42,310 bases of DNA from Chloroflexota bacterium (GTDB lineage Bacteria > Chloroflexota > Anaerolineae > Promineifilales > Promineifilaceae), in contig JAKEFB010000062.1 in assembly GCA_022616275.1 (NCBI GenBank), positions 1-42,310 on the forward strand. The letters run 5' to 3'. The position numbers and the translations under genes are program-made. The notes below the pieces were generated by a model. That model did no database searches, was not told the DNA's origin, and saw only the letters and a program-made list of their open reading frames with translations. Shown piece after piece: positions 1 through 42,310 of this stretch (positions within the stretch are counted from its first letter, which is position 1; the number at the start of each line of letters is the position of its first letter).

Positions 1-78
1 GGGGGAGCGGAGGAGCGGAGGAGCAGGGGAGCGAGTGAATTCTCCCCTGCCCCTCTGCTCCCCTGCCCCCCTGCTCCC
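1..78 (+). repeat. GC-rich low-complexity inverted repeat inside the FtsK-like gene
   Basis: A purine-rich GGAGCGGAGGAGC-type half is followed by a pyrimidine-rich CTCCCCTGCCCCTCTGCTCC-type half. The exact arms GCAGGGGAG (23-31) and CTCCCCTGC (42-50) flank a short AT-containing centre. The frame stays open through it (Gly/Ala/Arg/Ser, then Pro/Leu/Cys-rich) and runs straight into the Walker B strand. It resembles short intergenic repeats of the genome rather than protein sequence. Confidence 0.6.
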
Positions 79-711
79 AGAATCCTGGCCGTGCTGGACG
101 AATTCGCTAACCTGGCCGACGGGCTGGACGGCCGGCAGCGGGACGAATTGTGGCGGGGGGCGCGGATGGTGGCGGCCGAGGGGCGCAAGGCCGGCGTCCA
201 CCTGGCCTTGGCGTTGCAGGACCCAACGCACCGCAGCCTGGACTTGCGTATCCGCCGCAATTGCCTGCCGCTGTCCTTCCGGGTCAAGGACGGCGATGCC
301 AGCCGGGTCATCCTGGGTGCCGGCGGGGCGGAAGCGCTGCCGCCGCGGCGGTTTATGACGGTCATGGACGCGCTGGTCCACGGTGTGGCCTTTGCGCCCA
401 GCGACGAGGAACTGGCAGCGTTTCTGGCGGCCCGGCCGGCGGCCACATACCCGGCCCCAGAATGGCTGGAGGATAGGGAACAGGGGACAGGGAACAGGGG
501 ACAGGGAGTAGCAGGGCGGCCGGGGGTGGTGGATGAGACGGCGGAGCGGATTCGGGCGCTGCTGGCCCAAAATCGGTCGCTGCGGGCCGTGCAGCGAGAA
601 GTGTTCGGATATACAGGCGGGGCCGCTTACGAAGCTGTGAAGACCGTTCAGGCCCAAATGCGAGCCAGTGGTGAGTTGGACGGAAACGGCGGGGAAACGA
701 ATGACCGGTAA
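1..711 (+). CDS. FtsK/SpoIIIE-type DNA translocase, C-terminal part (5' end outside window)
   Basis: The reading frame is open from the first base, so the gene starts upstream of the window. The visible part begins shortly before the Walker B strand (RILAVLDEFANL), followed by the family's GRKAGVHLALALQDP segment, an IRRNCLPLSFRV strand and a SRVILGAGGAEALPPR loop, as in the motor domain of FtsK/SpoIIIE/TraB-like ATPases that pump double-stranded DNA. After the motor comes a linker and a C-terminal helical part (about residues 150-200 of the visible protein) that may bind DNA. A low-complexity stretch is inserted in frame just before Walker B, and a second GGGAACAGGGGACAG-type repeat lies in the linker. 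Single FtsK-like motors next to a replication-like gene are typical of actinomycete-type integrative conjugative elements and plasmids, so a conjugative or plasmid-mobilising role is inferred rather than the chromosomal FtsK role. Confidence 0.82.
   Translation, partial: GGAEERRSRGASEFSPAPLLPCPPAPRILAVLDEFANLADGLDGRQRDELWRGARMVAAEGRKAGVHLALALQDPTHRSLDLRIRRNCLPLSFRVKDGDASRVILGAGGAEALPPRRFMTVMDALVHGVAFAPSDEELAAFLAARPAATYPAPEWLEDREQGTGNRGQGVAGRPGVVDETAERIRALLAQNRSLRAVQREVFGYTGGAAYEAVKTVQAQMRASGELDGNGGETNDR
475..508 (+). repeat. GGGAACAGGGGACAG-type tandem repeat inside the FtsK-like gene
   Basis: Two near-identical copies of AGGGAACAGGGGAC lie in tandem. They encode a Glu-Gln-Gly-Thr-Gly-Asn-Arg-like stretch between the motor domain and the C-terminal helices. 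Such repeats are usually intergenic in Cyanobacteria and Chloroflexota. Here the frame is kept. Confidence 0.6.
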
Positions 712-1000
712 GGGGAAGCCGGCGGTCGGGATCAACTGCGGCACGAGTACTGGACCGCACGGAACTGAGTGGTACCCAGGCTGGCTTCAAGTGGCGCCGG
801 CCGGTAGGGAAGTGAATCGGAAGCGGTGCCGCCCGATACTTGGGGGAGTACCAGGCGATACGCAGGCAGCGCCACGCGTACCGCGTTCGGGGCAGCGCCC
901 AGAGGAAGCCGTGATACTACTACGACTCACCCGGCCGATACCACCCTCGTCTCGCCGTTTCAGCAGTAGTAGTACCGCCCCGAGTTGCACCGGCCGATGA
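701..1000 (+). CDS. possible small protein of unknown function (99 aa)
   Basis: An ATG at 701 overlaps the last 11 bases of the FtsK-like gene, and the TGA at 998-1000 overlaps the ATG at 997 of the next gene in an ATGA arrangement, which favours a translated linker gene. The predicted product is basic and rich in Arg, Pro, Gly and Ser, with a Cys-Gly-Thr-Ser-Thr-Gly-Pro-His start and a low-complexity Ser-rich tail. No family is recognised. Another frame in the same stretch (about 836-913) also reads like a basic peptide, so this could be a decayed gene. A 9-bp inverted repeat (TACTACTAC at 915-923, GTAGTAGTA at 966-974) lies near the end. The call rests mainly on the overlaps. Confidence 0.3.
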   Translation: MTGKGKPAVGINCGTSTGPHGTEWYPGWLQVAPAGREVNRKRCRPILGGVPGDTQAAPRVPRSGQRPEEAVILLRLTRPIPPSSRRFSSSSTAPSCTGR

Positions 1001-2343
1001 ACGAGAAACCGTCCACAGCCCTGCTGGCGGCCAACGAGCGGCTGCTGGCCGTGCGAGCCGAAGCGGCGGCGCGGCGGGAAGCCGAAGGCAGGGAGCAGGC
1101 AGCGCCGGCCGCCCCGCCCTACCCTCCCCCACCGGCGCTATCACAAATATCGGCCCTGCCGCCCCACCTGGGTTGGGAGAGCGAAGTGGTGACGCGCCAC
1201 CTCCGGGCCGCGGCCGCCCGGCGGGCGCAACAGACGGCGCAGTTGGAGGCCGAGCGCCGGGATTGGCTGCCCAGTGTGGTGGTTGCCGGCCGGGAAGCGC
1301 CAGCTACCGATGACGAGCGACCGGCGGCCGAACAACAGCCACCGGCCGCCGGCGAGTTCACCCTCGCCTTATATCCCGACCTGGCCCTGGCTATGCTCCG
1401 TGAGGGACAGGTGGCCGCCGGCCGGATCTGGCTGCTCGTGCGCTACCTGGACGGTGACGGCCGGGGCTGGCTGGACGTGGCGACGCTGTACGCGAGATTG
1501 GCCGGCGACGATTCCCCTTTCCGGGTCTGTGGCCAGCGGCAGTTGGGCAAGCTGCTCCAGCGCGGCGACGGGCTGTTCTGGCAAAGAGACGAGGCGCGGC
1601 TCTGGCTACGCAGCGCGGCCAAAGTCGCCGCCGCGCTGGGTTTGGAACGGTTGTCGGGCCGGCCGGTAGCCTTGCCGGTCCAGGTCTTGTTGGGGAGTAT
1701 CGGCGACGTGCGCGCCCACTTCTATGCCAGTTTTCACAGCGGCCGGGCAGCCCTAGCGGAGTCGCGGGGAGGGGGCACTACCCATGCAGATTCGTGCCAG
1801 AAGGAGGATCTGGGAGAGAACAGAGAGGCAATCCGTGCCGCGCTCATTGCCCGGGCCACGCTGGCAGAAATGAGTGGCGTTTCACGACGGACACAGCAGG
1901 CCTACGAACGACGGGCCGGGGTGCGGGTCCAGGTCAACGTTGCCCTTGGCCCGGCCGCGAGCGCGGGCGCGGAAGATAGGCAGGCGCTGGCCTGGCAGCG
2001 CGGCCGGGCGCTGTTTCGTTTCGTGGACCGGCGCGGCCGGCAGGAAATGCCCGGCCGGGCGTACTGGGCCTGGCGGCTACCCAATAGTTACCTCGGCCCG
2101 CACGCCCCGCTGCCCCATGGGCGGCAACGACGACTCAATCGCAAGCTGGCAGTCCTGCGAGAGACAAGGGGCGCGGGCAACGGCCGGAATGTGAATGACG
2201 ATAAGCGTCGTTTGTCCGGCCGCCGTTACTACCACGACGGTGCGGCCGCGGCCCGGGCCTGGGAGCGGAACGGGCGGGCGGTGTACTGGCCGCGTGGCGG
2301 CCGGTTGGGGGTGGTTCTCTGGGCGATTTTGGGCGAGGAGTAG
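997..2343 (+). CDS. hypothetical element protein, possible replication initiator (449 aa)
   Basis: The frame is open from a TTG at 985, but the ATG at 997 (MNEKPSTALL) is preferred because it overlaps the preceding stop. The N-terminal 120 residues are Ala/Arg/Glu-rich and probably disordered or coiled. Residues about 125-240 look like a compact alpha/beta or winged-helix domain (LYPDLALAMLREGQ, GRIWLLVRYLDGDGRGWLDV). A second helix-turn-helix-like segment follows around residue 290 (TLAEMSGVSRRTQQAYERRA), and the C-terminus is very basic. Neither cysteine clusters nor a nucleotide-binding motif were seen. The position right after an FtsK-like translocase matches RepSA/TraSA-type pairs in integrative elements, so a DNA-binding replication or transfer role is an inference. 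Two DNA-binding-like segments and the neighbour are the only support. Confidence 0.6.
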   Translation: MNEKPSTALLAANERLLAVRAEAAARREAEGREQAAPAAPPYPPPPALSQISALPPHLGWESEVVTRHLRAAAARRAQQTAQLEAERRDWLPSVVVAGREAPATDDERPAAEQQPPAAGEFTLALYPDLALAMLREGQVAAGRIWLLVRYLDGDGRGWLDVATLYARLAGDDSPFRVCGQRQLGKLLQRGDGLFWQRDEARLWLRSAAKVAAALGLERLSGRPVALPVQVLLGSIGDVRAHFYASFHSGRAALAESRGGGTTHADSCQKEDLGENREAIRAALIARATLAEMSGVSRRTQQAYERRAGVRVQVNVALGPAASAGAEDRQALAWQRGRALFRFVDRRGRQEMPGRAYWAWRLPNSYLGPHAPLPHGRQRRLNRKLAVLRETRGAGNGRNVNDDKRRLSGRRYYHDGAAAARAWERNGRAVYWPRGGRLGVVLWAILGEE

Positions 2344-2385
2344 CGCTGATCGGGGAACAAAGTTGCCGGGGTTAGGAAGGGGCAG

Positions 2386-2523
2386 GTGAGTGATCAGAAG
2401 CCATTCGATGTCTTTGAAGAGGAAGCGGACGAGCCCGGCCGCTGTAGCGCCGGCGTGCAGAACGGTCCGGAGAGCAGCGGTGCTTCCGGCCGTGAAGCGC
2501 TGGAAGAGAATAGGGTCCATTAG
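2386..2523 (+). CDS. small acidic hypothetical protein (45 aa)
   Basis: A GTG start at 2386 sits a few bases after a purine-rich GGAAGGGGCAG Shine-Dalgarno-like stretch. The frame reads MSDQKPFDVFEEEADEPGR and continues to a TAG at 2521-2523. It is acidic at the N-terminus and Gly/Ser/Glu-rich after that. It follows the hypothetical element protein by 42 bases on the same strand and could be the last gene of that unit. No family is recognised; length and composition alone cannot prove that it is translated. Confidence 0.4.
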   Translation: MSDQKPFDVFEEEADEPGRCSAGVQNGPESSGASGREALEENRVH

Positions 2524-2604
2524 GCGTCATGCCAGCAGCCAGAGTCAAAGGGACTACCTTCGAAGCCTCCGGGAGGATGGTAGCGAAATTAGCGAGAGAA
2601 CCAC

Positions 2605-3075
2605 TTAGCCGTCGGGCAGCACAAACTCCCAGGTAACCTCATAATCAGGCACGGCCGCTCTTATCAGGCTGTCTACAGGACAGTACCGGGAGACCAGGTC
2701 AATCAGCCGTTGTTGCTTCTCTGCAGGTTCGCCGCTAACCACACGCACGTGTAAACGCACCGCTTTGTAATGCACCGGTACGTCGGCCAGGCCTTTGCGC
2801 CCACGCGTGTCTAACACCCCTTCGGCATGGGTCTGTAGATCGACGTATTCAAAACGGATCTTGTCAGCCAGCCTGGCCGTCGATACGTTCGTTCAGGCGC
2901 AGAGGGCCGTCAGAATGAGTTCCAGCGGTGATGGCCCCAGATTCTCACCGCCGCGCGCCGGCGGCTCGTCAGAAATTACAGGTTCCAGGTCGCGCACGAA
3001 AATCTTTGAGGCCGAATGGCTTAACATTTCCCCTCGCGCGCGGTTGGTAACGATGTCCTCCGGCGTATCTTTCAT
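2605..3075 (-). CDS. OsmC-family thiol peroxidase-like protein, probable selenoprotein (TGA = Sec at residue 61)
   Basis: Read as two ORFs this looks broken, but the frame is continuous from ATG 3075 to TAA 2605 with a single in-frame TGA at 2893-2895. The N-terminal part ends in the OsmC helix motif LGPSPLELILTALCA. The next codon, where OsmC/Ohr proteins have the first (peroxidatic) cysteine, is TGA. It is followed by TNVSTARLADKIRFEY and then the second conserved cysteine in SRYCPVDSL. With Sec at residue 61 the protein is 156 residues, the normal OsmC length. Family members reduce organic hydroperoxides or related thiol/selenol substrates in the cytoplasm, and Sec-containing OsmC-like proteins are known from environmental sequence surveys. 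A hairpin with a GGC loop lies 20-22 bases after the TGA. The start overlaps the upstream oxidoreductase stop (ATGA), so it is the last gene of the long catabolic train. The alternative is a pseudogene with a Cys-to-stop change. Confidence 0.8.
2865..2895 (-). promoter_or_regulatory. candidate bacterial SECIS element after the TGA codon
   Basis: On the transcript, 13 bases after the TGA, CGGCCA (2879-2874) pairs with UGGCUG (2870-2865), six pairs with one G-U, closing a GGC loop (2873-2871). A small apical loop with a G in the first two positions, 16-37 bases from the UGA, is the known bacterial SECIS pattern recognised by SelB. Length, loop and spacing all fit. Folding was done by eye. Confidence 0.6.
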
Positions 3076-4082
3076 GGCACTTTCTCCAGAACAAAGCGAT
3101 CATGGGTATTAATAGCCTGGCGAATGACGCGCAACGCCGCCAGGGCCTCGGCCGGCCCCGTTTCCGGCGTTGCTTCGCCATGCACACAGCGGGCAAACTC
3201 GGCCAATTCCTCCACCAGCATGTCGCCCGATGCAAAGGCAACGCGTTGCCGGCCGCTCTTTGTCTGCAGGGTCAGCGTCGTCGCCGCGTCCATCTCTTCA
3301 GCACGCGGCCAGATGGACATATCCGTTTCATAGTTCAGATTGGCCTCAGTGCCATACAGGTGCAGGTAGAAACTCTTGGGCGACACGTAGCTGCTGCTTA
3401 ACGTGCCCAAGGCGCCGCTTTCAAATTCGAGCTGAGCCAGGCCCACGTCGTCAATCTCGGCCGTGGTCGCCAGGCGAGCGAACGCCCCTTGCGCTCGCCG
3501 CACCGGACCCAGCCAGTACTGTAAGGTATCGGCATGGTGAATGCCCAACTGCATCAACAGGCCGCCGGGGCAGGTTTTGCGGTAGTAACGCCACTTGTCC
3601 GGCGTCAGGGTGCCAGGCAGGGAAAAGTTAGCCTCGACCAGAACAACCTGCCCCAATACGCCCTGGTCGAGCAGCGTCTTCACCCGGCGCGCCGCCCCTA
3701 ACCGCCGGAAGGCATGACCTACCAACAGCGTAAGGCCGGCCTCGGCGCACGCTGCCTGCATGCGCTGGCCATCTTCCAGCGCATCGGCGATCGGCTTTTC
3801 CACGAAAACGTGCTTGCCGTGCTCAACGCAGGCAATCGTCCCCCGGGCATGAAGGTGATTAGGCGTTACTAGAAGTACGCCCTGTACTCTCGGATGGCTG
3901 ATGGCCGTCTCCAAAGAGACGGACGATTCACAACCAAATTCGGCCGCAAACGCATCCCGTTTTTCAGCCGTGCGGCTATAGCTGGTGACGATCTGCAAAT
4001 GCGGCGTACGCGCCACGGCCGCGGCCAGCCGCCGCCCCCACATGCCTGTGCCAATAAGGGCCACACCCACTCCTTCGTCCAC
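3072..4082 (-). CDS. Gfo/Idh/MocA-family NAD(P)-dependent oxidoreductase
   Basis: The N-terminal Rossmann fold has VALIGTGMWG at its start, followed by the EKPIA motif of the family near residue 100 and a C-terminal beta-sheet domain with GGLLMQLGIHHADTLQYW, which carries the catalytic-type histidines. Members oxidise or reduce sugars, inositols and other polyols or amino alcohols with bound NAD(P). The frame is open upstream to a TTG at 4109, but that TTG abuts its GGAGG with no spacing. The GTG at 4082, nine bases after an AAAGGAG, is the better start and gives 336 residues. Its stop overlaps the OsmC start, and an M24-fold gene ends 80 bases upstream. The substrate cannot be read from the sequence. 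Confidence 0.85.
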   Translation of the reverse strand: MDEGVGVALIGTGMWGRRLAAAVARTPHLQIVTSYSRTAEKRDAFAAEFGCESSVSLETAISHPRVQGVLLVTPNHLHARGTIACVEHGKHVFVEKPIADALEDGQRMQAACAEAGLTLLVGHAFRRLGAARRVKTLLDQGVLGQVVLVEANFSLPGTLTPDKWRYYRKTCPGGLLMQLGIHHADTLQYWLGPVRRAQGAFARLATTAEIDDVGLAQLEFESGALGTLSSSYVSPKSFYLHLYGTEANLNYETDMSIWPRAEEMDAATTLTLQTKSGRQRVAFASGDMLVEELAEFARCVHGEATPETGPAEALAALRVIRQAINTHDRFVLEKVP

Positions 4083-4162
4083 GGCGACAAACTCCTTTGT
4101 TTCTACCAACCTCCGTGAGGCCGTTATTGGAGAGAGACCTCACAACCCTGGCCCCCCAAGGT

Positions 4163-5362
4163 TCAAACGATGATCGGTTCAAACGGCACCTGATGCAGAC
4201 ACGCCCCACCCTCGTCGGTAACAATGGTGAGCGCACCCAATTGCAGGCCCATCCGCTCGTCGGGCGTAATGGGATTCGGTTGAATGACAATAGCCATATT
4301 TTTGTCAAAACGGCGCCCTGGCGGTGGGAGGCGGTTCTCATCCGAGAGCCAGTACTGGCAACACGACCGATCGATCAGCGGCGGGTGAATATCAACGCCG
4401 TAGCCGTGAATCAAATCGTCGTAGATGGCATAGCCATTCTGCCCGATGACCGAGGCCGCGCTAATGACGTCGCCCTCGCTGGCGCCCGGCCGGATAGTGG
4501 CGGCTATGCGGTGATAGGCTTCAAAGGCTGTATCAAACAGGCGCTGCCACACCGGTGTTGGCTCCGCGCCTACAAAAATGGGCCGGTGAATTTGTCCCGA
4601 ATAGCCCCAGTAAGAGGCGCTGATCTCGGTGATGATCACGTCACCTTGCTGAATAACGCGGCGGGAGGGGTTCTGCGCCGGCAAACAGCCGTTGGGTTCG
4701 TCCATCGGCATCGAGCGCAAAAAGGCGATATGGGGAAGGCCGCCGTCGGCCCGGTAGCTGCCTTCAATGATCCCCAGCAGCGCGTACTCGGGCAGGCCCG
4801 GCCGCACTTGCTCCTGTAAGGCGTAGATGGTCCGGTCGGTGAATCCGGCCGCCTTGCGCAACCAGGTTATCTCCTCCTCCGATTTGATGGTGCGCAGGCG
4901 GGTGAAGTGGAGGGTGACATCAATGAGTTCCACGTCGGGCAGACGCTGTCGCACCGTCTGGTAGTGTTGGTACGGCATCCCCATACCGAACTTGTGGTTA
5001 ACACCGACCAGTCCCAGGCGGCCGGTTGTCATCCCTGTCGCTTCCAGGCGAGCGGCTACCGTTTCCGCCGGGTTGTAGCCGCCCCACTCGATGATCGGTA
5101 TGTCGCTCACCTGCCGGGCGTTGGGCACGTGGTTGGCCAGGCCGGTGTAAAGCGCCGGCTCAATCGAGCCGTCCAGCGGCGCCACCAGGTAATTGTGGTG
5201 CAGGTCCAGGTGGTTAGTGAGCCAGAAGATGTTGGCTTCGTTGTGGCGGTTGACGCCCGAATTACCGAAGACCAGCAGCGCCATCAAATCGTGCTGGCGC
5301 ATTAGATCTCGCGCCAGCGACCAGCGCCGTTCCATTTCTTGGCGTGAGAACTTATCGAACAT
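4163..5362 (-). CDS. M24-family (creatinase/aminopeptidase fold) protein lacking most metal ligands
   Basis: An N-terminal creatinase_N-like domain (MERRWSLARDLMRQHDLMALL) and a C-terminal pita-bread domain are present. In metallopeptidases of the family the ligands are Asp, Asp, His, Glu, Glu. Here the first Asp region reads GDVIITEISASYWGYSGQIHR (both Asp positions lost), the His is kept in HGYGVDIHPP, and the two Glu positions read as Gln (VIQPNP) and Leu (GLQLGALTIV). So it is unlikely to be a metal-dependent aminopeptidase. Creatinase itself works without metal, so a hydrolase of a small amidino or amide compound is possible. The ATG at 5362 has GGAAGG eight bases upstream and is preferred over the TTG at 5383. 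It overlaps the upstream hydrolase by 11 bases, showing tight operon packing. Confidence 0.8.
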   Translation of the reverse strand: MFDKFSRQEMERRWSLARDLMRQHDLMALLVFGNSGVNRHNEANIFWLTNHLDLHHNYLVAPLDGSIEPALYTGLANHVPNARQVSDIPIIEWGGYNPAETVAARLEATGMTTGRLGLVGVNHKFGMGMPYQHYQTVRQRLPDVELIDVTLHFTRLRTIKSEEEITWLRKAAGFTDRTIYALQEQVRPGLPEYALLGIIEGSYRADGGLPHIAFLRSMPMDEPNGCLPAQNPSRRVIQQGDVIITEISASYWGYSGQIHRPIFVGAEPTPVWQRLFDTAFEAYHRIAATIRPGASEGDVISAASVIGQNGYAIYDDLIHGYGVDIHPPLIDRSCCQYWLSDENRLPPPGRRFDKNMAIVIQPNPITPDERMGLQLGALTIVTDEGGACLHQVPFEPIIV

Positions 5363-6440
5363 GGGTTGGCCTTCCGTGCTCAACGTTGGAGAGTTGCTCT
5401 TTCATCCAGTCAGCCACCAGTGGCCTATACTTGTAGGGGATATTGTTGCAAACGTGATTGCCGTCCTCGTACATCACCAGGGTGGCGTTGGGCGCTTCGG
5501 CCGCCAGCCGCTCGGCATGCTGGTAAGGGATCAGCCGATCCAGCTTGCCAAACACGACCAGCATGGGCTGCTGCACGCGCCCGGCCACACCTTCCAGGGT
5601 GAGCTGCCGGGCGCGCGCCTTCCCTTCCGCTTCATTGGCTGCGCCGGAATGGTGAACGAAGGTCTCGCGGGTAATCATGGGCAGGCTATCCCAGCACTCG
5701 CCAAAGTTATAAGGACCACCGATGGGCGCTGCGGCTTTGATGCGCGGTTCAAAAGCAGCCGCTCGTGGGGCGTAGTAGCCGCCCAGGCTGACACCCACCA
5801 CGCCGACGCGACCAGGGTCGAGGTCGGTCCGGCCATCTAGCGCGTCCAGCGCCGTCGCTACAGCAGCCTCGTAATCCGGCCGGATGTGCGAGTTGTAGCC
5901 TGTCTCCCCCTGTCCTGGACCTTCCAACGACAGCGTCGCCAGGCCCCGGCTCAAGTACACGTTCTCCCAGTGGAAAAACTCTTCTTTGGTCGAATCGAGT
6001 CCCGGCAGCAAAATCACCAGGGGCGGCCTCTCGGCACCGGCTGGCCGGCGCAGGTTTCCCACCATCCAATCGCCGTCCAGATCCATTTCGACGCGCTCGG
6101 CCGTGCGGTCGAGATGTCGATGGCCGGCGTAGAGGGCGGCTACGGCTTTGTCGGCCGCAACGCGATATTTATCCATCGCTACCATCCAGACAAACTTGGC
6201 AAAATGGTAACTCAGGGCGGCTCGCACCCAGGCCTCGCCGGCGCTCAGGAATCGGCCGTTGGCTTCGGCTTTCCCTGCCAGTTCCGCATGCATGTCGCCG
6301 TTGGCGCACCAGGCGTCGAGCCACTCCTCCCACCGTTCGATGCTGCCGGTGGTTCGCACAAAATCGTTATAGTCTACCCCTTGCGAAGTAAAGCGAGGAG
6401 CCCAATTTTTGATGGCTGCTTCTACTCTTGCGTCGGCCAT
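5352..6440 (-). CDS. alpha/beta hydrolase, 2,6-dihydroxypseudooxynicotine-hydrolase-like
   Basis: This 362-residue cytoplasmic hydrolase has a helical N-terminal domain of about 120 residues followed by the alpha/beta core. The oxyanion strand is ILLPGLDSTKEEF, the nucleophile elbow is GVSLGGYYAPR, an acid follows in VVFGKLDRLIP, and the catalytic histidine is in EDGNHVCNN. A long helical N-domain with GxSLGG is seen in the FrsA/DUF1100 group that includes the C-C bond hydrolase of nicotine breakdown. Only the family, not the substrate, is supported. GGAG lies upstream of ATG 6440. It sits between the FAD oxidoreductase (15-base gap) and the M24-like gene (overlap). Confidence 0.82.
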   Translation of the reverse strand: MADARVEAAIKNWAPRFTSQGVDYNDFVRTTGSIERWEEWLDAWCANGDMHAELAGKAEANGRFLSAGEAWVRAALSYHFAKFVWMVAMDKYRVAADKAVAALYAGHRHLDRTAERVEMDLDGDWMVGNLRRPAGAERPPLVILLPGLDSTKEEFFHWENVYLSRGLATLSLEGPGQGETGYNSHIRPDYEAAVATALDALDGRTDLDPGRVGVVGVSLGGYYAPRAAAFEPRIKAAAPIGGPYNFGECWDSLPMITRETFVHHSGAANEAEGKARARQLTLEGVAGRVQQPMLVVFGKLDRLIPYQHAERLAAEAPNATLVMYEDGNHVCNNIPYKYRPLVADWMKEQLSNVEHGRPTHVR

Positions 6441-6455
6441 GAGGTTCTCCAGTAG

Positions 6456-8036
6456 CTATTGAGCTATCGCGTCGGCCAGCGACATCCCCAGGTCGTCCAG
6501 GATAACCCAGGCCGCATTCCTGCCCGGCCCGCCGGAAACAGAAGGCCCCGGATGGGTGGTCGCGCCGGTCTGGTACAGGCCGACAATGGGCATGCGGTGG
6601 CTGGCCCAACCGGGAACCGGCCGCATGGCGCCAGACTGGGCTGGACTCAGAGAGCCACCGTGGCAGGTGCCACGCCAGTTATGGGAATTGCGCCGCTCCA
6701 GGTCCAACGGGCTTTCCACGGCCTTGCCCAAAATCACGTCGTTGGTCAGGTTGGGCACAAACCGGCGCAGGTAGGCCAGATTCCGTTGCGCTACCTCTTC
6801 CTTAATGGCATCCCACCGTTCTGGGCCGCCCTCCGCCAGGTCGTAGGGGAAGAAGGAGAGCACCTTCAGCGTATGGCCGCCGTTAGGAACGCGGCTCTCA
6901 TCTACAACCGAAGAGCAGACCACGAGCAGCACTGGATCGTCCTGGTGGATGCGGCCGCGCCGGATGTCACTCAGCAAGCGCAGCATATTGTCCACAGAGC
7001 CGGCCAGGCCGGCGGCAACAGCGGGGGACCGTTCTTCGCCTATCGAGTAAAGCGGCGGTTCGCTGAGCGCATAATGCCCTACGAACAGCGTGAAGCCCGG
7101 TTCCCACTGTTCCACACTCTGCACAAACGGCTCGCCCCAGGCGGCAGTAGGAGCCATCTCCACCAGGCGCTTGATGTGGATGGTGGAGAGCACCGCCTTT
7201 TCCGCCCGGTAGCTATCGCCGTCGGCCGTGCGGACGCCAACACAGCGGCCGTGCTCCAGGATTAGTTCCGTCACTCGTTTGCCCGCCAGCACCACGCCAT
7301 GACGATCTTCGATAAGCGCCACCAGCGCTTTCGGCAAGGACCCGGAACCACCGACTGGCGTTGCCCACGAGTAGGACTGGCGACCGTTGGCCAGGGCGTA
7401 AGCCAGCCGGCCCGTACCCGGACCATCCACCGGCTGGATCGTCATGAATGCCAGCCATAGCATAAACGTGCGCAGATGCTCATTCCCAAAATAGTGGTTA
7501 ATAATTTCCAGCGCCGACTGGCGATACCGGCGCAGCCACAGCGCGCCGTCTGGCTGGGCCATCAACGCCTCGTCCAGTGAGGGTCCATAGCCGATGGGCG
7601 TATAGCGATACTGGCCAAAGACCTTTTTGACGGCATCGTACTCGGCCATCATGCGCCGGTAGGCCTGAGCGTCTCGTGGCGAGAAACGAGCAAACTCAGC
7701 CACTGTACGCGCAATATCCCGCCACATGGTCACGCTGCGGCCATCTTCAAACGGCATCGTCACCACCGGGTCGGGATGGATGTAGCGCAGGCCATAGCGA
7801 TCCAGGCCCAACTCGTTCTGGCGGATAGTCGGGCTACTCTGAAACAGGGTGTGGGCGCTAGAACACGAGTCATGGTGGAACCCGGGCACCGTCAACTCTT
7901 CGGTAACGGTGTCGCCGCCAATCATCTGGCGGGCTTCTAGCACCAGCACGCGCAAACCGGCCCTGGCCAGGTAGGCTGCGCTAATCAAACTGTTATGCCC
8001 CCCACCGGCAACAACGATATCGAATTTCTCACGCAT
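6456..8036 (-). CDS. FAD-dependent oxidoreductase, PYROXD2/phytoene-desaturase-like (COG1233 type)
   Basis: This 526-residue protein opens with a dinucleotide-binding motif (VVAGGGHNSLISAAYLARAG, then VLVLEAR) and the GGDTVTEELTVPGFHHD signature of the PYROXD2/carotenoid-desaturase-like flavoenzymes. A C-terminal FAD-binding segment (GLYQTGATTHPGPSVSGGPG) closes the fold. These enzymes oxidise C-C or C-N bonds using FAD. The GGGHN variant is the one seen in PYROXD2-type proteins rather than true phytoene desaturases, and no carotenoid gene is nearby. A gap of 51 bases separates it from the amidohydrolase gene upstream. Confidence 0.85.
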   Translation of the reverse strand: MREKFDIVVAGGGHNSLISAAYLARAGLRVLVLEARQMIGGDTVTEELTVPGFHHDSCSSAHTLFQSSPTIRQNELGLDRYGLRYIHPDPVVTMPFEDGRSVTMWRDIARTVAEFARFSPRDAQAYRRMMAEYDAVKKVFGQYRYTPIGYGPSLDEALMAQPDGALWLRRYRQSALEIINHYFGNEHLRTFMLWLAFMTIQPVDGPGTGRLAYALANGRQSYSWATPVGGSGSLPKALVALIEDRHGVVLAGKRVTELILEHGRCVGVRTADGDSYRAEKAVLSTIHIKRLVEMAPTAAWGEPFVQSVEQWEPGFTLFVGHYALSEPPLYSIGEERSPAVAAGLAGSVDNMLRLLSDIRRGRIHQDDPVLLVVCSSVVDESRVPNGGHTLKVLSFFPYDLAEGGPERWDAIKEEVAQRNLAYLRRFVPNLTNDVILGKAVESPLDLERRNSHNWRGTCHGGSLSPAQSGAMRPVPGWASHRMPIVGLYQTGATTHPGPSVSGGPGRNAAWVILDDLGMSLADAIAQ

Positions 8037-8087
8037 AACAGCCTCCTCATATAAACCACCTATTGCATAGATTTCGCAGATTGACGG

Positions 8088-9071
8088 CTAGAATCCCAGC
8101 AGGCGGGCCGCGTTTCCACCCAGAATCCTGGCTTTGTCGGCCTCTGGCAAATCGAGCGCCTCGACAACCTCGACCGGCCGGTCGTAGCCCATGTCGAAGG
8201 GATAATCGGAGCCAAGCATGACCTGGTCCACGCCTACCAGGTCTACCAGATAAGCGAGGGCCTCGGCCGAGTGGATGACGGTGTCAAAGTAGAACTGCTT
8301 CAGGTAGCTGCTGGGTGGCGCGCCGATACGCTGCCGGGCCTCTGGCCGCACCTTGAAGGCCCGGTCCAGGCGGCCAATCTGGTACGGCAAGTGCCCGCCG
8401 CCGTGAAACAGGCAAATCTTCAAGGAGGGATGTGCTTCCAGCAGGCCAGACAATATCATGTGCGCCGCCGTCAGCGCCGTCTCGGCCGGATTGGCATAAG
8501 CGTTCCACAGGTAGTACTCTCGGTTTGTCGGCCCGCCAATGCCGCTCACCGGATGGATTTCGACAAAAGCGCCCACTTGCTCGGCCGCCGTCCAGAACGG
8601 CCGGAACCGGTCATCTCCCAGATAGATACCGTTGACGTTTGTCCCAATTTCCACGCCCAGCAGCCCTAGTTCGTTGACACACCGCTTCAGTTCAGCCACG
8701 GCGGCTTCGCTATCCTGCATGGCTACCGTCCCCAACCCGGCCACGCGTGGCCCATGCTCGCGTACCAGGCGCGCCAGGGCCTCGTTTTGGACGCGGCTCA
8801 GTTGAATGGCGGCTTCCAGGTCGGCGTCGTAGTGGAACAGAGATGACCAGGGCGTCAAGACAACCACGTCAACGCCGGCTTGCTCCTGTTCCACCAGGAT
8901 CTGCTCAATATCCACAAATTCACGCAGCGCCGAGCCAATGCGCTTGCCGCCAAAGGCCACGAACTGGCGCCCGCCTTGCCACGACACGTCCGGCCGCCAG
9001 GCTTCAGCGGGTGCGGCCGCCCGCGTGATTTCCGGCACAATGATGTGGGCGTGTATATCAATGACGGCCAT
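8088..9071 (-). CDS. amidohydrolase-superfamily metal enzyme, ACMSD-like decarboxylase/hydrolase
   Basis: The protein (327 residues) begins with the metal-binding IDIHAH motif. A further histidine is in EIHPVSG, another in the GGGH segment of ICLFHGGGHLPYQIGR, and the active-site aspartate is in MLGSDYPFDMG. That order matches the ACMSD/gamma-resorcylate-decarboxylase group of TIM-barrel amidohydrolases, which decarboxylate or hydrolyse ring-cleavage products and aromatic acids. Nitroreductase and FAD oxidoreductase neighbours fit an aromatic or heterocyclic catabolic route, though the substrate is unknown. Confidence 0.85.
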   Translation of the reverse strand: MAVIDIHAHIIVPEITRAAAPAEAWRPDVSWQGGRQFVAFGGKRIGSALREFVDIEQILVEQEQAGVDVVVLTPWSSLFHYDADLEAAIQLSRVQNEALARLVREHGPRVAGLGTVAMQDSEAAVAELKRCVNELGLLGVEIGTNVNGIYLGDDRFRPFWTAAEQVGAFVEIHPVSGIGGPTNREYYLWNAYANPAETALTAAHMILSGLLEAHPSLKICLFHGGGHLPYQIGRLDRAFKVRPEARQRIGAPPSSYLKQFYFDTVIHSAEALAYLVDLVGVDQVMLGSDYPFDMGYDRPVEVVEALDLPEADKARILGGNAARLLGF

Positions 9072-9080
9072 AGGGCTTTC

Positions 9081-9749
9081 TTATAAGCCCAGGAACTGAC
9101 TGAGCAGGGCTACGCTCTCTGCAGGCGGCTGTTCACCCTTTTTCACCTTGAACCATTCATAGAAAGCGACGTCTTCCAGGGGCTTACGTTCCCAATACTT
9201 GGGATTGGCCGTGTCGTAGCCTTCGGGTGAACCATCACCATCGGCATAGCCGATGCCCAGCAAACCGATAAAGTCCCAGTGGTGGGGAACGCCCAGGATG
9301 GCCTTGATGTGGTCCTGAGACATGTGGCTCCAATAGCACGCCCCCAGACCCAGCTCATGTACGGCCAGCCACATATTCATGGCTGCCAGTGATCCGCCAA
9401 TGATGTGGCCGAACTCGCCCCCGGTATGCGGTGGCGCGTGCCGCTGGTTGGCAAAAATGGCGATGCCCACAGGCACGTTACGCAGATCGACAATGTAACC
9501 ACGGGACTGACCTTCGCGGAAATAGGGAGCCCAGATACGTGAAAGATTCTTCGAATCTTCGGCCACTTTTTGCACCCGTTCCTTGGTCTGAGATTCTTTG
9601 ATAACGATAAAGGCCCACGGCTGGAAGTTACCGGCAGACGGCGCCCACCGGCCGGCTTCTAAAATCTGTTCAACCAGCTCGTCGGGAACGGGCTGCGGTA
9701 GCCACTTGCGCACGCTGCGGCGTGAGCGAATTGCCTCTAGAACATCCAT
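9081..9749 (-). CDS. nitroreductase-family FMN oxidoreductase
   Basis: This 222-residue protein has the FMN-binding start RSRRSVRKWLPQPVPDE, the RWAPSAGNFQPW motif, and the LGLGACYWSH and GLLGIGYADG segments of the nitroreductase fold. Family members are homodimeric flavoenzymes reducing nitro groups, quinones or enones with NAD(P)H. A clear AGGAGG lies six bases upstream of ATG 9749. It starts 10 bases after the permease gene's stop and ends 9 bases before the amidohydrolase start, so it is within the operon. Confidence 0.87.
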   Translation of the reverse strand: MDVLEAIRSRRSVRKWLPQPVPDELVEQILEAGRWAPSAGNFQPWAFIVIKESQTKERVQKVAEDSKNLSRIWAPYFREGQSRGYIVDLRNVPVGIAIFANQRHAPPHTGGEFGHIIGGSLAAMNMWLAVHELGLGACYWSHMSQDHIKAILGVPHHWDFIGLLGIGYADGDGSPEGYDTANPKYWERKPLEDVAFYEWFKVKKGEQPPAESVALLSQFLGL

Positions 9750-9759
9750 TTGGCCTCCT

Positions 9760-10680
9760 TTATGATAAGAGAATCAACATCAACGATCCACCAATAATCA
9801 GGATCGAGCCTAACCAGACCTGGGCGGTGACCCGCTCCAGGTCGCGGCCGCTCACCAGCGGTGACAGAAAGTTGACCACAGGAACAGAAACGAGGCTCAG
9901 CGCCAGGGCCACGGCCACGGGAGCCAGATCTAGCGAAATCCAGCGCATCCAGGTGGCCAGCGCCACCAGGACGGCGGCAAACACCTTGTAAGCCAGGGCT
10001 TCCATCTCCAACGGCCCAACCGCGCCCTGGCTACGGCGCACCAGCAAGAGTACGGCATAACTCAAAGCGCTGGCGACAATACCAACCGTGACGCCCAGGA
10101 GTGGGAAGTCAACTTCAGCCAGACCATAGCGGATAAAGGTGGGACTCAGCGACCAGCAAATGGCAGCCGCCAGGCCAAAACCAAGCGAGCGCAGCCCTGT
10201 GGCTCTTCCCTCGAGCCTGGGTGCCCCTACCGTGGCTGCTACGGGCACGCGCTGTATCCTGGCGTCATTGACCAGATAGACACCGCCCACGATGAGAAGA
10301 ATGCCGATTACGCCGTATAAGGTTGGCAATTCCGCCAGGGTAAGGGCGGCAAAAAACGCGCCAAAGATGGGAATGGTACCGATCAAGGAACTGGTGCGCG
10401 CCGCGCCAATGTGTTTCTGGCTGGCGTTGAGGAAGGTCCAGCCTACGAAAAAGTGCAGCAGGCCGGCCAGGGAGAAGTTGAGAACGGCTGTTCCCGTCAA
10501 CCGGCCGACAACGGTTGCATCAAGCGTTAAAACAGTGGCCAAGGACAGCACCACCGCGCTCACCAGCAACTGTAAAAATGTAGCCATGAGCACATCCATA
10601 CCCTGCACGGCGCGCCGGTTGAACGTCTGAAACACGCCAAAACCAACCCCGGAAAAAACAGCCCACAATGCTCCTGTCAT
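9760..10680 (-). CDS. EamA/DMT-superfamily permease
   Basis: This 306-residue protein is almost wholly hydrophobic, with about ten predicted transmembrane helices in two repeated halves (the first starting ALWAVFSGVGFGVFQTF, the second starting about residue 165 with GFGLAAAICWSLSPTFIRYG). This is the usual EamA layout. Such permeases export or import small metabolites across the inner membrane. The start codon overlaps the stop of the ABC ATPase gene (ATGA), so translation is coupled to the liv genes. It may export a pathway product or overflow metabolite. Confidence 0.85.
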   Translation of the reverse strand: MTGALWAVFSGVGFGVFQTFNRRAVQGMDVLMATFLQLLVSAVVLSLATVLTLDATVVGRLTGTAVLNFSLAGLLHFFVGWTFLNASQKHIGAARTSSLIGTIPIFGAFFAALTLAELPTLYGVIGILLIVGGVYLVNDARIQRVPVAATVGAPRLEGRATGLRSLGFGLAAAICWSLSPTFIRYGLAEVDFPLLGVTVGIVASALSYAVLLLVRRSQGAVGPLEMEALAYKVFAAVLVALATWMRWISLDLAPVAVALALSLVSVPVVNFLSPLVSGRDLERVTAQVWLGSILIIGGSLMLILLS

Positions 10681-11450
10681 GCCAATTCCTCAACAACGAT
10701 TTCTCGCCCTTCTTCTGTTGCCTCTAAGGTTGAACCGCCCAGATAAAGCTGCGCCACTCGCGGATCGTTAAGCAGTTGGTGCGCCGGACCTTCCAGTTGG
10801 TCTTTACCTAGCTCCAAGACGTAAGCCCGGTCCGAGATAGCCAGACCACTTTTGGCGTTTTGCTCCACCATCAGTATGGTGATGCCGGCCTCCTCCTGCA
10901 GGCGCTTGATCGCGCCAAACACTATCTTTGCCGTGATGGGCGCCAGCCCCAGCGACGGCTCGTCAAACATGATCAGGCGCGGCTTCATCATCAGCGCCCG
11001 GCCAATCTCCAATACCTTTTGCTGCCCGCCACTCAGATTGCCGGCCTTCTCCTTACGCCGGCCGGCTAACATGTCGAACATATCATAAACCCGCTCCAGG
11101 CGATGCTTGCGATCTGCCCTGTCCTTCAGCAGGTACGCGCCCATGAGCAGGTTTTCGTTCACCGTCATGACGGGAAAGGCACTGTGGCCCTGGGGGACGT
11201 GGGCGATTCCCTGGCGCAAAACCAGATCGGGTTGCAAACCGGCGATATCCTGACCATCAAAGTGAATGAGGCCTTGCGAAGGCTTTAGCAAGCCAGAAAT
11301 CGTTCGCAACACGGTGGATTTGCCGGCCCCATTTGGGCCGATCAGGCAGACCATCTCGCCCGCGTTGACGTACAGGTCAATACCTTGCAGAACGTCGACG
11401 CCTTTCAGGTAACCGGCAACAACGCCTTGTAACTCAAGTAGCATGCTCAA
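10677..11450 (-). CDS. livF: branched-chain amino acid-type ABC transporter ATPase LivF
   Basis: The ATPase is 257 residues, with Walker A GPNGAGKSTVLR, Q-loop region HVPQGHSAFPVMTV, signature LSGGQQ and Walker B RLIMFDEPSLGL. LivF-type proteins carry the short SAFPVMTVNENLLMG-like segment seen here. It is one of two cytoplasmic ATPases of a Liv/HAAT importer. It overlaps livG by four bases upstream and the permease by four bases downstream. The final residues extend beyond the usual LivF end, which is common. Confidence 0.93.
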   Translation of the reverse strand: MSMLLELQGVVAGYLKGVDVLQGIDLYVNAGEMVCLIGPNGAGKSTVLRTISGLLKPSQGLIHFDGQDIAGLQPDLVLRQGIAHVPQGHSAFPVMTVNENLLMGAYLLKDRADRKHRLERVYDMFDMLAGRRKEKAGNLSGGQQKVLEIGRALMMKPRLIMFDEPSLGLAPITAKIVFGAIKRLQEEAGITILMVEQNAKSGLAISDRAYVLELGKDQLEGPAHQLLNDPRVAQLYLGGSTLEATEEGREIVVEELA

Positions 11451-12181
11451 TTGCCCAGGTACGCATCCAGTACCACCGGATCGGATTGAACGATGTGTGC
11501 CGGCCCTTCAGCAATTTTCTGGCCCTGATCCAACACCATAACGTGGTCGCAAAGCTCCATTACCAGGCCCATGTTGTGCTCGACGACCATGAAGGTCATC
11601 CCTTCCTGGTTCAGGTTTCGGATCAAATCCATAAGGAAACGGATCATCGTGGGATTGACCCCGCCGGCCGGCTCGTCAAGCAGGACGATATCCGGTCCGG
11701 ACATGAGGACGGCGGCAAATTCCAGCAGCTTTTGTTGGCCAAACGACAGCTTGCGCGCCCGTTCGTCTTTCAAAAAGTCCAGGCCCACGCGCCTGAGCAG
11801 TTCCATGGCCCGTTCCTCTTCGTCGCGATACATGCCAGGTCCTAGCAAGCTGCGGAAGCCTACCTGCTTCACCGGCACGATCATATTCTCCAGCACGCTT
11901 AAATCCCAGAAGAGACGGGTTATCTGGAAAGTGCGGCACAGGCCCATGTGGCAGAGTTGGCTTGGCCTTACGTGGGATACGCACTTGCCGTTCAGGTACA
12001 CGTCGCCTTTGTCCTGGCGGTAAACGTTGGTGATCAGGTTGAAAAGCGTTGTTTTACCGGAACCGTTAGGGCCTATCAGGCCGGTGATGCTGCCTTTCCG
12101 CACCTCGATCGAGCAATCGTTGACGGCTATGATCCCCCCGAATCGTTTTGTCAGGCTTTCTGTCCTCAGCAGAACAGTCAC
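11447..12181 (-). CDS. livG: branched-chain amino acid-type ABC transporter ATPase LivG
   Basis: The 244-residue ATPase has Walker A GPNGSGKTTLFN, signature LSFGQQKLLEFA (Phe in place of Gly, typical for LivG), Walker B DIVLLDEPAGGVNP and H-loop VVEHNMGLV. The NLITNVYRQDKGDVYLNGK stretch is the LivG hallmark. It pairs with LivF to drive uptake. It overlaps livM and livF by four bases each. Confidence 0.93.
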   Translation of the reverse strand: MTVLLRTESLTKRFGGIIAVNDCSIEVRKGSITGLIGPNGSGKTTLFNLITNVYRQDKGDVYLNGKCVSHVRPSQLCHMGLCRTFQITRLFWDLSVLENMIVPVKQVGFRSLLGPGMYRDEEERAMELLRRVGLDFLKDERARKLSFGQQKLLEFAAVLMSGPDIVLLDEPAGGVNPTMIRFLMDLIRNLNQEGMTFMVVEHNMGLVMELCDHVMVLDQGQKIAEGPAHIVQSDPVVLDAYLGN

Positions 12182-13215
12182 GACACTTTTCCCTTAACGG
12201 CCGAAACCGATTGGTCCACGACGTGCGCCTCCTGCATCTCGGCCATGGTACGCGCACCGGCGTGAGCGGGACGAGGCGCTTTGAACTCCTCCAGCCACTC
12301 CGCCACCGTCAACAGAATGCCGCGCGGCAAAAACAGGATAATCAACATCATCGATAGGCCGAAAATGGCCAGGTGAATCGTGCTGGAGCCAAACCGGAAC
12401 AGGATAAAGTCGGAGGCCGGAATGATGATAAACGCACCCAGCACCGGCCCCCACACCGTCCCCAGCCCACCCAACATGGTGGCCAGGATCATTTCCACGC
12501 CGACGAAGATGTCGAAGGCGAATACCGGGCTGATGTGGGTAGTGTGGTAAGACCAGACACCGCCGCCGACGCCTACGAAGTAAGCGCTAATACCAAAAGC
12601 CAGCACTTTGTAGAGCGTCGTGTTCACGCCGACCATTTCCGCCTTACCCTCATCGTCGCGAATAGCCAGCAAACCCAGGCCAAAGCGAGAACGGCGAATA
12701 TAGGCCGAAACGGCAATGGTGATAATGAGCCAGAGCAGCATGTAGTAGTAAAAAGGCATGCGTGAAAATTCGGGCGACCACGGCGGCAGCGGCTGGCTTA
12801 GGCCAGGCGCACCCTTGGTGAGGCTGCGCAGGTTCAAGGCCAGCACGCGAAAAATGAGGAGCATGGCAATCGTGGCAATGACAAAGGCCGAGCCGCTGGT
12901 TCGGAGCATGATCCAGCCCAGCAACATGGCCACAGCCATGACCACCAGCGCCAGAACTGGGGCGCTGATGAATGGGTTCCAGCCCAACCTCGTCGCGGCC
13001 ACAGCCACCAGGTAAGCGCCAAAGCCGTAAAAGGCGCTGTGGCCTAGCGACTTATAACCGGTATAGCCGCCCATGATGTTCCAACTGCTGGCCATCGTGG
13101 CAAAGAGGAAGACGTTGAATCCCAGGACGTGGTAGTAAGGCTGGCGAAAGAGCCAGGGGAACACCAGTAACAGGATGAGAACGGGCAGTGGCCACCAGTG
13201 AAGATAGCGTCGCAC
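12178..13215 (-). CDS. livM: branched-chain amino acid-type ABC transporter permease LivM
   Basis: This 345-residue inner-membrane permease has about nine to ten hydrophobic helices. The family segments SWNIMGGYTGYKSLGHSAFY near the N-terminus and SRFGLGLLAIRDDEGKAEM (EAA-like loop contacting the ATPase) in the second half are clear. The C-terminus carries a hydrophilic tail of about 40 residues past the last helix. It starts at GTG 13215 with GAGGGAT upstream. It is four bases after livH and overlaps livG. Confidence 0.92.
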   Translation of the reverse strand: MRRYLHWWPLPVLILLLVFPWLFRQPYYHVLGFNVFLFATMASSWNIMGGYTGYKSLGHSAFYGFGAYLVAVAATRLGWNPFISAPVLALVVMAVAMLLGWIMLRTSGSAFVIATIAMLLIFRVLALNLRSLTKGAPGLSQPLPPWSPEFSRMPFYYYMLLWLIITIAVSAYIRRSRFGLGLLAIRDDEGKAEMVGVNTTLYKVLAFGISAYFVGVGGGVWSYHTTHISPVFAFDIFVGVEMILATMLGGLGTVWGPVLGAFIIIPASDFILFRFGSSTIHLAIFGLSMMLIILFLPRGILLTVAEWLEEFKAPRPAHAGARTMAEMQEAHVVDQSVSAVKGKVS

Positions 13216-13219
13216 GATA

Positions 13220-14116
13220 CTATCCCTCTCGGATGACGGTTCCCATCAAACCCTGTGGCCGGAAAATCAGGGTGATGAACAGGATTAAGTAGAACACGAT
13301 GGGCGAGATATAGCTGGTCATGGTCACGGCCGCTACCGACTCGACCACTCCCATGATCAGCGCAGCAATCAAGGCCCCCGGCAGGCTGCCCATACCGCCC
13401 AGGACAATGATCGAGAGCATCTTCGAAATCCACTCCTCGTGACTACCGGCATTAAACGTCCAGATCAGGCTGAACAGCGCGCCGCCGGCGGCGACTGTCG
13501 CCATCCCCAGTCCAAACGTGACTGCCTGGACCCGGGACACGTTGACTCCCATCAACTGCGCCGCATCCTTATTCTGGATGGTCGCGCGAATGGCTCTGCC
13601 CAGGTCGCTTTGCCTCAGAAGTAGATTCAGCACTGCCAGTGCTGCAATCGCGGCCATAAAGCCAACGACCCGCACCACAGGCAATCGCAACACGATATCA
13701 GCCAACTCCCACTGCAGCACTTCGCTCGTGTAAGTAGTCCGAATGGAGCGTCCCGTAGATTGCCATAGCGCGCCCATGACGCCTTCCAGTGTCAGCGCCA
13801 GTGAAAAAGTGAGGAGGACGACCAGGCCTGGCTCATTACGTAAACGCGAGAGCATCGTTCGTTGAACCAGAATACCCATCATAAACAACAAGGGCACGGT
13901 GACGACGACTGAGAGAAACGGGTCAAGGCCATAACTGGTAAACAACCAGTACGAGATGTAGGCGCTGAACACCAAAAAAGCGCCGTGGGCGATGTTGATG
14001 ACGCGCATCACGCCAAAGACCAGGGTCAAACCGGCCGCCATCAGCGCGTATACGCCCCCTGTCAACAGGCCAACAACCAATACCTGAATTAGAACGTTGA
14101 CGGAGGGAAGATGCAT
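13220..14116 (-). CDS. livH: branched-chain amino acid-type ABC transporter permease LivH
   Basis: This inner-membrane permease of 298 residues has the LivH opening VLIQVLVVGLLTGGVYALMA, the GVMRVINIAHGAFLVFSAY motif and the EAA-like loop SDLGRAIRATIQNKDAAQLM. The ATG at 14116 is preferred over a TTG two codons upstream. It forms the transmembrane channel with LivM. The substrate-binding protein gene ends 169-175 bases upstream, separated by repeats, so the permease and ATPase genes may be expressed at a lower level than the binding protein. Confidence 0.92.
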   Translation of the reverse strand: MHLPSVNVLIQVLVVGLLTGGVYALMAAGLTLVFGVMRVINIAHGAFLVFSAYISYWLFTSYGLDPFLSVVVTVPLLFMMGILVQRTMLSRLRNEPGLVVLLTFSLALTLEGVMGALWQSTGRSIRTTYTSEVLQWELADIVLRLPVVRVVGFMAAIAALAVLNLLLRQSDLGRAIRATIQNKDAAQLMGVNVSRVQAVTFGLGMATVAAGGALFSLIWTFNAGSHEEWISKMLSIIVLGGMGSLPGALIAALIMGVVESVAAVTMTSYISPIVFYLILFITLIFRPQGLMGTVIREG

Positions 14117-14133
14117 AGCCAATTCTTCGAAAA

Positions 14134-14193
14134 TGTAGGGCCAGGGTGTGTTGCCATTAAACTCGTCCGGGCAAGATGCACTCTTGCCCTACA
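14134..14193. repeat. palindromic intergenic repeat with TGTAGGGC ends
   Basis: TGTAGGGC (14134-14141) is the exact reverse complement of GCCCTACA (14186-14193). Inside it, GGGCAAGA (14169-14176) and TCTTGCCC (14182-14189) form an 8-bp stem with a TGCAC loop. It lies between the binding-protein and livH genes and may reduce read-through. No T-run follows, so a terminator is not claimed. Confidence 0.65.
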
Positions 14194-14221
14194 CCCTTCA
14201 TTCACGTGGCGCTCTGCCGTG

Positions 14222-14283
14222 CAGTGAACAGTGAGCAGTTAACAGTGAGCAGCCAACTGCTTACTGCCAACTGCTTACTGCCT
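14222..14283. repeat. AGTGAGCAGTAAGCAG-family direct and inverted repeats
   Basis: CAGTGAACAGTGAGCAGTTAA-like units are followed by inverted AACTGCTTACTGCC units in two tandem copies, so the halves can pair. The same family recurs at 20029-20136. The pattern is a dispersed intergenic repeat, here directly downstream of the binding-protein stop. Confidence 0.65.
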
Positions 14284-14291
14284 CGCTCCTA

Positions 14292-15584
14292 CTACCATTC
14301 TGGCTTAGGGGGCGGCAACGGTTCCGCCTCCGCCCGCTCGGGCGGGCCGACGATGACAAACGTATCGGCCTGCCATTGCAATAACATGAAGCTGCCTTGC
14401 GGCGCACCCACCTCATCGAAGCTCAGTGGTCCGACGATCGTGTCGAACGTGGCTGAATGTAACTCCTCGATGAGTTGAGCGTTGTCAATAGATTGTATCT
14501 TCTCTACAGCCTGTTGTAGTACCTGGCCCACCGTAAAGGCATTGGCCGCGTCTTCAGGGATGTCGCCTGGCTCACCACCAAACAAGTCTACGTACCTCTG
14601 CACGAATTCAGCATTCTGGAACTCGTCTGCTTCGGGGAACCAGGAAATAGAGGCAAAGATGCCTTCCGTAGCCGGGCCAAGCGCCTCGCGGAACGGCTCT
14701 GGCAGTGAGGGGCCGGTGGTAAAGTAGGCCACGCGCGGCTGGTAGCCAGCGTCCTGGTAGGCGCGAATCTGGCCAATGGAATCTTCCAACACAGTGCCGC
14801 CGATGATCAGGTCTGGATCAAGATCGGCCACCTGAATGGCTATGGCCGAAAAATCAGTTGTTTCCGGAGCATAGATCTCGTCGAAGACCAGTTCCAGTCC
14901 ACCCTCGGTCAGAAGCTCTTTGGCCAGATCCATGACGCCCAGGGTGAAGGGATCATCCTGGCTGACGACGGCAAAGGTCTGCGGCCGCTGATCTTCGGGC
15001 AGGCTCAGAATGTAGTCGGCAAAGGGCACGGCCTGCCTGGCGCCACGAGCCGGCTGGGCAAAAAAGATATTGTTGAGGCCACGTTCAAAGACCTCGGGCG
15101 AGCCGCCGGCCGGTTCGACAAAGGCATAGCCATAGCGGGCGGCTACTTCGGAAGTGGGGATGACCAGGAAGCTGGAGAAAGGCCCAACCACAAGATCGAC
15201 CATGTCTACGGTGATGAGTCTTTCGTAGTCGGCCACGGCCGTATCCTGATCGCTGGCGTTGTCAAGGACCGATAGCTCAACCTGGCGGCCCAGCAGCCCA
15301 CCGCTTTCATTCACCATTGCTACCCATACTTCGTACCCTTCTTGCGCAGCCGTGCCCGGTTCGCTGAAACGGCCGCTCAACGGCAGGGACACACCGATGG
15401 TGATAGGACCCTCATCCGCTGCCGCTGGTTCTTCGGTTGGCTCTTCCACCGGCTCGGCCGTCGGCACTTCTTCCGCTGCCTCACTGGTGGACGTCGGTTC
15501 GGCCGCACCGCCACCACCACAGGCTACCAGCAATAGGACCAAAACCAACACAATTACTGTTAAAGCAAAACGCATCTGTTTCAT
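14292..15584 (-). CDS. Liv/HAAT-type ABC transporter substrate-binding lipoprotein
   Basis: A lipoprotein signal peptide (hydrophobic VIVLVLVLLLVAC with lipobox LVAC, cleavage before Cys) is followed by an acidic Thr/Glu/Pro-rich linker to about residue 60. Then comes a periplasmic-binding-protein type I fold starting ITIGVSLPLSGRF, with the usual VDLVVGPFSS and AVVSQDDPFTLGVMD segments. ATG 15584 follows GGAGGAG by seven bases and is preferred over the adjacent GTG. The protein is 430 residues, anchored outside the cell. The family binds amino acids, but also amides, urea and aromatic acids, so ligand identity is open. A large Gram-positive-like linker fits a monoderm Chloroflexota envelope. 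Confidence 0.9.
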   Translation of the reverse strand: MKQMRFALTVIVLVLVLLLVACGGGGAAEPTSTSEAAEEVPTAEPVEEPTEEPAAADEGPITIGVSLPLSGRFSEPGTAAQEGYEVWVAMVNESGGLLGRQVELSVLDNASDQDTAVADYERLITVDMVDLVVGPFSSFLVIPTSEVAARYGYAFVEPAGGSPEVFERGLNNIFFAQPARGARQAVPFADYILSLPEDQRPQTFAVVSQDDPFTLGVMDLAKELLTEGGLELVFDEIYAPETTDFSAIAIQVADLDPDLIIGGTVLEDSIGQIRAYQDAGYQPRVAYFTTGPSLPEPFREALGPATEGIFASISWFPEADEFQNAEFVQRYVDLFGGEPGDIPEDAANAFTVGQVLQQAVEKIQSIDNAQLIEELHSATFDTIVGPLSFDEVGAPQGSFMLLQWQADTFVIVGPPERAEAEPLPPPKPEW

Positions 15585-15673
15585 CACGTTCTCCTCCTCA
15601 AACTTGAACCGGTAAGTAAAAACCCATTTTCAGCTCAAACAGGCAAACGACCTTCCATGCCACCTCCTTTTAC

Positions 15674-17179
15674 TCACGACGTTCCATCCCGCTGGTGAAC
15701 CATCAACAGCTTCATCTCTGTCATTTCCTCGATAGCGTAACGCAACCCTTCACGGCCAAAGCCAGATGCCTTGACGCCACCGTAAGGCATGTGATCCACC
15801 CTGAAGGTAGAAACGTCATTAACCATCAAGCCCCCAACCCCTATCTCCTTGAAGGCCCGCTGAATCAGGTTCCAATCGTTGGTAAAGAGCCCGGCCTGTA
15901 AGCCAAAATCGCTGGCATCAACTCGACGGATGGCTTCCATAACGTCCGTATATTGATACAGGCCCACAAACGGGCCAAACGCCTCCTGGCAAGAGATGCG
16001 CATCTCCTCCTGGATAGAAGCCAGGACGGTGGGTCGCCAGATGTTGCCCTCTCTTTCGCCGCCAGTGAGTACGTGCGCCCCACCTGCTTTGGCCTCCTCC
16101 AACCATTCAGCCAGGCGGTCGGCCGCCCCTTTGTCAATCAATGGGCCTACGTCCGTATCTTCATTCAGGGGATTGCCCGTCCTAAGCGCCTCTACCTTGG
16201 GAATCAGGTCATCAACGAAATTTTCGTATACCTGCGAGTGGATATAGACGCGTTGCACAGAGATGCAGGATTGGCCGGCGTAGGAGTAGGCGCCCCAGTT
16301 CACGCGCGTGGCGGCGTAGTCCAGGTCGGCGTCGTCGTGAACGATGGTGCCGGCGTTGCCGCCTAGCTCCAGTGTGACGGGTTTGCGACCGGCTCGTCGT
16401 TTCAAGGCCCAGCCCACGGCCGGACTGCCCGTAAAAGTCAGCAGCTTAATCCGGTCGTCTTCTACCAATGGGCCGGCATCCGACGTGCTGCAAGGTACAA
16501 CGGCCATACCACCTGCCGGCCAGCCCGCTGCCAGAACAACTTCAGCCAGTTTGAAAGAAGCGACCGGTGTCTGCGATGCTGGCCGGATAATGACTGGATT
16601 TCCGGCCGCCAGCGCCGGGGCCACCTTATGTGCTACCAGGTTGAGGGGGAAATTAAAGGGTGTGATACCCACGATTGGGCCGCGTGGCATGCGCTGGATA
16701 AAACCGGTGCGCCCCTCAGTGCCCGGAAGCCAGTCGAGAGGAACTATCTCCCCGTACAGGCGCCTGGCTTCCTCGGCCGCAACCTTAAACGTAAACACCG
16801 CCCGATCCACTTCGGCCCGCGCTGTTCGAATCGGTTTGCCCGCTTCCAGAGCAATCGTGCGCGCAAATTCCTCATGTCGCGCCTCGATACCGGCGCTGAT
16901 CTTTTCTAGAATCTCGGTTCGTTTCCAGGACGGGAGCTGGCGGGTTTCGGTAAAGGCCGAAACCGCCGCCTGGATGGCCATCTCTACCTCGTCAGGTCCA
17001 CCGCGGTGAACAACTGCTACCAGGGCGTCGTCGTAAGGACTACGCACCTCAATGGCGTCACCCGTTTTATGCTGTTTTCCGTTAATCAAGACGCCGTACT
17101 CGCCCAATTCCGTCTGGGCAATGGCGGTCATGTCAGCCATCCGGACCTGCGCCTCACGTATACGTTCTATAGCGGCCAC
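15674..17179 (-). CDS. NAD(P)-dependent aldehyde dehydrogenase
   Basis: The 501-residue enzyme has the ALDH features IVGITPFNFPLN, the general-base glutamate in LELGGNAGTIV, and the nucleophilic cysteine in YAGQSCISVQR. The C-terminal MPYGGVKASGFGREG segment completes the fold. The GQSCISVQR form is typical of the lactaldehyde/succinate-semialdehyde/non-phosphorylating GAPDH side of the superfamily. The GTG at 17179 follows AGGAGTGGAAC, a good ribosome site. It lies 16 bases downstream of the E2 gene. It would oxidise an aldehyde formed in the pathway. Confidence 0.9.
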   Translation of the reverse strand: MAAIERIREAQVRMADMTAIAQTELGEYGVLINGKQHKTGDAIEVRSPYDDALVAVVHRGGPDEVEMAIQAAVSAFTETRQLPSWKRTEILEKISAGIEARHEEFARTIALEAGKPIRTARAEVDRAVFTFKVAAEEARRLYGEIVPLDWLPGTEGRTGFIQRMPRGPIVGITPFNFPLNLVAHKVAPALAAGNPVIIRPASQTPVASFKLAEVVLAAGWPAGGMAVVPCSTSDAGPLVEDDRIKLLTFTGSPAVGWALKRRAGRKPVTLELGGNAGTIVHDDADLDYAATRVNWGAYSYAGQSCISVQRVYIHSQVYENFVDDLIPKVEALRTGNPLNEDTDVGPLIDKGAADRLAEWLEEAKAGGAHVLTGGEREGNIWRPTVLASIQEEMRISCQEAFGPFVGLYQYTDVMEAIRRVDASDFGLQAGLFTNDWNLIQRAFKEIGVGGLMVNDVSTFRVDHMPYGGVKASGFGREGLRYAIEEMTEMKLLMVHQRDGTS

Positions 17180-17195
17180 GTTCCACTCCTTTTCT

Positions 17196-18572
17196 TTATA
17201 AAAGTGCCAGGGGCTCTTCCATCAGGCTGGCCACCGTGTCCAGGAACTGCGCTCCCCGCACGCCATCCACGACCCGGTGGTCTAGAGAAAGCGTGAGCAG
17301 CATCATCGGCCGTACCGCCGGCTGGCCATCAAGTGGGACAACTCGATGAGCAATTCGGCCGACAGCCAGGATGGCCGCTTGCGGTGGGTTGATGATGGCG
17401 CTGAAGCCATCAACGCCATACATTCCCAGGTTGCTAATCGTAAACGTTCCGTTCTGTAAATCTTTGAGTTTCGGTCGGCCCGCCAGTGACCGCTCCACAA
17501 TGGCTTTTCGCTGCGCCGCGATCTCAGCTACCGTCAGGCGGTCGGCCTGGTGAATGACCGGAACGACCAGTCCCTCGGCCGTAGCGACGGCAATACCCAC
17601 GTTGATAGCCTCATTCAAAACAATATGGCTATCGTGCCAGGCGGCATTCAGCCGTGGGTGCTGGCGTAACGCAACCGCCACCACCTTTACCAACAGATCG
17701 GTGTAGGTAACTTTTTCGTCGGCTCGCTTTTGCGCCACAGGACGCCAGGCTACCAGGGCTGAGGCATCAACGTCGCGTGTCAAGAAGAAGTGGGGGATGG
17801 TTGCCCAGGCCTGCTGCAGCCGCTCTGCCATGACGCGCCACGCCTGACTCATGGCCGCTGCCGGCCGTTCTGTCGTGACGTCCACATCAGGCAGGTATTC
17901 GGGCGCAACGCTTTCGGCCGCGCGCGCCGCGGCGACTACGTCCGCTGCCAGCACTGCGCGACCAGGACCACTGCCCGCGACCGCGGCAATATCGAGACCA
18001 CGTTGCTTTGCCAGTCGGCGCGCCTTGGGCGAGGCTGGCAACAATCTCGGAGCCACTTCTTGCCTGGCATGATCGCGCAAACCAGTTTCACTGGCTTCGA
18101 TATGGGCCAGCACGTCGGCTTTGGTAATTCGGTCGCTTTTGCTCTCGACCTGCCGCAGATCGATACCGTGCCTGGCCGCCATACGTGCTGCTACGGGCGA
18201 CGCTTCCAGGCGCTGGCTAACCGGTGGCCCGATTGAGAGGCGATGACCTGCTTGATGATCCGGTGCCACTGCCTGCGCCTGGGTCACACCAGTTGTCTGG
18301 CTCTCCTTCTCCCCGCCTGGTGGTAACGCCTCGCCGGGAGCCAGAATCCAGGCAATCACCTGAGCCACCGGAACCTCGTCGCCCGGTTTGGCGGCCACAC
18401 CCGCCAGGATACCGGTAGCCGGGGCCTCTACCTCGGCCGTGGTTTTGTCTGTCTCGATTTCCATCAAGGGCTCACCCTTGGTAACGTGGTCGCCTTCCTG
18501 TTTCAGCCAGGCTGTCAAAACCCCGGCCTCCTGGGCCATGCCGAGCGCGGGCATAATCACTCTGGTGGCCAT
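17196..18572 (-). CDS. 2-oxoacid dehydrogenase E2 component (dihydrolipoamide acyltransferase)
   Basis: One lipoyl domain (residues 1-78, lipoyl-lysine 43 in ETDKTTAEVEAP) is followed by a linker and then two peripheral-subunit-binding domains in tandem, at about 124-158 (ASPVAARMAARHGIDL) and 180-213 (ASPKARRLAKQRGLDI). Most E2 proteins have one. A catalytic domain from about residue 225 carries the active-site LDHRVVDG. With E1alpha and E1beta encoded nearby it forms the core that moves acyl groups to CoA. No E3 gene is in the window. The E1 and E2 genes are separated by an M24-fold gene. Confidence 0.92.
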   Translation of the reverse strand: MATRVIMPALGMAQEAGVLTAWLKQEGDHVTKGEPLMEIETDKTTAEVEAPATGILAGVAAKPGDEVPVAQVIAWILAPGEALPPGGEKESQTTGVTQAQAVAPDHQAGHRLSIGPPVSQRLEASPVAARMAARHGIDLRQVESKSDRITKADVLAHIEASETGLRDHARQEVAPRLLPASPKARRLAKQRGLDIAAVAGSGPGRAVLAADVVAAARAAESVAPEYLPDVDVTTERPAAAMSQAWRVMAERLQQAWATIPHFFLTRDVDASALVAWRPVAQKRADEKVTYTDLLVKVVAVALRQHPRLNAAWHDSHIVLNEAINVGIAVATAEGLVVPVIHQADRLTVAEIAAQRKAIVERSLAGRPKLKDLQNGTFTISNLGMYGVDGFSAIINPPQAAILAVGRIAHRVVPLDGQPAVRPMMLLTLSLDHRVVDGVRGAQFLDTVASLMEEPLALL

Positions 18573-18623
18573 GTCTACAGGACTCCGTTCATTGGTGCTT
18601 CGTCACTCACGAACCGTCATACC

Positions 18624-20009
18624 TTAAGCTGGAACCGCTTCAATACGGGCGCTCTCCGCCACCTGTTCGGCCGGCGAGAGCGAGGCCATAGCCTCGTGGC
18701 CATTCTGGAAGCGTGGGTTGTTCTTCTGTGATTCCGTCTCACGCGTCCTCGGCAATGGGCCGGCCGCCGTATAGTAATGGACACCGGCCACCATGAGTTC
18801 TTCTGCGGGAAAACGTGTGATGACTTCGCAACCATCCTTAGTAACCACAAGCTGCTCTTCGATTCGAGCGGCTGACCAGCCATCAGCTGCCGGCCAGAAT
18901 GTCTCCAGCGCGAAGACCATGCCTTCCTTTATTTCTTCCGGGTGATCGAACGAGACTAAGCGGCTGAAAACGGGCTTTTCCCAGATAGACAGGCCCACGC
19001 CGTGTCCGTATTGGAGGGCAAAGGCTGCCTCTTCGTTCGGAAAGCCAAACGCTTCTGCCTCAGGCCAGATAGAAACAACCTCGGCCGTGGTGACGCCTGG
19101 TCGAATGAGGCTGATCGCGTGATCCAGGTAATTACGACACCGCTTGTAGGCGTCAACTTGCGCCGGCGATGCGCTGCCGACCACGAATGTACGGTAATAG
19201 CAGGTGCGATAACCCATGTAACTGTGCAGGATGTCAAAGTAGGCCGGGTCACCTGGGCGCAACACCCGATCGGTATAGACGTGGGGGTGCGGGTTGCAAC
19301 GCTCGCCAGAAATAGCGTTGACTCCCTCCACATGTTCAGAGCCCAGGTCGTATAGCACCTTATTCACCAGGCCCACACACTCGTTTTCGCGCATACCCGG
19401 CCGCATCACACGGTACAATTCCTCGTAGGCGGCGTCCACCATCATACAGGCCGTGGCCAATAGCGTGATTTCATCCTGCGTCTTAATCAGCCGTGCTGCC
19501 ATCATCAACTGCTGCCCATCAACCACCCGGATGCCTTCCTTCTGCAGGGCAAACAACACTGGCAACTCAACCACGTCTACGCCCACGGGCTCATCGAGCA
19601 ACCCCCGCTCTTCCAACTCAACGCGGATCTTGTGCGCCACCGCTTCTGCCCGGCCAACTTCCGGAGCCATCGCCCCGCGCAGCGTCGAAATGCCGGCGCG
19701 GGAACGCTTCTCGCCGTCGAGCCAGGGGCAGTACAGTTGATGGTGGCGAGCGGCCGATCCAAAGTCCCAGTTAATCGGCTCATCGTCCTGGGGCAGCAGG
19801 CAAAAGCGCGCCAATTTGTCCATGGCCCACGTACCGATGTGAGTGGCTGTGATGTAACGCACGTTGTTCATGTCAAAGCACAAGAGCGCCCCCATCTCCG
19901 ATTCTTGCAAACGCTTCTTGATACGTGCCAGCCGCTCGCGGCGTAATCGATCAAAGTTAACGCGCTCTTCCCAATCAACACCCATCAATCCATATGTTTT
20001 TAACGCCAT
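18624..20009 (-). CDS. M24-family enzyme resembling the DddP branch
   Basis: ATG 20009 (MALKTYGLMGVDW) has AGGAGG six bases upstream. The frame extends to 20060 but only through repeat sequence. The 461-residue protein has a creatinase_N-like domain (GALLCFDMNNVRYITATHIGT) and a pita-bread domain. The ligand region reads YFDILHSYMGYRTCYYRTF: the first Asp of the family is kept, but the second is Leu and the third is Tyr. The His (GHGVGLSIWE) and both Glu (ALETF, ARIEEQL) are present. Overall layout and these blocks resemble DddP, the M24-type DMSP lyase group, more than Xaa-Pro dipeptidases. The missing Asp ligands argue against assuming DMSP lyase activity. It sits between the E1beta and E2 genes, so it is likely a pathway enzyme. 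Confidence 0.78.
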   Translation of the reverse strand: MALKTYGLMGVDWEERVNFDRLRRERLARIKKRLQESEMGALLCFDMNNVRYITATHIGTWAMDKLARFCLLPQDDEPINWDFGSAARHHQLYCPWLDGEKRSRAGISTLRGAMAPEVGRAEAVAHKIRVELEERGLLDEPVGVDVVELPVLFALQKEGIRVVDGQQLMMAARLIKTQDEITLLATACMMVDAAYEELYRVMRPGMRENECVGLVNKVLYDLGSEHVEGVNAISGERCNPHPHVYTDRVLRPGDPAYFDILHSYMGYRTCYYRTFVVGSASPAQVDAYKRCRNYLDHAISLIRPGVTTAEVVSIWPEAEAFGFPNEEAAFALQYGHGVGLSIWEKPVFSRLVSFDHPEEIKEGMVFALETFWPAADGWSAARIEEQLVVTKDGCEVITRFPAEELMVAGVHYYTAAGPLPRTRETESQKNNPRFQNGHEAMASLSPAEQVAESARIEAVPA

Positions 20010-20028
20010 GATCAGCCTCCTACTAAAT

Positions 20029-20136
20029 AGCTGTAAGCTGTAAGCTAACAGCTTTTTCATTCATCGTGGTGCGCCCCGCGCGTGTTGTCTCCTCTGGAAA
20101 TAGTGAGCAGTAAGCAGTGGATAGTGAACTGCTTAC
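20029..20136. repeat. cluster of AGTGAGCAGTAAGCAG/AGCTGTAAGCTGTAAGC-type repeats
   Basis: AGCTGT (20029-20034) with ACAGCT (20048-20053) and GTAAGCAGT (20110-20118) with ACTGCTTAC (20128-20136) form exact inverted pairs, and GTAAGCTGTAAGC is a tandem repeat. These are the same repeat family as at 14222-14283. They lie upstream of the M24 start, next to a MITE. Confidence 0.6.
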
Positions 20137-20149
20137 GGCTTACTTTTCT

Positions 20150-20296
20150 GGCTCTTTGGGAATTCATGGGGTTGACAAATTAGGCGATTTGACAGATCAG
20201 GAAAATCCCACTTTTGTGTAGTGGCGGTGCGTCAACTCGCAGTGCCCATTACCACAAATCGTCTACAAATGCAACCCCCTGAGATCCGAAAGAGCC
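20150..20296. mobile_element. 147-bp MITE with ISL3-like terminal inverted repeats and 8-bp target duplication
   Basis: The ends are GGCTCTTTGGGAATTCATGG (continuing GGTTG) on the left and the inverse of GGCTCTTTCGGATCTCAGGG (continuing GGTTG) on the right, 21 of 25 identical. A further match (GCGATTTG against ACGATTTG) extends the pairing inward. The element is bounded by the perfect direct repeat ACTTTTCT at 20142-20149 and 20297-20304. Eight-base duplications and GGCTCTTT ends are the signature of the ISL3 family. No coding sequence fits inside, so it is a non-autonomous derivative. It lies between the stop of the E1beta gene and the start of the M24 gene, inside the operon. It may act as a hairpin in the transcript. 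Confidence 0.85.
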
Positions 20297-20305
20297 ACTT
20301 TTCTT

Positions 20306-21307
20306 TTAGGTCTTTCCACACAATGTCTTCGCCACCTCGATAACATTTTCCGGCGTGGGCACGGTTAAGTCTTCCAGCGCGGGCGAGAAAGGCACCGGTA
20401 CGTCCATCGCTCCCAGGCGCTTGACGGGGGCGTCCAGGTAGTAAAAGGCGCCATCGGCAATGACAGCGGCGATTTCGGCCGTCGCGCCGAAGTGTTGGTA
20501 ACCTTCGTCAATGACAATCGCCCGGCTCGTCTTCCTGGCCGAGGCGATCAAAGCTTCTTTATCCAACGGATTTGTCGTACGGGGATCAACCACCTCGGCG
20601 TTGATGTCGATTTCTTGCAGCCGTTCAGCCGCTTCCATGGCCACATAGACCATGCTGCTGGTCGCTACCAGCGTAATATCCGTTCCCTCTCGTTTAACGT
20701 CCGCCTGGCCAAAGGGAATCGTATACTCTCTGTCCGGCACGTTACCCTTCACCTGGTACATCATCTTGTCTTCAAAAAAGGCGACCGGATTGTCATCGCG
20801 GATAGCTGTTTTAAGCAGACCCTTGGCGTCGTAGGGAGTCGAGGGTACGACTACCTTCAGACCCGGGATATGACTCCACCAGGCATGCAGGCTCTGGCTG
20901 TGCTGTGCCGCCGAGCGCCGCGTCGCCCCCAACGTCGTCCGCAGCACGATGGGCACTTTGAGCTTGCCACCGGACATGTAATGAATCTTTGCCGCCTGGT
21001 TCACCATCTGATCCATCGTTAAGCCAATAAAGTCGCCAAACATAATGTCTACGACAGGCCGCATGCCGGTCATGGCTGCGCCTACGCCTATGCCGGTGAT
21101 GCCAGCCTCGGAGATAGGAGAATCAATAACACGACTGGGGCCGAACTCGTCCACGAGCCCAGAAAGAACCTTAAACGGTGTACCAGCCTCGGCGACATCT
21201 TCGCCGACGATGAAGATGCGCTTATCACGGCGCATCTCTTCGGCCAGCGCCTCGTTGATTGCCTGTGCAAAGGTGATTTCGCGCGCGCTGCCATCAGGCG
21301 TAAACAT
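20306..21307 (-). CDS. 2-oxoacid dehydrogenase E1 beta subunit
   Basis: This is a 333-residue transketolase-like beta subunit with the opening EITFAQAINEALAEEMRRD, the GEDVAEAGTPFKV segment, and a C-terminal domain ending in the DVPVPFSPALEDLTVP motif. With E1alpha it forms the TPP-dependent decarboxylase of a pyruvate, acetoin or branched-chain 2-oxoacid dehydrogenase complex. The start overlaps the E1alpha gene end by 14 bases. The stop is two bases from the target duplication of the MITE, which shows that the insertion spared the gene. Confidence 0.93.
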   Translation of the reverse strand: MFTPDGSAREITFAQAINEALAEEMRRDKRIFIVGEDVAEAGTPFKVLSGLVDEFGPSRVIDSPISEAGITGIGVGAAMTGMRPVVDIMFGDFIGLTMDQMVNQAAKIHYMSGGKLKVPIVLRTTLGATRRSAAQHSQSLHAWWSHIPGLKVVVPSTPYDAKGLLKTAIRDDNPVAFFEDKMMYQVKGNVPDREYTIPFGQADVKREGTDITLVATSSMVYVAMEAAERLQEIDINAEVVDPRTTNPLDKEALIASARKTSRAIVIDEGYQHFGATAEIAAVIADGAFYYLDAPVKRLGAMDVPVPFSPALEDLTVPTPENVIEVAKTLCGKT

Positions 21308-22304
21308 GCTGGATCACCTCGCCTGGGTCTGGATAGGGAGCATGAAGGGCAAAGTGAACCGCCGCTTCTTCTTCTGCCCGCACCTCCCTTTCAAGCTGTT
21401 CCAGTATAGAGGCATCGGCCATCCCTTCGTCAATTAACCAATCGGCTAGCAGCTTTAGTGGATCACGTCTGGAGCGCCATTCTTCTTCTTCTTCCCTGGA
21501 ACGATAGTAGCCGCGGTTAATGTCACCGACGTGGTGGCCCATGTAGCGATACGTGTTGCACAGCAAGAAAGCTGGGCCTTTGCCGGCGCGAGTTTGCTCA
21601 ACCAGTCCCAGCGTGGTGGCATAAACGGCGCGCACATCCTGTCCATCAACGACCACGGTATGAATGCCGAACGCATTGGCTCGAGCTGTTATGTCACCAG
21701 CCGTTGTTTCAGAATAATGGGTGTACTCATTGTATAAATTGTTCTCACACACATAGATGACCGGTAATTGCCATAGCGAAGCCATGTTCATGACTTCGTA
21801 AACAAGCCCTTGGCCAAGCGCACCTTCGCCGAAGAAACAAACAGCCACCTGATTCGTGCCGCGCATCTTGGCCGACATCGCTGCGCCAGTGGCAATGCCG
21901 GCGCTGCCGCCGACGATAGCATTCGCTCCCAGGTTGCCTGTTTCCTGGTCGGCAATGTGCATTGAGCCTCCCTTGCCGCGACAATAACCTGCCTCCTTGC
22001 CTAAGAGTTCCGCAAACATGCGATCCAGCCTGGCTCCTTTCGCCAGGCAGTGCCCATGCCCCCGGTGAGTACTGGTAATGTAATCATCCCGCCGCAGCGC
22101 TTCACACACGCCCACCGCCACAGCTTCCTGGCCAGTGTAGAGATGAGCCAGCCCCGGCATTTTGGCCGACGTGTATAGTTCATTCACGGTCGTCTCAAAG
22201 GTACGGATCTTGAACATCTGCTCGTACATATGTAACCATTGTTCACGATCAACGGCTTTGTAATCATCCGCTTGTGGCGTCTTTAGGCTGACTGCCTCGG
22301 TCAT
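21294..22304 (-). CDS. 2-oxoacid dehydrogenase E1 alpha subunit
   Basis: The 336-residue protein has the E1alpha opening MYEQMFKIRTFETTVNELY, the HLYTGQEAVAVG motif, THRGHGHCLAKG and the TPP-binding stretch FFGEGALGQGLVYEVMN ending at ENNLY. The usual GDG is GEG here, a conservative change of a metal ligand. YRSREEEEEWRSRRDPL carries the phosphorylation-loop-like region. It makes the TPP-active subunit with E1beta. AcoA-type E1 proteins look alike, so acetoin, pyruvate or another 2-oxoacid are all possible. Confidence 0.92.
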   Translation of the reverse strand: MTEAVSLKTPQADDYKAVDREQWLHMYEQMFKIRTFETTVNELYTSAKMPGLAHLYTGQEAVAVGVCEALRRDDYITSTHRGHGHCLAKGARLDRMFAELLGKEAGYCRGKGGSMHIADQETGNLGANAIVGGSAGIATGAAMSAKMRGTNQVAVCFFGEGALGQGLVYEVMNMASLWQLPVIYVCENNLYNEYTHYSETTAGDITARANAFGIHTVVVDGQDVRAVYATTLGLVEQTRAGKGPAFLLCNTYRYMGHHVGDINRGYYRSREEEEEWRSRRDPLKLLADWLIDEGMADASILEQLEREVRAEEEAAVHFALHAPYPDPGEVIQHVYA

Positions 22305-22322
22305 TATCCTCTCCCGGCAGCA

Positions 22323-22342
22323 GGGTGGTTCGCGAACCGCCC
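22323..22342. repeat. short palindrome of the GGGCGGTTCGCGAACCGCCC class
   Basis: GGGTGGTT (22323-22330), CGCG, AACCGCCC (22335-22342) forms a stem with one G-T pair. The class (GTAGGGGCGGTTCGCGAACC) is a common dispersed palindrome in cyanobacterial and related genomes. It lies in the 63-base gap upstream of the E1alpha start. Confidence 0.55.
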
Positions 22343-22367
22343 CTACCAGCGCATCATTCGCACTGGC

Positions 22368-23264
22368 CTATCGGCGTAGCCTTTCCTCGTCAATACCAGC
22401 CATGCGTGCCAGCACGTCAAATAGAATGGCAAAGTCGTAGTGGTCAAGGCCCATGCCCCGGGCGGCCGTGAGGTATTCATTGGTCACGGCCGCAGTGGGC
22501 AAAGGTACCTCAAGTTCGCGTCCCATTTCCAGCGCCAGCATCATATCTTTCTGCATCATGTTGCAATCAAACCAGGCCTCATCCGGGTGCCCTAGCACAA
22601 ACGGCCCCCGGTATCCGACCATAGGCGAGGCGATGACGCTGTGGGTAAGAACGTCAACGGCCGTTGCCCGATCGATGCCACTTTTCTCCGCCAGCAATAC
22701 GCCTTCACTAAAGGCCAGCATTTGTACAGCCAGAGACAGATTGGTCGCGACCTTCATCGCTACCGCCAGGCCATTGCGGCCGACGTGGGTTATTTTCGGC
22801 CCGATATCTTTTAGCACCGGCAGCGCCCGCTCAAAGGTTTCTTTTTCCCCCCCGACCATCGCCGTCAGTTTGCCCTCCTCCAACGTAACGACACTGCCAG
22901 ACACCGGACAATCCAGCATTTGCGCCCCTCTCTCTGCCACCTGTGCCGCCAACGTGCGGCTGTACTCTGGGCTCATCGTCGTCATATCAATGTAGAGCTT
23001 ACCTGCCGACAGACCGGCCAGGATACCGTCCGGTCCCTGCGTAATCGCCTGCACCGCTCTCGTGTTGGTGACCATAGAGAAAATAATATCCGTCGTTTCG
23101 GCCACCTCACGAGGCGAGTTTGCCCACTGCATGCCCTTCTCTATCAGCCACTCTGCTTTTGATTTCGTGCGGTTGTACCCTGTAACTGCATGGCCATGAT
23201 CCATAAAACGCTTGGCCATGCGGCCACCCATCACCCCAAGCCCGACGAACCCAAGATTTGCCAT
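22368..23264 (-). CDS. 3-hydroxyisobutyrate dehydrogenase-family NAD-dependent oxidoreductase
   Basis: The Rossmann start GFVGLGVMGGRMAKRF, substrate-binding DCPVSGSVVTLEEGK and catalytic lysine in GLAVAMKVATNLSLA define the beta-hydroxyacid dehydrogenase family (3-hydroxyisobutyrate, tartronate-semialdehyde, glyoxylate/succinic-semialdehyde reductases). ATG 23264 has GGAG six to seven bases upstream and is preferred over GTG 23276. This is the first enzyme gene after the regulator. The product is 299 residues. It would interconvert a hydroxyacid and a semialdehyde or oxoacid feeding the aldehyde dehydrogenase or the E1/E2 complex, which is inference. Confidence 0.88.
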   Translation of the reverse strand: MANLGFVGLGVMGGRMAKRFMDHGHAVTGYNRTKSKAEWLIEKGMQWANSPREVAETTDIIFSMVTNTRAVQAITQGPDGILAGLSAGKLYIDMTTMSPEYSRTLAAQVAERGAQMLDCPVSGSVVTLEEGKLTAMVGGEKETFERALPVLKDIGPKITHVGRNGLAVAMKVATNLSLAVQMLAFSEGVLLAEKSGIDRATAVDVLTHSVIASPMVGYRGPFVLGHPDEAWFDCNMMQKDMMLALEMGRELEVPLPTAAVTNEYLTAARGMGLDHYDFAILFDVLARMAGIDEERLRR

Positions 23265-23359
23265 GTCACTCTCCACTAGCTCACCACTCGGTGAGCGTCA
23301 TGCAGGTTGGTAACTGCGTCACACTGGAAAAGAGAAAAAGGCCAGCCCTCAGGGCTACG

Positions 23360-24082
23360 TTAACCAGAAGCAACAGGCGTTCGGCTGGCCATTGCGCTAT
23401 CGTCGCGCACTTGCTGCAGGTGAGCGGCCATTGCTTTTCTGGCGGCTTCCGCATTGCGCTGCGAAACTGCCTTGAGAATTTGTTTATGGTGGTACTGTCC
23501 TCTACCCGGGCCGCCACGCACCTGAAAGATGCGCATTCGCTGCTCACGCAAAAGATCCATGATCGGATCAATCAATACCGGGATCAAGCGGTTTTGCGTC
23601 GCTTTGGCCAGCGCCAGGTGGAATTCCAGGTCTGCTTCAACAAAAACAACAGCGTTGTCAAAAGCACGGTCCATGATCTCTACCGCTTTTTGCAGAGTCC
23701 AGATATCTTCTTCGCTGGCCATTGCGGCGGCAATGGCGGCAATCTCAGGCTCAAGCATGGTTCGCACTTGAACCAGGTCTGCCAAACCGTTACTTAGCCC
23801 ACTTCTAAGCATCAGGCTCAGGGAATCACGAACAACGCCGCTGGTGCTGGCGGCAATATCGGTCACAAAGGTGCCTCTACCCGGCCGGATTTCAACCAAT
23901 CCTTTTTCACGTAGTGCTTTGACGGCTTCGCGGACGGCCGTGCGGCTAACGCCAAACTGTATGGCCAGTTCACGTTCTGATGGTAACTGTTCGCCGGGAT
24001 GCAGCAGACCTTCGGCCATCCGGTTTTGGATTTGCTTTACAATTTGTTCGTACAATCGAGATAACTGAATCGTGGAATACAT
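23360..24082 (-). CDS. GntR-family (FadR subfamily) transcriptional regulator
   Basis: An N-terminal winged helix (residues 1-75: LLHPGEQLPSERELAIQFGVSRTAVREA, then GLVEIRPGRGTFV) is followed by an FCD ligand-binding domain with metal-site-like residues in EADLEFHLALAKATQNRL and YHHKQILKAV, and a terminal AAHLQQV helix. FCD proteins sense small organic acids and usually repress adjacent catabolic genes until the ligand is bound. ATG 24082 (MYSTIQLSRLYEQ) is preferred over TTG 24103. It is divergent from the molybdenum hydroxylase operon and heads the minus-strand gene train, a classic position for control of both. Confidence 0.92.
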   Translation of the reverse strand: MYSTIQLSRLYEQIVKQIQNRMAEGLLHPGEQLPSERELAIQFGVSRTAVREAVKALREKGLVEIRPGRGTFVTDIAASTSGVVRDSLSLMLRSGLSNGLADLVQVRTMLEPEIAAIAAAMASEEDIWTLQKAVEIMDRAFDNAVVFVEADLEFHLALAKATQNRLIPVLIDPIMDLLREQRMRIFQVRGGPGRGQYHHKQILKAVSQRNAEAARKAMAAHLQQVRDDSAMASRTPVASG

Positions 24083-24110
24083 GGACCCTAAATTGTTATT
24101 CAATAGGTGA

Positions 24111-24142
24111 GGTAAGGTGGTATGATGTTATGATGGTATAAT
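24111..24142. promoter_or_regulatory. candidate GntR operator: tandem TATGATG and TGGTAT repeats
   Basis: The stretch between the divergent genes contains TATGATG twice (8-base spacing) and TGGTAT twice (16-base spacing), with the second TGGTAT overlapping the -10 boxes of both strands. Autoregulation from this site is inferred. The FadR-type consensus TGGT-NNN-ACCA was not found intact. Confidence 0.4.
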
Positions 24143-24166
24143 ATAGCCTCCAGCTTTCTCCGTCAA
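24138..24166 (-). promoter_or_regulatory. sigma70-like promoter of the regulator and minus-strand train
   Basis: On the minus strand TTGACG (24166-24161), a 17-base spacer and TATTAT (24143-24138) match the consensus well. The predicted start near 24131 gives a leader of about 49 bases before ATG 24082. Confidence 0.65.
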
Positions 24167-24176
24167 GGTGCAATAC

Positions 24177-24206
24177 TTGACAATAATATCGCGCCAGATA
24201 TATATA
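24177..24206 (+). promoter_or_regulatory. sigma70-like promoter of the molybdenum hydroxylase operon
   Basis: TTGACA (24177-24182) with an 18-base spacer and TATATA (24201-24206) gives a predicted start near 24213, two bases before ATG 24215. A second possible -10, TGGTATAAT (24134-24142), lies upstream and overlaps the opposite promoter. Confidence 0.6.
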
Positions 24207-24214
24207 TAGGCGGT

Positions 24215-25072
24215 ATGACTCTGGCCTATTTACGACCGGCATCTTTACCGGAAGCGGTGGAAGCGCTGTCGCAGTACGGTTACGACGCCAAAGTCATTGC
24301 CGGCGGCACGGCCGTCGTGCTGATGCTCCAGCAAAAGCTGATTGCTCCCCAGGTGTTGGTGAGTCTGGTGCGTATCCCCTTTCTGGACAGGATTGGGGTG
24401 GACGGCCAGGCGCTGCATCTTGGCCCCATGCTCTCTATGGACGCCGTAACCAGATCACCACTGATACAGGAGCGCCTCCCGGCACTGGCGCAAGCCTGCG
24501 CCGTCGTCGGCAACGTCCGTATCCGCAACCAGGCCACGCTGGGTGGTAACCTGGGCCACGCCGACTACGCCTCTGATCCGCCGGCGGTTCTGCTGGCGCT
24601 GGATGCCTCGGTGCTGGTCTATGGTCCCCCCGGGAAGCGGACTATTCCCCTGGCAGACTTTCTTCTCGGTTTCTACACCACTGCCTTATCAGCCGAAGAA
24701 GTGATTGCTGATATCGTTATTCCATCCCTTCCTCTTGATACGCAGATGGTCTATCTCAAATACCGGACGCGCTCGTCAGAAGACCGCCCCTGTGTAGGCG
24801 TAGCGGCCGTAGCGACGATGGACGGCAAGATTTGTCGCGATTTGCGCCTGGCCGTTGGCGCTGCCACCGAAGTCCCGCAGCGCCTGGCCCGGATCGAAGC
24901 ACTGGCGCAGAATCAGGTGCTGTCGGACGAACTCATTGATGAGATTGCCGGCCAGTACGCCGCCGGTCTGGATCCGCTCGACGATCTGCGCGGCTCAGCC
25001 TGGTACCGGCGGCAACTGATCAGAGTGCAGGTGAAGCGAGCCCTGAAGGCGGTGAGCGGTGGCCCTGGGTAA
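24215..25072 (+). CDS. molybdenum hydroxylase FAD-binding subunit (CoxM/CutM type)
   Basis: This 285-residue subunit begins LAYLRPASLPEAVEAL and has the FAD-binding AGGTAVV and TLGGNLGHADYASDPP motifs, plus a CO-dehydrogenase-type C-terminal domain from about residue 175. It passes electrons from the iron-sulfur subunit to an external acceptor. Together with the next two genes it makes the usual M-L-S heterotrimer of the xanthine-oxidase family. No good ribosome site precedes ATG 24215, but the promoter ends just upstream. It overlaps the large-subunit gene by 14 bases. Confidence 0.93.
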   Translation: MTLAYLRPASLPEAVEALSQYGYDAKVIAGGTAVVLMLQQKLIAPQVLVSLVRIPFLDRIGVDGQALHLGPMLSMDAVTRSPLIQERLPALAQACAVVGNVRIRNQATLGGNLGHADYASDPPAVLLALDASVLVYGPPGKRTIPLADFLLGFYTTALSAEEVIADIVIPSLPLDTQMVYLKYRTRSSEDRPCVGVAAVATMDGKICRDLRLAVGAATEVPQRLARIEALAQNQVLSDELIDEIAGQYAAGLDPLDDLRGSAWYRRQLIRVQVKRALKAVSGGPG

Positions 25073-27293
25073 AGCAATACCGATGAGTGACGCGGTGGCG
25101 CGAGTGACGGGCACTATCCCTTATACTGTCAATCTACAGTTACCGGAAACGCTCGTGGTCAAGGTACTGCGCAGCCCACTACCCCATGCGCGCCTCGTCC
25201 GTCTCGACGCCAGCGCGGCTGAGGCAATGGATGGCGTCGTAGCCGTCCTCACCAGCGCCGACCTCGGCCAGCCAGGGGGCCCCAGCACTTTCTCGGGCGT
25301 GCTGTGGAAAGATCAACCGGTCGTTGCCGATGATAAAGTGCGTTACATCGGCGAACCCGTCGCCGCCGTTGCCGCCACCACAGAAGAAATCGCTGAGGCA
25401 GCGCTCACTGCCATTGAACTTGGGTACGAGGAGTTGCCGGCCGTCTACGACGCTGTCGCTGCCACAAAGGGGGAAACAGCGACCGTCCACGACAAGTACC
25501 CGGATAATATCTTTCTCCACGCCAAACTGCGCCATGGCGACATCGCCGCCGGCTTTGCCGCGGCCGACGTAATCATCGAAGAAAGCTACACCAGTCCCAT
25601 CGCTCAGCACGTGACGATGGAGCCGCACGTCACAGCAGCCCAGTGGCACAACGACCAACTCACCGTCTGGACCGCGACCCAGGCGCCTTACCTCGTGCAG
25701 GCTGCCCTGGCCGAGCTGTTTGCATTGGACTCCGCTCAGGTCCGCGTGATTGTACCCCCATTGGGTGGTGGTTATGGCGGCAAGGGACACCTCCGGCTGG
25801 AACCTTTGGTCTCGGCGCTGGCCTGGAAAGTCGGCGGCCGGCCGGTTAAGTTGGTGCTGACCCGGCCGGAAGAGTTCGTCACCGTTACCAAGCACGCGGC
25901 CACCATCCACATCAAAAGCGGCGTCAGGCGCGACGGCGCCTTTACCGCCCGACAGGTAACCATTTATTGGAACGGCGGCGCCTATGCCGACGCCAGCCCT
26001 TCCCTGGTGCGTGCCGGCATGGTTCGCGCCATCGGTCCCTATCGCATTGCCAACGTCTGGGTCGATTCCTACGGCGTTTATACCAACCTGCCTCCGGCCG
26101 GCGCCTTTCGTGGCGCGATGGCTTCACAGGGCGCCTGGGCCTACGAGTCCCACATAGACACCATTGCCCACCGCCTGGGACTGAACCCGCTGGAATACCG
26201 CCTGGCCCATCTGCTCCAAGACGGCGACCACTTTGCCACGGGCGAGATCCTGCACGATGTTCATTTCAGCAAATGCCTGAAGACGGCCGCCGGCCGCTTG
26301 AATCAGCAGGCAACAGCACCCGCACATCCGGCGCCAACACGCCGGCGTGGCCGCGGTCTGGCCGTGATGATGAAGAGCACCATGCCAACCTCACGCTCTG
26401 AATGCCGCCTATCCCTAAACAGTGCCGGCCAGATCACGCTGTACACCAGTACCGTCGAGATGGGACAGGGTACTCACACCGCCCTATCCCAAATTACCGC
26501 CGCGGCCATGGAAATGCCGCCAGACCGGGTGGTGGTCGTCGGACCGGACACAGCCCGCACGCCCTTCGACAGCAGCACCAACGCCAGTCGCGGCACGACG
26601 ATGATGGGCCAGGCTATTGTGGACGGCGCCCAAAAGTTGAAGGAAAAGTTAATTGACGCGGCCGTACCGCTGCTCGAGCACGCTGCAGAGGAACTGGCGG
26701 CCGCCAGTGGCCACGTGATAGTCAAAGCGCAGCCGGAGCGGTGCATCTCTTATGGCGAAATCGTCGCTCGTAACCATCACCAATCTATCGAAGCGATGGG
26801 GACGTACCAGACCAGAGGTGGCCTGGATCCAGAAACCGGCCAGGGGCTGGCTACACCGCATTGGCATCAGGGTGCTGGCGCCTGCCAGGTCGAGGTAGAT
26901 ACGGAGACGGGCAAGGTCACCGTCCTGCGCTACGTTGGCACCGCCTGGGCCGGCCGTGTCGTCAATCCAACCCTGGCTAAGCTGCAAAACGATGGCAACG
27001 TCATTTTCGGCCTGGGGCCGGCCGTTATGGAAGAAGTGCTCGTAGATGCCGGCCAGATCGTCAATCCCAACCTGTCCGATTATCTCATCCCCTCTTTTCT
27101 AGATATTCCTACTGAGCTGGAAACAGTGGCGCTGGAGAGCGAAGGCGGCGAGATCCATGGCATCGGCGAAATGACGCTACCATGTGTGGCTCCAGCCATC
27201 GCTAACGCCGTTTACGACGCTGTCGGCATTCGCATCTATGACCTTCCCATCACGGCCGAGAAAGTATTGAAAGCGCTGCAACATGAGCAGTGA
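25059..27293 (+). CDS. molybdenum hydroxylase large (molybdopterin-binding) subunit, xanthine-dehydrogenase family
   Basis: This 744-residue catalytic subunit starts at GTG 25059 and has VARVTGTIPYTVNL, the GGGYGGKGHLRLEP cofactor segment, the PPAGAFRGAMASQGAWAYE block and the catalytic glutamate in IHGIGEMTLP near the C-terminus. The active-site loop is GAFRGAM, not the AYxCSFR loop of form I CO dehydrogenase, so it should hydroxylate or oxidise an organic substrate (purine, N-heterocycle or aldehyde type). Only the family can be named. Its partners are the FAD and 2Fe-2S subunits beside it. No molybdenum-cofactor insertion gene was seen in the window. Confidence 0.93.
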   Translation: MALGKAIPMSDAVARVTGTIPYTVNLQLPETLVVKVLRSPLPHARLVRLDASAAEAMDGVVAVLTSADLGQPGGPSTFSGVLWKDQPVVADDKVRYIGEPVAAVAATTEEIAEAALTAIELGYEELPAVYDAVAATKGETATVHDKYPDNIFLHAKLRHGDIAAGFAAADVIIEESYTSPIAQHVTMEPHVTAAQWHNDQLTVWTATQAPYLVQAALAELFALDSAQVRVIVPPLGGGYGGKGHLRLEPLVSALAWKVGGRPVKLVLTRPEEFVTVTKHAATIHIKSGVRRDGAFTARQVTIYWNGGAYADASPSLVRAGMVRAIGPYRIANVWVDSYGVYTNLPPAGAFRGAMASQGAWAYESHIDTIAHRLGLNPLEYRLAHLLQDGDHFATGEILHDVHFSKCLKTAAGRLNQQATAPAHPAPTRRRGRGLAVMMKSTMPTSRSECRLSLNSAGQITLYTSTVEMGQGTHTALSQITAAAMEMPPDRVVVVGPDTARTPFDSSTNASRGTTMMGQAIVDGAQKLKEKLIDAAVPLLEHAAEELAAASGHVIVKAQPERCISYGEIVARNHHQSIEAMGTYQTRGGLDPETGQGLATPHWHQGAGACQVEVDTETGKVTVLRYVGTAWAGRVVNPTLAKLQNDGNVIFGLGPAVMEEVLVDAGQIVNPNLSDYLIPSFLDIPTELETVALESEGGEIHGIGEMTLPCVAPAIANAVYDAVGIRIYDLPITAEKVLKALQHEQ

Positions 27294-27792
27294 GATACCG
27301 GCTATAACCGGAACCAGAACGCTATCCCTGCACGTTAACGGCCAAAACCATGCCTTGGCGCTGGCTCCTGACCGGCTGCTGCTGGACGTTCTACGTGGCG
27401 AGCTGGGGCTGTTTGGCGCTCGCAGTGGCTGTGACATTGGCATGTGCGGCGCCTGCACCGTGCTGGTGGACGGCCGTCCCATCAGCAGTTGTCTAACGCT
27501 GGCCATCCAGGTCGAAGGGCGCCAGATCACTACCGTCGAGGGATTGGCGCAGGATGGACGGCTCCATCCGGTGCAGCAAGCCTACATTGACCATGCCGCG
27601 TTCCAATGCGCCTATTGCACGCCCGGCTTCATCCTGACCACTGTCGCTTTGTTAGCGGAGGATCCCAGCCCCGGCGATGACAAGATTCGCGAGTACCTGG
27701 CCGGCAATCTTTGCCGCTGCGGCAGCTACCTGAACGTTCTGGAGGCAGTACGCGCCTGTTGTTCGCCAGTAGAGAAGATCGATGCTGATTAA
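27283..27792 (+). CDS. molybdenum hydroxylase 2Fe-2S subunit (CoxS type)
   Basis: This 169-residue protein has a plant-type 2Fe-2S site (SGCDIGMCGACTVLVDG, then SC) and a second C-terminal cluster with CAYCTPG and CRCGSY. Both clusters are complete. It wires the molybdenum centre to FAD. It starts 11 bases inside the large-subunit gene and overlaps the next gene by 11 bases. The C-terminal tail is a little longer than usual. Confidence 0.94.
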   Translation: MSSEIPAITGTRTLSLHVNGQNHALALAPDRLLLDVLRGELGLFGARSGCDIGMCGACTVLVDGRPISSCLTLAIQVEGRQITTVEGLAQDGRLHPVQQAYIDHAAFQCAYCTPGFILTTVALLAEDPSPGDDKIREYLAGNLCRCGSYLNVLEAVRACCSPVEKIDAD

Positions 27793-28234
27793 GGACAACT
27801 TTGTGGTCGATGCCCCCATTGAAAGGATCTGGGCCTTCATCCTCGACATTCCGCGCGTCAGCGCCTGTATGCCCGGCGCTCAAGATGTCAGGCAGGTAGA
27901 AGAAAACCTGTACACCGGCAAGCTCAATACGCGCGTAGGCGCTATCCAGGCTGCGTTCGACGGCCGGGTTGAGGTAGTCGAGCGAATTGAGCCGGAGCGA
28001 CTGGTAGCCGCCATTCGGGCCGAAGATCGACGGCTGGCCAGCGTGGTGACCGCCACCTTTACCAGCCAACTGGAGCCGATCGGGGCAGGCACGCGCATCG
28101 CCTATGAGATAGATCTGGCGCTGCGTGGCCGCCTGGCGCAGATCGGTTACTCAAGTATGCAACAGTTGATCCGCAAAATGACGGCCGAATTTGCTGACTG
28201 TCTGCAACAATCGCTATCGGCAGAAATCAACTAA
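27782..28234 (+). CDS. CoxG-like SRPBCC-domain protein
   Basis: The 150-residue protein has the START/SRPBCC opening DNFVVDAPIERIWAFILDIP, the ACMPGAQDVRQVEENLYTGK segment and a terminal helix. CoxG-like proteins follow molybdenum hydroxylase genes and are thought to aid membrane or partner binding. It is the last gene of the operon. Its stop codon is part of the 5-base target duplication of the downstream IS, so the IS landed exactly at the gene end without harming it. Confidence 0.9.
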   Translation: MLIKDNFVVDAPIERIWAFILDIPRVSACMPGAQDVRQVEENLYTGKLNTRVGAIQAAFDGRVEVVERIEPERLVAAIRAEDRRLASVVTATFTSQLEPIGAGTRIAYEIDLALRGRLAQIGYSSMQQLIRKMTAEFADCLQQSLSAEIN

Positions 28235-28235
28235 G

Positions 28236-29609
28236 TAATCGTCCGTTTTTAACTTAGCGGTATCGTGTACAATCTCTCCCCCAAGCAGAAATGAGCGGAG
28301 AGACAAAAATGAAGGTTCGAGAAGTCCATCACTGTCAATGTGAGATTTGTCAAAAGCCTGAACCAGATCCTGAGAAAACTATCCACCACCAGATGAATGT
28401 GTTTATGAGCCGGCTGGATGAGCAGCAACGACGGTGGTATGCGGCGATAGAAGCAGAGAAATTAGGCCATGGCGGCACAGAACGAGTGGCCCTCATCACC
28501 GGTCTGAATATTAACACGATTCGACGTGGTCGGCGGGAAATGGCCAGAGAACTAGCCGGCCGGCCGAGCGGGCGAACGCGCCTGGCGGGTGGTGGGCGTA
28601 AAGCCGTTGAAAAAAAAAGCCAACCATCGAGGCAGCCCTCCAGGAAGTAGTGGCCGATGATATCGCCGGTGACCCGACGGGCAAAGGGCAATGGGTACAC
28701 AAGAGTTTACGACAGATGGCCCAAGCCTTGAGCAAGCGCCAGTATCGAATAGGACGGACGACCGTGCGACGACTGTTGAAAAAGCTGGAGTACGGCTTGT
28801 TAGCCAATCGTAAAAGCCTGACGGGGCGGTCACATCCTGACCGTGACCGGCAGTTTCGCTACCTCAAGCGGGTCAAGAAGCTGTTTCTTGAGGCTGGATT
28901 GCCCGTCATCAGTGTGGACACCAAGGACAAGGAGTTGATTGGCAACTTTGCCAACAAGGGCCGCACTTGGCGCCAGCAACCGGAACAGGTCAACCTTCAC
29001 GATTTCCGCCAAGATGCCCTGGGCCGGGCCGTTCCCTACGGCATTTATGACCTGACCCACAATCAGGGCTATGTCTATGTCGGGACCTCCAATGATACGC
29101 CTGAATTCGCCGCTTCCGCTATCGCCCAGTGGTGGACTGACCCAGAGCGTCCCCGTTTTCAGCGTGAGGATATGCTCCTCATCCTCTGTGATGCCGGGGG
29201 CAGCAATAACTGTCGCTTCTGGCTGTGGAAATACTATCTCCAAGAGCAGTTGGCTGACCAGTTTGGTCTCGCCGTCATGGTCTGTCACTATCCCACTGGC
29301 GCTTCCAAGTACAACCCGGTCGAGTATCGCCTCTTCAGCCAGATGACCCGCAACTGGGCTGGCAAACCGCTCCATTCTTTTGCCGCCCTGCTCGCTTACA
29401 TTCGCGGTACCGCTACCCAAACCGGTTTAACCGTCAAAGCCTTTCTCCTTGACCGGCTCTTTGCCAAAGGGCGCAAACTATCCAAGGAAGCCCGGACGGC
29501 CATTCAGCTTGAGCGACGGCCCATCTGCCCTAACTGGAACTACATTATCAGGCCGCGCACCTCAACTACTATTTCTTTGTCAAAGTGCTAACTTGTTTTT
29601 GGACAGTTA
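28236..29609 (+). mobile_element. ISAzo13-family insertion sequence with 5-bp CTAAG target duplication
   Basis: The ends are TAATCGTCCGTTTTTAACTT (then AGC) on the left and the inverse of TAACTGTCCAAAAACAAGTT (then AGC) on the right, sharing TAA, GTCC, an A-or-T-rich centre and TTAGC. Both sides are flanked by CTAAG (28231-28235 and 29610-29614). The element is 1374 bp and holds one transposase gene, split by a frame change. It separates the convergent coxG-like gene and the small membrane-protein gene at 29638-29802. Confidence 0.82.
28291..29591 (+). CDS. ISAzo13-family transposase, made by a -1 frameshift at an A9 run
   Basis: The first frame (28291-28650, 119 aa) and second frame (open from about 28617, ending 29591) join at nine adenines (28610-28618). 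A -1 slip on A AAA AAA gives a 433-residue protein, close to the family length. The N-terminal part has a helix-turn-helix (ALITGLNINTIRRGRREMA). The catalytic part has ISVDTKDKELIGNF (first Asp), LILCDAGGSNNCRF (second Asp) and KYNPVEYRLFSQMTRNW (Glu), the DDE set of ISAzo13. Whether the slip is programmed or a decayed frameshift cannot be told by reading. Both frames look otherwise intact. It acts on its own IS ends. Confidence 0.85.
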
Positions 29610-29637
29610 CTAAGGCGGGAACGGGGGCGAATAAGGC

Positions 29638-29802
29638 TTACCAGTGGCCGCCCAGGCCAAATTCAAAGAGGTTATTCAACAGGAAAATTACGCCCAGGGC
29701 AATGAGGGCCAGGCCCCAGGCCCAGGTGTTACTCCCGGCTGTGGCAGTGGAACTTTCTTGCGCCTTTTCCTTCTCTCTCAGGTCCGTTATCTCTTCTTCC
29801 AT
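29638..29802 (-). CDS. small single-pass membrane protein (54 aa)
   Basis: ATG 29802 to TAA 29638 encodes a charged start MEEEITDLREKEKAQ, a Ser/Thr/Ala linker and one hydrophobic helix (TWAWGLALIALGVIFLLNNL) ending FEFGLGGHW. The helix with the GxIFLLNNL pattern resembles the single repeat of LiaI/LiaF-type or DUF5668 membrane proteins. GGAAGAAAG lies upstream of the start. It is 18 bases after the neighbouring small gene and is probably co-transcribed. Being 54 residues, it is easily missed by gene callers. Confidence 0.7.
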   Translation of the reverse strand: MEEEITDLREKEKAQESSTATAGSNTWAWGLALIALGVIFLLNNLFEFGLGGHW

Positions 29803-29820
29803 ATACTTTCTTCCTTGACC

Positions 29821-30060
29821 TCAGGCTTTCTTCTGCTTCCCTCGCTCGCCCCACGGCCCGCACCAGCCGCTAAAGCCGCTCCAAAAGCCAGGGCCAAAGC
29901 CAAAGCGGAAGCCCTTGCCGAACGGCGCTTCGCCGCCGAAAAAGCTTTCCGGGTCGAAGCCGCGCAAAATGCGACGGATGGCTTCTTTGTCGCCCTTGAT
30001 TTCAATGCGGAAACCATCCTCGGTCTCGACAATCTTGAACTCGCTGATGATCTTCTCCAT
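29821..30060 (-). CDS. small Gly/Phe-rich protein of unknown function (79 aa)
   Basis: The N-terminal 35 residues (ISEFKIVETEDGFRIEIKGD, then KEAIRRILRG) look like a short beta-hairpin plus helix. The rest is Phe/Gly-rich (FRFGFGPGFWSGFSGWCGPW). GGAGG lies upstream of the ATG at 30060. It is followed 18 bases later by the 54-residue membrane protein, which suggests a two-gene unit, perhaps envelope-related. No family is named. Confidence 0.65.
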   Translation of the reverse strand: MEKIISEFKIVETEDGFRIEIKGDKEAIRRILRGFDPESFFGGEAPFGKGFRFGFGPGFWSGFSGWCGPWGERGKQKKA

Positions 30061-30145
30061 TACCTGTTACCTCCGCTACCAGTTGAACGAACGTTACACA
30101 CCTTAAATGTAGCCTTTTTGGTTTTCTTGCGCTACTGGCAGACCG

Positions 30146-31042
30146 TTATGCCGTCTGCGACAGGTAAGCCAATCGCTCTTCAAGCCAGGCCACTTCGTCA
30201 GTGAAGCCGGCCGCCTGGCTGAAGTGTAGTAAGCGCCGGTAACGCTCGACGACGTCAAAGCCGATGCTGTGGTGCAGCTTGCGCAGGTCTACCGGGCAGA
30301 GGTGTAGCGGCCGGCTGTCGCTCTCGGCCAGGTGGTTGGAACCGTTCATCAGGCAGTGGAAATAGATGCAGTGGCCGGGGCCAAAGAGGTGGGCAGCCTC
30401 GTGGGCCAGCACCTTGCAACTGCGGCGCAAGGCCAGTGTTGCTGCGTCGGCGACCTGCTCGCCGTGAAGGGACGGCAGGTAGCGGGCGAAGCTGTAAACC
30501 CCCACCCGCAGCCGGGGCGCGGCCTGGCCGAAGACGAAGTTCCAGTCCGGGTCGGGGTAAAGGTCTTGCACGGTGATACCTAAGAGGCAGAAGGCATCGG
30601 CCGGCAGGCGCTTACGGAGGAGGAAGAGGATGTCCCGGGTCAGTAGTTGCCGCTGCCCGGTGTAGGGGTTGCGGCGAGTGGTGACTTCGCCGGCGTCTGG
30701 CACGAGGACTGGCAGCACCTCGACCGGCAGGGCAAAGAAAGCAGCGGCGAAGGCGCGGAGCTGGTCCAGCGGTGATGCCTTGCCGGCCGGAAAGGCATTG
30801 AGCGGCTGGAGATAAATCGTGTGGCGGGTTTTGTCTGGCCGGAATGCTTTTTCGGCCAGGAAGCCGGCGAAGGTCTGGCCGGGTTCGGGGTGGTTGGCCA
30901 GCCAGTCGTTGGGGCCAGATGCGGGCAGGCGCTGAAAGTGGCCGGCCGGTTCAAAGGCGTGTTGTAGCGCCGGCGGCAGGTCGTCTGTGGGGCCAAGGGT
31001 CTGGCGGCGCGCGGCCGGGGATGGAGGGGAAAAGCCAGCCAT
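30146..31042 (-). CDS. archaemetzincin-like zinc metalloprotease
   Basis: This 298-residue protein has the archaemetzincin signature HEAAHLFGPGHC, followed by CIYFHCLM (Cys-x4-Cys-x-Met) and LHLCPVDLRKL. The first zinc site (HExxHxxGxxH) is complete. The structural site normally ends in CPxC, and the last ligand is Asp here. Archaemetzincins are cytoplasmic peptidases of poorly known function in archaea, some bacteria and vertebrates (AMZ1/2). It starts two bases after the metallophosphoesterase stop. The N-terminal 60 residues are Pro-rich and not family-like. Confidence 0.87.
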   Translation of the reverse strand: MAGFSPPSPAARRQTLGPTDDLPPALQHAFEPAGHFQRLPASGPNDWLANHPEPGQTFAGFLAEKAFRPDKTRHTIYLQPLNAFPAGKASPLDQLRAFAAAFFALPVEVLPVLVPDAGEVTTRRNPYTGQRQLLTRDILFLLRKRLPADAFCLLGITVQDLYPDPDWNFVFGQAAPRLRVGVYSFARYLPSLHGEQVADAATLALRRSCKVLAHEAAHLFGPGHCIYFHCLMNGSNHLAESDSRPLHLCPVDLRKLHHSIGFDVVERYRRLLHFSQAAGFTDEVAWLEERLAYLSQTA

Positions 31043-31044
31043 CT

Positions 31045-31863
31045 CTATACGTGGCGCTCGAACTGCATCGTCTCCAGGTCAATGATAACGTAGGTGAACG
31101 GCTCAAGCTGGCCGGGCTGGATGCAAACGGTCTCCCCCACCCTACCCCACCAGCGGCCGCTGCTCTCCGGCGATTCGTGAATGTGGCCGTGCAGGGAGAG
31201 CCGGGGCTGGTTGTCGGCCAGAAAGTCGTAGATGGCCTGGGAGCCGACCTCCGGGCCGTAGCCGCACTTGTCCAGGCCCAGGTTGGCCGGCGGCATGTGG
31301 AGGATGTAGACGCTCTGGGCCATGTTCCGGGGTCGCGGCAGGCGGCGTAGCTCTTCTGCGATGGTCGGCAAGGTGCGGGCGTAGGCAAACCAGTCGGGGA
31401 TGTCCTGCCAGCCACCCGGTGTGGACAGCAGCCCCGTGCCATATTGTTCCTGGAAGACGTAGCCGGCCGTGTCCATGCGACAGCGGTCTTTGAAGCGGAA
31501 AGGATAGTCCACGATCCAGTTCAGACCGACAAATTCATACTCCCCCAGAGAGAAGAGGCGCTGGGCCAGGTTGACGACGCGCGGATATTTGGCGCAGGTG
31601 GCCACAAATAAACCATCGTGGATGCGCAGGTCGTCGTTGCCCGGGTAGCACAGGTAGTGGATGCCGGCCGCGTCGAATTGGGCAAAATGCCGGTCAAGGG
31701 TGTCGCCGATGAACTGCTTTTGGCCGGCGAACAGGTCGCCGTGTTTGGGCAGCATGTCGCCGCCGTTGACGACGACTACGGCGCCGGCCGCCTGGGCCGC
31801 TCCCAGCAGGTGCTCGTATTTCCAGGGTGAGCCATGCAGGTCGGTGACGAATAACAATTTCAC
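31045..31863 (-). CDS. calcineurin-like metallophosphoesterase
   Basis: The 272-residue enzyme has the full metal set: FVTDLHGS (Asp/His), VNGGDML, YPGNDD (Asn-Asp) and SLHGHIHES (His-x-His). This is the family layout of class III metallophosphoesterases acting on phosphodiesters or phosphoproteins. It begins at GTG 31863 in an AT-rich region and is the first gene of the unit with archaemetzincin. The substrate cannot be inferred. Confidence 0.88.
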   Translation of the reverse strand: MKLLFVTDLHGSPWKYEHLLGAAQAAGAVVVVNGGDMLPKHGDLFAGQKQFIGDTLDRHFAQFDAAGIHYLCYPGNDDLRIHDGLFVATCAKYPRVVNLAQRLFSLGEYEFVGLNWIVDYPFRFKDRCRMDTAGYVFQEQYGTGLLSTPGGWQDIPDWFAYARTLPTIAEELRRLPRPRNMAQSVYILHMPPANLGLDKCGYGPEVGSQAIYDFLADNQPRLSLHGHIHESPESSGRWWGRVGETVCIQPGQLEPFTYVIIDLETMQFERHV

Positions 31864-31890
31864 ATTTGCTTACTACTATTTCGAAGGGGC

Positions 31891-32136
31891 TTAAGCTTTT
31901 AGCCTGCCCCTCTGTGGGATTGCGATCGTAATGATCACAATCCTTGCCACTTCTGAAAAAACCGGAGCACGGTTAAGGCGCGCCCGTTGCCCGGCAAAGG
32001 CCAGACCAAGATGATTGCCGATCTGCCACTGGGCGCCTGTATTTACGCCTGCCCGGACCAGCGCGGCCGTTATCTCATTCTCGTGAAACATGACCTGTTT
32101 TTGTTCGAGAGGTACCAGCGCCTTTTCAGCTGCCAT
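31891..32136 (-). pseudogene. truncated antirepressor N-terminal domain (P22_AR_N-like)
   Basis: ATG 32136 gives MAAEKALVPLEQKQVMFHEN, clearly related to the start of the intact gene at 33963 (MSDKALVPIEQKEVEFYADT). The alignment runs on through LGLAFAGQRARLNR and FSEVARI, then breaks off after about 65 residues with an unrelated end. So this is an N-terminal fragment of a paralogue, in the opposite direction to the intact copy. Confidence 0.65.
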
Positions 32137-32410
32137 AGAACACTCCGGTGCTGAATGATTTTCAAGGGATAAAAATGACGTGTACCCCTTTTGGGACTGT
32201 ATTATACAGCCTCCCAAGTTTACCCGTTCGTTCTCAAAAACCGAAGCACCGGGTCAGTTTACTAGCGCCCCCCTACCCCCCCTGACCTGGTTCCAAAGCC
32301 AGCCTTTGACGATGCTTCTATAAACCGCCCGACCCACACCAGAATCGTTTCTAAGCGGAAATAGGAATTTTTCAGGCCTCGGACAAACAACCTTACCAAT
32401 TTGTTGCACA

Positions 32411-32472
32411 TTGTATACAATGGTTATACAATTTTGTACAGCGTTGTAACGATGTATACAATTGAATACAAT
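32411..32472. promoter_or_regulatory. TATACAAT iteron-like repeats upstream of parA
   Basis: TATACAAT occurs at 32414-32421, 32425-32432 and 32455-32462, and AATACAAT at 32465-32472. The first lies in the perfect palindrome TTGTATACAA (32411-32420), and TTGTACA/TTGTAAC variants lie between. Such arrays upstream of parA usually are binding sites for the partition repressor, centromere or both. A binding partner could be the RHH protein two genes on. Confidence 0.7.
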
Positions 32473-32492
32473 TCTTAAAAAAGAGGTGATAG

Positions 32493-33368
32493 ATGAGTAG
32501 CAAAACGATTGTGATTGCTGTTGCCAACAACAAGGGAGGCGTTTCCAAAACGACCACGGCCTGCAATCTGGCCGATGGGCTGGCGCGGACATTCATAGTG
32601 GATAGCAAGCCAACCGGCGGCGTGCTGTTGATTGACCTGGACCCGCAAGGCAATGCGGCCGATTTCTTTGGCGTTCGCCAGGCAGTCTACGATCAGGAAA
32701 GGAACCCCAGCGGGAAGTGTGTTAGTTTCTTGCTCAAGGGTGAGGTATCGTTGAAAGCCAGCATCGTGCCGCTGGATCGTTCAGCCGAAGGATTGCCCCG
32801 GCCGAACCTATTCTTAATTCCGGCAAGTCGGGAACTGGAATACGCCGCCGAAGATTTGCTCAACCAGGATTATGCCGCTGCCCGCCGGCCCAACCGGGAT
32901 CACGTTCCGCTGAATAATGTCTTGTCCCATCGTCTGGCATCGGCCATAGGTCCTTTTAATTACATCATTATTGATTGCCCCCCCAAGCTTGATATCCTCA
33001 AAAATGCCGTGTACAACTTTGCCGATTATGTGATTGTGCCGACCAAGCCCGATTACATCAGCGTCGTCGGGGCGGTGCAGCATACCGAAGATCTGTACCG
33101 GCTGCGGGAACAGTTGGGGGTAAAGGCGCGGGTGGCCTTCGTGTTGCCAACGATGGTGAGTGACCGGCAGGTGATGGATCGCCAGATGCAGCACGATCTC
33201 ATCAAGACTTACGGCCGGAACCGCGTGGCCAGGCCCATCCCTCTCAGCGTGAAGGTCAAAGAATCCCCTGGAGCTGGCGGCCAGACCTTGTTTGAGTACG
33301 CGCCCGATTCGCCCCCGGCGCTGGCTTACCTGGATCTGGTCAAAAAAGTGAAGGTGCTGGATGGCTGA
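32493..33368 (+). CDS. ParA-family partition ATPase
   Basis: This 291-residue ATPase has the deviant Walker A (NNKGGVSKTTTACNLADG, with Ser where Gly is usual), Walker A' LLIDLDPQGNAADFFG, and Walker B IIIDCPPKLDILKNA. The ATG at 32493 follows AGAGGTGATAG. It is followed by an overlapping ribbon-helix-helix gene, the layout of type Ib-like partition operons (ParA plus small centromere-binding protein). The function would be segregation of a plasmid or integrated element. Confidence 0.92.
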   Translation: MSSKTIVIAVANNKGGVSKTTTACNLADGLARTFIVDSKPTGGVLLIDLDPQGNAADFFGVRQAVYDQERNPSGKCVSFLLKGEVSLKASIVPLDRSAEGLPRPNLFLIPASRELEYAAEDLLNQDYAAARRPNRDHVPLNNVLSHRLASAIGPFNYIIIDCPPKLDILKNAVYNFADYVIVPTKPDYISVVGAVQHTEDLYRLREQLGVKARVAFVLPTMVSDRQVMDRQMQHDLIKTYGRNRVARPIPLSVKVKESPGAGGQTLFEYAPDSPPALAYLDLVKKVKVLDG

Positions 33369-33714
33369 TTATGATCCCATGGCGCAATTGGAAGAAGACC
33401 GGCCTGGAAAGAAGAAGCAATTTGATTCCGCTACGCAGCGGTTGAGCCGGCAAAGCGTGCGCCAGGCGACCACCCCTGACTCGGTGCAGGCTGGCCAGTA
33501 TGACCGCAAGACCATTACCCTGCCGCCAGAGCAAATTGCCTATATTGACCGGCTGCGGAAAGCAGAGGGGATAGGGGTCCTGGCCTTTTACCGCTGGCTC
33601 ATTGATCAGGGGCTACAAAACTATGAGAGGGGCGCCCGGCCGGAGCCTCAGGACAAGGCGGTGCATGATCTCAGGCTGGGCCATTGGTCGAGCGGCGGAG
33701 AAGAGGATGGTTAG
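33361..33714 (+). CDS. ribbon-helix-helix-type partner of ParA
   Basis: The 117-residue protein has a basic, unstructured N-terminus (residues 1-45) and then KTITLPPEQIAYIDRLRKAE and GVLAFYRWLIDQGLQNYERG, a typical ribbon-helix-helix of CopG/MetJ type. The start overlaps parA by eight bases. By position it is the centromere-binding or repressor partner acting on the TATACAAT repeats. That pairing is an inference. Confidence 0.72.
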   Translation: MADYDPMAQLEEDRPGKKKQFDSATQRLSRQSVRQATTPDSVQAGQYDRKTITLPPEQIAYIDRLRKAEGIGVLAFYRWLIDQGLQNYERGARPEPQDKAVHDLRLGHWSSGGEEDG

Positions 33715-33720
33715 GCGGGT

Positions 33721-33966
33721 ATGGCCCGTCACACTGGCTCTGCAAAGCGCCGGCGCTGGAAGGGAAGAGGCGTGAGCATAACGCTCACCCCCTCTGGCGG
33801 CCGGCAAGAGATGGTCTGCCTGGCGCTGAACGATGTGCCGGACTGGCTGTTTGCCGTTTTCATCACTTGCATCAAGCCTGAACGGCTGCGAGGCACAGGT
33901 GACACGGGGGAAGGGGGTGCGTATAACCCGCACCCTTGTCGAGAAAACAGGAGTAAATGTGAATGA
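33721..33966 (+). pseudogene. internal fragment of an antirepressor-domain gene
   Basis: The segment SITLTPSGGRQEMVCLALND with VPDWLFAVF and IKPERL aligns with DVTSTRRGAQEMICLPLDFV, SGFLFGLN and VKPEM in the intact antirepressor. It therefore is the middle of the same domain. It starts at ATG 33721 with no domain N-terminus and ends at 33966, overlapping the next gene's start. A short protein could be made, but it looks like a relic. Confidence 0.55.
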
Positions 33967-34778
33967 GTGACAAAGCCCTGGTTCCCATTGAACAAAAAGA
34001 GGTTGAATTCTACGCCGATACCATTGTGGCGGTACGGCTGGCTGACGGCCGGGTGTACGTGCCCGTTAAACCGATTTGCGATCTATTAGGAGTGGATTGG
34101 GGTGGCCAGTATCGCCGTATCCAACGGGATGCCGTCCTATCGGAGGCGATCCAACGTATTGACGTAACGTCAACACGTCGGGGCGCCCAGGAGATGATCT
34201 GCTTACCGCTCGATTTTGTCAGCGGCTTTTTATTTGGCCTCAACCCGGCGCGCGTGAAGCCGGAGATGCGCGATAGAATCCTTCTCTACCAGCGCGAGTG
34301 CTATAAGGTGCTGGCCGAAGCCTTCCAGGAAGGACGGCTGACGACGGCAGGGGATCTCACCTTTGAAGAGTTGCTAGAGCAGAGTGATTCGGAAGCTGTT
34401 GAGGCCTACAGAATGTTACAGGCCATGGTCAAACTGGCTCGCAACCAGATTCTAATTGAAGCTCGGCTGGATGCCTATAGCGGCCGTTTGGATGATTACG
34501 AGAACCGCCTGGAGCAAATTGAAACCACGCTGGGCGACCCCCGCCGGCACATTACGGCCGAGCAGGCGGCCAATATCAGCCAGGCGGTGAAAGCCATTGC
34601 TATGGTATTATCCCAAAAAAGCGGCCGCAACGAGTATGGAGGCGTCTATGGCGAACTGTACCGTCGCTTCAAGATTCCGGTCTATCGCGAACTGCCCGCC
34701 AAAGAGTATGAGAAAGCGATGGCTTGGCTGCGTGACTGGTGGCAGAACCTGACCGGCGATCCAACCATTCCCTTTTAA
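33963..34778 (+). CDS. phage antirepressor N-terminal-domain protein (P22_AR_N-like)
   Basis: This 271-residue protein has the P22 antirepressor N-domain: KALVPIEQKEVEFYADTI, VYVPVKPICDLLGVDWGGQY, then EMICLPLDFVSGFLFGLN and RVKPEMRDRILLYQRECYKV. A coiled helix region follows (about residues 140-190), and a C-terminal domain ends in KIPVYRELPAKEYEKAMAWL, like ORF6C/KilA-type C-domains. Prophages use such proteins to inactivate repressors. In this setting it may control the ParA module or another element. The start is ATG 33963, two bases after the preceding TGA region. Confidence 0.8.
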   Translation: MSDKALVPIEQKEVEFYADTIVAVRLADGRVYVPVKPICDLLGVDWGGQYRRIQRDAVLSEAIQRIDVTSTRRGAQEMICLPLDFVSGFLFGLNPARVKPEMRDRILLYQRECYKVLAEAFQEGRLTTAGDLTFEELLEQSDSEAVEAYRMLQAMVKLARNQILIEARLDAYSGRLDDYENRLEQIETTLGDPRRHITAEQAANISQAVKAIAMVLSQKSGRNEYGGVYGELYRRFKIPVYRELPAKEYEKAMAWLRDWWQNLTGDPTIPF

Positions 34779-34858
34779 GCCGGTCGCCATAGGGCAGGCA
34801 GGTATCGCGCCGTCACCGCATTATCAGAAGTAATCCTTTCGCATAGTACTGCGCCTCG

Positions 34859-34864
34859 TAAAAT
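34859..34864 (+). promoter_or_regulatory. -10 box TAAAAT placed for a leaderless transcript
   Basis: The hexamer ends seven bases before ATG 34871, so the predicted transcription start coincides with the A of the start codon. No Shine-Dalgarno sequence precedes the gene. The -35 is weak. Confidence 0.4.
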
Positions 34865-34870
34865 TCCGAG

Positions 34871-35728
34871 ATGAACAAAAACGATCCTGGTCCAACTAGT
34901 GCGGAGCTACCCCAAGAGGCTATGATTGCCCGCCTACGCCAGCTATGTCAGGCTGACGAACGAATCACGGCCGCCATGCTTTATGGCTCTTTTGCCCATG
35001 GCGAGGGCGAGGTCTCCTCTGACCTGGATGTCATCCTCTACTTCCAGGAAGATGCCCTGCCGGCCGTGGACCGCCTGGCCTGGACCAGCCAGATTGCCTC
35101 GGTGGCCCTGGTTTACGTCAACGAGTTTGGCAATTGGGTGGCCATTTTCGACAACCTGGTGCGGGGCAAGTTTCACTTTGACCCGGTCAGCAAAATGGCC
35201 GAGCTACGGCAATACCAGGGGACGGTCAGCTTTCCCTCGCTTGAGGCGACGATTCTGGTCGACAAAAGCGGCGAGCTGGCGAGCTGGCTCCGGCCGCTCG
35301 TCGGCCCGCCCGTGACTCACGAGACGGCCGCCGACGTAGATTACCTGCTGCGCAGCTTCCTGAATTGGTATCTGATGGGCATCAATGTCCTGGCCCGGGG
35401 CGAGGCAGCGCGGGCGCTGGAGGTATTGACGCTGGTGCATGACCAACTGCTGCGGCTGGCCCGCCTGGCGACCGGCCGGACAGAGCGCTGGATCCGGCCG
35501 ACCAGCCGGTTGGAAGAGGAGCTACCGGCCGAGGCATACCGGCGCTACCAGGCCTGCACGGCCGTCCTGGAACGGCAGGCCCTGTGGCAGGCTTATGACG
35601 CTGCCTGGCAGTGGGGCAATGAGCTGCTAGCCGTTCTGGCCGGCCGGTTCGGCCTGGAACTGCCAGGCGCGCTGCTGACAAAGCTGGACGGCCGGCGACG
35701 GACGCTAGCTGATAAGCCGCGCGCATAA
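34871..35728 (+). CDS. lincosamide-nucleotidyltransferase-like protein (Lnu(B)/Lnu(F) type)
   Basis: The 285-residue protein has the nucleotidyltransferase motif LYGSFAHGEGEVSSDLDVIL (Gly-Ser ... Asp-x-Asp), a following VYVNEFGNWVAIFDNLVRGK segment and a C-terminal helical domain (YLLRSFLNWYLMGINVLARG). The same order is found in Lnu(B)/Lnu(F) lincosamide nucleotidyltransferases, which adenylate the antibiotic. Sequence distance cannot be judged here, so it could act on another small molecule. It lies between the phage-like module and short hypotheticals. Confidence 0.8.
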   Translation: MNKNDPGPTSAELPQEAMIARLRQLCQADERITAAMLYGSFAHGEGEVSSDLDVILYFQEDALPAVDRLAWTSQIASVALVYVNEFGNWVAIFDNLVRGKFHFDPVSKMAELRQYQGTVSFPSLEATILVDKSGELASWLRPLVGPPVTHETAADVDYLLRSFLNWYLMGINVLARGEAARALEVLTLVHDQLLRLARLATGRTERWIRPTSRLEEELPAEAYRRYQACTAVLERQALWQAYDAAWQWGNELLAVLAGRFGLELPGALLTKLDGRRRTLADKPRA

Positions 35729-36044
35729 ACTACGGGAAATCGGAACTGACGGTGTGGTTGCCAGGTAGGGTAGGGGGATACGATCCAGGCGCTGTTTGAT
35801 CACGATTAGCCTCTTCTCAATATGGCGCAACGGTTTACATCGTGTAAACAGTTCAAATTACCGGCCGCTCGTGGCAAATTGCGCTCAACAGTAAGACGCG
35901 TAAGGCCCTGAGCTTAAATAAGGGTGCCGCCTGCCACGACGGCCGCGTTGCCGGCGGAGCTAGATGGGAAATAGAAGCGGAGACAGACGAGCTAGATTTG
36001 ATTCTAGCTGCCATTCTCGATAAGACCTTAGGCTCGATGGTATA
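35729..36044. other. 316-base intergenic stretch with two perfect palindromes
   Basis: No convincing gene or tRNA was found. GTTTACA-TCG-TGTAAAC (35833-35849) is a 7+3+7 operator-like palindrome and AGCTAGA-TTTGAT-TCTAGCT (35990-36009) is a second one. GCGCAA (35825-35830) and TTGCGC (35879-35884) flank the first. An extended -10 promoter for the next gene closes the stretch. Confidence 0.6.
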
Positions 36045-36046
36045 AT
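36038..36046 (+). promoter_or_regulatory. extended -10 promoter TGGTATAAT, probably leaderless
   Basis: TGG-TATAAT is a full extended -10 box. Its end is eight bases before ATG 36054, so the transcript would begin at or one base before the start codon. The same nonamer occurs at 24134-24142. Confidence 0.55.
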
Positions 36047-36053
36047 GCAGCCC

Positions 36054-36311
36054 ATGTCCAACGAGTTGTTCAACGTTATCAAAGCGGCGGCCGAAGCTTG
36101 GGCCAGAGAGTATTTCCAGGCAACCGAGGCCGTTGGCTACGTCGTGGAAGAAGATGAGGACGAGCCCGGCCGTTTCGTCGTTTCTCTGGCTATGCCCGAT
36201 TTCGACGAGTGGCAGGCGGTTGAAGTCTGGACTGAGGACAATCAGGTTGTTTCTATCAACTGGCTAGGCGAGGGCGTGCCGCCGGATGGGATTGGGTGGC
36301 CATGGCGTTAA
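36054..36311 (+). CDS. small acidic hypothetical protein (85 aa)
   Basis: The ATG at 36054 (MSNELFNVIKAAAEAWAREY) is preferred over the ATG at 36045, which overlaps the -10 box. The product is acidic, with an EEDEDEPGRFVVSLAMPDFD stretch and an aromatic C-terminus (WLGEGVPPDGIGWPWR). It may be a small alpha/beta protein. No family is recognised. It is overlapped at its end by a possible 56-residue ORF. Confidence 0.6.
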   Translation: MSNELFNVIKAAAEAWAREYFQATEAVGYVVEEDEDEPGRFVVSLAMPDFDEWQAVEVWTEDNQVVSINWLGEGVPPDGIGWPWR

Positions 36312-36456
36312 GCGGAACATCAACCCCAACGATACTGCGAAGCCACTCGCCGGCCAGGTACTGGACTACCTTTCTCGGAAAGAACTTGCGCCGGCAACGG
36401 TGGCTGGCGCCATGACCGGCGAGCTGGCCGTTTTCGTCGGGCAGCTCCTGTTATAG
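36286..36456 (+). CDS. possible small protein (56 aa)
   Basis: ATG 36286 overlaps the end of the preceding gene in another frame. The frame reads like a helical protein (PLAGQVLDYLSRKELAPATV, then a hydrophobic TGELAVFVGQLLL). The stop is TAG at 36454-36456. Amino-acid composition is protein-like, but no ribosome site is evident and no family is recognised. Confidence 0.4.
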   Translation: MGLGGHGVKRNINPNDTAKPLAGQVLDYLSRKELAPATVAGAMTGELAVFVGQLLL

Positions 36457-36540
36457 AATTCAGGCGTCCGCAAAATCGGTGGGCGGTAAATGTAGCCGGC
36501 GGATGAGCAGCCGGTTGATAGAGCGCAAAGGAACCAACCG

Positions 36541-37449
36541 ATGACGAACTGGCCAGACCAGGCGCAAGCTGTCGCCCGGCAGGTTCGCCGGCGCGTGCTG
36601 GAGCATACGATCCACCACAACGGCGGCTATCTCAGCCAGGCCTGCTCGTCGGCTGAGATTCTGGCGACGTTATATACGAAAGTCATGGTGCTCGGTTCCA
36701 GCCAGGCCCCTCTGCTGCCACCGCCATTCTCCGGCGTCCCCGGCCCTAAGAATCCGCACTCCTTCACCGGCGCTGCTTACAACGGCCCCCAGGCCCGGCA
36801 CCTGGACCGGTTTGTCATGTCGCCGGTTCACTACGCCGTGGCCCTCTACGCCACGCTGGTGGCAGTAGGGCGGCTGGCACCCGAGGGGTTTGCCCTGTTT
36901 AATCAAGACGGCAGCACGGTGGAAATGATCGGCGCGGAGCATTCGCCGGGCCACGAGGTCACCGCCGGTTCGTTGGGCCAGGGCTTGAGCCAGGCGGCCG
37001 GGATCGCCCTGGCGCGCCGGTTGAGAGGGGATACCGGCCGGGTGTGGGTCTTTATGTCTGACGGTGAATTCCAGTCCGGCCAGACCTGGGAAGCGATTCA
37101 GGCGCTGGCCCACTACCGGCTAGACAACATGGGTATTTACGTGGACGTCAATGGGCAGCAATGCGACGGCCGGATGGCCGAGGTGATGAACGTCGAGCCG
37201 CTGCAAAGCCGGCTGGAGGCGTTTGGCGCCCGCGCTTTCCAGGTCAACGGGCACGAGGTGGCCGCCCTGGCCGCCCCGGCCGACCTTTCGCCTGACGGCC
37301 GGCCGCTGGTTGTGCTGGCCTATACCAACCCCTGCCAGGGGGTTGGCCTGTTGGAAGAGCGGCGGCCCAAGTTGCACTACGTTCGCTTTAGCAGCGAGGA
37401 GGAACGCGACCGCTACCGGTTGTTCCTGTCGCAGATGCCGGCGGAGTAG
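36541..37449 (+). CDS. transketolase-type N-terminal subunit (TPP-binding half)
   Basis: This 302-residue protein is the pyrophosphate-binding half of a split transketolase: IHHNGGYLSQACSSAEILAT, then FVMSPVHYAVALYATL, GSLGQGLSQAAGIALARR and the TPP motif VFMSDGEFQSGQTWEA with DVNGQQCDG. SDGE replaces the common GDGE and SPVHY replaces SKGHA, so it is a divergent subgroup. An insert of about 30 residues (PPFSGVPGPKNPHSFTGAAY) precedes the SPVHY block. AAAGGA precedes ATG 36541. It works with the next gene's product to move two-carbon units between sugar phosphates. Confidence 0.9.
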   Translation: MTNWPDQAQAVARQVRRRVLEHTIHHNGGYLSQACSSAEILATLYTKVMVLGSSQAPLLPPPFSGVPGPKNPHSFTGAAYNGPQARHLDRFVMSPVHYAVALYATLVAVGRLAPEGFALFNQDGSTVEMIGAEHSPGHEVTAGSLGQGLSQAAGIALARRLRGDTGRVWVFMSDGEFQSGQTWEAIQALAHYRLDNMGIYVDVNGQQCDGRMAEVMNVEPLQSRLEAFGARAFQVNGHEVAALAAPADLSPDGRPLVVLAYTNPCQGVGLLEERRPKLHYVRFSSEEERDRYRLFLSQMPAE

Positions 37450-37452
37450 GCC

Positions 37453-38460
37453 ATGGAATTACTCTCCCGGGTGCATGCCCACAATCTGGTGGCCTGGGCT
37501 AAGGATAAGCCCCAGGTTGTGGTCCTCTCGGCCGACCTGACCGGCTCAACGGAAATTGACCTCTTCCGCGACGCCTACCCGGAGCGCTTCTTTTCCCTGG
37601 GCATGGCCGAGCAAAACATGTTGAGTTTGGCCGGTGGGCTGGCCCGCGAAGGGTTTTTTCCCTTCGTCCACACCTTCGCCGTGTTCCTCTACCGGCGGGC
37701 CCTGGACCAACTGGCCATGTCCATTGCCTATCCCAATTTGCCGGTTCGCCTGTTTGGCTTCTTACCCGGTATCACCACGCCCGGCGGGGCCACTCACCAG
37801 GCGATTGACGACGTGGCCGTCCTGCGGGCGCTGCCCAACCTGACCATCCTGGAAACGGGCGACGCGACCGAGGTGGAGACGGTCTTGGACGTGGCTCAGG
37901 CGGTCAACGGTCCGGTCTACGTGCGGATGCTGCGGGGCGAAATCCCTCGCCTCTTTGATCGGGCCAGTCCGCTGCGGCTGGGGCAGGCGCGCCGACTCAG
38001 CGCCGGCAGCGACATCACCCTCTTTTCCAGCGGCATCTGCACCGAGGAGGCGATGCGGGCGACCAGAGCCTTGCGCGAGCGGGGCGTGGCCGTTGAGCAT
38101 ATGCACATCTCGACCCTCAAGCCCTTCGACGACCCGGCCGTGCTGGCCGCCGCGGCCCGGCCGCGCTATGGGGTCATCACCATGGAGAATCACACCACCA
38201 TTGGCGGCCTGGGCACGGCCGTGGCCGGAGTGATGGCGGAGGCGGGTCTGGGCCAGAAGCTGGTGCGCCTGGGTCTCCGGGATACCTTTGCCCACGGGGC
38301 CAGCCGCCCGTACCTGATGCGCGAGTATGGGCTGGACGCCCTGGCCCTGGTGCAGGCGGTGGAGAGGCTGCTGGGCGTCTCGCTGGGCATCGGCGAAGAG
38401 GATCTGGCGGCCATTCGCCTGGAGACAGCCCACAGCGAAGCGAAAGCAGAAGCGCTCTGA
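37453..38460 (+). CDS. transketolase-type C-terminal subunit (pyrimidine-binding half)
   Basis: The 335-residue partner carries the pyrimidine-binding domain: VVVLSADLTGSTEID, the catalytic glutamate in SLGMAEQNMLSLAGG, and FVHTFAVFLYRRALDQLAMS. A C-terminal domain begins about residue 190. It starts three bases after the first subunit's stop and ends in TGATG, overlapping the RuBisCO-like gene by one base, so the three proteins are translated together. Similar pairs act on pentose or apulose phosphates. Confidence 0.92.
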   Translation: MELLSRVHAHNLVAWAKDKPQVVVLSADLTGSTEIDLFRDAYPERFFSLGMAEQNMLSLAGGLAREGFFPFVHTFAVFLYRRALDQLAMSIAYPNLPVRLFGFLPGITTPGGATHQAIDDVAVLRALPNLTILETGDATEVETVLDVAQAVNGPVYVRMLRGEIPRLFDRASPLRLGQARRLSAGSDITLFSSGICTEEAMRATRALRERGVAVEHMHISTLKPFDDPAVLAAAARPRYGVITMENHTTIGGLGTAVAGVMAEAGLGQKLVRLGLRDTFAHGASRPYLMREYGLDALALVQAVERLLGVSLGIGEEDLAAIRLETAHSEAKAEAL

Positions 38461-39602
38461 TGCTGCCTCCGGTGGCCTTGAACCTGTCAGGCGAACGCTT
38501 CCGCGTGGTCTACCGCCTGGCCGGCGGGGAGGCTGAAGCCTACGCCCGGGCCCAGGGCATTTGTGTCGAACAGACGATTGAGTTTCCGGCCGAATTGGCG
38601 CCGCCTGGCGACATTCACGACCACATTGTGGGGCGGCTGGAGGCTTTCCGGCCGCTGGACGCAGCTCACTGTGAGGCGGTGATCAGCTACGCGGTGGAAA
38701 CGGCGGGGTTAGAGCTGACCCAGCTCACTAACGTGATTTTTGGCAACGCCAGTCTCCAGCCGGGCATCCGGGTGGAGCGGCTGGAACTGCCGGCGACGCT
38801 GCTGGCTGCCTTTCGCGGGCCGCGCTTTGGCCGGGCAGGGCTGCGAGCCTGGCTGGGCGTGCCGCAACGCCCGTTGCTGGCCACGGCGCTCAAGCCGCTG
38901 GGGTTGCCGGCGGCGGCGCTGGCCGACCTGGCCTATCAGTTCGCCCTGGGGGGGATAGACATTATCAAAGATGACCACGGGCTGGCCGACCAACTCTTTG
39001 CCCCGTACCGGGAGCGGGTGGAACGGTGCGTCGAGGCGGTGGAGCGGGCCGGGCAGCAGGCGGGGTACCGCTGCGCCTACGTGGCCAACGTGACCGCGCC
39101 GGCCGACCAGGTCTATGAAAGAGCTTTGTTGGCCAGGAAAGCGGGGGCGAGAGGCCTGCTGGTTGCGCCCGGCCTGGTGGGGCTGGATACGATGCGCCAG
39201 CTGGCCGACGATGATGGCCTGGCCTTGCCTATTCTGAGCCACCCGGCTTTCCAGGGCAGTTTTGTGACCAGCGCCGACAGCGGCCTGGCGCATGGGGTTG
39301 TGTTTGGACAGATGGCCCGCCTGGCCGGGGCCGACGCCAGCATTTATCCTAATTACGGTGGCCGGTTTTCTTTTAGCCGGGAGGAATGCCGGGCCATTGC
39401 CGAAGGAACGGTTGCGCCCATGGGCCATATCAAGCCGATCTTTCCCGCTCCAGGGGGCGGGATGAGCCTGGCGCGTATCCCGGAGATGCTGGAGAGTTAC
39501 GGCCGGGAGGTGATCTTGCTCATCGGCGGGGGGCTGCACCAACATGGCCCTGATCTGGCGGCCAATTGCCGCACCTTTCGGCAACTGGTGGAGCAGATTT
39601 AA
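38460..39602 (+). CDS. RuBisCO-like protein (form IV)
   Basis: This 380-residue protein aligns with RuBisCO large subunits: the N-domain to about residue 135, then TALKPLGLP (Lys145, like the RuBisCO catalytic Lys175), GGIDIIKDDHGL (Lys170, Asp172 of the carbamylated-lysine/metal site, His173 where RuBisCO has Glu), ILSHPAF (His261), YPNYGGRFSF and IGGGLH. The loop 6 lysine of true RuBisCO is absent (NYGGRFS region), so it does not fix CO2. Known RLPs act as enolase or isomerase in methionine salvage, or as transcarboxylase/decarboxylase in apionate breakdown. The direct fusion-like coupling to a split transketolase points to a sugar-phosphate route with unknown substrate. Confidence 0.92.
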   Translation: MLPPVALNLSGERFRVVYRLAGGEAEAYARAQGICVEQTIEFPAELAPPGDIHDHIVGRLEAFRPLDAAHCEAVISYAVETAGLELTQLTNVIFGNASLQPGIRVERLELPATLLAAFRGPRFGRAGLRAWLGVPQRPLLATALKPLGLPAAALADLAYQFALGGIDIIKDDHGLADQLFAPYRERVERCVEAVERAGQQAGYRCAYVANVTAPADQVYERALLARKAGARGLLVAPGLVGLDTMRQLADDDGLALPILSHPAFQGSFVTSADSGLAHGVVFGQMARLAGADASIYPNYGGRFSFSREECRAIAEGTVAPMGHIKPIFPAPGGGMSLARIPEMLESYGREVILLIGGGLHQHGPDLAANCRTFRQLVEQI

Positions 39603-39635
39603 CTCCGGCGCTGGCTGATACCCAGGTACGATATT

Positions 39636-39667
39636 GTCTGGCGGAATTTGACACTTTTCCGCCAGAC
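39636..39667 (+). terminator. strong hairpin after the transketolase-RLP operon
   Basis: GTCTGGCGGAA (39636-39646) is the exact reverse complement of TTCCGCCAGAC (39657-39667), with a ten-base loop. It is followed by a weakly T-rich CTTCACACTTTCTCC. It lies 34 bases after the RLP stop and before the next gene. Probably a terminator. Confidence 0.65.
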
Positions 39668-39748
39668 CTTCACACTTTCTCCACAATTACCGGTTATTCT
39701 GCAGCCAAAACACAATCGAGCCTTGACCGGAAATGAGAGCAATTAACC

Positions 39749-41593
39749 ATGTTTGGTAGAAGACGACGTGCCCCCCGGCACGATTCCAATACCTCTGACA
39801 TCGCTTTACCTGCCTTTACGGCCGTGAGCTGGCAGCGGTTGTTCAGCTACCTCTTGCCCTACAAAGGCTGGATGGCGCTGGCGATGGTCACGCTGGCCCT
39901 GGGGAATGCCATCAATCTGGCTTTTCCGCTGGTGATTGTGCGGCTACTCGACTCGGTGCTTCAGCAGCACGAGGCCACTCAGCTATCGAAGCTGGCGCTA
40001 GGGCTCGTCGGACTGTTCTTTCTGGGCGCGATCTTCAATCTGTTCCAGAGCTACAGCCTGAATTACGTCGGCGAGCGCATCGTCATTGATCTGCGCACGA
40101 CGCTCTATCGCCATTTGCACAACCTCTCGCTGGATTTCTTCGCCAACCGCCGCGTTGGCGAACTCGTCTCCCGTCTTTCCAGCGATGTGACCCAGGTGCG
40201 CTCAGTGCTGACCAATAACATCAGCCAATTCCTTGGCAGCACCATCTCGCTGGTCGGCTCGGTGGTCATTGTCTTCTTGCTGAACCCGCGCCTGGTCGTC
40301 TTTGTCCTGCTGCTCGCGCTGGTCGTGGTCGGCGTAGCCTCGCTCTTTGGGCGCATCTTTACCAGGTGGAGCACCCGCGTTCAGGATGAACTGGCCAGCG
40401 CCACCGTCGCCGTCGAAGAGGGTTTACAGGGGGTGCGCATCGTCAAGAGCTTCACTCGCGAAGCGTACGAAATCAACCGCTACCATTTGGCGATGCAGGC
40501 GATGTTGAACTCATCGTTGCGGCTGGCCTTCTTCCGATCAGGGTTTGGGGCACTGATGGCCTTCCTCGGTTTCAGTTCGATCGCGGCCATCCTGTGGTTC
40601 AGCGGCCGCGAGGTGCTGGCCGGGCGGCTGGAATTTTCCACGATTAGCGGTTTCCTGATCTACGCCATCACCATCGCGGCCAATATTGGGCTGCTGGCTG
40701 GGCTATACGGTCAACTGCGGGAAGCGCTGGGCGCGGTGCAGCGCGTCTTTGAGATCATGGATACCGTGCCCACCATTGCCGATGCACCCGGCGCGCCGCC
40801 ACTGCCGGCCGTCAAGGGAGCGATCCAGCTGGACCACGTGGCCTTCGAGTATGAGGCAGGTATCGGCGTCCTGGAAGACGTCTCGCTCGACATCCAGCCC
40901 GGCGAGATTATCGCGTTGGTAGGTCCGAGCGGGGCAGGCAAAAGTACGCTGTTCAACCTCATCCCCCGCTTTTACGATCCCACACAGGGGACCGTGAGCA
41001 TTGATGGGCAGGATCTGCGTGCCGTCACGCAGCAGAGTCTGCGGGCTCAGATTGGCCTTGTGCCGCAGGAAACCATCTTGTTCGGCGGCACCATTCGTGA
41101 GAACATTGCCTACGGCCGGCTGGACGCCACCAAGACAGAACTCATTGACGCGGCGAAAGCGGCTAACGCCCATGAGTTTATTCTGGCCACACCGCAGGGC
41201 TACGACACCCTGGTCGGGGAGCGTGGGATCAAACTGAGCGGCGGGCAGCGCCAGCGAATCGCCATTGCCCGGGCCATCCTGAAAGACCCGCGCATTCTGT
41301 TATTAGATGAGGCGACCAGCTCGCTCGACAGCGAGTCGGAAGAATTGGTGCAGGACGCGCTCAACCGCCTGATGCAAGGCCGGACCTCGGTAATCATCGC
41401 CCACCGCCTGAGCACCACCAAGATTGCCCACCGCATCGTCGTGCTGGATCACGGCCGGCTCGTCGAGCAGGGCAGCCACGATGAGCTGATGGCGCTGGAT
41501 GGCCTTTATGCTCACTTGTACACCATGCAGTTCCGCGACAATAACAGCCGGGTCGCGGATGGGAAGGTACAGGCGCAGCTTTTATCGGCCTAG
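39749..41593 (+). CDS. ABC exporter half-transporter (MsbA/LmrA-type)
   Basis: The 614-residue protein fuses a six-helix exporter domain (first helix near residue 45, ALAMVTLALGNAINLAFP; QSYSLNYVGERIVIDLRTTL) and a nucleotide-binding domain with Walker A LVGPSGAGKSTLFN, Q-loop GLVPQETILFGG, signature KLSGGQRQRIAIARAILKDP, Walker B ILLLDEATSSLD and H-loop IIAHRLSTT. It works as a dimer, exporting lipids, peptides or drugs. It is separate from the upstream operon because of the hairpin. Confidence 0.93.
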   Translation: MFGRRRRAPRHDSNTSDIALPAFTAVSWQRLFSYLLPYKGWMALAMVTLALGNAINLAFPLVIVRLLDSVLQQHEATQLSKLALGLVGLFFLGAIFNLFQSYSLNYVGERIVIDLRTTLYRHLHNLSLDFFANRRVGELVSRLSSDVTQVRSVLTNNISQFLGSTISLVGSVVIVFLLNPRLVVFVLLLALVVVGVASLFGRIFTRWSTRVQDELASATVAVEEGLQGVRIVKSFTREAYEINRYHLAMQAMLNSSLRLAFFRSGFGALMAFLGFSSIAAILWFSGREVLAGRLEFSTISGFLIYAITIAANIGLLAGLYGQLREALGAVQRVFEIMDTVPTIADAPGAPPLPAVKGAIQLDHVAFEYEAGIGVLEDVSLDIQPGEIIALVGPSGAGKSTLFNLIPRFYDPTQGTVSIDGQDLRAVTQQSLRAQIGLVPQETILFGGTIRENIAYGRLDATKTELIDAAKAANAHEFILATPQGYDTLVGERGIKLSGGQRQRIAIARAILKDPRILLLDEATSSLDSESEELVQDALNRLMQGRTSVIIAHRLSTTKIAHRIVVLDHGRLVEQGSHDELMALDGLYAHLYTMQFRDNNSRVADGKVQAQLLSA

Positions 41594-41639
41594 CATAATG
41601 CGCCGGGATGCGACCAATAATGGGATTGGCGCCGGCACA

Positions 41640-42098
41640 CTACCTTTCTACGGATAGATTACGGCGATCCGGCAGATCTAGTGCTGCTGCGCCGATGACC
41701 AGCGGGACGACCGGCCGGTTAAAGAGCACGGTAATGGCGCTATCCAGCGCTACTTCCTGGCCTTCGGGGATAATCTGGCTGACGGTCAGGTAGCCAACGG
41801 TCTGCACCTCTAACTCTACAGCCGTAGCCAGGGGTAGATTACTCTGGCCAATGGCCGTGTCAGCGATTCGCACCTGGTAGCTGCGCTGCTGTTCCAGGCC
41901 AGTGGCCGAAGTAAAGACGACGGTGTCCGGTTGGGGCCAGGTGAACACGCCAGATACGACCGCCGCCTCATCCTCCATCGGGTTGACGTGAAAGGCTGCC
42001 TCCACCGATTTGACGTCCATCAGCTGGTCAAAGCGAATGGGATTCCCTTGTTCCAGGTCTGACTCCATTAGCTCATTATCCTTCTCACCTATAGAAAA
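41640..42098 (-). pseudogene. fragment of an alpha-2-macroglobulin-type protein (bacterial Ig-like N-region)
   Basis: The frame from about 42098 to the TAG at 41640 encodes IRFDQLMDVKSVEAAFHVNP, SGVFTWPQPDTVVF, SYQVRIADTAIGQSNLPL and SAITVLFNRPVVPL, like the Ig-like or SbsA-type domain at the start of bacterial alpha-2-macroglobulins, proteins of well over 1,000 residues. It ends after about 150 residues in IGAAALDLPDRRNLSVER, so the rest is missing. Its upstream end meets the IS605-type hairpin at 42099. A pseudogene interrupted on both sides is the simplest reading. Confidence 0.65.
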
Positions 42099-42143
42099 GG
42101 GCGCAGAGGACTCCCCCTTTTCAAGGGGGAGGTGAATGCGCCC
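42099..42143. repeat. two-tier hairpin, probable left end of an IS200/IS605-type element
   Basis: GGGCGCA (42099-42105) pairs with TGCGCCC (42137-42143). After a symmetric five-base internal loop, CTCCCCCTT (42111-42119) pairs with AAGGGGGAG (42123-42131) around a TTC loop. A subterminal hairpin just upstream of tnpB is the family's left-end feature. Confidence 0.6.
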
Positions 42144-42194
42144 AAGTGCTATCCAAAGCTCGCCAGGCATAGAAACCAGGGATATAATTAGAAC

Positions 42195-42310
42195 ATGCGT
42201 GTTACTTACAGGTACAGGCTTTTTCCTACCAAGAGCCAACGCACGGCGCTTAATCGCCAACTGGCTTGTTGTCGTTGGGTCTACAATAAGGGGCTGGAGA
42301 TTCGTCGGGA
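42195..42310 (+). CDS. tnpB: TnpB (IS200/IS605 family), N-terminal part; continues outside window
   Basis: ATG 42195 begins MRVTYRYRLFPTKSQRTALN, then LACCRWVYNKGLEIRR, the N-terminal helix-turn-helix of TnpB/OrfB, the RNA-guided nuclease of this family. No TnpA is on the visible side. A perfect TATAAT (42183-42188) ends seven bases before the ATG, so the mRNA could be leaderless. The reRNA-coding right end is outside the window. Confidence 0.85.
   Translation, partial: MRVTYRYRLFPTKSQRTALNRQLACCRWVYNKGLEIRR

Follow-up and report, generated by a model that had tools for sequence, protein, structure and literature searches.

Does the TGA codon inside an OsmC-family frame of a Chloroflexota bacterium encode selenocysteine (Sec), or is it a lesion? 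The frame lies on the minus strand of a 42,310-bp stretch of DNA, below called the window, and a sequence-only reading of this stretch had proposed that the gene encodes a probable selenoprotein. The features needed for the argument are as follows.

2605..3075, minus strand: OsmC-family gene, probable selenoprotein; 156 codons and a TAA stop, with an in-frame TGA at codon 61
2893..2895, minus strand: TGA codon 61, the proposed Sec codon; occupies the invariant OsmC cysteine position
2680..2682, minus strand: codon 132, the second Cys (SRYCPV), a candidate resolving cysteine from sequence and alignment
2865..2879, minus strand: SECIS-like hairpin, a 6-bp stem with a 3-nt GGC loop (2871–2873); longer fold at about 2852–2890
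3072..4109, minus strand: Gfo/Idh/MocA oxidoreductase, ending in a TGA that overlaps the start codon of OsmC (ATGA)
4163..5383, minus strand: peptidase M24/creatinase-like gene, in the same gene run
24215..28234, plus strand: molybdenum hydroxylase set (FAD subunit, MoCo subunit, 2Fe-2S subunit, CoxG)

The OsmC frame and its relatives

Translation of the minus-strand frame from 3075 to 2605 yields 156 residues and ends in TAA; the only stop inside is the TGA of codon 61, just as the sequence-only reading had it. Read through the TGA, the frame matches the OsmC profile of Pfam (PF02566) over residues 43–142 with 61.4 bits (cut-off 27.5, E 1.2e-16), and the solved structures matched by the protein are OsmC-like, e.g. 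2opl and 1vla. The TGA had been placed at the reactive cysteine of the family, and the alignment agrees: all 29 OsmC proteins aligned have either TGA (five) or Cys (24) in column 61 (the rows were selected from the found loci and are a subset of all matches; TGA is displayed as C). The second conserved cysteine is intact, as claimed, being present in the window protein as C132 within SRYCPV, so that a reactive Cys/Sec position and a second Cys occur together. Residue 61 is presumably the reactive one, and the second Cys presumably has the role known from OsmC/Ohr proteins. The redox motif in all five TGA genes is U-T/A-N-V, that is, UTNV or UANV (UxxV). One close relative of the Cys form (locus L056, OsmC at 3001–3465) has Ser in place of C132 (SRYSPV), so that not all members of the subfamily have the resolving cysteine. 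The same assembly encodes a second OsmC-like protein (L052, G000:C291:165-491), which contains Cys and is 33% identical to the window protein.

A search of 99 genomes, the window's own included, produced an OsmC match at E 1e-3 in 63 of them. Internal stops were flagged in the window's own gene, in G032:C57 (one TGA) and in G070:C159 (two TAG). The G032:C57 candidate for an internal Sec codon was rejected, the TGA being the terminal stop of its gene. Three close loci (L054, L055, L056) were found among genome contigs with the window protein as query; a scan of viral contigs gave no relative. Searches with a five-row alignment were run at strict cut-offs and thus cover close OsmC genes, not more distant ones. 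At E 1e-25 they matched in three of 397 genomes of the class, two of 12 genomes of the G704 family and three of 396 genomes of the G486 class, and at E 1e-15 in three of 154 genomes of the G486 order; the new loci overall were L076, L080 and L081. Judging by contig number and place, the matches in G485 and G621 are the same, as are those in G1068 and G704. Among 400 genomes of the phylum, 13 pass E 1e-12, and the internal stop is found only in the window's own.

At the site, TGA is found in five species of the close group and Cys in three. Apart from the window gene, TGA is present in Anaerolineae bacterium HKST-UBA12 (L054, 76% identical to the window protein), Chloroflexi bacterium Ww65 (L055, 71%), G704 (L076, 70%) and G1184 (L080, 69%). 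The Cys forms, with identity taken over the whole length, are those of Chloroflexi bacterium RBG_19FT_COMBO_62_14 (L056, 68%), G1220 (L081, 66%) and L020 (51%), the last being the nearest non-self match in the 99-genome search; their codon 61 is TGC or TGT. The in-frame TGA aligns to Cys, with both flanks conserved. Further stops or indels at the site in the same clade had been named in advance as evidence against Sec. The alignment of the eight close relatives has no further stop, and as to indels, the gene body has just one, far downstream, where L054 carries one extra residue.

The history of the site was considered on a tree of ten proteins with the Sec/Cys column removed; an earlier 29-row tree was set aside for its long branches. 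On the ten-protein tree, in which five of the seven internal branches are left open, the TGA and Cys labels show no excess clustering (439 of 500 shuffles are as low). L080 with TGA and L081 with Cys are sisters (support 95/93), and a topology in which the five TGA proteins form one group is rejected (p-AU 0.009). As far as these sequences tell, exchange between Sec and Cys seems to have occurred repeatedly in the subfamily.

Selenocysteine machinery and the hairpin after the TGA

A Sec codon would mean that the organism has a Sec pathway, and selC, selA, selB and selD are indeed all present in the assembly to which the window belongs (contig C263 of 309, 8.53 Mb, 98.25% complete, 5.5% contaminated). 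The tRNA-Sec scores 70.2 bits (cut-off 47) and is called by ARAGORN as SeC with anticodon tca; the scores are 334 bits for SelB (cut-off 242), 569 for SelA (cut-off 268) and 366 for SelD (cut-off 125). Of 14 control genomes, five exceed the cut-off for tRNA-Sec, two for SelB, one for SelA and two for SelD. Counted against this evidence is the location of the sel genes on contigs other than the window's, given the level of contamination. The G+C content is 0.596 in the window and 0.601, 0.646, 0.628 and 0.646 in the stretches with tRNA-Sec, SelB, SelA and SelD, respectively. SelA was also sought in eight genomes, those of L076, L080 and L081 being left out, and exceeds the cut-off in all of them: the window's, the TGA genomes of L054 and L055, and five with Cys OsmC. 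Since it is found with the Cys form too, the presence of SelA does not separate the Sec and Cys forms.

Two other observations concern the same machinery. SelD is commonly a selenoprotein, and the SelD gene of this genome (L016, G000:C60:33807-34742) has one in-frame TGA (SCAG-U-ASKLG) with a stem-loop behind it; judging from its sequence, it is probably a selenoprotein itself. A second tRNA-Sec match (L002, G000:C251:1966-2051) has 49.4 bits, barely above the cut-off, and may be a tRNA of another type with a long variable arm.

A search for a SECIS element had been suggested as a check, and a SECIS-like hairpin is common to the five TGA genes and absent from the three Cys genes. Counting from the U of UGA, nucleotides 17–22 pair with 26–31, and the GGN loop starts 19 nt past the UGA. 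The six-pair stem is possible in all five TGA genes (30 of 30 pair cells), one pair varying among G-C, A-U and G-U; the three Cys genes have seven of 18 pair cells, and none forms the hairpin. When the 48 nt starting at the UGA are folded, the minimum-energy structure includes the hairpin in all five TGA genes. When each gene is compared with 5000 synonymous resamples, the energy p is 0.082 for the window gene and 0.0050, 0.0072, 0.0152 and 0.0166 for the other TGA genes (Fisher's combined value 7e-6, computed as if the related genes were independent tests); for the Cys genes it is 0.48, 0.79 and 0.91. The complete six-pair stem arises in 55–91 of the 5000 resamples of each TGA gene.

The codons point the same way. 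The GG of the loop comes from the AGG codon of Arg68 in all five TGA genes, the codon being CGN in all three Cys genes; AGG makes up 33 of the 508 Arg codons of the 23 window genes. Among invariant residues, identical codons across the five TGA genes are seen for two of three within the hairpin (codons 66–71) and for none of 16 elsewhere in codons 62–94.

From the window gene alone, the evidence for the hairpin is weak. Dinucleotide shuffles of six frames give z between -0.41 and -2.00, and the longest of these frames (2830–2910, 81 nt) has a minimum-energy fold that lacks the hairpin. When the energy of the 19-nt hairpin is taken by itself, p relative to synonymous resamples is below 0.05 in two of the four TGA genes tested. 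Covariation is thin, as a single pair varies and 151 of 500 shuffles of the columns are equally good. The published criteria, taken from a passage of a 2026 review (PMC13188914) and applied with our own script, demand a loop of 3–9 nt with G in the first two positions, a stem of 4–16 bp, a spacing of 16–37 nt and a minimum free energy of at most -7.5. They are passed by all five TGA genes and by one of the three Cys genes (L056); in the 23 window genes, 1690 of all 7752 codons and 14 of the 63 Cys codons pass as well. As about one fifth of the window codons pass, passing is weak evidence by itself, and the criteria were dropped as a stand-alone test for being too loose. The RF00031 (SECIS_1) profile has no match anywhere, and since the controls are silent too, this carries no information; the Rfam scan of 2400–3200 gives two matches, both at chance level.

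Selection past the TGA and rival explanations

Substitutions were counted by our implementation of the Nei–Gojobori procedure in ungapped blocks of the window gene, L054, L055 and L076, that is, in six pairs, L080 being left out. Downstream of the TGA, pS is 0.66–0.90 and pN is 0.15–0.22; upstream, pS is 0.73–0.84 and pN is 0.09–0.23. The pN values are low relative to pS on both sides, which upholds the claim that both halves are well conserved. Synonymous sites being nearly saturated and the protein conserved, the stretch after the TGA is translated and under purifying selection. In lineages old enough for such saturation, this speaks against both a pseudogene and an error of assembly.

One base change, from TGC or TGT to TGA, would suffice for a nonsense mutation that left either a recent pseudogene or a gene expressed as a 60-residue fragment only. 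We consider this very improbable, as the TGA recurs in five species with proteins 69–76% identical to that of the window, the synonymous sites are close to saturation, and the protein is conserved past the TGA. A single-base error of assembly or sequencing is conceivable in a draft of 309 contigs with 5.5% contamination. However, the separate assemblies of HKST-UBA12, Ww65, G704 and G1184 carry the same codon, and the TGA is followed by a hairpin that is missing from the Cys relatives, hence this explanation, which had been raised from the beginning, is the least probable of all. Some bacteria reassign TGA, and a general recoding (e.g. to Trp, Cys or Gly), or a suppressor tRNA acting with no SECIS, would also allow the frame to be read through. 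But eight of the 23 window genes end in TGA, including the upstream gene that overlaps the OsmC start, and general recoding was rejected on this ground; moreover, tRNA-Sec and SelB are present and the hairpin accompanies the TGA, so any reading of this kind has very little to recommend it.

The TGA is almost certainly read as Sec, since related species keep both the same TGA and a hairpin of the kind needed. The proposal of a probable selenoprotein is supported by the conserved TGA, the machinery, the selection and the shared hairpin, and the window gene very probably encodes an OsmC-like thiol redox protein whose reactive cysteine is replaced by Sec. UGA codon 61 would be decoded by tRNA-Sec delivered by SelB, the latter being recruited by the hairpin whose loop starts 19 nt downstream, and SelA and SelD would make the Sec-tRNA; we infer these steps from the known bacterial pathway and the presence of the genes. 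Judging by its family, the protein most likely acts in the manner of other OsmC/Ohr proteins: the selenol would reduce (organic) hydroperoxides, and Cys132 would resolve the selenenic acid. Gene callers cut such genes at the TGA, and hence the protein would be missed or split in annotation.

Known OsmC selenoproteins and the gene neighbourhood

The best match of the window protein in NCBIfam is NF041052 (OsmC_like_Se), an OsmC model named for a selenoprotein (64.5 bits, E 9.8e-18, residues 33–143). However, the cut-off of this model is 95 bits, and thus the window protein falls outside the curated family. The same model is the sole NCBIfam match (E up to 0.001) of the Cys relatives L020 and L056.

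Selenoproteins of this family are already known. The Sargasso Sea study of 2005 predicted OsmC-like selenoproteins from three sequences with the motif UxxT (PMC1088965), the corresponding table row for the GOS metagenomes gives OsmC-like selenoproteins, again with UxxT and with the value 5 (PMC2398784), and OsmC-like selenoproteins are listed in reviews of 2022 and 2026 (PMC9312934, PMC13188914), the latter naming MCS5647933.1, for instance, among the UxxT proteins. The Sargasso/GOS proteins (COG1765/PF02566) share with the window group the OsmC family, Sec in the redox motif and a predicted bacterial SECIS downstream. They differ in the published motif, the window group having UxxV in five of five genes and UxxT in none, and in origin, as they come from marine metagenomes, whereas the window group comes from assembled Chloroflexota genomes. 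A survey of 2006 counts three selenoproteins in the Chloroflexi, and the word OsmC is absent from it (PMC1794560). Our full-text literature search, with most subscription journals outside its reach, found no title or opening of an abstract on OsmC selenoproteins of Chloroflexota. The window gene is a new branch of a known kind; to the marine metagenomes as sources of OsmC selenoproteins it adds assembled genomes of Chloroflexota, where the gene context hints at function.

In the window, the ATGA overlap suggests that the Gfo/Idh/MocA and OsmC genes are probably co-translated. The minus-strand run upstream of OsmC consists of genes for Gfo/Idh, M24 peptidase, an alpha/beta hydrolase, an amine oxidase-like protein, an amidohydrolase, a nitroreductase, EamA and an ABC transporter of the branched-chain amino-acid type. 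The molybdenum hydroxylase set with CoxG is on the opposite strand, beyond a GntR regulator, and is divergent from this catabolic run. The order in L055 is Gfo/Idh, cupin, OsmC (TGA), CoxG, MoCo subunit, and in L076 it is Gfo/Idh, a frame with no Pfam match, OsmC (TGA), CoxG. In L080, OsmC is preceded by a cupin-like frame slightly under the cut-off (26.7 bits against 27.2). The context of L054 differs, with EamA upstream and a frame with no match downstream. The Cys form L056 likewise has cupin before and CoxG after OsmC, and M24 is also upstream, as in the window (M24, an intervening stretch, cupin, OsmC, CoxG). The gene neighbours suggest that the OsmC selenoprotein may serve a catabolic pathway that involves oxidoreductases of the flavin and molybdenum types, where a peroxide-reducing selenoprotein would be useful.

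On balance, we lean towards a separate Chloroflexota subfamily of UxxV OsmC selenoproteins, outside OsmC_like_Se and tied to a catabolic cluster of molybdenum-hydroxylase, M24 and Gfo/Idh genes. In this subfamily repeated Sec/Cys exchanges would have taken place among close relatives, with the loop of the SECIS being gained and lost together with the UGA via synonymous codons, AGG versus CGN of Arg68. The Cys relatives L056, L081 and L020, with TGC or TGT at codon 61, have no such hairpin. The subfamily offers a natural series of Sec and Cys orthologs in which the hairpin is present or absent to match. What a Sec/Cys switch costs and what it gains, and how a SECIS arises inside a coding sequence, can be tested on it directly.

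Elsewhere in the window, the 452-aa plus-strand frame at 985–2343 has no match in Pfam, PHROGs or NCBIfam. A DDE transposase of the ISAZ013 type is situated at 28291–29591, with a 119-aa frame that has no Pfam match directly before it.
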